Shown: one piece after another, positions 1 to 40,748 of the stretch
Layout: each line of letters starts with the position of its first letter
Position numbering within the stretch: the first letter of the stretch is position 1
Assembly (NCBI GenBank): GCA_013695765.1
Contig: JACCZW010000026.1
Coordinates: 1 to 40,748 of the forward strand
DNA: 40,748 nucleotides
Direction: 5' to 3'
DNA from: Gammaproteobacteria bacterium
GTDB taxonomy: Bacteria; Pseudomonadota; Gammaproteobacteria; JACCYU01
The notes under the pieces: generated by a model
What the model was told of the DNA's origin: nothing
Seen by the model: the letters and a program-made list of their open reading frames with translations, nothing else
The model's database searches: none
Position numbers and translations under genes: made by a program

Positions 1-126
1 CCGGATAGCAGCGAACTGATCAACATGTTCGCGCTTGCCATGCGCAGCGGTCTGAAGGTGCGTGACCTTAAGAACTTTATCAGCGCTTATCCATCTGCGG
101 CTTCTGACATCGGATATTTAATTTAG
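1..126 (+). CDS. C-terminal end of a pyridine nucleotide-disulfide oxidoreductase (MerA/Lpd-like), partial
   Basis: The window opens inside this gene; 41 codons remain before a TAG stop. The visible tail reads SSELINMFALAMRSGLKV, then an FISAYPS segment. This matches the end of the dimerisation domain of flavin-dependent disulfide reductases (dihydrolipoamide dehydrogenase, mercuric reductase and relatives), where a GELI-x-hydrophobic-A helix precedes a short helix and a YPT/YPS motif. There is no C-terminal cysteine pair of the kind found at the end of true mercuric reductase, so a general FAD/NAD(P)H reductase is more likely than MerA. The metal-type MerR gene lies 120 bp downstream on the same strand and may be related in function. 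The catalytic CxxxxC motif and FAD-binding part lie outside the window. Confidence 0.7.
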   Translation, partial: PDSSELINMFALAMRSGLKVRDLKNFISAYPSAASDIGYLI

Positions 127-246
127 CGACTCCGCACTCTTGTGCCCCAGTCCTTACTCCAGAGTCATCGGCCTTTCTCAAAAACTTGCCTGTTTGAATC
201 TGGTCTACACTCCGCCCATGAAAGCCACTGACAAGATGGAGTACCT

Positions 247-654
247 GTGTTCACAATAGGCAAGCTGGCGAGCCAGGCAGAACTGAGCATTGACGCCATT
301 CGATATTACGAGAAGGAAAGACTGCTGCGACCGGCGCGCAAAACGGATGCAGGCTACCGGTTGTACGATCAGAACGCGCTGCGCCGAATCCGCTTCATCA
401 AGCAGGCGCAGCATTGCGGTTTCAGCTTGACCGAGATCCGCGAGTTACTGGCGCTCAAGAAGCGTGATACTGCCTGCTGCAACGATGTACGCACCATCGC
501 GATTTCTAAGCAAGCGCAGCTTGCCGACAAGATCAAGGCGATGAAAACCTTGTCGATAGCATTGAGCAAACTCATCGCGATCTGTAACGACGAGACGAAG
601 CCCATAGATGAATGCCCTATCCTTACGGCCCTAGAAGCGAGCTTGGGTAAATAG
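247..654 (+). CDS. MerR-family heavy-metal-responsive transcriptional regulator
   Basis: 135 residues from a GTG start. The N-terminus (FTIGKLA, then AIRYYEKERLL and GYRLY) is the winged helix-turn-helix typical of MerR proteins, which activate promoters with long spacers by untwisting DNA. A dimerisation helix and a metal-binding loop follow. Cysteines C78, C113 and C123 have the same spacing as C79, C114 and C124 of ZntR, and an extra C77 sits next to C78. That arrangement indicates a thiophilic or divalent metal sensor (Zn, Cd, Pb or Hg), but the exact metal cannot be read from sequence. The gene follows a disulfide-reductase gene on the same strand and converges on the copper operon. No clear MerR-type 19-20 bp spacer promoter was found next to it, so its target is unknown. 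Confidence 0.88.
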   Translation: MFTIGKLASQAELSIDAIRYYEKERLLRPARKTDAGYRLYDQNALRRIRFIKQAQHCGFSLTEIRELLALKKRDTACCNDVRTIAISKQAQLADKIKAMKTLSIALSKLIAICNDETKPIDECPILTALEASLGK

Positions 655-861
655 GAGAGTGTGTGGCTGAGATTCGAATCCTTTATTTTGTAGCATGTGG
701 TAATCGATTTGCGGCAGGACACGAATAATCCCGCGCGACCGTATGCTCTGAGCATCGCTCTCAGGAAGTCATACAAGCGTAGCCTGCTAAGGCGACAGAC
801 TACGGCGTTCGATATAAGCATCCCGACGAAAATCATCAACACAGCCGGTTGGCCGCAGCTG

Positions 862-1534
862 TTAATGCTGATGGCCATGATCATCCCTATGCCGATCCAT
901 CTGTTGGCCGTCTCCGACTTCCGCCGGATGATCGTGATTTCCGCCACTACGATGGGCGTTCGCGCCCTGTTCTTGATGACCACCACCGGTGTGATGATGA
1001 CCTCCGCCCACTTCCTTTGCCTTCGCTTTTAACGTCCGATACTCAGCCGGCGTCATGTCCGGCATGCGCTCCACAAAGGCGACGATCGGCCAGAGCTCGT
1101 TGTCATCGTGGGTCGGATTCCACGCCGGCATGCCAGTCATCTTCACGCCATGCTTGACTACCCAGAAAAGCTCCCGCGCGGACATGTGCTCTGCTGATTC
1201 GGCAATATCCGGAGGCTCTGGATTGAGGCCCTTGGCGACCACGGAGGGCTCTTCGCCCGGAGGCGCGTGGCAACCGGCGCACATTTCCTGATAGTTGTTG
1301 ATGCCAGCGTAAAGCTGATCCCGGCTTTTCAGATCCGGAGCCTCGATGTCTCGGGCATGCCGTGCGACCGAGTGCTCCATCGTGGTATTAAAAACCCACT
1401 TGGCCAGTGCGTTATGCGGCTCGGTCGCGGCGACGTTGTAAACGGCGGAGTACATGACGCCCATGCCCGCCAGCGCACCAGCGCACCAGCGCACCAGCGA
1501 TTAGAATGACGGCAATTGTTATCAGAAATTTCAT
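862..1534 (-). pseudogene. Class I cytochrome c with His-rich tail, frameshifted in the signal sequence
   Basis: The main reading frame (862-1494) encodes a mono-haem cytochrome c with CAGCH haem attachment at about residues 72-76 of that frame, a Met-containing region (GMPAW) that can supply the axial ligand, and a C-terminal tail very rich in His. Without its N-terminus it lacks a signal peptide. An ATG at 1534, behind GGGGTAAG and just after the multicopper oxidase stop, starts MKFLITIAVILIAGAL, an ideal signal/anchor, but in another frame. The switch lies exactly in a run of three GCTGGTGC octamers. With one or four copies the two parts join into a continuous signal peptide plus cytochrome. 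A short product starting at the GTG inside the repeat would be cytoplasmic and unable to receive haem. Last gene of the copper operon; probably an electron partner of the oxidase. Confidence 0.8.
1475..1498 (-). repeat. Three tandem octamers (GCTGGTGC) inside the cytochrome c gene
   Basis: Three perfect head-to-tail copies of an 8-bp unit (gcaccagc on the plus strand), followed by a partial copy at 1471-1474. Because 8 is not a multiple of 3, gain or loss of a unit moves the reading frame. The present three copies put the signal sequence out of frame with the cytochrome; one or four copies restore it. The position is that of a slipped-strand phase-variation switch, although three copies is a small number for one. 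Confidence 0.85.
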
Positions 1535-1539
1535 ATCGC

Positions 1540-2979
1540 TTACCCCGTATGCGTGCTGTGCCCGCCCTGCGGCGGCTGAAAACCTTCCACGCCCGGATCG
1601 ATCCCGTCACGCGCAAGTGCCTCGGCGCTCGCAAGACTCGCGACCGTACCTTCCGGATACTCATACCAGCCGGGATCGTCGTAGCTCGTCAGGTTCTCGC
1701 GCACCTTGAGCACGGTGAACAGCCCACCCATGGTGATGTAGTCGAACGGCCCCGGCCCGCCGACCATCGGGATGCTATTGGGCGGCACCGGCATGGCCAT
1801 ATGATCCATTCCCGCCATCTGGCCCATGCCTTCCTTGGTCGGGGTCTGGCTCATTTGACCCATTTCTCCCATGCCGTCCGCACCCATGGTCATGTAACCT
1901 GGAATAAGCGAACCGACCGCCCGATCGAGGTCTCCGGGATTCACGCCGATCATGTTCGGAAAATCATGCCCCATTTGATTCATCACATGATGCGTCATAT
2001 GGCAGTGCATCGCCCAGTCGCCGGGCTCATTGGCGATAAACTCGAATGCGCGCGATTGACCAACGGCCGTCAACACCGATGTTTCCAGTTGTTGCGCGGA
2101 GTCAGGTATTTGGCCGCCATCGGTCTCGACAACCGGAAACTGATAACCATGCAAGTGAATCGGGTGATGGCTCATCGCGCCGAGATTGATTAGCCGGATG
2201 CGCACGTGCTCGCCGAGCTTCGCGACCATAGGTTCGGTACCGGGGAACGATTTGGCGTTGAACGTGAAGATATTGAAATCCGTCATCTCGTTGGGGTTTG
2301 GCCTTGAAGAGCCGACATCGATCCGCCACTCGTGCAGCATGAACACGAAGTCGCGATCAGGCTGGCGTCGCGCCGGATTGCGCGGATGAATGACAAACGG
2401 TCCCACGGTGCCCAGCCCCATTTGCGTCATCTCGTCATGATGCGAGTGATACATGTGCGTGCCGTGCTGGACGAGCGTGAACTCGTACATAAAGGTTTCA
2501 CCCGGTTGAATCACTTTCTGATTCAACCCGCCGACGCCGTCCATGCCATTCGGCAGCAGGATGCCGTGCCAATGCACTGTCGTGCCGGCCGGTAGCTTAT
2601 TGGTTACGTAGATGCGCACACGGTCGCCCTCGACCGCCTCGATGGTGGGGCCGTGCACGCGGCCGTTGTAGCCCCAGCACTTGGCTTTAAGCCCGGGCGC
2701 GAACTCGTGATCGACGGGCTCCGCGACCATGTGAAATACCTTGACGCCATCGACGATTTTCCACGGCAACGAGACGTTGTTTGGCGTGACCACGGGCGTG
2801 TAATCCTTGCCGGGTTGACCGGGCGGCAGGCCCGCGTAGTCGGCCGCGCTGAGATGGTACGGCTTCTTTTGGCGCTTTACGTTCGCCGGCTGGCTTGGCG
2901 CCGCCTCCGCGTTGGCAAGTACGGCCGCGCCACCTGCAAGTGTGGCGCCTGTAGTCAAGAATTTACGACGTGTGAACAT
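1540..2979 (-). CDS. Periplasmic multicopper oxidase, CopA/CueO-like, Tat-exported
   Basis: 479 residues. The N-terminus FTRRKFL followed by an alanine-rich segment is a twin-arginine signal, so the enzyme is exported folded and copper-loaded. All four copper-binding motifs are present: HWHG (136-139), HMYHSHHDE (about 175-183), HPIHLHG (272-278) and HCHMTHH (325-331) with the type 1 Cys at 326. These bind the type 1 copper and the trinuclear cluster that reduces oxygen to water while oxidising substrate, probably Cu(I). A Met-rich stretch at about 360-400 (GMGEMGQM, GMDHMAM) resembles the copper-binding inserts of CopA and CueO. About 65 residues follow the last copper motif region, ending in a His-containing tail. 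The gene lies 23 bp downstream of the outer-membrane factor and 5 bp upstream of the cytochrome start. Role in copper tolerance is inferred from family and context. Confidence 0.93.
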   Translation of the reverse strand: MFTRRKFLTTGATLAGGAAVLANAEAAPSQPANVKRQKKPYHLSAADYAGLPPGQPGKDYTPVVTPNNVSLPWKIVDGVKVFHMVAEPVDHEFAPGLKAKCWGYNGRVHGPTIEAVEGDRVRIYVTNKLPAGTTVHWHGILLPNGMDGVGGLNQKVIQPGETFMYEFTLVQHGTHMYHSHHDEMTQMGLGTVGPFVIHPRNPARRQPDRDFVFMLHEWRIDVGSSRPNPNEMTDFNIFTFNAKSFPGTEPMVAKLGEHVRIRLINLGAMSHHPIHLHGYQFPVVETDGGQIPDSAQQLETSVLTAVGQSRAFEFIANEPGDWAMHCHMTHHVMNQMGHDFPNMIGVNPGDLDRAVGSLIPGYMTMGADGMGEMGQMSQTPTKEGMGQMAGMDHMAMPVPPNSIPMVGGPGPFDYITMGGLFTVLKVRENLTSYDDPGWYEYPEGTVASLASAEALARDGIDPGVEGFQPPQGGHSTHTG

Positions 2980-3002
2980 GATGATGACCTCGAGTTTGAT
3001 TG

Positions 3003-4436
3003 CTACTGTGCGGTTACGGAAATGGCTGGAATAGCGCTCGCCGGAATTTCCGCCATGGACGTCACCTCAACGTCGGCCAGACTTCCGTTCAGGATTTGCT
3101 CCAGCGCGGTGCGCGCCGTCCAGTACTCGAGCAGCGTTTCTATGTAGCGCAGGCCCGCGCTTATCTGTTGCTGCTTGGCGAGCAGCAGCGCGAACACACC
3201 GACCTGCATGGCGTTGTATTGCAGTTGCGTGCCGTTGACCGCCCGCGTGTACAGCGGCAGCAGCACGTCTTGCACGTGCCGTGCGCGCTTGCGCGCGCCC
3301 GTCACCGTGGCGCGCGCGGCTCGCATCGCCGCCCGGATCTCGACCGCCTGCGCCCAATACGTCCGCTGAGTGCGGCGCAGATCGGATTGCGCGGCGGCCA
3401 GTCGCGCGCGTCCCTGATCGAAGATGGGCAGCGGAAACGCGAACGAAGGGCCGACTTCCCACTCGCTTTCCTCGCGCTCCGCATCGACGCCCGGCTCAAG
3501 GAACGGGATCAGGGCGGTTGAGTCCGCAAGGCCGAATACCGCGGCGGCGGCTTCGATGTCTTTGCGCGTCGCGCTTAAGCTGAGATTCGCCTCGATCGCA
3601 CGCCGCTCAAGACCGGCGCCTGGTCCCGCTGACGCTGCCTGCGTCGCAGGGATTTCCGGCAGCCGCGCGGCGATGGTCCACTGCGTGTCTTCGCCCCACA
3701 ACCCCATCAACGTGTTCAATCGCTCGCGGTTCTGGATTAGCCGCGTCTCGGCGGTGGACAGAGCCAGCCGCGCCTCCTGATAAAGGGCCTGTTCGCGCAC
3801 GAGATCCAGCACGGTGATGTTGCCGGCGTCACGCAGCCGCCGCGCTGCCTCGGCGGAAGCCGCGGTCGCTTTACCCACCTGCCGTAAGAACGCGATGCGT
3901 TGCTGATCGGCTTGCACCTGATAGAACGCCGCCTGCACGTGAGCCGCAAGCTCGATCACGCTTTCGGTGACCCGCAGCTTGGTAGCCTCGAACTGGGCCG
4001 TGGCGACCTCTCTACGCAGCGGTAGATACAGGATGCTCAAAAAATCCTGGACGATGCCGAAGCTCAGGTCCAGCGAGCCGCCGTCCAGCGGAAACCCGAT
4101 GCCGGTGGTGAATATCGGATTGTTGAGCAGCCCCGCCTGCGCCAGATTCGCCTGCGCCAGATTAAGGTTTTCATAAGTCGCCTGTAAATCCCGGTTGTTG
4201 AGCAGGGCGATCTGCACGGCCTCGCCGGCGTTCAACGGTCGAGACAGCATCTTTTCGACGGACGCATTTACAGCCTTGTCGCTATCGGTGGCCTGATCCC
4301 AGCGCACGCTCAGACCGGTGCGCTCAGCAACCGAGGTTTGTACGTCATCGAAGCCCGCATCCCGCGGCACGGAGGCGCAACCGGTCGCCAGACTCGCGAT
4401 CAGCACGAGACTCAAGGCGCGCGGCTCAATGCACAT
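3003..4436 (-). CDS. TolC/CusC-like outer-membrane efflux lipoprotein
   Basis: 477 residues with a lipoprotein signal ending in LATGC (Cys20), then the long, alanine- and glutamine-rich helical repeats of outer-membrane efflux factors (NNRDLQATYENLNLAQANL, and a second half starting near EANLSLSATRKDIEAA). Proteins of this family form trimeric channels through the outer membrane and normally work with an inner-membrane RND pump and a periplasmic adaptor. No CusA- or CusB-like gene is in this operon, so the channel either pairs with a pump encoded elsewhere or serves the oxidase system differently. Its start overlaps the end of the Met/His lipoprotein gene by 11 bp, indicating translational coupling. 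Final residues TAQ lie 23 bp before the oxidase start. Confidence 0.9.
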   Translation of the reverse strand: MCIEPRALSLVLIASLATGCASVPRDAGFDDVQTSVAERTGLSVRWDQATDSDKAVNASVEKMLSRPLNAGEAVQIALLNNRDLQATYENLNLAQANLAQAGLLNNPIFTTGIGFPLDGGSLDLSFGIVQDFLSILYLPLRREVATAQFEATKLRVTESVIELAAHVQAAFYQVQADQQRIAFLRQVGKATAASAEAARRLRDAGNITVLDLVREQALYQEARLALSTAETRLIQNRERLNTLMGLWGEDTQWTIAARLPEIPATQAASAGPGAGLERRAIEANLSLSATRKDIEAAAAVFGLADSTALIPFLEPGVDAEREESEWEVGPSFAFPLPIFDQGRARLAAAQSDLRRTQRTYWAQAVEIRAAMRAARATVTGARKRARHVQDVLLPLYTRAVNGTQLQYNAMQVGVFALLLAKQQQISAGLRYIETLLEYWTARTALEQILNGSLADVEVTSMAEIPASAIPAISVTAQ

Positions 4437-4743
4437 GATGCATGCCCTCGGTGTCTCCCATATTCCTTTTCTTTTCCATCTTCTTCATGCCTTTCATCGC
4501 GGGCGCGTTGTGCATCGAACCGTGATCCATGCCTTTCATGGCGCCATAATCCATCCCCCGCATACCGCCCATTGTCCCCACTCGTTTTCCCGACGCGGGA
4601 ATCGCCGTAGGCGACGGCAGCGGCGCGGCCGCCGCCCGCGGACTGGCTGGATGATCAGGCCCCGGCGGCGGGACGCTTACATTGCCGACACAGCCGGCTA
4701 CCGCGAGCAACCCCACGGCCAGCAGAAATGATTTGACGTACAT
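4426..4743 (-). CDS. Met/His-rich putative copper-binding lipoprotein
   Basis: 105 residues. A lipobox AVAGC puts the acylated Cys at residue 18. A proline/alanine-rich linker follows, then a C-terminal half full of Met, His and Gly (TMGGMRGMDYGAMKGMDHGS and MHNAPAMKGMKKMEKK) ending in MHHVH. Clusters of Met and His of this kind bind Cu(I)/Cu(II) in periplasmic copper chaperones and storage proteins. The proposed role is to trap or deliver copper at the membrane near the efflux channel and oxidase. It lies between csoR and the channel gene and overlaps the channel gene by 11 bp. No named family is recognised, so function rests on composition and context. Confidence 0.8.
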   Translation of the reverse strand: MYVKSFLLAVGLLAVAGCVGNVSVPPPGPDHPASPRAAAAPLPSPTAIPASGKRVGTMGGMRGMDYGAMKGMDHGSMHNAPAMKGMKKMEKKRNMGDTEGMHHVH

Positions 4744-4849
4744 CGCGGCAGTTCTCCATCAATCGGGGTTATTTCAGGCGAAGGCACAGACCGCAACTGG
4801 CTGTCGTGCGTACTTGGAAGGTTGACATCTCGCCTCTGAGGATCACCGC

Positions 4850-5140
4850 TCAGCCGCGTCTCAACAGTCGCCCGACGGCGCCCATCAACTCAGCGGCGCG
4901 CTGATCCCTGTCCACCGTTTTGGCCTTCATCACGCAATGATGTGCGTGGTCGTCCAGCAAGCCGAGCGCTACCTTGTCCAGCGCCGCCTGCGCCGCGCTG
5001 ATCTGCGTGATGACGTCGATGCAGTAACGATCCGCCTCGATCATGCCAATCACGCCGCGCACCTGTCCTTCGACGCGCTTGAGACGATCGAGCAACTGTT
5101 TCTTATTGTCTTTGTAGCCCTGCATAACAGTGCTGGTCAT
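4850..5140 (-). CDS. csoR: CsoR-type copper-sensing repressor
   Basis: 96 residues, all helical, of the CsoR/RcnR (DUF156) family. The family signature LLDRLKRVEGQVRGVIGMIE is present. The metal ligands C40, H65 and C69 have the spacing (25 and 4) of the Cys-His-Cys set that binds Cu(I) in CsoR. RcnR-type nickel sensors have His where C69 stands. DNA-bound apo-repressor releases its operator when Cu(I) binds. Second gene of the operon, 12 bp after the DUF4396 gene, and almost certainly its autoregulator, since a CsoR-type operator lies in the operon promoter at 5674-5690. A 106-bp gap follows before the lipoprotein gene. Confidence 0.93.
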   Translation of the reverse strand: MTSTVMQGYKDNKKQLLDRLKRVEGQVRGVIGMIEADRYCIDVITQISAAQAALDKVALGLLDDHAHHCVMKAKTVDRDQRAAELMGAVGRLLRRG

Positions 5141-5152
5141 TGCCAGGATCCT

Positions 5153-5638
5153 CTAATGATGCCCGTGGTGCGCATGGACGACGGCATGCCCCCGGCCGCG
5201 CGCAATCAGATAGCGGTTAATCGGGAACGCGGCGACGTAAGCGACTGCCAGCGCAAAGACCAGGCTACCCCAGAACAGCGGGCTTGCGAGGCCCGCCGTC
5301 ATGGCGCCAGGGATAACCAGCATGACGAGGTTATCGACGATTTCCATAATGGCGATGGACGCGGTATCGGCGGCCAACGCAGTTTTGACAACCACGCCAA
5401 AAGCCATGCCGGCGCGCAGCAGCGGAATGCTGGTGAGCAGATAGCCGAAGAAGAATGCCAGCGCAACGGCCAGCGCGATCGTGGCCGCGGCGCTCCAGCC
5501 GAGCGCGGTGCCGATCACCATGCCGAGCACTTCGCCTATGGCACAGCCGGTAAGACAGTGCGCGGTGGCTATCGCCGTGACGCGGTTGAGCGACGAGTCG
5601 TAGCCAGTCGCCGCAGGGGATGGTGTATGCGTTTGCAT
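5153..5638 (-). CDS. DUF4396 membrane protein with His-rich tail
   Basis: 161 residues. It contains the family signature HCLTGCAIGEVLGM followed by about four hydrophobic spans (ATIALAVALAFFFGYLL, GMAFGVVVKTALAADTASIA and others). It ends in a short His-rich cytoplasmic or periplasmic tail (HAVVHAHHGHH). DUF4396 proteins are commonly found next to copper oxidases and copper regulators, but their reaction is unknown. The Cys pair and His tail suggest metal contact. It is the first gene of the operon, starting 31 bp from the promoter -10 region behind a GGAG ribosome-binding site that sits in a small leader hairpin. A role in copper handling is inferred only from context. Confidence 0.85.
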   Translation of the reverse strand: MQTHTPSPAATGYDSSLNRVTAIATAHCLTGCAIGEVLGMVIGTALGWSAAATIALAVALAFFFGYLLTSIPLLRAGMAFGVVVKTALAADTASIAIMEIVDNLVMLVIPGAMTAGLASPLFWGSLVFALAVAYVAAFPINRYLIARGRGHAVVHAHHGHH

Positions 5639-5646
5639 ATCGATTT

Positions 5647-5667
5647 AGCTCCGTAAACTTTGGAGCT
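5647..5667 (-). promoter_or_regulatory. Leader hairpin holding the ribosome-binding site of the copper operon
   Basis: Perfect 6-bp arms AGCTCC and GGAGCT enclose a 9-base loop. On the transcribed (minus) strand the 3' arm contains the GGAG that serves the ATG at 5638. Folding would hide the ribosome-binding site of the first gene. Whether it matters in the cell is unknown; the stem is short. Confidence 0.5.
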
Positions 5668-5668
5668 T

Positions 5669-5697
5669 AAACTATACCCTGGTAGGGTATTTGTCAA
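5669..5697 (-). promoter_or_regulatory. Promoter of the copper operon
   Basis: On the minus strand there is a perfect -35 TTGACA (5697-5692). A -10 follows: either TATAGT with a 15-bp spacer (5676-5671) or TAGTTT with 17 bp (5674-5669). The CsoR operator fills the spacer. The transcript would run through DUF4396, csoR, lipoprotein, channel, oxidase and cytochrome genes, whose gaps are all short or overlapping except the 106 bp after csoR. Confidence 0.8.
5674..5690. promoter_or_regulatory. CsoR operator
   Basis: ATACCC-N5-GGGTAT, a perfect 6-bp inverted repeat with a G/C-rich core, matches the known CsoR site pattern (TACCC and GGGTA half-sites around a short spacer). It lies between the -35 and -10 of the operon promoter, where bound repressor would block RNA polymerase. 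It is the only such site seen in the window, and the csoR gene is in the operon it controls. Confidence 0.88.
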
Positions 5698-5759
5698 CGG
5701 GGTTTTGAATGCCGCTACGCTGGCCGGTGATCTGTCCAGCGCGTTTCGAAAGACCGCTT

Positions 5760-6296
5760 TTATTCGGAACTACGGGGAGACTTGGAGTAGATAATTTTGT
5801 CGTCGCCCACCGCGTAAAAATCGTTCAGGCGGGCGGCTTGACGAAAACCGTTGCGACGATAAAAGGAACGGGTGGGCTGGTATTACGCGCTGGACGAGGT
5901 CTCGGCATAGACCTGCCGTCCGCCATCGTCGTGTATGAGTTCCTCTGTGCGCAGCAGCAGACGGTTGCCAATCCCCTGCCTCTGATACACGGGAGCGATC
6001 ACGATACAGTACAGGTCGAAACTGGCCTCGGTGCACGGTACTGAGCCGAAGCAGGTATAGCCGCACATCGCGCCGTTCTGCTCGGCCAACAGAAACGAGT
6101 AACCACTGGTTGCGCCCTTGTTAAATGCCGCCTCGACGAGTTCCACCGCAACGTCAACTTCGCTGGCCAAGAAGAAACCGGTTGCGGCCGTTACGCTTCG
6201 AACGTCGGCGATATCCTGCTGGCGCAGGTCGGTTCGAAATGTCAGCGCCCTGGGAGCGCGCGCGGCCAACGCATTCGCGGATTCAGGCTTTCGCAT
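5760..6296 (-). pseudogene. GNAT N-acetyltransferase interrupted by one in-frame TAA
   Basis: The first 137 codons (6296-5886) give a GNAT domain with the acetyl-CoA loop QRQGIGNRLL and beta strands FDLYCIVIAP and QVYAETSSSA. A TAA follows at 5885-5883. Reading on in the same frame gives YQPTRSFYRRNGF and then DFYAVGDDKIIYSK, the conserved final helix and strand of this GNAT subgroup, to a natural stop at 5760. The ancestral protein was therefore about 178 residues. The stop removes the region that completes the acetyl-CoA pocket. Only one base change (for example CAA to TAA) is needed. The gene overlaps the upstream GNAT-deacetylase gene by 14 bp and is last in the aminomutase operon. It could be a recent nonsense mutation, a sequencing error or, less likely, readthrough. 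Confidence 0.83.
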
Positions 6297-8061
6297 GCGC
6301 GGCGGCGCGGGTCAGCAACGCGGGCTGCTCGGCTTCGGCGAGTCCGAGAAAAAAATGCCGCGCGTTCACACCCAGCGAACGCGTGCGATAACCGCCTTCC
6401 TGCACCACCAGAGTAGGCAGGCGCAAATCGCCGATCATGCGTCCGTTGAGATGGAAGTCCTTTGCGCGCAAAGTAAATGAACCGGTCGGGTCGCCGCGCG
6501 CGGTATCCAGCCCCAGCGCCAGCACCAGCACCAGATAGGCCGGATTGAATTTACGGATTCGCGCGAGCGCTTTGGCGAGGGCCTCGCGGAATTTCTCGCC
6601 GTCCAGCCCTTCGGGCAGCGGAATGTTGAGATTGAAACCGCGGCCGGCGCCCTCGCCTTTTTCGTCCTCGAAACCGCTGAAATACGGGTACGAGAGCCGC
6701 GGGTGACCGTGCACTGACACGGTCAGCACATCGGCGCGGTCGTAGAAAATGTCCTGGGTGCCGTTACCGTGATGATAGTCCACGTCCAGCACCGCGACGC
6801 GGCCGTAATGGCTTAACTGATGCGCGGCCACGGCGGAGGAATTGAAATAGCAGAAACCACCGAAGCTGTCGCGCTCCGCGTGGTGGCCCGGCGGGCGCAC
6901 CAGCGCGTAAGCCAGCGTGTACCCTTGCAGCAGACATTCCGCGCCGGTCAACGCGCAGTCGACGGCGCCGATCGCCGCCTTGTAAGCGTTCTGATTGAGC
7001 GGTGTGAACGTGTCGATGCAGTAGTAACCCGCGCGCAGCGGCAGATCTTCGGGAACGCGCGCATGATTGCGCAGCGGAAACACGTACGGGTACACCGACT
7101 TTCCCTCCGGCACGCGCGCGCACGCATTCTTCAAGTAATCGACGTAGTCCTTGTCGTGTACCGCCTTGATGTAGTCCAGCGCGAAGTGCCGCGCCGGCAG
7201 GTGTTCGAACAGCGATGTCGCATCGATCTCCTTGATGATCGAGTCAATGCGCACCGGCGCCTGTACGTACCCGCGCTCGCGCACGTGGTGAATCGAATGC
7301 TTGTCATTGACGATCAGCGCAATGGGTCGGGCACGCACTGGCGCACCCAGCGACGTCCCGGCGGTCGCTTTTGGTTCGTACCGCGGCGCGCGCAGTTGCA
7401 CCGGATCATCACGAAACGAATTGACCACGTTATCGATATATTCCGGCGAGCAGACCTTGCCGTACTTGCGTTCGAGAATGGCGCGCACCACCGAGCGGGC
7501 GTATACACGCCGCAGCGGCGGTTCACCGCCCAGCCCGTCAAACACCAGATAAGGCGGGTCGGTCACACCTTTCCTCAGCGGGGTTTCGTAAGCCGTATTG
7601 GCGATCGGTCGCGCATCGTAATGCTCGTAGAACTTCAGCCGCGCGATATTCTGAGCGCGAATCTTGTCATCGGGAGAGAGTTCCGGTTCATCGGGCAGAC
7701 ATTCGAAGAAAAGCCCCTTCGCCTCCAGCGAACGCGACTCTTCACGAACGCGCTGGTAAAGCGCGCCACCGGTGCCGCCACCAGTGCCGCCGCGCGCCGC
7801 CGAGAGGAAATCCAGGTAACAGAAATGCAACTCCGGATCGTGCAACAAAAGCGCGAGCCCCAGTACCTGAGCACGCGCATCCTCCGCCACGAACAGGATC
7901 GCGCGAAACCGATGTTTGTGCGGGCTCTTCAACTGTTGCGGCAGTTTTGCGATGTCAGCTTCGTCCAGCGCCTGAAACTGCGTACGCAGGATCGCCTGCA
8001 CCTGCGCGAGCGACGCCTTATTGACGTTTGTGTCGTCGTGGATCTTACGGATGCGAAACAT
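6283..8061 (-). CDS. Fusion of a GNAT-like acetyltransferase domain and a class II histone deacetylase/acetylpolyamine amidohydrolase
   Basis: 592 residues. Residues 1-160 look like an acetyltransferase: a strand with AILFVAEDARAQVLGLALL, then a glycine-rich acetyl-CoA-type loop (RGGTGGGTGGALYQRVREE, 91-109), then NIARLKFYEHYDARPI. Residues about 245-580 are a complete zinc deacylase: RPPGHHAERDSFGGFCYFN with the His pair 393/394, DVDYHHGNGTQDIFY with probable Zn ligands D428 and H430, the third ligand D519 in LALGLDTARGDP, and a late GGYR motif. Relatives remove acetyl groups from polyamines, lysine side chains or acylated amino compounds. Having both acetyl transfer and removal domains in one chain is unusual. 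The gene overlaps the ATP-grasp gene upstream by 17 bp and the broken GNAT downstream by 14 bp. Substrate unknown; an acylated amine made by this operon is the natural guess. Confidence 0.88.
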   Translation of the reverse strand: MFRIRKIHDDTNVNKASLAQVQAILRTQFQALDEADIAKLPQQLKSPHKHRFRAILFVAEDARAQVLGLALLLHDPELHFCYLDFLSAARGGTGGGTGGALYQRVREESRSLEAKGLFFECLPDEPELSPDDKIRAQNIARLKFYEHYDARPIANTAYETPLRKGVTDPPYLVFDGLGGEPPLRRVYARSVVRAILERKYGKVCSPEYIDNVVNSFRDDPVQLRAPRYEPKATAGTSLGAPVRARPIALIVNDKHSIHHVRERGYVQAPVRIDSIIKEIDATSLFEHLPARHFALDYIKAVHDKDYVDYLKNACARVPEGKSVYPYVFPLRNHARVPEDLPLRAGYYCIDTFTPLNQNAYKAAIGAVDCALTGAECLLQGYTLAYALVRPPGHHAERDSFGGFCYFNSSAVAAHQLSHYGRVAVLDVDYHHGNGTQDIFYDRADVLTVSVHGHPRLSYPYFSGFEDEKGEGAGRGFNLNIPLPEGLDGEKFREALAKALARIRKFNPAYLVLVLALGLDTARGDPTGSFTLRAKDFHLNGRMIGDLRLPTLVVQEGGYRTRSLGVNARHFFLGLAEAEQPALLTRAAAHAKA

Positions 8062-9013
8062 GGTTTACGATGCGCTCAATGACTTCATCATAAGAAAATC
8101 CGGCTCGCGCCGCGGCGGCGGCAAAACCGGCGTCGGGCGCTAGACACGGATTCGCGTTGACCTCCAGTACCCAGGGACGGCCCGCTTCGTCCACTCTGAA
8201 ATCGACGCGCGCGTAACCCCGGCATTCGAACAGTGACCAGCAGTGTCCGGCAAATCCGCCAAGCGTCTCCAGCAATGGATGGTCGTGTTCGCCAAAATCA
8301 AACGTTCGTGGCGTATGCATGCTTTCGAATGAATCCGGCTGCCATTTCGCCGCGTAACCGACGATGCGCGGCTTGTGATTCGGGAAATTCTCGAATTCTA
8401 TTTCCGCCGGCGGCAATACTTGCGGCCCGTTTGTATTTTCGATCAACGCGATGTTGAACTCGCGGCCCTCGACAAAGCGTTCCGCGAACCACTCGCCACC
8501 CAATCGTTTTCGTCGCGCGGCCAGCATTTCGGTCACATCACACGCATCCACCACGCTGTCATCGTCTATGCCAATCGACGCATGCTCCCATACCGATTTG
8601 ATTATCCAGCGGCCGTCAGCGGCAGCATCGGATTCGGCTGCGCGCCAGTCCGGCGTGTCGATGTCGCACAGTTTCAGCAGGCGCTTTGCCAGCAGCTTGC
8701 TGGACGACATGAATAAAGCGGTCGATGAAGCGCCGGTATATGGCACCTTCGTTTCTTCCAGCAGCGCGGCGCCGACGGGGCAGAAACGCCCACGACCATC
8801 CAGCGATTCGACCAGGTTGAATACGAACGCCGGACGTTGCTGTCGGAGATACGCGCTCGCGTGCTGGAGATTCAGGCTGACGGGCAATGTCGCAACGGCA
8901 TAACCCAGCCGCTTAAGCGCCGCTTCCACGGCCTCGACTTCGATCAGCACGTCCCGTTCGTCGGGCGGTGCGTCCGCAGCGAGCGCGCCATACAAGATGG
9001 TGACAGGTGACAT
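8045..9013 (-). CDS. ATP-grasp ligase 1 (D-alanine-D-alanine ligase-like)
   Basis: 322 residues from the ATG at 9013; a TTG at 9037 would add eight residues but has no better ribosome-binding site. The order of parts is that of D-Ala-D-Ala ligases: an N-terminal domain (FVFNLVESLDGRGR), a central ATP-binding part (RWIIKSVWEHASIGIDD) and the C-terminal Mg-binding strand pair (YARVDFRVDEAGRPWVLEVNANPCLAPDAGF). Such enzymes activate a carboxylate as acyl-phosphate and join it to an amine. The normal cell-wall Ddl is unlikely, because it sits in an operon with lysine 2,3-aminomutase and a second, diverged ATP-grasp enzyme. It lies about 100 bp after the second ligase gene and overlaps the fusion gene by 17 bp. 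Product unknown, probably an amide or peptide of the operon's amino acid. Confidence 0.87.
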   Translation of the reverse strand: MSPVTILYGALAADAPPDERDVLIEVEAVEAALKRLGYAVATLPVSLNLQHASAYLRQQRPAFVFNLVESLDGRGRFCPVGAALLEETKVPYTGASSTALFMSSSKLLAKRLLKLCDIDTPDWRAAESDAAADGRWIIKSVWEHASIGIDDDSVVDACDVTEMLAARRKRLGGEWFAERFVEGREFNIALIENTNGPQVLPPAEIEFENFPNHKPRIVGYAAKWQPDSFESMHTPRTFDFGEHDHPLLETLGGFAGHCWSLFECRGYARVDFRVDEAGRPWVLEVNANPCLAPDAGFAAAAARAGFSYDEVIERIVNHVSHP

Positions 9014-9112
9014 CACGTACCGTTTAGCTCGGAGCAAGTTGACCGTGTCTCGCGAAACGCAAGTGGGCGCGGCGTTCGTGCCGCACGCGTCGAACCCGAA
9101 AAGTGCTTCGCG

Positions 9113-10126
9113 CTATGCTGCCTTGACGTCGGCAACGCCCAACGCCGCCGACGGTTCGATGCGCTGCAGGGCGGAGTTCAGGATCATGCCGATGAGCGCC
9201 TGATAATCGATACCTTTGAGCCGGCAGAGAATGGCAAGATCGGAGATTTCGGGATTGAGTCCCGCCAGCGGATTGACTTCGATAAAATTCGGGACGGCGT
9301 TGGCGTCCAGGCGTAAATCGATACGTCCACCATCGCGGCAGCACAGGCTCCGCCAGGCGCGCAACGCCACTTGCCCAAGCGAGCGCGCGAGATGGCCTTC
9401 GATCAGGCGATACTCGACCCGCCCCTCGAAGTGCGCCTTGTTATCGTAGCTGTACGCACCGGGTTCGGCCGAGGCGCCAAGTAACACTTCCATCGCACCC
9501 AGTATCCGCGCCTCGCGGCCAGCGCCGACTACGCCGACCGTGAATTCGCGGCCGGGCAGATATGTTTCCACCAGCACCGGCTGGCGATAACGCATCAGCA
9601 AATCCCGGCACACGGTATTGAGTTGTTTAGCCGAGCTGATTCTGGACGCCGCGTCAATGCCTTTGCCCGTGCCTTCGGCCACCGGCTTGGCGAACAATGG
9701 ATAAGGCAGCTCGACCGCGGCAATATCCGCGAGCACCTCGACCACGGTGAAGTCCGGCGTTGGCACCCCGCAGTCGCGCACCACGCGTTTCGCCATGGCC
9801 TTGTGCAAGGTGAGCGACATCACCATAGGGTCGGAGAACGTGTACGCAATCCGCCACGCGTCCAGCAGCGCGGGAATCTGCGCCTCGCGGCCAAAACCGT
9901 AGAGACCTTCGGCAATATTGAAAACTAGATCCCAGCGATCGCCCGCGACCAGGCGCGCGGCGAGTTGTTTGATGTTGCCGATTGGCTCCGGCATGTAACC
10001 GAGGTCGCTTAGCGCGTCGGCGATCGCCTGGATGGTGTCCGGGCGATCGAATTCGGCGACTTCTTCTTCCGTGAATCCGGCGGCGATGTATTCTTCCTTG
10101 AGGTCGAACGTAATACCTACGCGCAC
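9113..10126 (-). CDS. ATP-grasp ligase 2 (D-alanine-D-alanine ligase-like)
   Basis: 337 residues. It starts MRVGITFDLKEEY and contains DLVFNIAEGLYGFGREAQIP, a Ddl-type N-terminal segment. The nucleotide-binding core follows (YPLFAKPVAEGTGKGIDAAS), then the metal-binding end (GRIDLRLDANAVPNFIEVNPLAGLNP). The two ligases of this operon share the fold but little sequence, so they probably carry out two different condensations rather than being a duplicated gene. Its start overlaps the aminomutase gene by 10 bp. The family makes carboxylate-amine bonds using ATP; the acceptor and donor cannot be read from sequence. The E-x-N-P metal motif is intact, so it should be active. Confidence 0.88.
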   Translation of the reverse strand: MRVGITFDLKEEYIAAGFTEEEVAEFDRPDTIQAIADALSDLGYMPEPIGNIKQLAARLVAGDRWDLVFNIAEGLYGFGREAQIPALLDAWRIAYTFSDPMVMSLTLHKAMAKRVVRDCGVPTPDFTVVEVLADIAAVELPYPLFAKPVAEGTGKGIDAASRISSAKQLNTVCRDLLMRYRQPVLVETYLPGREFTVGVVGAGREARILGAMEVLLGASAEPGAYSYDNKAHFEGRVEYRLIEGHLARSLGQVALRAWRSLCCRDGGRIDLRLDANAVPNFIEVNPLAGLNPEISDLAILCRLKGIDYQALIGMILNSALQRIEPSAALGVADVKAA

Positions 10127-11475
10127 GACGGCGACCTCACGCGGCGGGCACGGCGGCGTGGATGCTTGTCGCGTCCGAGACTTCCGTGCGGATCGGGATA
10201 ACGATAAACGTTGCCCTCGTAGTTGGTCAACAGCAGGTCATCGCCGTCGCGTCCCAGCACGTAATCCGGCAGCAGCGGAATCTTGCCGCCACCGCCGGGG
10301 CCGTCGACGACGTATGCCGGCACCGCATAACCCGTGGTGTGACCGCGCAGACCCCGGATAATTTCCAGACCTTTGTCCACCGTGGTACGGAAATGTGCCG
10401 AGCCGGAAATCGGATCGCACTGATAAAGATAATATGGCTTTACGCGCACCTTGAGCAGACCGTGCACCAATTGCGTCATGGTGGGCACGTCGTCGTTGAC
10501 CCCTTTCAAGAGCACGGTCTGACTGCCCAGCGGAATACCGGCGTCCGCCAGACGATTGCAGGCCTCGGCGACTTCCGGCGTGAGTTCATCCGGATGCGTA
10601 AAGTGCAGACTCATCCACAGCGGATGATATTTCTTGAGGATGCGAACCAGCGCGGGCGTTACGCGCTGCGGCATCACGGCGGGCTGCTTGGTGCCGATGC
10701 GCAGGAATTCCACGTGCGGAATGGCGCGTAGCCGGCTTAAAATAAAGTCGAGACGATCGTCGTCCAGACTTAATGGATCGCCGCCGGAGAGCAGCACGTC
10801 GCGGATCGTCGGCGTGGCGGCGATGTAATCGATCGCCCGTTGGATGTCGCTTTTCTTCAGGCTGAGTTCGCCGGCCGCGCCGACCAGTCGCGAGCGCGTG
10901 CAGTATCGGCAGTACGTCGAACAGAAATTGGTGACCAGAAACAGCACGCGGTCCGGGTATCGATGCACTAGACCCGGCACCGGACTGTCGGCGTCCTCGC
11001 CCAGCGGATCGTCGGCCTCGCTGGGCGCGCGAATGTATTCGCTACCCGCCGGCACGACCGTACGCCGCAGCGGCTGCACAGGATCGTTCTCGTCCAGCAG
11101 GCTTGCATAGTAGGGCGGAATGCCGACCGGTAACGGCCCGTTGTGGCGCGCGATCGCGTCGCGCTCATCGTCCGAAAGATTAACGATCCTGGCCAGCGCG
11201 TCGGCCGAACGTATGCGGTTGCGGTTCTGCCAGCGCCAGTCGTTCCATTCGCTGACCGAGACATTGAAATAGTGATGTTTTCTAAAAGCGTTGGTGCGTG
11301 CGCTGATGGTCAGGCGCGGTCCACGGCGATTCAATTTGGCCGTTTTGCGCGAGGGAATGCAGGAGCGTAACGGTGGAAGCGGTACGGTGGCCGGTGTGAC
11401 GGCCCTGAAGTCCAGAATAGTTGAGCTACGCTCGGGAGGCTCTTCGTTATCAGAATGGAACATATCGTTTTTCAT
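10117..11475 (-). CDS. kamA: Lysine 2,3-aminomutase (radical SAM, PLP)
   Basis: 452 residues from the ATG at 11475, which has GGGGA at a good distance; a GTG 13 codons upstream has none. The radical SAM cluster motif CSTYCRYC (C185, C189, C192) is intact. The PLP lysine K398 lies in the DGPGGGGKIPLLP motif. The two aspartates that hold the side-chain amine of lysine in the clostridial enzyme (D293 and D330 there) are both present, as D354 in YQCDP and D391 in YVVDG, with the same spacing to the PLP lysine. This favours L-lysine to beta-lysine over the glutamate variant. The basic C-terminal tail (RRRARRVR) is unusual. First gene of a five-gene overlapping operon. In other microbes beta-lysine feeds acetylated osmolytes, antibiotics or EF-P modification; no epmA or efp gene is nearby. 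Confidence 0.9.
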   Translation of the reverse strand: MKNDMFHSDNEEPPERSSTILDFRAVTPATVPLPPLRSCIPSRKTAKLNRRGPRLTISARTNAFRKHHYFNVSVSEWNDWRWQNRNRIRSADALARIVNLSDDERDAIARHNGPLPVGIPPYYASLLDENDPVQPLRRTVVPAGSEYIRAPSEADDPLGEDADSPVPGLVHRYPDRVLFLVTNFCSTYCRYCTRSRLVGAAGELSLKKSDIQRAIDYIAATPTIRDVLLSGGDPLSLDDDRLDFILSRLRAIPHVEFLRIGTKQPAVMPQRVTPALVRILKKYHPLWMSLHFTHPDELTPEVAEACNRLADAGIPLGSQTVLLKGVNDDVPTMTQLVHGLLKVRVKPYYLYQCDPISGSAHFRTTVDKGLEIIRGLRGHTTGYAVPAYVVDGPGGGGKIPLLPDYVLGRDGDDLLLTNYEGNVYRYPDPHGSLGRDKHPRRRARRVRSPSCA

Positions 11476-11888
11476 TATGGATTCCCCGTACCGTGCATTT
11501 GATAAGGAGGCCACAGACCTCCCGTCAGTTCATTTACCGCCGTAGGCGTGTCTTGAACGCCGCCTTTTCGACGCTTCCCCGCAACTGACTTACGCGCGAG
11601 TAATGCGCGCTTTTATAGACTCATCTCGCAAAAATTCAATAGGCTGAAGGTAAAATTCAAAGGTTTTTCGCGAAGCGGTGACCAGCGGTAACATAGAGGT
11701 AATAAACGGCATATTGCGCTCGTCTCGCTGACGCAACAAAGGGATAGTCGCGCGTGTCACGACACGGTAAAAATCACGGATTCAGCTAGCGAAACCTGGC
11801 AGAGCAGAGATGAAACCCGCACTGGGCGGCGCATTCCCCAATGTTTTGAATATGTTTTTATCTAAGGCGTTCCAGCCGCGTCTTGGGC
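11476..11888. other. Gene-free stretch between dsbB and kamA
   Basis: 413 bp without a supported gene. It holds the kamA promoter and leader (11476-11639). The rest, 11640-11888, lies downstream of dsbB; no clear terminator hairpin with a T-run or known RNA motif was seen there. Confidence 0.6.
11612..11639 (-). promoter_or_regulatory. Sigma-70-like promoter of the kamA operon
   Basis: On the minus strand, TTGAAT (11639-11634), a 16-bp spacer and TATAAA (11617-11612). Transcription would begin near 11605, leaving a leader of about 130 bases before the kamA ATG. No regulator gene is adjacent. Confidence 0.6.
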
Positions 11889-12386
11889 TTACGCGTGGTG
11901 GGCTCGCAGATTAGCCCACACGCCGACACACCCGAGCAACAGAAACCACCCCAGCACCCATGTCGGCATGCTTAATCCAAGAAAGATCCAGTCCACTTGC
12001 GCGCATTCGCCCGACCCTTCAAACACCATGCGCACCACATCGCTTAAAGGAAAGACATCCAGAATATAGTCAAGGCCCGGCCCGCATTCCGGCACCTGAT
12101 CGGGCGGCAACTGTTGCAACCACGCGTGGCGACCGGCAACTAGCGCACCGGCCAATGCCGCGATGCCAATCAACGCCGCGTAAATGCGCGCGCCCCAGGT
12201 GCGGGGATGATGCGCCGCCGCCACGATAAACGTAACGCCCAGGGCAATCAGGGCGGCACGCTGGAAAATACACAGCGGACATGGCTCCAGACCCTGATTA
12301 AATTGCAGGTGATAGGCGTAGCCAAGCAGACCTGCGCAGATCGCACCCGCAAGTACGTTGATGCTTCGACGGTTCAAAATATTCAT
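11889..12386 (-). CDS. dsbB: Disulfide bond formation protein B
   Basis: 165 residues with four membrane spans. The first cysteine pair, C36-x-x-C39 in EPCPLCIFQRAAL, is the quinone-linked pair. The second, C101 (PECGPGLDYILD) and C128 (GSGECAQVDWIFLGLSMP), is the one that re-oxidises DsbA. Spacing matches E. coli DsbB (41/44 and 104/130). DsbB passes electrons from periplasmic DsbA to ubiquinone or menaquinone in the inner membrane. It appears to be a single transcription unit; no dsbA is in the window. Periplasmic proteins encoded nearby with several cysteines, such as the oxidase, may depend on it, but this link is not visible in the sequence. Confidence 0.95.
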   Translation of the reverse strand: MNILNRRSINVLAGAICAGLLGYAYHLQFNQGLEPCPLCIFQRAALIALGVTFIVAAAHHPRTWGARIYAALIGIAALAGALVAGRHAWLQQLPPDQVPECGPGLDYILDVFPLSDVVRMVFEGSGECAQVDWIFLGLSMPTWVLGWFLLLGCVGVWANLRAHHA

Positions 12387-12780
12387 AGTGTCATCATACG
12401 GCTACGCGCGCGTCGATCAACCTCCCAGGCGCGTTCGGCCGAATTCGCGGGTACCTTATAAACAATGGACAACAAGCACTGACGAATCAGGTTTCCCGGC
12501 CGTTTTTGCACGGGTTACGTGATCCGCATCCCCATATGATCCACTGGCAGGCCGGCACTCCCCGTGGCTAACGCTCAGGCATGATCGTTGCTTCATCGTA
12601 TCGGCAGATGGATTCTCGGTCTCGGAAACATTTTATAAGTGACTGAGACACGCAGGACCGCGAGTGCGAACATAGCTAGTTTGAGCCAGCACCCTCGGAG
12701 GCCGCCGTTGACAATCATCGAAGACGGCTCAACCTAAATCGACCGCAACGCGGACCGAAAATAATCAGGAGACCAATAAA
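12387..12780. other. Divergent intergenic region dsbB / sulfotransferase operon
   Basis: 394 bp with no supported gene. A possible plus-strand -35 TTGACA is at 12708-12713, with a weak -10 (AACCTA) 17 bp on. The GTG at 12781 has a good ribosome-binding site, CAGGAGA, eight bases upstream. No other motif stood out. Confidence 0.5.
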
Positions 12781-13098
12781 GTGAAAAATCTAGCGAAGGC
12801 AATTATGACAATCGTGCTGAGTCTTGGCGTTGCGAGCCCGGCGTTCGCCTATGTTGGACCAGGGGCGGGCTTGAGTCTGCTTGGGGCGCTATGGGGCCTG
12901 CTGGCAGCAGTTGGCGCGGCTCTGGCATTTGTGCTGTTCTGGCCGATCAAGCGCTTGATCAGAGGGCGTCGTGAAAAGGTAACATCTAACAACGCTTACA
13001 CCCGCACGGGGGCCGATGACTCTGCCCAGGAAGCTGTAATGGTCGATACGAGTGCCGACCGCACGCCGAGCGCCAAAAATCCCGCTCAGCAAGTCTAG
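12781..13098 (+). CDS. Small exported/membrane protein of the sulfotransferase operon
   Basis: 105 residues from a GTG with a clear ribosome-binding site. A signal peptide ends in SPAFA. The mature N-terminus YVGPGAGLSLLGALWGLL runs into one membrane span that ends at a basic patch (PIKRLIRGRRE), with a polar tail of about 45 residues. The YVGPGAG motif after a signal peptide is found in small proteins of unknown function that often lie beside alkaline-phosphatase-superfamily or sulfotransferase genes. It is first of three co-directed genes (gaps 21 and 44 bp). Function unknown; a membrane accessory or anchoring role is possible. Confidence 0.75.
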   Translation: MKNLAKAIMTIVLSLGVASPAFAYVGPGAGLSLLGALWGLLAAVGAALAFVLFWPIKRLIRGRREKVTSNNAYTRTGADDSAQEAVMVDTSADRTPSAKNPAQQV

Positions 13099-13119
13099 AG
13101 AGTTTCTTAACCATCCCCG

Positions 13120-13875
13120 ATGGGCATCTTCGATGTCCCCGCGCCGTTGTTCGCGTGGCTGGATAGCCACGCGAGCAGCTTCGCATCCCCAACCTTACGT
13201 TTAATCTTGTGGGCGCTCGTTAGCGCTGTTATCTCCATGGGGCTTTACTGGTTGTTGTCGCCTCAAGCGAAGATTGCGGACGTCAAAAGCCGGGCAGTGG
13301 AAGCGCGACGCGCGCTGGACGCCTACGACGGTGAATTTGCGGGCGCATGGCCGCGGATCTCGGAAATGCTGCGGCTTTCCCTACAGCAGGTCGGTATCGT
13401 GACCATACCCGCCGTGCTGGCGTCATTGCCCATCTTGTGCGTGCTCGTATGGCTGAGCACCGCGTACGGCCATGTTTATCCGTCCGATTATGCACAGGTC
13501 GATATGCGCGTATTGCCGCAGCGGCAGGTGCAGGCACGCTGGTCCGATCCTCGAGACACAGGCGCTGCTCAGGCGCGTGCTTCAAATTCACCCCCCATAA
13601 TTGAGCTGGTGGACAATCGTCAGAAGGTGCTTGACTCGATACCGCTGAAGGCGCCGGTAACGACGCTTCACAAGCGTCAGTGGTGGAACAGCCTGTTCGG
13701 TAATCCGGCCGGCTATATACCACCCGACGCGCGCGTAGCGCAGATCGAGATAGATCTGCCTTCGCAGGAAGTGCTTGGATTCGGGCCGGGATGGATGCGG
13801 TCATGGGAATTTCTGTTTCTCACCGTACTCCTGGTCGCATCGATAGCCATCAAGGTAATCTTTCGCATCAAGTAG
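13120..13875 (+). CDS. Three-span membrane protein with EMC3/DUF106-like topology
   Basis: 251 residues. A first span lies at about 25-46 (LILWALVSAVISMGLYWLL), followed by a charged helical stretch (KSRAVEARRALDAYDGEF), a second span at about 92-116 (IVTIPAVLASLPILCVLVWL), a polar domain of about 110 residues, and a last span at 228-248. A span, a charged coiled segment, then a proline-containing second span is the layout of the Oxa1/YidC relatives EMC3 and DUF106, but this resemblance is by eye and weak. The polar domain has YPSDYAQVDMRVLPQRQVQ and a later YIPPDARVAQIEIDLPSQEV segment. It lies between the YVGPGAG protein and the sulfotransferase in one operon. No function can be assigned. 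Confidence 0.75.
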   Translation: MGIFDVPAPLFAWLDSHASSFASPTLRLILWALVSAVISMGLYWLLSPQAKIADVKSRAVEARRALDAYDGEFAGAWPRISEMLRLSLQQVGIVTIPAVLASLPILCVLVWLSTAYGHVYPSDYAQVDMRVLPQRQVQARWSDPRDTGAAQARASNSPPIIELVDNRQKVLDSIPLKAPVTTLHKRQWWNSLFGNPAGYIPPDARVAQIEIDLPSQEVLGFGPGWMRSWEFLFLTVLLVASIAIKVIFRIK

Positions 13876-13919
13876 GGTTTACCACGACTTATTTCAGACC
13901 CGCATAGGAAATCGCCGAT

Positions 13920-15071
13920 ATGCCCAGACAGGAACGCGAGGACGACAGGTTCCAGGTCTCCGGATGGGTCGACAAATTCGGCGGCTTCATCAACCGCAAC
14001 CAGAACCTGTGGATCAAGCTGGGCAACAGGGAAACGCGCCTGCTCGCCGACACCCTGGCCGACGTTCAGGTCAGGCGCCCGATCTACGTCACGGGTCTGG
14101 CCCGATCAGGCAGCACAATTCTGCTCGAGATGCTCTCGGAGTGTGAGGGCACGGTAACCCACCGCTACAAGGATTACCCGCCGGTATTCACCCCCTACTT
14201 CTGGAATTGGTTTTTGAACCGGATGCCCAAAAGCGACGCGAAACCCGCGGAACGTACTCATCGCGACGGCATTATGGTCACACCCGAAAGCCCCGAGGCA
14301 TTCGAGGAAGTCTTGTGGATGGCTTTCTTCCCGGACGCGCATGACATTACCCACAGCAACGTGTTCGATCAAAGCATCGCGAATCCGGCTTTCGAAACCT
14401 TTTACCGCGATCATATTCGCAAACTGCTGGCGATCCGCGACGGTCATCGCTACCTTTCGAAAGGGAACTACAATATCACCCGTCTCGAATATCTGCTAAA
14501 GATATTCCCGGACGCACGTTTCGTCATTCCGATCCGGGAACCGTCGTGGCACATTGCGTCGCTGATGAAGCAACACAAGCTTCTCAGCGACGGCGAACGA
14601 CGCAACCCGAGTGCGCTGGAACATATGCGAAGAGTCGGCCATTTCGAATTTGGCCTCGACCGGCGAGCGATAAATGCCGGAGACCGCGATTGCGTTCAGC
14701 AGGTGACAGCTTTATGGGAACAGGGCCGGGATGTCGAGGGATGGGCGCGCTACTGGGTCCACATCTACGGCTTCGTGGCGGATCGACTCGAACACAATCC
14801 TCGACTGAAGTCCGCTGTGCTGCTGATCCGATTTGAAGATTTATGCCAGGAACCTCAAACAGCGATACGCGCATTGTTTGATCACTGCGATGTAGCTGGC
14901 GACGATGCCCTCGTAGCGCGCTGGGCCGAAAAAATACACGCACCGTCTTACTACAAACCGGATTTCTCCGATGAGGAATTCGACATGATCGATCGTCTCA
15001 CGCAGCCTGTCGCGAATCGTTTTGGCTACGCAGAACCGCGCCTGCGGCGGTTCCGAGGATGGTTGACCTAG
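13920..15071 (+). CDS. PAPS-dependent sulfotransferase family protein
   Basis: 383 residues. The 5'-phosphosulfate-binding loop is seen near residue 60 (YVTGLARSGSTILLEML), and the 3'-phosphate-binding strand in FVIPIREPSWHIASLMKQH near 200. A late strand VLLIRFEDLCQEPQTAIRAL is also typical. These enzymes move a sulfuryl group from PAPS to a hydroxyl or amine on a sugar, lipid or peptide. No signal peptide is present, so it acts in the cytoplasm. Third gene of the operon; ribosome-binding site AGGAAAT. Acceptor unknown. The nearby glycan genes (glf, glycosyltransferase, exporter) make a glycan or glycolipid a reasonable acceptor, but that is inference. It converges on the arylsulfotransferase gene. 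Confidence 0.88.
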   Translation: MPRQEREDDRFQVSGWVDKFGGFINRNQNLWIKLGNRETRLLADTLADVQVRRPIYVTGLARSGSTILLEMLSECEGTVTHRYKDYPPVFTPYFWNWFLNRMPKSDAKPAERTHRDGIMVTPESPEAFEEVLWMAFFPDAHDITHSNVFDQSIANPAFETFYRDHIRKLLAIRDGHRYLSKGNYNITRLEYLLKIFPDARFVIPIREPSWHIASLMKQHKLLSDGERRNPSALEHMRRVGHFEFGLDRRAINAGDRDCVQQVTALWEQGRDVEGWARYWVHIYGFVADRLEHNPRLKSAVLLIRFEDLCQEPQTAIRALFDHCDVAGDDALVARWAEKIHAPSYYKPDFSDEEFDMIDRLTQPVANRFGYAEPRLRRFRGWLT

Positions 15072-15199
15072 CTCGCAAACAGCCTGGCGGTCAGTACGAT
15101 CGCCTAATATCAAACCTATCGCGCGCGACTACATTCGCTTCAGAATTTTGCCGGCAATCAGCAGCATCCTTAGTGATTCATCTGTGCCCGATTGCGCAA

Positions 15200-16558
15200 T
15201 CACTTCGTTTCACTGGCACTGGGCGAAATTTTCTTCCCATCCGCGCCGGCGAAGTTAATTACGGCGCGGAACCCGGCATCCAGCGAAGCCGGTTTGTAAC
15301 GCTGAGCACCAAAAAACAGCACCGGTATGAGTTTGTCGTCTTTACCACCCCTAACGGGATTGATGAATTCCCAGACAGTTTCGCCGGCCCGATTGACTTC
15401 GAGCAGCCGGCCGCCGTCTGACTCCGTGATCAGCAAATTGCCATTGGGAAGTTGCCGCTGGCCCGAGCGAATACCGCTCTCGAAGAAGTGTTTGCTGTCA
15501 CCGGCATATGTCCACACCGTCTCCAAGGTCATCGGATCGAATTCCACCACACGTGACCCGCCGCCATCCTTATAGTGTCCCCAGTTATCGAACAGCATTA
15601 TGTTCCCGTTCAGCAACATGTCGGCATCGTGCTGCCGGTGCCAAGAACCTTCAACGGCCCATACCACCTCTTCCTTTTCAAGATCGAGCACCGCCATCGT
15701 GTCGATATCCCTGAGCGATAACAACACCTGACCTTCTGACACCGCCGGGAAGTTGGAAGCCGCTTCGGCCTCGATGAGATCCACAGAATTCGTATGCAAA
15801 AAGTCGGATTTGATATTCCAGGCGGGGCCGGCGCGCATCATGCGCCCGTACCGCGAGCGTAGCAAGGCGTCCAGGATGGACACCTTCTTGAGTTGCTTGC
15901 CCTCGGGCGAGAGCACGACAACGTAGTCATCAAGCCGCGGCGGCGCCAGATGCTCGTAGCCTTCGATAACATTGTTGTGAATTTCGTTGGTCAGGACATA
16001 TATGCTGCCATCGTCGGCAACATCGAAATGATGATGCGTGTAATCCCAGTACTTCCAGATGACATTAGAATCCTTGTCCATCTTTACCAGCCCGTATCCC
16101 CAGGGCGTATCTCCCATGCCGACGTACATCGCGATCAGATCGCCATTCGGGTACATATATACGTGTTCCCAGGCAATGAAACCGTCCGGCCGCAATTTCC
16201 GGTCTGGATTATCCCAGATACCGCGCAACGGCAAGGCCCACTCATGGACCACCTTGCCGTCCATCGAGATCAGGAGAGCCTTTTGCGCATGACTCGACGC
16301 GTATAAAGTCAAACCGTCGAAGGTTTCGCCCGGCTCGTAAATCGTGACACCGCGCTCATCGGTTCTGGCCTGCCGCCAGAGATTCGTCAGATATGGACTC
16401 TCATAATCCGCGCTTTGGTGATATACGGCCTGCATGGCCTCGTACGCGTCGTGAAAGTGCTCGTACGGAAACACCTTGGTTAATACCACGAACGCCCCGG
16501 CGACAAAGGTCAGGAAAGCGACGCACAGCACTAACAGCGGATAAAAGATCCTGTCCAA
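15200..16558 (-). CDS. Membrane-anchored arylsulfotransferase (ASST)-like protein
   Basis: 452 residues. One N-terminal membrane anchor (FYPLLVLCVAFLTFVAGAFVVL) is followed by a beta-propeller built of repeats such as LISMDGKVVHEW, LVKMDKDSNVIWKY, VVEFDPMTLETVWTY and LLEVNRAGETVWEF. His-rich turns (THHHFDVADDGSIYVLTNE; SWHRQHDADMLLNGNIMLFD) are where ASST proteins place active-site histidines. Classical ASST enzymes are periplasmic, PAPS-independent and use phenolic sulfate donors via a catalytic His. This protein belongs to the broad ASST-like family, and its activity is not proven by sequence. It lies tail-to-tail with the PAPS sulfotransferase, and 175 bp of gene-free DNA separate it from the exporter. 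Confidence 0.82.
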   Translation of the reverse strand: MDRIFYPLLVLCVAFLTFVAGAFVVLTKVFPYEHFHDAYEAMQAVYHQSADYESPYLTNLWRQARTDERGVTIYEPGETFDGLTLYASSHAQKALLISMDGKVVHEWALPLRGIWDNPDRKLRPDGFIAWEHVYMYPNGDLIAMYVGMGDTPWGYGLVKMDKDSNVIWKYWDYTHHHFDVADDGSIYVLTNEIHNNVIEGYEHLAPPRLDDYVVVLSPEGKQLKKVSILDALLRSRYGRMMRAGPAWNIKSDFLHTNSVDLIEAEAASNFPAVSEGQVLLSLRDIDTMAVLDLEKEEVVWAVEGSWHRQHDADMLLNGNIMLFDNWGHYKDGGGSRVVEFDPMTLETVWTYAGDSKHFFESGIRSGQRQLPNGNLLITESDGGRLLEVNRAGETVWEFINPVRGGKDDKLIPVLFFGAQRYKPASLDAGFRAVINFAGADGKKISPSASETK

Positions 16559-16733
16559 GTTTTGCCTCGAGAGATGATCGTCAAAAAGTTAAGGGCGTTG
16601 CATTCGTAACCGTACGGCATGCTCGCGCAAAAACAAAGTCTTTCAATTTTCTTTTGTAGTAAATGCCGTAAGGCATGCACCGCTGCAAACGCTCACCCAG
16701 ACTCCTGGACGCATGCTACCGAGCAGGACGCAG

Positions 16734-18623
16734 TCAGGCGCGCTCGCGATCCGGCTGCTCCGACAATTCCGGTACCGCGCTATCCGCCGGTGCTGTCGCC
16801 GTGATTAATTCATCATCGACTTCCAGTCCCTCGGCCTGCAAGCGCCACATTTTGTCGAACACGCCATGCTTTTGTCGGAGCTCGGCAGGGTGGCCGTCTT
16901 CAACAATGCGTCCCTGCGCCAGGACGATAATACGGTCGAAGGAGGCTACCGTGGAAAGCCGATGCGCGACGGCCAGCACGGTGCGCCCCCGTACCAGTTC
17001 GGTGAATGCGCGCTGGATGGCCAGTTCGGATTCGGTGTCCAGCGCGGACGTGGCCTCATCGAGAATGACCACGGGTGCGTCTTTCAATATCGCCCGGGCG
17101 ATGGCGAGTCGCTGACGCTGACCACCCGACAGGTTCGCTCCGCGCTCACCGACCATCGTGTCGTAGCCGTACGGCAATGCACGAATAAAATCATCGCAAT
17201 ACGTTGCCCTAGCAGTTTCCATGACTTCCTCGTCGGTCGCATCGGGGCGCCCGTAACGGATGTTCTCCATGACCGGCCGGTGAAACAGCGACACCTCCTG
17301 CGGGACAGTCGCGATCTTCGAGCGCAGGGAATCCTGCGTGATCTGGGAGATATCCTGGCCGTCGAGCAAGATCCTGCCTTCATTCGCGTCGGCGAACCGT
17401 TGCACCAGGTTGATAAGCGTTGACTTGCCGGCGCCTGACGGCCCCACGATACCGACCCGCTGACCGGCCGGAATCTTTAAAGATAGGTTGTCGAATACGC
17501 GCCTGCCGTCGGCGTAGCCAAACGACACGTTCTCAAACTCGATGCCGCCCCTGGCATCGGCGATGACTTGTGCGTCTCGCTTGTCCGCGACCTCGTGAGG
17601 CTGCCCGATCACCTGCAGGGTGTCCGTGATAAAGCCAAAATGTTCGGTGAGGCCGGCGAGTGCCAGGGTCAGATCCCTCGAACCGTGCAGAATGCGGAAT
17701 GTCAGCGCGCTGACCACGACGACGTCGCCCGGTGATATGGCGCCGCGGCTCCATTCATTAACCGCCCAGATCAGCATAGCGCCGGACATCAGGGTGAGGA
17801 AAATGTCGTGTAGCACCCGTGTCTTTTCGACATACATCCAGCTTTTGCGCTGCGCCTCCGCCTCGACGCCAAACTTGGCTGCCAGTCGCGCCCGTTCACG
17901 CGGCCGCGCGGAGAAGATTTTTACGGTCCATGAATTCGAGACGGTATCGACGAGCTCGCCATTAACGTAGGCGCCCTGCTCGGCGAACTTGCGATGCAGG
18001 GGTCGGCCTCGCACAGCGAATAAAATCAGGCCCAAGGCCAGGAACGCCACGACCACCGCCAGCGCTACCGCCATGCGCCAGTCCACGGTGGAGAAAATGA
18101 TCATGGCGCCGATAAAGTCGGTTATCGGCGGCGCGATACTCCAGCTTAAAGTCGACGTGACGGCGCCAAATGCGCCCGCGAGTCCCGTAAGCCGGCTACC
18201 CAACGCGCCGGTCAGGTGCTGGCCGAAGAAACGCTGGGAATGCCCTGACAAATGATCGAAAACGTGGACGCGAATATCCACGCCGGCCGCGACGATGGTG
18301 CGACAGCCCATCCACCCGCTCAGCCGCCACAAAATGTTCTCCGCGGCGATCAGTCCGATAAATAGCGCCAGCGCGTTCCATACCTCCGCGCGCGCTTCAG
18401 GGCCACCGGCCATGCCGTCGACCAGCAACTTCATGCCGTATTGCACGGCCACCGCACACGCCGCGGCGCTGATAACGAGACTCAAGAATCCCAGGTGCAT
18501 CCCTGGACGCAGCCGCACGAAGCGCAGCAGGAACGGGATCGGTCTGGTCGGGAACGGAACAGCCGTTTGCGACTGACGTTCGGAGGTCCGGCCTGACAGG
18601 CGATCAAGAATCGCTGCGAACAT
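16734..18623 (-). CDS. MsbA-like ABC exporter (fused permease and ATPase)
   Basis: 629 residues. Residues about 40-330 hold six membrane spans of the ABC type 1 exporter fold. Residues about 355-600 hold the ATPase: Walker A GPSGAGKS (394-401), Q-loop Q442, signature LSGGQRQR (498-505), Walker B VVILDE (518-523) and switch His554 in AVAHRLST. All catalytic residues are intact. As a half-transporter it should work as a homodimer, moving a lipid, lipid-linked glycan or hydrophobic compound outward. It starts 24 bp after the GH1-like gene on the same strand, placing it in the galactofuranose-type glycan group. The substrate may be the product of that group; not provable here. Confidence 0.92.
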   Translation of the reverse strand: MFAAILDRLSGRTSERQSQTAVPFPTRPIPFLLRFVRLRPGMHLGFLSLVISAAACAVAVQYGMKLLVDGMAGGPEARAEVWNALALFIGLIAAENILWRLSGWMGCRTIVAAGVDIRVHVFDHLSGHSQRFFGQHLTGALGSRLTGLAGAFGAVTSTLSWSIAPPITDFIGAMIIFSTVDWRMAVALAVVVAFLALGLILFAVRGRPLHRKFAEQGAYVNGELVDTVSNSWTVKIFSARPRERARLAAKFGVEAEAQRKSWMYVEKTRVLHDIFLTLMSGAMLIWAVNEWSRGAISPGDVVVVSALTFRILHGSRDLTLALAGLTEHFGFITDTLQVIGQPHEVADKRDAQVIADARGGIEFENVSFGYADGRRVFDNLSLKIPAGQRVGIVGPSGAGKSTLINLVQRFADANEGRILLDGQDISQITQDSLRSKIATVPQEVSLFHRPVMENIRYGRPDATDEEVMETARATYCDDFIRALPYGYDTMVGERGANLSGGQRQRLAIARAILKDAPVVILDEATSALDTESELAIQRAFTELVRGRTVLAVAHRLSTVASFDRIIVLAQGRIVEDGHPAELRQKHGVFDKMWRLQAEGLEVDDELITATAPADSAVPELSEQPDRERA

Positions 18624-18647
18624 AAATTTCAGCGCCGGCGCCCGATA

Positions 18648-19865
18648 TCAGCTACGCAGCGCTGCGAGGTCCGGATCTTTGTGGTGCTCCGGTCGCTGAA
18701 ACAGGTTCGCGAAGAACCTCTGCTCCCGGCTCAACGTGTCCGCCACCCCTTGATCCACGCTACGGCGATTCTGCTCATCGGCCGCGCCGAGCAGACCGCA
18801 TTCGCAGTGCCGATCATCCAGCCAGCCCGGATAATGAATAATGGGGTACAGGCAGATTCCCTCCAGCGGCACGCCGCAGGCCATTGCCGAGCGAACCTCG
18901 TCGGCGACGTAACGCAGCCACACCGCCTGGTCGTGACTCTCGGCGCCGGTCTCGCTGATCAAAAGCGGGCAGCCGTAGCGTCCGTAGATCTCGATCAGCA
19001 GGTCGCGCAACGGATGGTAAAGCGGATTTCCCAATTCGATAGTTTGAATGGGGCGTGGCCCCGCCATATCAGGGTCAGAACTACGCAGACTGCCTATCAT
19101 CCATTGATTATCGGAGTAGTAATTCACGCCGATGATATCGAGATACTCGGGCTTGCCACCCAGCTCCGGGTTCAACAGACCAGCCAGCATGTCCCTGCTC
19201 TGGTACTGTGCGCACCGGTAGTTCTCGGCTTCGATCCGGTCTTCCGGCGTGGACGCCCATGGGGATGAAGTAACACTAATCAATGGATCGGGCTGCACAA
19301 AGCGGGCGCGCGGCTCAATGTCGCGTACGGCCTCGATCGCGGCTATCGAGGCGCGCACGAGCTGGTATTTAAGCTCCGCGCCGCGCCCCTTGCCCAGCGG
19401 ATGGAAGCGCGCAATATCGCCACCCGCCCAGGAAAAATACGAGATTTCGTTGATCGGACAGAAAAACGGTACAACACCTGTTTCATCCCGCACAACTCGC
19501 GCCACAGCGCCGGCGAAGCGCGCGAAACGATCAACGAATTGCGGTTGCCAGATATCGAGATCGTCGGGCCAGCCGTAATGACACAGATCCCAGATCACTT
19601 GCACATTCTGATCGTGCGCGGCGCGCAACATGGGGAGAAAACTTGTCCAGTCGTAACGGCCGAGCGAAGGTTCTATGAGATGCCAGCGCAGCCCGTCCCG
19701 AACCGCGGACATGCCGTGGTCGGCGAGCTGCCGGTAATCGTTGGCGACCAGCCGATCATGTTTGGTGGACGCCAGCAGATCAAGACGCCGGTCATCGTGA
19801 CGCCGGTGCGTCGAGCACTCGAAACCGCCGAGAAAAAAGCTGTTGAATATCTTTGGAGAGACCAT
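18648..19865 (-). CDS. GH1-like glycoside hydrolase (beta-glycosidase family)
   Basis: 405 residues from the ATG at 19865; upstream in-frame codons give a non-family N-terminus. Motifs follow family GH1: DGLRWHLIEPSLGRYDW, then LCHYGWPDDLDIW, acid/base glutamate in FCPINEISYFSW, the NYYSDNQW strand, and the nucleophile in PLLISETGAES. The usual GH1 TxNEP and xTENG motifs are replaced by PINEIS and ISETG, as in the divergent subgroup that sits with UDP-galactopyranose mutase and glycosyltransferase genes in many Proteobacteria. No signal peptide is present, so it is cytoplasmic. It may trim or transfer sugars during synthesis rather than feed on them. It lies between glf and the exporter gene on one strand. 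Confidence 0.82.
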   Translation of the reverse strand: MVSPKIFNSFFLGGFECSTHRRHDDRRLDLLASTKHDRLVANDYRQLADHGMSAVRDGLRWHLIEPSLGRYDWTSFLPMLRAAHDQNVQVIWDLCHYGWPDDLDIWQPQFVDRFARFAGAVARVVRDETGVVPFFCPINEISYFSWAGGDIARFHPLGKGRGAELKYQLVRASIAAIEAVRDIEPRARFVQPDPLISVTSSPWASTPEDRIEAENYRCAQYQSRDMLAGLLNPELGGKPEYLDIIGVNYYSDNQWMIGSLRSSDPDMAGPRPIQTIELGNPLYHPLRDLLIEIYGRYGCPLLISETGAESHDQAVWLRYVADEVRSAMACGVPLEGICLYPIIHYPGWLDDRHCECGLLGAADEQNRRSVDQGVADTLSREQRFFANLFQRPEHHKDPDLAALRS

Positions 19866-19965
19866 TTTATTTTTTGACTTTAGACTTCGCCGCTCGCTCC
19901 TTGCGCTTAAGAACGCGAGCGCGCGACGTTGCAAAGTGGGGCGCCAGGCCACGTTTATACTAAAT

Positions 19966-19997
19966 GCCGGTGTTCACTTTGCAAGCTGAACACCGGC
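19966..19997. repeat. Perfect 11-bp inverted repeat between glf and the GH1 gene
   Basis: Arms GCCGGTGTTCA and TGAACACCGGC enclose a 10-base loop. It lies in the 231-bp gap between the glf stop and the GH1 start. As RNA it would form a strong hairpin, but no good U-run follows on either strand. It could be an attenuator, an mRNA-stabilising stem or a protein site. Confidence 0.7.
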
Positions 19998-20096
19998 TGC
20001 CTTTGCATATACTTTGTGGCCGTGAATTATTCTACTTTATTCCGAAGCGCCCTGTGTCAGCGTCACGATTAAGGCCCTTACGTGGCCGCAAGCTTG

Positions 20097-21434
20097 TCAG
20101 ACATAATCGCGCACACCTGCACGGTCGTGCCCATTGGCTCGATCATGCCCGTTAACCCTGCTGCTGTGGCTATTGGCTCGGTGCTCCTGAGCGCCGATTC
20201 GCGGCTCAAGTCCCTGAGCAGCCCGATCATGCGCCCGGCCATTGGCCGCGGCAACGACGCCCGAGCGCTTGCGCCCGCCGTTCAGCTTGTCATAAGTCGC
20301 CAGCGCCTGCGCCACCACCTGGTCCATATTGTAATACCGATACGTGGCTAGTCGGCCGACGAATTCCACGTTGGGCGTCTGTTGCGCCAGCGCCAGATAA
20401 CGACGGTACAACTCCTGATTCTCGGCCTTTGGCACCGGATAGTATGGATCGCCGTCATCGCAAGGATATTCGTACGAAATGCTGGTCTGGTGGTGCCGCT
20501 GACCGGTGAGATGCTTGTACTCCGTGATGCGGGTGTACGGCACGTCCTCGGCGGGAAAATTCACCACGCCGACCGACTGAAACGACTCCTGATCCAGGGT
20601 TTCGTGCCTGAAGTCCAGGGAACGGTAAGGCAGCTTGCCGTAGCGATAGTCGAAATATTCATCGACCGGCCCCGTGAAGATCAGCTTGTCGTAGCGAACA
20701 TCAGCTTCGATCTCACGGAAATCCGTGTTGATCATGATCTTGATGTTCGGATGATCGAGCATGTTTTCGAACATTCTCGTATAACCATTCTTCGGCATCA
20801 TCTGGAAGGTGTCGTTGAAATACCGGTCGTCGTCGCAGGTACGCGTTGGTACGCGCGAGGTCACCGACCGGTCCAACTCGGAAGGGTCGATACCCCACTG
20901 CTTACGGGTATAACCGCGGAAAAAGCGCTCGTACAGCTCGCGGCCGACCTTGCTGACAACCACGTCTTCGGAAGTGCGCACCACATCCACATGCTCGGCC
21001 CGCGCCGCCATGAACGCCTCGACTTCGCTCGAATTGAGATCTAGATTATAAAGGCGGTTGATGGTCGTACGGTTGATGGGAATAGGCACCAGCAAACCAT
21101 CGGTGTGCGCCAGCACGCGATGCTCGTAAGGACGCCAGCCGGTAAAACGCGAAAGATAGTCCGCGATCTGCGGCGCATTGGTGTGGAAAATGTGCGGCCC
21201 GTAAAGGTGCACCAGCACGCCCGCCTCGTTGTAGTAATCGTAGGCATTGCCGCCGATATGCGGTCGCCGATCGACGATCAGCACCCGCTTGCCGGCGTCG
21301 GCCGCCAGAAGTTCCGCCAGCACGCTGCCGGCGAATCCGGCACCGACGATCAGGTAATCGAATCCGTCCCGCGGCTTGACGCGGGTGCGATGTATACGTC
21401 GCACTTGCGACCCGTTCATTGGTTGTCCGTTCAT
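20097..21434 (-). CDS. glf: UDP-galactopyranose mutase
   Basis: 445 residues. The ATG at 21434 is preferred because GAGGTGA lies five bases upstream; a GTG nine bases earlier overlaps the glycosyltransferase stop but lacks such a site. The FAD-binding start DYLIVGAGFAGSVLAELLA, followed by RPHIGGNAYDYYNEAGVLVH and YGPHIFHTN, identifies the family. Later YTRKQWGIDPSELDRSVTSR and the RITEYKHLTGQ active-site region are intact. The enzyme turns UDP-galactopyranose into UDP-galactofuranose. A tail of about 65 residues after the catalytic fold is rich in Arg, His and Asn with repeats of NGHDRA, which is unusual. Coupled to the glycosyltransferase gene just upstream, so a galactofuranosyl-containing product is likely. 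Confidence 0.95.
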   Translation of the reverse strand: MNGQPMNGSQVRRIHRTRVKPRDGFDYLIVGAGFAGSVLAELLAADAGKRVLIVDRRPHIGGNAYDYYNEAGVLVHLYGPHIFHTNAPQIADYLSRFTGWRPYEHRVLAHTDGLLVPIPINRTTINRLYNLDLNSSEVEAFMAARAEHVDVVRTSEDVVVSKVGRELYERFFRGYTRKQWGIDPSELDRSVTSRVPTRTCDDDRYFNDTFQMMPKNGYTRMFENMLDHPNIKIMINTDFREIEADVRYDKLIFTGPVDEYFDYRYGKLPYRSLDFRHETLDQESFQSVGVVNFPAEDVPYTRITEYKHLTGQRHHQTSISYEYPCDDGDPYYPVPKAENQELYRRYLALAQQTPNVEFVGRLATYRYYNMDQVVAQALATYDKLNGGRKRSGVVAAANGRAHDRAAQGLEPRIGAQEHRANSHSSRVNGHDRANGHDRAGVRDYV

Positions 21435-21439
21435 TATTG

Positions 21440-22630
21440 TCACCTCAAGTTTTTTTTAGCGCTGGCCGCCGATACACCGGCGATAAGGTCGGTCATCTGC
21501 TGCCACGTCGAGTCCCACGACGTGTTCGCCAGCAGTCGATCGGCCGCGTCCAGCCAGGGACCGGGCTTGCGGTTATCTCTAAGCGCGGCTTCGATTTCAG
21601 ATACGAATTCTTCCGGCGTGCTTGCGATGCGTACTGCCTCGATATCGCCGTAGTGCCGAATCACGTCGGTAATCGGCGTCGATACCACGGGCTTGCCGCC
21701 AGCCAGATATTCCGGATTCTTGGTGGGGCTGATAAACCGTGTGGATTCATTCATGGCGAACGGCATGAGTGCTACGTCCCAGCCCGCCAGATAAGCCGGC
21801 AGTTCCGCATACTGCTTGCCGCCCAGAAAATGAATGTTGGACCGCTTGGGCAAATCCGCCGGATTGATCTTGACGACCGGCCCGACCATGACCAGATGCC
21901 AGTCAGGGCGCGCATCGGCGATCGCGACCAGCAGATCCAGGTCCATGCGCTCGTCGATAACGCCGAAGAAACCGAGCCTCGGGTGCGCGATGGCAGCCTG
22001 ATCCGATGGTTCATCCGTCATGTCGCGCGCGGTGGCGAAGTGCGCCGTATCCACGCTGCTTGGAAATGGATGCACACGCGGGTGTTGCGTGCGTTTCGCT
22101 TCATACAGACTGAAGCCGCCCGTGAACACGAGATCCGCGCGGCGCAGCAGCGCCCGCTCCTGCTCGCGCAATGCCGGCGGCGCAAACTTGAAGGCCGACA
22201 GTTCATCCATGCAGTCATAAACCAGCGCCGACGCATGCAGATGCTCGGAAAACGCCAGCGACATCGGCGTGTAATACCAAAGGATCGGGTCACGCACGCC
22301 GTGCTCCAGACACAATTCATCGAGCAGCAGGCGTTGCGCGGAAAGCGTCGCCGCAGCGTCCAGCCCGCCGGGCAGATGCGGTATGAGCACCGTAACGCCG
22401 CTTGAAGTCTTGCGACTTTCGAGATACGGCTTGGCGCTTTCGTCGATGACAGGTTCCTCGAAGAAATACACCGGTGTCAGGCGGGCAAAACGCGCCATCA
22501 GGTGCTGTGGCCGCTGGTAGACAAAATCCCACCGCAGATGCGAAAAGCAGATCATCGACGTCGTAGTTCTGTTTCCATTACCACCGCTTACGATGAACGG
22601 ATTGGTCGGATTTGCCGTATGCTGCTGCAT
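21440..22630 (-). CDS. Glycosyltransferase, GT4/GT1-type fold
   Basis: 396 residues behind a strong ribosome-binding site (AGGAGGA). After about 25 poorly conserved residues comes MICFSHLRWDFVYQRPQHLM, the usual start of a clan of GT-B enzymes often found beside glf. The second Rossmann half shows RLGFFGVIDERMDLDLL, HLVMVGPVVKI and PTKNPEYLAGGKPVVSTP, the nucleotide-sugar-binding end. No membrane span or signal is seen, so it works in the cytoplasm. It probably uses the UDP-galactofuranose made by the next gene, to which it is coupled; acceptor unknown. First gene of the glycan group, facing away from the Rrf2 gene across about 730 bp of gene-free DNA. Confidence 0.88.
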   Translation of the reverse strand: MQQHTANPTNPFIVSGGNGNRTTTSMICFSHLRWDFVYQRPQHLMARFARLTPVYFFEEPVIDESAKPYLESRKTSSGVTVLIPHLPGGLDAAATLSAQRLLLDELCLEHGVRDPILWYYTPMSLAFSEHLHASALVYDCMDELSAFKFAPPALREQERALLRRADLVFTGGFSLYEAKRTQHPRVHPFPSSVDTAHFATARDMTDEPSDQAAIAHPRLGFFGVIDERMDLDLLVAIADARPDWHLVMVGPVVKINPADLPKRSNIHFLGGKQYAELPAYLAGWDVALMPFAMNESTRFISPTKNPEYLAGGKPVVSTPITDVIRHYGDIEAVRIASTPEEFVSEIEAALRDNRKPGPWLDAADRLLANTSWDSTWQQMTDLIAGVSAASAKKNLR

Positions 22631-23358
22631 TTTTCCTCCTAAGTTACCTGTACCAGGATCAGGAATGCCTTGCTCACGCCTCGTGACTTTTCTGGCTGCG
22701 GATTTGCATCCGCTCCACGTGGCGAAGGCGCCCTATGCGGGTGTTACACGGATAGCGGTATGCACAAAATAGATGCTTGCCCAGATAGCCCCGATCTGTA
22801 AGTTCGTTAAGAATTCGGGCCGCTTGTTTCGGCGCGCTATCCTTTCAGCAACGGATTAATGCAAAGCCCGCGCCAATCCCCAAACCAACAGGCACCCACG
22901 TGTACGCGCGGCCGGGGATTTGTGAGTTACGTGGCAATCAGAGGCGATGCCCGCTGAATGTCCTGCACGCGAGGGACGCGCAGGATGCGAGCGGAGGGAT
23001 CCGCCCAACAAGTTTCTGGCTTATTCGCGCTGGCCTGACAGTTCTTGGCGGGCTTTACTTACATCAGCCATATGCAGCGATGCCTCGTAAAACACCACGT
23101 ATATTTTTTTCCTTGCATTTGTCACCGGCAGACGACATCGATCGCCGTGATTCGGAACAGCGAAAAGGCTGACAGACGGTTTATTTTAACGTCGTGAACG
23201 GCGGTCCCCGTCGCGTTTCAGAGACATGCATAGGGTCTGCCTGACAAGGAGTGCTACGAACTGATCGCTTATCCGGGGCCGCGAAAATTATCCGCGGCTC
23301 GCAATGGTGGTGCGCGGGCATTTTTTTAATGTGTAAGAGGCGTCTAAATCGCACGGCG
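22631..23358. other. Long gene-free region upstream of the glycosyltransferase
   Basis: 728 bp without a convincing gene on either strand. The longest plus-strand frame (22900-23172) has no ribosome-binding site and no family resemblance. It presumably holds the promoter of the glf group and the 3' end of the Rrf2 transcript, but no clear -35/-10 pair, terminator or RNA motif was recognised. Confidence 0.5.
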
Positions 23359-23826
23359 CTAGTGGTGATGCCAGGCTTCCTCATTCTGAGTGAGCTTGTC
23401 TACCGCGGCAGGCAAGGCGCCTTTCACCAGATCGTCGAGCGTCACCCGCTCCAGCACCGCGCGCAGGTTGGCGCGCACGGCGATCCAGACACCTTGCAGC
23501 GACTTGGCGGCGCCCGCATATGTGACGTCTTCGGGCCACTCGCCGCGCACATTCGCGAGCGGGCCTTCCACCGCGCGGATGATGTCCGCCAGGGTGACCT
23601 GCTTCGGCGGTCTGGCCAACTGATAACCGCCCTTGGCGCCACGCCGCGCCTTGATGAACCCGGCCCGCCGCAAGTCAAACAGGATGTTTTCGAGAAATTT
23701 TTTGGGGATAGCCTGGTTTTCGGATATCTCCACACCCCGCAGTGCGGTGGACTTGTCTTCCCGCCACGCCGCCGCCAGTTCCGTCATGGCTCGCAACGCA
23801 TAGTCAACTCTGGCTGAAACCTGCAT
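23359..23826 (-). CDS. Rrf2-family transcriptional regulator without cysteines (CymR-like)
   Basis: 155 residues. The start MQVSARVDYALRAMTELA and the winged-helix core (AIPKKFLENILFDLRRAGF, then RGAKGGYQLARPP) define the Rrf2 family. There is no cysteine in the whole protein, so it cannot bind the Fe-S cluster used by IscR, NsrR or RsrR. It resembles CymR-type members that respond to sulfur status through a partner or small molecule. It ends in HHH. Divergent from a TSUP permease; the 186 bp between them hold a perfect palindrome (23968-23986). Control of the permease and of itself is likely. A sulfur signal is inferred from family and neighbour. Confidence 0.88.
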   Translation of the reverse strand: MQVSARVDYALRAMTELAAAWREDKSTALRGVEISENQAIPKKFLENILFDLRRAGFIKARRGAKGGYQLARPPKQVTLADIIRAVEGPLANVRGEWPEDVTYAGAAKSLQGVWIAVRANLRAVLERVTLDDLVKGALPAAVDKLTQNEEAWHHH

Positions 23827-23931
23827 GGCCTTATCCTTTTCTATACCTGTTATACAAACAATACCAGTATCCGGGGTTCGCGACTATTGTTGCGGACAAT
23901 CACAAAACCGGGAAATTTTCGATTTAATAAG

Positions 23932-23960
23932 TTGACTCATCCCTATAAAGAATATAGATT
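23932..23960 (+). promoter_or_regulatory. Promoter of the TSUP permease gene
   Basis: TTGACT at 23932-23937, followed either by TATAGA at 23953-23958 (15-bp spacer) or TAGATT at 23955-23960 (17 bp). The expected start of transcription, about 23966-23968, coincides with the palindrome just downstream. The leader would be about 45 bases, with GGGAG before the ATG at 24013. Confidence 0.65.
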
Positions 23961-23967
23961 CGATTTA

Positions 23968-23986
23968 GTCTACCGTACGGGTAGAC
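23968..23986. promoter_or_regulatory. Palindromic operator, probably for the Rrf2 regulator
   Basis: GTCTACC-GTACG-GGTAGAC: perfect 7-bp arms around a 5-bp centre. It lies between the promoter -10 and the permease start, where a bound regulator would repress. The only neighbouring DNA-binding protein is the divergent Rrf2-family gene. Binding is inferred. Confidence 0.7.
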
Positions 23987-24012
23987 ATAATGGACATAGG
24001 GAGCTTTAAGCC

Positions 24013-24951
24013 ATGCAAAACTTCATCTTGCTTTTGTTAGCGGGTACCGTCGCGCAGCTTGTGGACGGATCTCTGGGAATGGCGTTCGGCGTAACCTCAA
24101 CCACGCTTTTACTGCTGGTCGGCGTCGCGCCGGTGCTGGCGTCCACCAGCGTACATCTCGCCGAGGTCGGCACGTGCCTCGCGTCCGGCATCGCTCACTG
24201 GAAGTTCGGCAACGTGGACAAATCCATGATCCTGTGGATGGGCATCCCGGGCGGCATCGGCGCATTCGTCGGCGCCATATTTCTTACCTCACTCTCGGCC
24301 GACGTCGCCAAACCTGTCGTGGCAGTAATCCTGTTCAGCCTCGGCGTGTATATCCTGATCCGTTTTGCTTTCACGCGTGGGCGCAAAATCATCATCAAGC
24401 GCCCGATACCCAAAGCGCTGCTGATCCCGCTCGGACTCGTGGGCGGCACTATCGACGCTATTGGCGGCGGTGGCTGGGGGCCGGTTGGCACCACCACACT
24501 GCTCTCCTCGGGACGCATGGAGCCGCGCATGGTGGTCGGCACAGTTGACACCAGCGAGTTTATCGTCGCGGTGTGCGCCAGCGTCGGCTTCCTGCTGGGA
24601 TTGAGCATGGCCGAGATTCCATGGCTTATCGTCGGCGCGCTGCTTATCGGTGGCGTCATCGCAGCACCCATCGCCGCCTGGATCGTGCGTCACCTCGATG
24701 CGCGGATTTTAGGTACCGCGGTCGGCGGCTGGATCGTGCTCACCAATGCGCACACTTTCCTGGATGCGATCGGCTACAGCGGTGATGTGGGTGTGCCGGT
24801 CTACGCCACCGCGACGATTCTGTGGCTTACGGCCTTGTACTTCGCCATCTCGTCCGCGCGCCGCGAACGCACGCAGGTGTTCAGCGCACCTGAGCACGAT
24901 TCCGACGGCCGCAGCGTGGTAAGCGGGATAGCCGTTTCCGAGGTTAGTTAG
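24013..24951 (+). CDS. TSUP (TauE/SafE) family permease, probable sulfite or organosulfonate exporter
   Basis: 312 residues, about eight membrane spans. The two halves each start with the family pattern: AGTVAQLVDGSLGMAFGVTS at about 10-29 and VGGTIDAIGGGGWGPVGTTT at about 142-161. TSUP proteins move sulfite, sulfonates or related anions across the inner membrane. Beside a CymR-like Rrf2 regulator, a role in sulfite export or sulfur balance is the most likely reading. The C-terminal 30 residues are polar and cytoplasmic. Strong terminator at 24998. Single-gene unit. Direction and substrate cannot be fixed from sequence. Confidence 0.88.
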   Translation: MQNFILLLLAGTVAQLVDGSLGMAFGVTSTTLLLLVGVAPVLASTSVHLAEVGTCLASGIAHWKFGNVDKSMILWMGIPGGIGAFVGAIFLTSLSADVAKPVVAVILFSLGVYILIRFAFTRGRKIIIKRPIPKALLIPLGLVGGTIDAIGGGGWGPVGTTTLLSSGRMEPRMVVGTVDTSEFIVAVCASVGFLLGLSMAEIPWLIVGALLIGGVIAAPIAAWIVRHLDARILGTAVGGWIVLTNAHTFLDAIGYSGDVGVPVYATATILWLTALYFAISSARRERTQVFSAPEHDSDGRSVVSGIAVSEVS

Positions 24952-24997
24952 CCGCTTTCCTCCGGGCGCCATTCACGCCGGCGCGCCCGGCCTGCAG

Positions 24998-25027
24998 CAT
25001 CCCTCCGTCCGGAGGGATGTTTTTTTT
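24998..25027 (+). terminator. Rho-independent terminator of the TSUP gene
   Basis: Perfect 9-bp stem CATCCCTCC / GGAGGGATG with a GTCC loop, followed by eight T. Lies 47 bp after the permease stop and between two convergent genes. Confidence 0.95.
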
Positions 25028-25079
25028 GGTTCGCGGCGCGCGGACCTCGCTACAAGTTCATCCGCGACTTCGAAAAGGA

Positions 25080-27683
25080 TCACCCGCGTAAGGCCGCCTC
25101 GCGACGCTCGCTGGCGAGCGACAGACGATCATCCTCGACATCGACCCTGATAACGTCGCCCGGCACAAACTTACCGGCGAGCATCGCCAGCGCGAGCGGG
25201 TTTTCGAGTTGGCTCTGAATCGCGCGCTTCAACGGTCGGGCGCCGTAAACCGGATCGAAGCCGGCCGCACCGAGTCTGTCGAGCGCGGCTTCGGTGATCT
25301 CCAGGGTCAGATCACGTTCCGCCAGCCGTTGGCGCAGGAAAGCGAGCTGAATCCGGGTGATCGCGCGAATCTGCTCACGCGTGAGCGGATGGAAAACCAC
25401 GGTTTCATCGACTCTATTGATAAATTCCGGCCGGAAATGCTGGCTCACGATATCCATCACCGCCGCTTTCATGCGGTCGTAGTTGTCCTCGCCTGCCATT
25501 TCCTGGATGACCTGACTGCCGAGGTTGGAGGTCATCACGATCACGGTGTTGCGGAAGTTCACCGTGCGCCCGTGGCCGTCGGTCAGGCGCCCATCGTCCA
25601 GCACCTGTAGTAACACGTTGAACACGTCCGGGTGCGCCTTTTCGATTTCATCGAGCAGGATCACCGAGTACGGTTTGCGGCGCACGGCCTCGGTGAGATA
25701 GCCGCCTTCTTCGTAACCGACATAACCCGGCGGGGCGCCGATCAGCCGTGCGACCGAGTGCTTCTCCATGAATTCGGACATATCGATTCGAATCATCGCG
25801 TCGATTGTATCGAACAGAAACGCCGCCAGGGCCTTGGTCAGTTCGGTCTTGCCGACACCGGTAGGGCCTAAGAACAGGAACGAACCGCTGGGCCGGTTGG
25901 GATCGGAGAGCCCCGCGCGCGCGCGACGAATGGCGTCGGACACCGCTTTGACGGCCTCAGTCTGCCCCACCACCCGCTCGGTGATCGCGTCCTCCATGCG
26001 CAGCAATTTCTCGCGCTCACCTTCCAGCATTCTCGATACCGGAATACCCGTCCAGCGCGAGACCACCTCGCCAATCTCCTCTGCGGTTACCTTGTTGCGC
26101 AACAGCGTCGTCTGCTGCTGCTCGGCTGCGTTCGCCTGCGCGAGTTGCTTATCGAGCTCCGGGATGCGGCCGTACTGCAATTCCGACATACGGGTCAGAT
26201 CGCCCGCGCGCCGCGCCGTTTCCAGTTCGACCCTGGCGCGTTCCAGTTCCTCCTTGATGTGCGCCGCGCCCTGCAGCGCGGCTTTCTCGGCCTTCCACAC
26301 TTCCTCCAGGTCCGAGTACTCGCGATCCAGCCTGGCGATATCCTCTTCCAGGGTCGCCAGGCGTTTTTTCGACGCTTCGTCGGTTTCCTTCTTCAACGCC
26401 TCGCGTTCGATCTTGAGCTGGATCAGTCGACGATCCAGTCGGTCCATTTCCTCCGGCTTGGAATCCATCTCCATGCGAATGCGCGAAGCCGCTTCGTCAA
26501 TCAGATCGATTGCCTTATCGGGCAGTTGGCGGTCGGTGATGTAGCGCTGCGAAAGTGTGGCCGCCGCGACGATGGCGGGATCGGTGATTTCCACGCCATG
26601 ATGGACTTCATAACGCTCTTTCAAGCCGCGCAGGATGGCGATGGTGTCCTCCATCGACGGCTCGTCCACCAGCACGCGCTGGAAACGGCGCTCAAGTGCT
26701 GCGTCTTTCTCGATGTTCTGGCGATATTCATCCAAAGTGGTGGCGCCGATGCAGTGCAACTCGCCGCGTGAAAGCGCGGGCTTGAGCATGTTGCCGGCGT
26801 CCATCGCGCCCTCGGCCTTACCGGCGCCGACTACGGTGTGTATCTCGTCTATGAACAGAATGATCCGCCCTTCCTGCTTGGCGAGATCGTTCAGAACCGC
26901 TTTCAGACGTTCCTCGAACTCGCCGCGGAACTTAGCACCCGCGATTAACGAGCCCATGTCCAGCGACAGCACACGCCGGTTTTTCAAACCTTCCGGCACT
27001 TCGCCGTTGACGATACGTTGCGCCAGCCCTTCCACGATCGCGGTCTTGCCGACTCCCGGTTCGCCGATCAGCACCGGGTTGTTCTTGGTGCGCCGCTGGA
27101 GCACCTGAATCGAGCGGCGAATCTCGTCGTCGCGGCCGATTACCGGATCGAGCTTGCCCTGCTCGGCGCGCTCGGTGAGATCCACCGTGTATTTCTCCAG
27201 CGCCTGACGCTGCTGTTCGGCATTCGGATCGTCAACGGTCTGGCCGCCGCGCATGGTCTCGATGGCTTTTTCGACCGCCTCTCTGCTCACGCCGGCTTGT
27301 TTCAGAATGTCGCTCAAAGCGCCGCGATCCTCCAGCGCCGCCAGCACGAACAGCTCGGACGAAATGTAATCGTCCTTGCGCTTCTGCGCGATCTTGTCGG
27401 TGAGGTTCATAACCCGGTTGAGGTCATTGGAGACATGAACTTCGCCCGCCGAGGCGCCCTGCACCTGCGGCAGACGATCCAGCGCCTCGCCCAGTTGCGA
27501 GCGCAGACGGTTGACCTTGACGTCGGCCTGCGTCAGCAGATGGCGCACACTGCCGCCGTCCTGATCGAGCAGCGCGATCATCAAATGCACAGGCTCGATG
27601 AACGGGTGATCGCGCCCGACAGCGATTGACTGCGCGTCCTGCAGCGCCAGTTGAAATTTGCTGGTGAGTTTATCGACTCGCAT
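25080..27683 (-). CDS. clpB: ClpB disaggregase (Hsp100)
   Basis: 867 residues from the ATG giving [19 protein letters not shown], the usual ClpB start; an upstream in-frame start is not conserved. Layout: N-terminal ClpN domain; AAA1 with Walker A GEPGVGKT and Walker [12 protein letters not shown]; a long coiled-coil middle domain (about 410-520) with [20 protein letters not shown]2 with Walker A GPTGVGKT and [16 protein letters not shown]; and a C-terminal domain with [10 protein letters not shown]. It works as a hexamer with DnaK to pull proteins out of aggregates. The order clpB-pgeF-rluD on one strand is common in Gammaproteobacteria. No sigma-32-type promoter was clearly seen upstream, though it would be expected. 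Confidence 0.97.
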
Positions 27684-27813
27684 GCTGGTAACTCTCGGAA
27701 TTCTGTTGTATGGCAACTAACGTATGGTCTTGTGGGTGTATTCAATGCGCGACCCTGAAAATCTCTCCCGCCCTCGACGCACGAACCGCTGAAATCCCCC
27801 GCGCTCACGCGCG

Positions 27814-27836
27814 ACCCCCCTTTCGCAAAGGGGGGT
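27814..27836. repeat. Perfect hairpin downstream of pgeF
   Basis: ACCCCCCTTT-CGC-AAAGGGGGGT, 10-bp perfect arms with a 3-base loop. It lies 11 bp after the pgeF stop (minus strand) and upstream of clpB. No T-run follows on either strand, so it is either a weak terminator or an mRNA-end stabiliser. C6TTTCGCAAAG6-type hairpins are common dispersed intergenic repeats in Proteobacteria. Confidence 0.75.
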
Positions 27837-27847
27837 TAGAGTGGATT

Positions 27848-28594
27848 TCAACGCGCCAGCCAGATCAGATTCGCCATGCGGCCGGTACACTTGTCGCGAC
27901 GATATGAAAAGAAACCGGCGGGATCGCTATAGGTGCATAGCCCACCGCCGTAGACGGCTGTCACGCCCACGGCGGCCAGGCGCAAACGCGCGAGTTGGTA
28001 AATATCGGCCAGCCAGCGGCCGGCGGGAGAAGGGGCGAATGCAGCAGCGCTAGGCGCATGATGCGCGATGAACGCGTCTCGCACCTCCGGCCCGACCTCG
28101 AAGGCCGCCGGGCCAATTGCCGGGCCCAGCCAGACCAGTATCTCGTCGGGTCGTGAGGCGAGCACTTCGACCGTGGCTTCCAGCACGCCGGCAAGCAGTC
28201 CGCGCCAGCCGGCATGCGCGGCGGCTACTCGCGAGCCTGCGCGGTCGCAGAACAACACCGGCAGGCAATCGGCCGTCAAGACCGCGCAAACGACGCCGGA
28301 TTCAAAAGCGACCGACGCATCCGCCTGCGCCTCGCTGCCACTGGTGCTCGCATCGATGACTCGCGAACCATGCACCTGCGAGAGCCAGACGGGTTCGCGA
28401 GGCAACGCCAGGCGACGCATCAATCGGACCCTGTTAATCCTGACGTTTTCCGGGTCGTCACCCACACGCATGCCCAGGTTTAGAGAATCTCGCGGCGCGC
28501 GGCTGACACCGCCTTCGCGGCTGGTGGAGCAAGCGCGCACGTTGGCGGGTGCGGGCCAGTCCGGTCGTAACCACGAATGGGGAATTTCAGTCAT
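27848..28594 (-). CDS. pgeF: Purine nucleoside phosphorylase / laccase-domain protein YfiH
   Basis: 248 residues. Zinc-binding and family motifs are present: WLSQVHGSRVID, VLTADCLPVLFCD with the Cys ligand, AAAHAGWRGLLAGVLE, and the end GGLCTYSDPAGFFSYRRD. Members were once called laccase-like. YfiH of E. coli (PgeF) corrects peptidoglycan precursor errors, and relatives such as FAMIN have purine nucleoside phosphorylase activity. It overlaps the rluD gene by 8 bp, the usual arrangement, so the two are translationally coupled. Cytoplasmic. All key residues look intact. Confidence 0.95.
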   Translation of the reverse strand: MTEIPHSWLRPDWPAPANVRACSTSREGGVSRAPRDSLNLGMRVGDDPENVRINRVRLMRRLALPREPVWLSQVHGSRVIDASTSGSEAQADASVAFESGVVCAVLTADCLPVLFCDRAGSRVAAAHAGWRGLLAGVLEATVEVLASRPDEILVWLGPAIGPAAFEVGPEVRDAFIAHHAPSAAAFAPSPAGRWLADIYQLARLRLAAVGVTAVYGGGLCTYSDPAGFFSYRRDKCTGRMANLIWLAR

Positions 28595-29546
28595 GCGGGT
28601 CCGCGTCGGCGCGCAAAGCGTCGATCAGCGCCTGCATGTCGCCGGGCACCGGCGCCGTCCAGTTCACCGTCGCGCCGCTGTCGGGATGGGCAAGTTCCAG
28701 ACGCGCCGCATGCAGCGCTTGACGTTTGAATGCACGCAGCGCGGCTATGAGTGACGCATTGGCGCCGGCAGGCAGCATCAGGCGCCCGCCATAAACAGGA
28801 TCGCCCGTGACGGGATGCCGAATATGCGCCATGTGCACCCGAATCTGATGGGTGCGACCGGTGTCCAATCGCACCCGCAGCAGGGTATGCGCGCGATATC
28901 GCGTGTCAATCCGGTAATGCGTCCGGGCCGGTTTGCCTGTGTCTGTCACCGCCATGCGCTTGCGGTCCACGGGATGACGGCCGATCGCCTTTTTGACCAT
29001 GCCGCCGGCGATCAGACGCCCGCCCACCACCGTGAGATATTCCCGCTTTACGGTGCGCGCCTTGAGCTGATCGACCAGTTGTTTGTGCGCCGTGAGGGAT
29101 TTCGCCACGACCATCAGACCGCTGGTGTCCTTGTCCAGCCGGTGCACGATGCCGGCGCGCGGGACGTTTTCCAGCCGAGGGGCGTGATGCAGCAGCGCGT
29201 TGAGCAAGGTGCCTCCCCAGTTGCCGGCGGCTGGATGCGCGACCAGTCCCGCCGGTTTGTCGATCACCAGCAGATGATCGTCTTCGTAAACAACATTTAG
29301 CGGGATTGACTGTGCCTCGAAACCAGTTTGCGGCGTGATCCGCGCATCAATGATCACCTGCTCGCCGCCGCACACGGGATCGCGCACCCGAGGCTGCAAG
29401 CCGTCAATCTTCACGTAGCCCAGCCTAATCCACTGCTGCAGGCGCGCGCGCGAATACTCAGGAAACACCTTCGCGAGCGCCCGATCCGTGCGCTCGCCGG
29501 AGTTGCCAGCGGGAATTATGCCGGTTAATCTCAATCCCTCAGACAT
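28587..29546 (-). CDS. rluD: 23S rRNA pseudouridine synthase RluD
   Basis: 319 residues from the ATG giving MSEGLRLTGIIPAGNSGERT. An S4 RNA-binding domain occupies about 15-75 (RTDRALAKVFPEYSRARLQ). The catalytic domain carries GIVHRLDKDTSGLMVVAK with the nucleophile Asp, then KREYLTVVGG and RTHQIRVHMAHIRHPVTGDP. This matches RluD, which makes pseudouridines at positions 1911, 1915 and 1917 of helix 69. It is divergent from bamD and overlaps pgeF. The 123-bp divergent gap holds a TTGACA at 29633-29638 pointing toward bamD, but without a good -10. Confidence 0.95.
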   Translation of the reverse strand: MSEGLRLTGIIPAGNSGERTDRALAKVFPEYSRARLQQWIRLGYVKIDGLQPRVRDPVCGGEQVIIDARITPQTGFEAQSIPLNVVYEDDHLLVIDKPAGLVAHPAAGNWGGTLLNALLHHAPRLENVPRAGIVHRLDKDTSGLMVVAKSLTAHKQLVDQLKARTVKREYLTVVGGRLIAGGMVKKAIGRHPVDRKRMAVTDTGKPARTHYRIDTRYRAHTLLRVRLDTGRTHQIRVHMAHIRHPVTGDPVYGGRLMLPAGANASLIAALRAFKRQALHAARLELAHPDSGATVNWTAPVPGDMQALIDALRADADPHD

Positions 29547-29669
29547 GCGAAGTGCGCACCAGTGGTGATTCCTCAGGCACGAAGCTTGTAGGCACAATAC
29601 CTATTTGTGGCGCATGTTTACGTCGCACCGGCTTGACAAATATCCACTGAATTAAATTTCCCGAGGGCC

Positions 29670-30434
29670 ATGAACACATTCAAACTATTGACTATTACAT
29701 GCGCCATGGCGCTGCTCGGCGCCTGTGCCACGGTCGATGACGACCCCACACAGGACTGGTCGGGCGCGAAGTTGTACGAGGAAGCCAAAGCCGCCCTGGA
29801 TCGCGGCTATTACCAGACCGCCATCGAATACTACGAAACGCTGGAAGCGCGCTACCCGTTCGGCCGCTATGCGCAACAGGCGCAAATCGAGGGCGCCTAT
29901 GCGTATTACAAGTTCAATGAACTCGATTCGGCCATCGCCGCGGCCGACCGCTTCATCAAACTGCACCCCCTGGACGAGCACGCGGATTACGCTTGGTATC
30001 TCAAGGGACTCGCCAATTTTGACCGCACCCGCGACTACTTCGATTTTCTCATGGACAGCAATCCCTCGGAGAACGATCCGACCCCGATGATCCGCGCATT
30101 CGACGATTTCGCCTACCTGATCAGGAACTATCCCGACAGCCGCTACGTGGCGGACGCGCGCCAGCGCATGGTTTATCTGCGTAACGAACTGGCCGAATAC
30201 GAACTGCACGTCGCGGACTATTACATGCGGCGCGGCGCGTGGGTCGCGGCGGCAAATCGCGGCAAATATGTCGTGGAGCATTACGAGGGCGCTGAATCCA
30301 TGCCGGCCGCGCTGGGGGTGATGATTACCGCATATCGCAGGCTGGGGCTAAATGATCTGGCCGTTGACGCCACGCGTGTATTGCGTCTGAATTTTCCCGA
30401 GCGCGCCTCGGAACTGCTCGCCGCGCGCGATTGA
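29670..30434 (+). CDS. bamD: Outer-membrane assembly lipoprotein BamD
   Basis: 254 residues. A lipoprotein signal with lipobox LLGAC (Cys18 or 19) is followed by tetratricopeptide repeats: AKAALDRGYYQTAIEYYETL, RYPFGRYAQQAQIEGAYAYY, and SRYVADARQRMVYLRNELAEYELHVADYY. BamD is the essential lipoprotein of the BAM complex that, with BamA, inserts beta-barrel proteins such as the TolC-like factor encoded in this window. Length and motifs match the family. Monocistronic in appearance and divergent from rluD. Confidence 0.96.
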   Translation: MNTFKLLTITCAMALLGACATVDDDPTQDWSGAKLYEEAKAALDRGYYQTAIEYYETLEARYPFGRYAQQAQIEGAYAYYKFNELDSAIAAADRFIKLHPLDEHADYAWYLKGLANFDRTRDYFDFLMDSNPSENDPTPMIRAFDDFAYLIRNYPDSRYVADARQRMVYLRNELAEYELHVADYYMRRGAWVAAANRGKYVVEHYEGAESMPAALGVMITAYRRLGLNDLAVDATRVLRLNFPERASELLAARD

Positions 30435-30510
30435 CCGCGCTAGCCTGGCGGCACTCAATTCAGCACGTCTCAGCTCATTCAAGTTTCAGCACTATCCTCG
30501 CACGCGACGC

Positions 30511-31377
30511 CTAAAGTAACGCCTTCATCTTGGTGCCCATCTCGGCCGGCGATCGTGCGATGCTCACACCGGCCACCGCCAGCGCCTGGAATTTCTGGTC
30601 GGCGGTGCCCTGGCCGCCGCTGACGATCGCGCCGGCGTGGCCCATGCGCTTGCCAGGCGGCGCGGTGACGCCGGCGATGTACGCCACCACCGGTTTGCTG
30701 ACGTGTGACTGAATGTATGTGGCCGCCAGCTCTTCGGCCGTACCGCCGATTTCCCCGACCAGGACAATGCCCTCGGTCTGCGGATCGTTTTCGAACAGCG
30801 TCAGGCAATCGACGAAATTCATGCCCTGGATCGGATCGCCGCCGATGCCGATGCAGGTGCTCTGACCCAGACCGTTCTGGCTGGTCTGATACACCGCCTC
30901 GTAGGTCAGGGTGCCGGAGCGCGAGATGATGCCGATGCGTCCCTGCGAGTGAATCGCGCCGGGCATAATGCCCAGCTTGCACGCACCGGGTGTGATGATG
31001 CCGGGGCAATTCGGCCCGATCAAGTGCGTGTCAACATTGACCAGCGCGGCCTTGACCCGCAGCATGTCCAGCACCGGAATGCCTTCGGTGATACACACGA
31101 TTACGCGCAGGCCCGCGTCGGCCGCTTCCAGAATTGCGTCCGCGGCAAAATCCGCGGGGACATAAATCATGGTCGCTTGCGCGCCCGTCTCGGCCACCGC
31201 CTCGACCACGGTGTCGAAGACCGGCCGCTCCAGATGCGTCATCCCGCCGCGGCCTGGCGTCACCCCACCCACCAGACAGGTGCCGTATTCGAGGGCCTGC
31301 TGGCTGTGAAAACTGCCTTGCTTGCCCGTAAAGCCCTGACAAATGACTTTGGTATTGCTGTCGACGAGAATACTCAT
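30511..31377 (-). CDS. sucD: Succinyl-CoA synthetase alpha subunit
   Basis: 288 residues. It contains the CoA-binding start [19 protein letters not shown] and the active-site phospho-histidine in [25 protein letters not shown]-type and [17 protein letters not shown] segments are also present. With SucC it makes ATP (or GTP) from succinyl-CoA in the TCA cycle. Its start overlaps the sucC stop by 4 bp, as usual. It converges on bamD across 76 bp. Confidence 0.97.
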
Positions 31378-32534
31378 GCCACCGCCTTAACGGCCTTGTC
31401 CGCCGCGTCGCTTAAGCCCTCGGCGGCGATGATGTTGAAGCCGCTGGCGGCGAGCATCTCGCGGCCGCGCTGTTCGTTGGTGCCCGCCAGCCGCACCACC
31501 ACCGGCACGCGCACGTGCACGTCGCGCACCGCTTCGATGATGCCTTCGGCGATCAGGTCGCAACGCACGATGCCGCCGAAGATGTTTACCAGTACCGCTT
31601 CGACACTCGCATCCGACAGCAACAGCTTGAACGCCTGCGTCACGCGGTGCACGGTGGCGTTGCCGCCCACGTCCAGGAAATTGGCGGGTAAACCGCCGTG
31701 CAGCTTGATCAGGTCCATGGTCGCCATGGCCAGACCGGCGCCGTTTACCATGCAGCCAATACTGCCTATCAGCTTGATGTAATTGAGGTCCAGTTGCTTC
31801 GCGCGCGCCTCGCGTTCGTTCTCCTGCGACGGATCGCGCAGATCGACCAGTTCGGGGTGCCGATACAGCGCGTTGTCGTCCAGGTTGATCTTGGCGTCCA
31901 GCGCCAGCAGCTCGCCACCTTTGGTCAGCACCAGCGGATTGACCTCCACCAGACTGGCGTCGTGCCGCACGAACAACGTGTACAGTTTCGCCAGCAAGGC
32001 GCCGAACTGGCCGATCTGATCCTTGTTCAGCCCCAGCGCAAACCCCAGGCGACGCCCCTGATACGGCAGCAGTCCGCTGGCGGGATGAATGACCGTAGTC
32101 AGGATCAACTCCGGCGTCTCGGCGGCCACCGTCTCGATGTTCATGCCGCCCGCCGACGACGCCATGACCGTGATACGTTCATGTGCCCGGTCCACCAGCA
32201 GGCTTAAGTAATATTCGTTCTGGATGTCGGTCAGCGCCTCCACCAGCAGCGCACCGACCGGCAAGCCGTCCGCATCCGTTTGCGGCGTGACCAACTGGCT
32301 GCCGAGCAGGGCCGATGCAGCGGCGGCAAGTTCGCTGCGAGTTCGCACGATGCGTACGCCGCCACCCTTGCCGCGGCCGCCCGCGTGCACCTGCGCCTTC
32401 ACGGCCCAGGCGTTGTCGGAAAGGCGGGCGTATACCTCGCGCAAATCGCCCAGCTTGCGGACGACCACGCCGGGCGGCACCGGAATGCCGGCTTGCTTGA
32501 ATAGCGCTTTGGCCTGGTATTCGTGAAGATTCAT
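31374..32534 (-). CDS. sucC: Succinyl-CoA synthetase beta subunit
   Basis: 386 residues from [20 protein letters not shown] at 32534; upstream in-frame codons are not conserved. An ATP-grasp domain covers about 5-230 ([19 protein letters not shown]), with metal and product-binding motifs in [20 protein letters not shown] and the C-terminal [29 protein letters not shown] and [14 protein letters not shown]. Forms the alpha2beta2 or alpha-beta enzyme with SucD. The two genes are coupled. The rest of the TCA operon (sucAB, sdh) is not in the window. Confidence 0.97.
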
Positions 32535-32764
32535 GGATAGCGATCGTAAGCAGTACGCCTCCTTAGGAATTTTTGCGACACAGGTGACCAGCAGGTTCTG
32601 CCCCCATCCCGCGAGTGTAGGCATTGCTGCGCCGCAAGCGCGAGACTATCGACATTATCCGCCGGCGGCAACCGTCCGCCGGTCGGCATTGCAAGATAGT
32701 TCCGTCGCCATGCATGACCGCCGGGCGGCTTGCAGATGCGGCCTGTCCCCCACACACTAGCGGC

Positions 32765-33004
32765 ATGTCACGCCTGTTACTTATTCTGGCGATCGTTTTT
32801 ATCGTGATCGTGCTGTGGAAAAGCATGCTTCGGAAGGTCGAGGCCAGCAACCGAAATGACCAGAAAAAGACTATCGCGCACAACATGGTCCGCTGCGATT
32901 ACTGCGGATTGCATGTCCCGGAAGACACCGTGGTGCGGCTCGGCGGCCGGCGCTACTGCTCGGACGAGCATCGGGCGCTGCATAAGGAAACGCGCGACAA
33001 GTAA
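32765..33004 (+). CDS. PP0621-family small membrane protein with zinc-ribbon-like motif
   Basis: 79 residues. One N-terminal span (LLLILAIVFIVIVLWKSML), then a short basic linker and a compact C-terminal motif CDYCGLHVPEDTVVR followed by YCSDEH: CxxC plus CxxxH, a probable zinc site facing the cytoplasm. This PP0621-type protein commonly sits just upstream of pilSR or next to sensor kinases in Gamma- and Betaproteobacteria. It lies 69 bp before pilS on the same strand. Function unknown. Confidence 0.85.
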   Translation: MSRLLLILAIVFIVIVLWKSMLRKVEASNRNDQKKTIAHNMVRCDYCGLHVPEDTVVRLGGRRYCSDEHRALHKETRDK

Positions 33005-33073
33005 GTTTCAACCTCGCAAAGGAGGAAGCCCCGCCACAACCAGCGTCAGACGCCGTCGCATGACGCCTTTTTC

Positions 33074-34612
33074 ATGCTGAGTCCGTCGGGCGACGCCGCC
33101 AATCTCAACGCCTCGCCGTGGAAGACACTGCGGCTGCTGAATATGTACCGGCTTGCGCTCGCGGTGCTGTTCATCGCAGTCATCCTGATTGCCGGGCCCA
33201 AGGTTCTAGGCCAGCACGACCCGTTTTTGTTCGTCGCGATCAACGCACTCTACTTTTTCTTTCTGCTGGCGTTCGGCGTATCCGGTCAATATCGCTGGCC
33301 GGCGCTGGGACTTCAGGTCTACGCGCAGGCGCTGATCGATATAGTCGCGATCACCTTGCTGATGCACGCCAGCGGCGGCATCGGCAGTGGTCTCGGCGTG
33401 CTGATGATCGCCGCGGTTGCCGCCGCAAGCGTGCTGGCGCCCGGTCGCGCGGCGCTGGGCGTGGCCGCGCTGGCCGCGCTGACGTTGCTTGGCGCTGAAG
33501 TGCACGCGGACCTGTTCGGCAACTACCGCGCAACGTCGTACACGCAAACGGGCTTGCTCGGCGCGTCTCTGTTCGCAACCGCCTGGCTCACCGTCGCCTT
33601 ATCGCGCCGCGCGCGCATGAGCGAAGCGCTGGCCGTACGCCGCGGCATCGATCTGGCAAACCTCGCCGAACTCAACGGCCTGATCGTCAATCGCATGCAG
33701 TCCGGCATCATCGTGGTGGACGACACGTCCGAAATCCGCCTGATGAACAGTGCGGCGCGCGCGTTGCTGGGTTGCGCGACGGACGAGTATCCGCGTGGAC
33801 TGAAAGAACTGTCTTATCCGCTGTACCGGCTGTTCCTCCAATGGCTGCCGGCCCACGAGACCAACCCCGCGCCGCAAAAGCTGGAGCACGACCACGCGGC
33901 GACCCTGCAGGCTCGTTTCTCGCGGGTGGGCGCGCGCCGCGAGGATCGAGGCGTGGTGATTTACGTGGACGATACTGCCGAAATCAATCGCCAGATTCAG
34001 GAAACCAAGCTGGCATCGTTGAGCCGCCTCACCGCCAGCATCGCGCATGAAATCCGCAATCCACTGGGCGCGATCAGTCACGCCGCACAATTGCTTGGCG
34101 AGTCACCCGGACTGGATCGCGCCGATCAGCGCATGGTGGACATGATCCGCGACCAGAGCAAACGCATGAACGCGGTCATCCACGACGTGTTGCGCCTGTA
34201 CCGCCGCGAGCAGCCGCATGCGGATGTCATCCGCGTCACTGCGCACCTGGACGTAACCGACCGGGGCCCCGGCATCGACCCCGAACTGCGGGCGCAACTG
34301 TTCGAACCGTTCGTCACTTCCAGCACCCAGGGGACGGGGCTGGGACTATTCATGGCGCGCGAGTTGTGTCACGCGAATGGCGGCGAGCTGAGTTACACAC
34401 CCGGAGCGGGCGGCGGCAGCACTTTTCGCATCCAGTTCCCGCTGAGCATGTCTGGACAGACGCCACGCACCGGCATTGGCGCGCTGGATCGCGAAATTCG
34501 CGCCGATAGTGGCGCGGTGTCTGGAACTCACGCACGGACGGCCGCGGACCATAAAGCCGCGGCGCCGCCGACGTCCATCGCGCGCGCAAGGTCGGCGCGC
34601 TCATTAACATAA
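33074..34612 (+). CDS. pilS: PilS-like sensor histidine kinase with a deletion in the ATPase domain
   Basis: 512 residues. The N-terminal half has about six membrane spans, as in PilS, followed by a PAS domain (MQSGIIVVDDTSEIRLMNSA). The H-box LTASIAHEIRNPLGAISHA with the phospho-His is intact, as are the G1 (DRGPGIDP), F (LFEPFVTSS) and G2 (GTGLGLFMAREL) boxes. However, VIHDVLRLYRREQPHADVIR runs almost directly into HLDVTDRGPG, so about 70-80 residues, including the N-box (usual HLRQVLTNLxxNA) that coordinates Mg-ATP, are missing. Without the N-box autophosphorylation should fail. About 55 extra residues after FRIQFPL are not family-like. PilS normally senses pilin in the inner membrane and controls PilR and type IV pilus genes. 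Reading frame is kept across the join. Confidence 0.85.
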   Translation: MLSPSGDAANLNASPWKTLRLLNMYRLALAVLFIAVILIAGPKVLGQHDPFLFVAINALYFFFLLAFGVSGQYRWPALGLQVYAQALIDIVAITLLMHASGGIGSGLGVLMIAAVAAASVLAPGRAALGVAALAALTLLGAEVHADLFGNYRATSYTQTGLLGASLFATAWLTVALSRRARMSEALAVRRGIDLANLAELNGLIVNRMQSGIIVVDDTSEIRLMNSAARALLGCATDEYPRGLKELSYPLYRLFLQWLPAHETNPAPQKLEHDHAATLQARFSRVGARREDRGVVIYVDDTAEINRQIQETKLASLSRLTASIAHEIRNPLGAISHAAQLLGESPGLDRADQRMVDMIRDQSKRMNAVIHDVLRLYRREQPHADVIRVTAHLDVTDRGPGIDPELRAQLFEPFVTSSTQGTGLGLFMARELCHANGGELSYTPGAGGGSTFRIQFPLSMSGQTPRTGIGALDREIRADSGAVSGTHARTAADHKAAAPPTSIARARSARSLT

Positions 34613-34631
34613 AACCTGAGGGAGATTGCGG

Positions 34632-35974
34632 TTGCAACACGCATTGATCGTTGACGACGAAGCGGATATCCGCGAGCTGCTGGAGATTACGCTCAATCGG
34701 ATGAAGCTCGATACGCAGGCGGCGGCCAGCGTCAAGCATGCAAAGGCGCTGCTGCGTGAGCGCCACTTCGACCTGTGCCTTACCGATCTGCGCCTGCCGG
34801 ACGGTGACGGCATCGACCTGGTCAGCTACATCCAGGCGTATCACGCCAGCATGCCGGTCGCCGTCATCACCGCGTACGGGAGCATGGAGACCGCGATCAG
34901 GGCGCTGAAGGCCGGCGCGTTCGATTTCGTCTCCAAGCCCATTGAGCTTGCGATGCTGCGCGATCTGGTGAACAGCGCACTGAAACTGTCACAGCCCGGC
35001 GGCGCGAAAACCGGTGAGCGCGAAGACCCGCTGCTGGGCACGTCGCCCGCGATGGCATATCTCAAGGCCACCATGAGCAAACTCGCGCGCAGCCAGGCGC
35101 CGGTGTATCTGCTGGACGAGTCGGGCACCGGCAAGGAACTGGTGGCGCGTCAGATTCACGAACTCGGACCGCGCGCCGAACGGCCGTTCGTGCCGGTGAA
35201 CTGCGGCGCGATTCCCACCGAGCTGATGGAGAGCGAATTCTTCGGTCATCTCAAGGGCAGCTTTACCGGCGCGGTGGCGGACAAACAGGGATTGTTCCAG
35301 GCCGCCAACGGCGGTTCGCTGTTTCTGGATGAAGTCGCCGAGTTGCCGCTGCACATGCAGGTCAAGCTGTTGCGCGCGATCCAGGAGCGCGCCGTCAAAC
35401 CCATCGGCGCGCAGCAGGAAGTGCCGGTGGATGTGCGGATTTTAAGCGCCACGCACAAAGTTTTGAGCCAGGAGATCGTGCACGGGCGTTTCCGTCAGGA
35501 TCTTTACTACCGCATCAACGTGATCGAGCTGCGCGTACCGCCGCTGCGCGAGCGGTTGCCGGATCTGCCGCAGCTTGCCGAACACATTCTCAAACGCTTT
35601 GCGACGCAGGGGCGCGCGCCGATATTGCGTCTGTCGGCCCAGGCGCTGGCAAAGCTCGAAGCCTATCCATTCCCGGGCAACGTGCGTGAGTTGGAAAACA
35701 TTCTGGAGCGCGCCGCCACGCTGTGCGAAGGCCAGAGCATCCAGGCGCGCGACCTGCAGTTACCGGATGCGGAAAGCCAGCCCGGAGCGCCACCGGCCGC
35801 GATGTCCGCAATGCACGCGCCCGGCCAGCTTGAGGATTATCTAGAAGACAAGGAAAAAACCGCCATCATGGCCGCGCTGGAGAAAACCCGCTGGAACCCA
35901 CCGCCGCCGCCAGGCTTTTAGGGATCAGCTTCCGGCAGTTACGGTATCGGTTGAAGAAGTTGAATCTGGACTGA
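34632..35974 (+). pseudogene. pilR: PilR-like sigma-54 response regulator, frameshifted in its DNA-binding helix
   Basis: The TTG at 34632 is chosen since GAGGGAG lies seven bases upstream; a TTG at 34626 is too close. Receiver domain: HALIVDDEADIREL, phospho-acceptor Asp in LCLTDLRLPDGDG. The AAA domain has GSFTGA for sigma-54 contact, Walker B LFLDEV and FPGNVRELENILERA. Walker A is DESGTGKE instead of GESGTGKE, a single GGC-to-GAC type change in a normally invariant Gly. After EKTRWN (35881-35897) one base is missing: the open frame ends in PPPPPGF at 35921. The next frame continues TAAARLLGISFRQLRYRLKK, the Fis-type helix-turn-helix, to a TGA at 35974. The gene as read cannot bind DNA normally. 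Confidence 0.87.
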
Positions 35975-36049
35975 ACAGCAGGTGACGCACATTAAACCAC
36001 CGCACGGCGCGCGCTTCGCAGTGCTCGATACAGCGATTAGCATCAACGT

Positions 36050-36136
36050 TTACTTCTGGCGCCGCGCCGCATCCCATGCCATGCCCGCAAAAGCGAACGC
36101 AACTGCAACGAGCAAAATAGTTGACAGTATTTCCAT
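36050..36136 (-). CDS. 28-residue single-span membrane peptide (module copy A)
   Basis: MEILSTILLVAVAFAFAGMA then WDAARRQK. One hydrophobic span of about 18 residues with a basic tail, so N-out/C-in or C-in insertion is expected. The ATG follows GAGGAG and starts 2 bp after the stop of the 75-residue membrane gene upstream, so the two are coupled. A relative with the same start (ME) and end (DAA-K) occurs at 39647-39736, also directly after a homologue of the same partner. Conservation of the pair is the main evidence that so short a gene is real. Function unknown. Confidence 0.7.
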   Translation of the reverse strand: MEILSTILLVAVAFAFAGMAWDAARRQK

Positions 36137-36138
36137 AG

Positions 36139-36366
36139 CTAAAGCTCCTCTAACGCTTCGATGGAACTCTGAATCCGGCGGTGCAATTTATAGCCTGCAA
36201 GCGTAAGTGCGCAGACGGACATCAATCCGCCGATCATCTTGTGTGCTGGAACCGACCCCGAGTTCGAAATTAGCCAACCGACCAGGCTGATGTCCGTAAG
36301 GACTACAATTCCAAGCCAGAGCTTAAGAAATGCGATCTTTTCTTTCGCGAGATCGAGTTTGGACAT
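36139..36366 (-). CDS. 75-residue two-span membrane protein (module copy A)
   Basis: Starts MSKLDLAKEKIAFLKLWLG, an amphipathic N-terminus leading into span 1 (WLGIVVLTDISLVGWLI), a short polar loop (SNSGSVPAHK), span 2 (MIGGLMSVCALTLAGYKL) and a charged tail (HRRIQSSIEALEEL). The ATG at 36366 is chosen over a TTG upstream. The gene at 39421-39647 encodes a protein of the same length with matching landmarks (WLK start, D-x-SL-x-x-WL in span 1, RR-x-x-x-x-x-LDELE-type end). It is not a recognised family here. It sits in an island of toxin-antitoxin modules and forms a pair with the 28-residue peptide. Confidence 0.75.
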   Translation of the reverse strand: MSKLDLAKEKIAFLKLWLGIVVLTDISLVGWLISNSGSVPAHKMIGGLMSVCALTLAGYKLHRRIQSSIEALEEL

Positions 36367-36513
36367 AACGGCGCCGCCAATCCAGTTACCCAAAGTTTAG
36401 CAGAATTGGCATCTAGGCTGGAACAAGCCCGCGGATCCCATCCTGGCAACGACGGACCGCGATGCCGGGTTACGCGTAGCCCAGCTCACCTGTGAGCGCT
36501 AAGTCCACGTCAG

Positions 36514-36705
36514 TCATTCCGCGCCGCCAGACAACCGTTGCTGGCGACCGGCCAGTTCGACCAGCGTCTCCATCCTGACCAGCCGTCTATCGATGGTACG
36601 CACGTCATCGTCGAGCCGCTCGACTTTTTTAGCCAGCTCCATAACACGCTCGTTGAGCACGAAACCGGTGCGCAAGGCCTCGACCACCTTGTCGCGCCAG
36701 CTCAC
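36514..36705 (-). CDS. Small coiled-coil protein, partner of the RHH gene
   Basis: 63 residues. SWRDKVVEALRTGFVLNERV is followed by a regular heptad helix (MELAKKVERLDDDVRTIDRRLVRMETLVEL), then a short polar tail. No catalytic motif or membrane span. Its ATG overlaps the stop of the ribbon-helix-helix gene by 4 bp. Pairs of this type (RHH-like DNA-binding protein plus DKV-x-x-A-coiled-coil protein) recur in sulfur bacteria, from memory, but have no established name. Either the coiled-coil is a partner that modulates the RHH protein, or the two form an untested toxin-antitoxin-like module. Confidence 0.72.
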   Translation of the reverse strand: MSWRDKVVEALRTGFVLNERVMELAKKVERLDDDVRTIDRRLVRMETLVELAGRQQRLSGGAE

Positions 36706-37010
36706 GGCTTGCGCGCCGCCAGATCGTCGTGCGTCTTGTCGAGCCGGCTGTTTACCTTGTCCACGTAAGCGATAGTTGCTTCGTTCGATCTGACCAGCGC
36801 ATCGGCCAGTTGCGCCAGCGTCGTGTCGTTATCATCCTGGTCCGCCGCCGGGTCATAGCTTCGCAGGGCGCGCCGCACGATTTCCGCGAAAGTCACCTGC
36901 GCGTCGCCGGCCATGGCCTCGGCCCGGCGGATCAGTGCGCGCGGCATCAGAATATGCTTGCGCTCCATGCGTCCGTCACGATGAAGCATGTCATCCGCGG
37001 CTCTGGCCAT
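36702..37010 (-). CDS. Ribbon-helix-helix-type DNA-binding protein
   Basis: About 102 residues from the ATG at 37010, which has AAGG eight bases before it; an earlier GTG at 37058 and a later ATG at 36968 are alternatives. The core MERKHILMPRALIRRAEAMA followed by TFAEIVRRALRSYD has the strand-helix-helix spacing of MetJ/Arc-type antitoxins. The C-terminal 50 residues are acidic and helical (LAQLADALVRSNEATIAYVD) and could bind the coiled-coil partner encoded next. An autorepressor role is likely from the family. No clear operator was found upstream. Confidence 0.75.
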   Translation of the reverse strand: MARAADDMLHRDGRMERKHILMPRALIRRAEAMAGDAQVTFAEIVRRALRSYDPAADQDDNDTTLAQLADALVRSNEATIAYVDKVNSRLDKTHDDLAARKP

Positions 37011-37235
37011 CTCGATACCTTGTGTAGTCTGACGAGCATCGAAAGCTAGCACATGCACATCACATGCACAATACTGATGGTAGCAGGCGCGGGGTGCGCG
37101 GCGCGCTTCCTGCCAAGCCCAGGTTCGCGGTCACACGAAGTGCGTCATGCGCAGGTGGATGACGCAACATAGAACACCTCTCCCGCGAGGGGCTTTTTTC
37201 GTTCGGCGCGAGATGCTTCAGAGCGGGATGCGCAC

Positions 37236-37523
37236 TCAGGCGGCGCGCGGCACGGGCTTCACGTTGATGCCGCCGGCCTTTTGACTGGCCTGCCACAGGT
37301 CATAACCGACCTGCATACGCAACCACGTATCGGGGCTGCCGCCAAACGCCTGTGCCAGTCGAATCGCCATTTCTGCGGAAATCGCGGCGCGCCCATTGAT
37401 GATGGCCGAAAGGTGTTTGCGGCTGACTCCCAGATGATCGGCCGCGGCACTTATGCTCATACCCAGCGGCGCAAGACACAGATCCAGGATACTCTCACCG
37501 GGGTGCGGGGGATCGTACATCAT
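37236..37523 (-). CDS. higA: HigA antitoxin (XRE-type helix-turn-helix)
   Basis: 95 residues from the ATG at 37523 behind a perfect [27 protein letters not shown] leads into a helix-turn-helix ([20 protein letters not shown]), then [20 protein letters not shown] and [12 protein letters not shown], the standard HigA layout. It neutralises HigB and represses the operon. Gene order toxin first, antitoxin second, gap 10 bp, is typical of higBA. The palindrome at 37825-37863 is the likely operator. Confidence 0.95.
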
Positions 37524-37533
37524 GGTCTTCCTC

Positions 37534-37815
37534 CTAGTGATAGTCTTCATAATCCACATCTACAAACGCGCCGTCGGCATCCGTGCGCCAGGTCACGCGA
37601 TAATTTGCGCGCACGGTCACCGCGAAAGTTCCGCGCCGAGCACCGCGCAGGCGGTGAAAGTGCAGCCCCGGCAAGTCCATTTCCGGTGGACTCTCGGCCG
37701 CCTCCATGCGCGCCAGAATCTGCCGTAATCGTTTGACGTCGTGCTCGTTGAAACCGGATCGGTCGCCCTGGTCATAAAGTCGCTTCAAACCTTTGTGGTT
37801 GATCCGTCGGATCAT
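37534..37815 (-). CDS. higB: HigB toxin (RelE-superfamily mRNA interferase)
   Basis: 93 residues from the ATG giving [18 protein letters not shown]. The family motifs [38 protein letters not shown] and [23 protein letters not shown]-type end match HigB, which cuts mRNA on the ribosome. All of the late His/Tyr/Arg residues usual for catalysis appear kept. The 24 in-frame codons upstream contain the palindrome and are not part of the protein. No ribosome-binding site is visible before the ATG, so translation may start near the 5' end of the message. Confidence 0.93.
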
Positions 37816-37824
37816 CGGGCGAGT

Positions 37825-37863
37825 GTAACCTATAGTAACCCATAATGAAACCACATAGGTTAC
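37825..37863. promoter_or_regulatory. Operator of higBA
   Basis: Perfect 9-bp arms GTAACCTAT and ATAGGTTAC, 21 bp apart, with a further GTAACC half-site at 37835-37840. It begins 10 bp upstream of the higB start, where HigA binding would block transcription. Confidence 0.75.
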
Positions 37864-37901
37864 ATAACTGCAGGGTAGATTAAGCATGGGCCCGCACCGC
37901 G

Positions 37902-38057
37902 ATACGGGGGGCGCATCGCGCCGACAAATTCATCCGGAACGATTTTGAACAGGTTCAGCTCGCCCGGCAAGGCGCGAGCCAGGACCCTGCATCGCCGCGC
38001 CTTGAGGCTGACTATGTAGAACTGTTCCGAGCTATCGGCAGACGGCGCAATCTGTAG
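37902..38057 (+). pseudogene. Possible gene remnant, plus strand
   Basis: An open plus-strand frame without a clear start reads HRADKFIRNDFEQVQLARQG and then EADYVELFRAIGRRRNL before TAG. Its composition looks like a real protein end rather than shadow. It overlaps the shifted end of the DUF5615 gene on the other strand by 46 bp, so one of the two readings is likely non-functional there. No family recognised. Confidence 0.25.
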
Positions 38058-38391
38058 CGGGTGTCCTCGACGATAATCAACGCGCCCGCGTTCAGGTCGG
38101 GGCGCGTTCCCGCAGAACAGCGAGCAAACGTGGATTAACGGACGCTGGCGTCTCGTTATGCAGACGGAAGATAATGACGCTGGGCGAATCTCTAAGCCCG
38201 AGCGCCAGCAAGTCCGTAAAATCGAGATCGAAGGTCAGCACAATACGCCCCTCGCTCCGTGCCTTCTCCATGATTTCGGCGTCTGCCAGGCGTTGCAGGC
38301 CAAGCTCCCGCAGGTGAACCGCATCGTGACCGCATTCGCGTAGCCAGCGCACTGTTGCCAGCGAGAGCCCGGCGTCCGCCAGGAAATTCAC
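38012..38391 (-). pseudogene. DUF5615 PIN-like toxin, frameshifted near its end
   Basis: MNFLADAGLSLATVRWLREC followed by IMEKARSEGRIVLTFDLDFTDL is the start of a Mut7-C/DUF5615 PIN-like nuclease; acidic residues at D6, E39 or nearby, D54 and D57 fit the metal site. The open frame stops at 38092 after VLRERAPT. One base to the side, the sequence continues LNAGALIIVEDTRYRLRRLP and IARNSST to a TAG at 38012. VEDTR-x-R-x-R is the conserved end of the family, so one base has been lost near 38095. It overlaps the DUF433 gene by 4 bp. The truncated protein keeps most of the acidic residues but loses the last strand. Confidence 0.82.
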
Positions 38392-38618
38392 CCTCCGGCG
38401 TCAGCCAGCGGATACGTTTCTTCTTGCGCAAGCAGTGCCACGTACTGAAGCGCCTGACGTATGTCTTCCGGTTCGAGATCCGGATGATCGATCCTGATCG
38501 CTTCCGCCGTCATCCCATTGGCTATCAGGTTAACAACATGCGCCACCGTTATCCGCATCCCCCGTATACAAGCGCGCCCACCCATGGTGGCGGGGTCGAA
38601 AGTAATTCGGTCAAACAT
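38388..38618 (-). CDS. DUF433 antitoxin-like protein
   Basis: 76 residues. ITFDPATMGGRACIRGMRIT and VAHVVNLIANGMTAEAI, then HPDLEPEDIRQALQYVA, define DUF433, a small helix-turn-helix family that pairs with DUF5615 PIN-like proteins in VapBC-like modules. It is upstream of and coupled to the DUF5615 gene. A perfect 10-bp palindrome, GTGACGTCAC (38619-38628), touches its start codon and could be its operator. If the toxin is truly broken, this antitoxin is an orphan. Confidence 0.9.
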   Translation of the reverse strand: MFDRITFDPATMGGRACIRGMRITVAHVVNLIANGMTAEAIRIDHPDLEPEDIRQALQYVALLAQEETYPLADAGG

Positions 38619-38628
38619 GTGACGTCAC
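38619..38628. promoter_or_regulatory. Palindrome at the DUF433 start, possible operator
   Basis: GTGACGTCAC, a perfect 10-bp palindrome directly before the ATG and overlapping the ribosome-binding site region (GGGTGA). Autoregulation by the DUF433 protein is a guess based on position. Confidence 0.4.
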
Positions 38629-38676
38629 CCAGAAAATGTAAAGTTATTGACGCTTGCGGTAGTGTCTCAGTTTGAA

Positions 38677-39130
38677 TTATGACTCCGGCATCCAATGAAG
38701 TTTTCCATCACCGCCACGCAACACATAGAAATCATAAGACTCATGGTTATGCAGCCATGGCAAGAATAGTAAGCGGAATGAGACATTGACAGACATATCG
38801 GCATGTGTCGTCTTAGAGTAAGACAGCCCACCACCACAGGTCACGGTGACTTCCGCGCCGGCTTCAATAGTTGTAAATCGTGCAACGCGTCTGATTTGGT
38901 TTTTACGCCATGTAGTGCCTCCAACATCCTGCATCATTGTGTAATACAGGAGAATTTTACACCGTATATCGGGAGAACGCCTTCGTTTCTCACTATAAAT
39001 GGAACGCTAAAGAAGTCTCGAGGATACAATGGAGCTGTAGGTGAAACCGAGATACGAGAGGACAGTTGCGGAAACCCCAAGACTAGACCAACAATCACAC
39101 TCAAGATCGCAACAATCTTCCATGAATAGG
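38677..39130 (-). pseudogene. Membrane-anchored hypothetical protein split by a frameshift
   Basis: Two minus-strand frames join. The first (about 39130-38940) has a span KIVAILSVIVGLVLGFPQLS, then DFFSVPFIVRNEGVLPIYGV and KFSCITQ, ending at a TGA. The second (38937-38677) has IRRVARFTTIEAGAEVTVTC, VSFRLLFLPWLHNHESYDF and GDGKLHWMPES. Together they match a family of short one-span proteins of unknown function with an N-terminal anchor, a PF-x-V-x-N-G core, a late Cys and an SF-x-x-x-FLPW...DG-L-W-PE end. One lost base near 38938 explains the split. No clear start codon was found: the anchor frame opens into repeat DNA, so the N-terminus may also be damaged. Confidence 0.65.
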
Positions 39131-39149
39131 ATAAAACAAGGCGTGCCGC

Positions 39150-39350
39150 GTGCGCCGGCGCCAGGCTTTAATAAGGCTGTAATTGTCTAGCCTCTGTGAC
39201 GCCGTCCTTGGCGATACCTCGGTAGCCTTGATAAACCCCGGCCCGCCCATCCATGGCCGGGCGTGCGCCGGCGCAAGGCTTTAATCGCCTTACGAAACCC
39301 CGGCTCACCCTCGCGAATTCCCGGCGCACCCGTGAGGGGCTTTCCCTTTC
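39150..39350. repeat. Two degenerate copies of a palindromic repeat
   Basis: A short copy at 39150-39178 (GTGCGCCGG then CAGGCTTTAATAAGGCT). A longer copy at 39263-39329 begins GTGCGCCGG, has the inner stem CGCAAGGC-TTTAATC-GCCTTACG (one mismatch) and closes with CCGGCGCAC after a 26-bp insertion. A terminator-like element (CCCGTGAGGGGCTTTCCC, 39329-39350) follows. The best copy is at 39912-39957. The gene-free stretch 39131-39388 consists mostly of these. Confidence 0.75.
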
Positions 39351-39388
39351 ATCGGCGGCGATACGTGCACTCGGAAAACTGAAGGTAC

Positions 39389-39413
39389 GTATAACGAAGT
39401 CCTCGCGTTATAC
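39389..39413. promoter_or_regulatory. Inverted repeat upstream of module copy B
   Basis: Perfect arms GTATAACG and CGTTATAC, 9 bp apart, ending 7 bp before the ATG at 39421. It covers the ribosome-binding site region and looks like an operator or promoter element. No copy was found before module A. Confidence 0.55.
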
Positions 39414-39420
39414 TCTGAGC

Positions 39421-39647
39421 ATGCCAAAGGCGGACCGTGTTAAAGAAGAGATTGGCTGGCTTAAAATGTCTTTGCGGTTGCCGTGGTTCTTGATGCTTCG
39501 TTGATCGCATGGCTTGCGCAAAACTACGAGACCGCCAGCCCAGTTATGGCGGGTGCTGGATTAGTTGCCGCGCTGGCTCTCGCGGTCATTATCGTGCTTG
39601 TAAATCGTCGAGCGTATCGTCGTCTCGATGAACTGGAGAACTTGTGA
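39421..39647 (+). pseudogene. 75-residue two-span membrane protein (module copy B), one-base frameshift
   Basis: Begins MPKADRVKEEIGWLKM, then the open frame runs off into a short tail and stops at 39504. From 39471 the neighbouring frame continues FAVAVVLDASLIAWLAQNYE, VMAGAGLVAALALAVIIVLV and NRRAYRRLDELENL to a TGA at 39645-39647. Restoring one base in codon 17 gives exactly 75 residues, the same length as module A, with both spans and the basic and acidic ends aligned (D-x-SL-x-x-WL in span 1 of each). The stop overlaps the ATG of the 29-residue peptide (TGATG). Broken gene or sequencing error. Confidence 0.75.
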
Positions 39648-39736
39648 TGGAATGGGTTGTAGTCATCGCGCTAGCGGCGCTTGTAGGCGCACTTGGCATA
39701 GTCGTGCGGGATGCCGCCAAACACGGACATAAGTAA
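39647..39736 (+). CDS. 29-residue single-span membrane peptide (module copy B)
   Basis: MEWVVVIALAALVGALGIVV then RDAAKHGHK. One membrane span with a basic, His-containing tail. The start overlaps the stop of the two-span gene (TGATG), so translation is coupled. It resembles the 28-residue peptide of module A in length, in the ME start, in the span and in the DAA-(K/R) end, although the genes lie on opposite strands 3.5 kb apart. A terminator at 39807 follows. Function unknown; such small membrane peptides are often toxins, regulators of larger membrane proteins, or both. Confidence 0.72.
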   Translation: MEWVVVIALAALVGALGIVVRDAAKHGHK

Positions 39737-39806
39737 TATCCAGATCGCGCAGTATGGGTAGCAAGCGTAGGTTGAGGTGAATGCAATGAACCTCAACATC
39801 AAACCC

Positions 39807-39837
39807 GAAAGCCCACTCCGCGAGGGGCTTTCTTTTT
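39807..39837 (+). terminator. Rho-independent terminator of module copy B
   Basis: Arms GAAAGCCC (39807-39814) and GGGCTTTC (39825-39832) with a 10-base loop, followed by TTTTT. The motif CCGCGAGGGGCTTTCTTTTT in it recurs at 37182, 39329 and 39959, with loss of the first arm in some copies. Confidence 0.8.
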
Positions 39838-39911
39838 CCACGCTCTGCCAGCCATCCATGGCGAAACCCCGGTGACTGTAGACACCCCGGCCCCGACATC
39901 CCTGTCGGCGC

Positions 39912-39957
39912 GTGCGCCGGCGCGAGGCTTTAATCGCCTCGCGAATTCCCGGCGCAC
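39912..39957. repeat. Nested palindromic repeat, best copy
   Basis: Outer arms GTGCGCCGG (39912-39920) and CCGGCGCAC (39949-39957) enclose inner arms CGCGAGGC and GCCTCGCG with loop TTTAATC; AATTC bulges on one side. Total pairing is 17 bp. It is followed at 39959-39980 by CCCGCGAGGTGCTTTC and a T-run, so together they may form a terminator-like cassette boundary. Confidence 0.8.
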
Positions 39958-39993
39958 CCCCGCGAGGTGCTTTCTTTTTTGCTGACGGGTAGC

Positions 39994-40018
39994 GACCATT
40001 GGCAATGGTCTTTATAAT
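39994..40018 (+). promoter_or_regulatory. Operator and -10 box of the phd-relE module
   Basis: GACCATTG-G-CAATGGTC, a perfect 17-bp palindrome (39994-40010), is followed directly by TATAAT (40013-40018), a consensus -10 for the antitoxin at 40050. Binding by the Phd/YefM-type antitoxin would hide the promoter. Further ATGG/CCAT half-sites lie downstream at 40033-40041. Confidence 0.72.
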
Positions 40019-40049
40019 GATCATCAGAATGTCCATTATGGAGAGGCCG

Positions 40050-40322
40050 ATGCGTAATGACACCGGGTTTTTGTCGGTAACAGAAGCCAAGACACGTCTG
40101 TTGCAACTCATTCGAGAACTAAGCCAGGCCGAGGGGGAAGTGACGATCACGCGCGCGGGCGCGCCAGCCGCTTTTCTGCTCAGTCCGCAGCGTTATCATG
40201 GTCTCATCGAGACTATCGAGATACTCGGCGATGGAAAAACCGTCCGCGCGCTGCGGCGCTCGCTGGAGCAGGCGCGCCAACGTCGCTGGATCGGTGAGGA
40301 TGACATCTTCGAACGGACGTGA
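40050..40322 (+). CDS. Phd/YefM-family antitoxin
   Basis: 90 residues. The ATG at 40050 has GGAGAGG four to six bases upstream; in-frame ATGs further up lack one. FLSVTEAKTRLLQLIRELSQ, then VTITRAGAPAAFLLSPQRYH, is the Phd/YefM DNA-binding fold. A C-terminal arm (ALRRSLEQARQRRWIGEDDI) should wrap the toxin. It overlaps the toxin gene by 4 bp (GTGA). It should repress its own promoter with the palindrome at 39994. Confidence 0.93.
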   Translation: MRNDTGFLSVTEAKTRLLQLIRELSQAEGEVTITRAGAPAAFLLSPQRYHGLIETIEILGDGKTVRALRRSLEQARQRRWIGEDDIFERT

Positions 40323-40609
40323 GGCTTCGTTTTACGCCCGAAGCCGCTACGCGAATCCGCAAACTGCATCCTGAAATCAAGCGGCGCGTGCGCGACGGGA
40401 TGCGACAATTGCAGAACGATCCGCTGCTGGGACACGCGCTACAATTCGATCTCGCCGGCCTTCGTTCCCATCGACTGGGAGGTTATCGAATCATCTACCG
40501 TATCGGCGATGAGCAAGACGGGCTCGACATCCTCTACGTTGGACCGCGCCGGGATGTTTATGAAAATCTGCGGGAGTTATTGGCCGAAAAACGAAACAAA
40601 GGATTTTAG
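40319..40609 (+). CDS. RelE/ParE-family toxin
   Basis: 96 residues from a GTG overlapping the antitoxin stop. LRFTPEAATRIRKLHPEIKR, DPLLGHALQFDLAGLRSHRL, GGYRIIYRIGDEQDG and LDILYVGPRRDVYENL show the full RelE/ParE fold. The conserved R-x-x-Y-R and late VGPRRDVY motif favour an mRNA-cutting RelE-type protein over a gyrase-poisoning ParE, but this cannot be settled by eye. Toxin and antitoxin are both intact. The remaining 139 bp of the window hold no supported gene. Confidence 0.93.
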   Translation: MRLRFTPEAATRIRKLHPEIKRRVRDGMRQLQNDPLLGHALQFDLAGLRSHRLGGYRIIYRIGDEQDGLDILYVGPRRDVYENLRELLAEKRNKGF

Positions 40610-40748
40610 CAAGCGTAGCATCGGGTCCGAGCAACCATTCGGGTTTTAGAAAGAAAAGCAGCCAGAGGCTCCACGTGCTACGCGACGGTCTGTCAGACCC
40701 AGGCTGGGACGGGCTCTCCGACTGCACCCACACAACCACGAAAAATAA

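Follow-up and report, generated by a model that had tools for sequence, protein, structure and literature searches.

Why would an acetyltransferase and a deacetylase, two enzymes of opposite activity, be made as one polypeptide? The question is raised by a gene, here called GH, on contig JACCZW010000026.1 of a Gammaproteobacteria bacterium (assembly GCA_013695765.1), the 40,748 nucleotides of which were analysed as a whole and are referred to below as the window. A preliminary description of this DNA had proposed that both activities reside in the GH product. This proposal was borne out at the level of domain make-up, since the gene is a single unbroken frame of 592 residues (ATG at 8061 in the ORF list of the window), the N-terminal half of which has a GNAT fold, while the C-terminal half matches the histone-deacetylase family PF00850. 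The features discussed are collected in Table 1.

Table 1 Positions in the window of the fusion gene, its parts and the adjacent cluster genes
Feature	Positions	Strand	Description
Fusion gene GH	6283..8061	-	592 aa; GNAT, helical linker and APAH-type zinc deacetylase
GNAT acetyltransferase domain, residues 1-182	7516..8061	-	AlphaFold2 model, PDB GNATs, Foldseek, Pfam
Gly-rich acetyl-CoA loop GGTGGGTGG, residues 91-99	7765..7791	-	Normal length, no duplication
Y145 of FYE	7627..7629	-	Candidate GNAT general-acid tyrosine; invariant, 87/87
Conserved linker, residues 183-246	7324..7515	-	Two predicted helices, 185-200 and 206-214
APAH-type zinc deacetylase domain, residues 247-592	6286..7323	-	PF00850, 6phr, zinc ligands and Tyr
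6-nt tandem duplication CTGGTG	6529..6534	-	Two extra residues (510-511) in the strand that precedes zinc ligand D519
LIG1	8045..9037	-	D-Ala-D-Ala-ligase-like ATP-grasp amide ligase, 330 aa; PF07478, E 2.2e-17
LIG2	9113..10126	-	Second D-Ala-D-Ala-ligase-like ATP-grasp ligase, 337 aa; PF07478, E 2e-22
KamA	10117..11514	-	Lysine-2,3-aminomutase-like radical SAM enzyme, 465 aa; 2a5h, TIGR03820
GNAT2	5883..6296	-	Stand-alone GNAT, cut short; PF00583, E 2.2e-7; open remnant to about 5760

Domain make-up and active-site residues

When the full-length window protein was searched against Pfam, the histone-deacetylase domain alone was found and the GNAT was missed. When 32 family members were scanned with their first 236 residues alone (E<=0.1), Acetyltransf_1 matched all 32 fragments, with a best E value of 3.2e-8 and one of just 0.09 for the copy in the window. 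An AlphaFold2 model of residues 1-236, built from 32 sequences, had a mean pLDDT of 90.5 and the order of strands and helices typical of GNATs. Superposition on GNATs of known structure gave a top Z score of 16.4 for a tandem GNAT (2.8 A over 168 residues; VIA-align), and Foldseek listed GNAT acetyltransferases at E 7e-8. These structure matches rule out a misread non-GNAT fold, and the Gly-rich loop lies within the fold. The half thus shares its fold, its Gly loop and the tyrosine of its FYE motif with such GNATs as the tandem GNAT 2wpx, RimI (5isv) and AAC(6')-Ii (1n71); it differs from them in that sequence identity is low, at about 9-19%, and in that it was always joined to a deacetylase in our survey of the class. 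Among NCBIfam models, no specific family matched the GNAT of the fusion, nor did the AblB model TIGR03827. Its best profile match in the PDB, a putative streptothricin acetyltransferase (E 0.006), is a weak hint. Streptothricin acetyltransferases acetylate a beta-lysine chain.

The loop that would hold acetyl-CoA had been described as containing a repeated GTGG, a duplication that might enlarge or damage the site. Alignment of homologues gave a different answer: across 87 aligned rows, RGGTGGGTGGALY can be set against TGGGIGGALY with zero inserted columns, G96 and G98 are glycine in every row, and position 97 holds Ile, Val or Leu nearly everywhere, with Thr in the window copy and in a same-genus relative (locus L003) only. 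'GTGGGTGG' differs from the family motif T-G-[GR]-G-I-G-G by a single residue, and it is because of this change, I97T, that the loop looks like a repeat. As a single substitution suffices, we dismiss a duplication. Further along the domain, F144, Y145 and E146 in the C-terminal GNAT helix are invariant in the alignment. The same-genus relative (G001:C150, about 6319-6353) also has 22 extra residues in its GNAT half, inserted between residues 138 and 139 of the window protein.

The linker that follows is conserved in the pattern L..RKY....Y......S..DDP...R. An NCBIfam model of a three-helix-bundle dimerisation domain, NF046112, gave weak matches to 23 of 60 full-length members of the family and to 11 of 32 N-terminal fragments; the match would appear to fall on this linker. 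A model of the whole fusion reached a pLDDT of 81.7 and a pTM of 0.59, a modest value that does not fix the placement of the domains relative to one another.

The C-terminal half had been described as a full zinc deacylase with all of its ligands, and this description holds. PF00850 covers residues 267-571 with an E value of 4.3e-73; H393, D428, H430 and D519 are invariant in the 87 aligned rows, the tandem histidines H393/H394 are conserved, and the catalytic tyrosine Y558 is kept in 86 rows, the one other row having a gap there. The nearest solved structure is an acetylpolyamine amidohydrolase (APAH), 6phr from Marinobacter subterrani, to which the full-length model aligned with a target-normalised TM-score of 0.83. 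With this enzyme and that of Mycoplana ramosa (3q9b), the deacetylase half shares the fold, the tandem histidines, the zinc ligands and the tyrosine. APAH corresponds to cluster 4 of the classical deacylases in PMC11532494, where the motifs RPPGHH and EGGY are tied to acetyl-preferring deacetylases, and where a dimerisation loop, L2, and a gatekeeper motif, PIS, are described for bacterial polyamine deacetylases. The fusion carries both RPPGHH and EGGY, together with an L2-like loop that can be aligned to 6phr and 9gkz with only small gaps and contains an invariant R331, although this loop is of low confidence in the monomer model. The gatekeeper PIS is replaced by PTG, with T526 in all 87 rows. 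Because of its motifs and its L2-like loop, the domain therefore resembles APAH in sequence, although the likeness does not imply activity on polyamines, and since PTG stands in place of PIS, the substrate specificity may differ. Compared with APAH, the fusion also adds a GNAT, a helical linker and a linkage to KamA and ATP-grasp genes. The CTGGTG duplication in this half is private to the window copy: neither the same-genus relative nor any other of the 85 remaining distinct rows has it.

An ancient and obligate fusion

Homologues of the fusion are about 60% identical to it and most are matched over their full length, across phyla, which rules out a recent fusion or an accident of assembly. 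Eighty loci from many phyla, kept from 562 encoding stretches, were compared. Desulfofustis glycolicus DSM 9705 (locus L051) is one carrier of the fusion. Of 232 genomes of the class that were surveyed, 13 contain the GNAT module, and these are exactly the ones that carry the full fusion; as every module-bearing genome has the fusion too, we reject a stand-alone, split form of the module in this survey. In a phylum-wide survey of 299 genomes the module was found in the window's own genome only, and the family is therefore rare in that sample. The most divergent fusions, at loci L127 and L139 (43-44%), occur in genomes that both encode a 648-residue ATP-grasp protein (L127:5177-7120 and L139:6242-8185); the former is a fusion of a methyltransferase with a D-Ala-D-Ala-ligase-like domain and is oriented divergently to the GH gene.

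Between the two species of the window's genus, the fusion as a whole has a dN/dS of 0.075, with 0.083 for the GNAT half and 0.052 for the deacetylase half, indicative of purifying selection. Decay of the gene in this genome is not supported, given dN/dS values of 0.05-0.08 in both domains; the copy departs from the family at 5 conserved sites, where the median member does so at 4. Judged by conserved residues and purifying selection, both halves look active.

Recurrent linkage to a KamA and ATP-grasp gene cluster

The operon context is the main clue to function. In the window, KamA, LIG2 and LIG1 lie upstream of GH and GNAT2 lies downstream, with neighbouring genes either overlapping slightly or set a short distance apart; LIG1 overlaps the start of GH and adjoins the fusion in many other loci. 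The genes recur in the orders KamA-LIG2-LIG1-GH-GNAT2 (19 loci), KamA-LIG2-LIG1-GNAT2-GH (19), GH-LIG2-LIG1-GNAT2-KamA (4) and LIG2-LIG1-GNAT2-KamA-GH (3), with the ligases merely 33-36% identical in some groups of loci. In a quick tree these orders group by clade, yet they require several gains or losses. At 27 loci the fusion stands without cluster genes alongside. A LIG2 relative was present in 22 of the 26 genomes that have no complete linked cluster at the fusion locus. In the class survey the fusion was found in 13 genomes, LIG2 in 10 and both in 4 (Fisher p 0.001; p 0.05 once the window's genus is left out), a real if loose association; the nine fusion-only genomes hold distant relatives of KamA and the ligases only. 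Conversely, loci L131 and L132 have a KamA-LIG2-LIG1-GNAT2 cluster and their genomes contain no full fusion gene. No shared partner was found for the fusions that lie away from the cluster, and among the loci compared no gene family other than those of the cluster was widely common to the neighbourhoods. Just downstream of the cluster in the window (4850-5638, reverse strand) are genes for a CsoR-type metal-sensitive repressor and a DUF4396 protein, which seem unrelated to it.

The KamA protein matches the lysine 2,3-aminomutase of Clostridium (2a5h) at E 2e-139. It passes the cutoff of the KamA family model TIGR00238 and falls under the equivalog cutoff of TIGR03820 (483.6 against 525.4 bits, NCBIfam). 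It retains the CxxxCxxC motif, D293 and D330, and the PLP lysine K337, and the latter three residues are kept in the other cluster KamAs that we aligned. D293/D330 is the lysine-binding Asp pair of lysine 2,3-aminomutase, which in this family marks specificity for lysine. Because these residues are conserved, conversion of lysine to beta-lysine is the likely reaction, going by what is known of the family. LIG2 matches D-Ala-D-Ala ligases in the PDB, and from their family both LIG1 and LIG2 should form amide bonds.

GNAT2, which is RimI-like by profile, is broken in the window: an in-frame TAA (5883-5885) replaces a Gln of the same-genus relative, and the C-terminal part with FYxxxGF is lost. 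With the stop ignored, its dN/dS of 0.28 shows that it evolves faster than the fusion. Profile comparison detected a recognisable kinship between GNAT2 and the GNAT of the fusion (probability 96%). At another locus (L071:8766-10130), GNAT2 is fused in frame to a domain of the arginase/agmatinase family (PF00491, E 2e-67).

Two known systems offer a comparison. The AblA/AblB pathway to N-epsilon-acetyl-beta-lysine likewise pairs a lysine-2,3-aminomutase-like enzyme with a GNAT, whereas the window cluster has two extra ATP-grasp ligases and a deacetylase, and neither of its GNATs scores as AblB. An AblB identity is unsupported for either of them, since TIGR03827 matched 2 of 23 GNAT2 relatives weakly (best 3e-5) and the fusion's GNAT not at all. 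Clusters that make N-acetylated peptide solutes, N-acetylglutaminylglutamine amide for example, combine ATP-grasp ligation with acetylation by a GNAT and encode a hydrolase nearby; by contrast, the cluster described here employs other enzymes, includes a beta-amino acid step and has a zinc deacetylase in place of a peptidase.

A candidate switch and its alternatives

Taken together, these data lead us to propose, tentatively, that the fusion is a bifunctional N-acetyltransferase/N-deacetylase for a small amine and that, where it is linked to the cluster, its substrate is most likely beta-lysine or a (pseudo)peptide of it. In its favour are the GNAT fold with its invariant G96, G98 and Y145, an APAH-type deacetylase with RPPGHH and EGGY, the obligate fusion in 13 of 13 class genomes, purifying selection on both halves, the cluster genes that lie alongside in at least three gene orders, the LIG2 relatives in 22 of 26 genomes and the Asp pair of KamA. 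Judging from the families to which the halves belong, the GNAT half would use acetyl-CoA to acetylate an amino group, and the zinc half would hydrolyse the same acetyl group off again, so that the two activities together would let one protein set the acetylated fraction of its substrate. In such a pathway, KamA would turn lysine into beta-lysine, the ATP-grasp ligases would couple this with one or two further acids or amines, and acetylation might serve storage or use as an osmolyte, with deacetylation for mobilisation. The narrower proposal, that in several phyla a single chain carries out the reversible acetylation of a (pseudo)peptide derived from beta-lysine and produced by an undescribed pathway of KamA and the twin ATP-grasp enzymes, is in our view doubtful.

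Several observations count against the preferred reading. A close LIG2 is found in only 4 of 13 fusion genomes and fusion-less clusters exist at L131 and L132; the gatekeeper is PTG; GNAT2 is broken in the window genome; and, without regulation, acetylating and deacetylating one substrate would waste acetyl-CoA. Because the fusion often adjoins genes predicted to make an acetylated beta-lysine peptide, it may nevertheless act as an inbuilt switch by which a small molecule is turned on and off. AceK and GlnE are bifunctional switch enzymes that have opposite activities in one chain. If the proposal is true, the fusion, a putatively bifunctional enzyme of different chemistry, would be an on/off enzyme of comparable logic acting at the level of a metabolite. 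It would offer a clean system in which to ask why an acetylase and its deacetylase share one chain. It also marks out a widespread cluster of five genes, which probably makes a beta-lysine peptide. In the open-access papers searched we found no description of a GNAT-HDAC fusion or of a KamA/ATP-grasp/deacetylase cluster; the fusion is real and conserved and, as far as those papers show, an uncharacterised variant of known enzyme families.

Other functions would account for parts of these data. The enzyme could handle a protecting group, the GNAT blocking one amine of (beta-)lysine while the ligases join the other and the deacetylase unblocks it afterwards. Two ATP-grasp ligases next to a diamino acid aminomutase, and active sites intact in both halves, would fit such a scheme, which is unlikely given that about nine of the 13 class genomes with the fusion have no ligases and that ligase clusters occur without the fusion. 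Quite improbable, too, is a single-chain cycle of protein lysine acetylation and deacetylation controlling a metabolic enzyme, in the manner of the separate AcuA and AcuC: it would accommodate the cluster-free fusions with no shared neighbours, and the APAH relative PsApaH deacetylates some peptides as well (PMC11532494), but the deacetylase is closest to the small-molecule APAH group and its linkage to a small-molecule cluster is recurrent. We give as little credence to a role in which polyamines or related diamines are both acetylated and deacetylated by the fusion and the cluster is no more than its partner in general diamine metabolism; the APAH-type domain and the fusion of GNAT2 to an arginase/agmatinase-family enzyme at L071 speak for it, while the cluster genes are the sole conserved neighbours and the gatekeeper reads PTG, not PIS. 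Finally, although GNAT domains serve as allosteric binders in other proteins and the GNAT half of the window is weak against Pfam, it is very unlikely that this half lacks catalysis and regulates the deacetylase as a sensor of acetyl-CoA or a binder of substrate, a role of the kind entertained in the preliminary description, as the FYE tyrosine and the G-x-G loop are invariant in 87 rows, beyond the needs of a pure binder, in a half whose dN/dS is 0.083.
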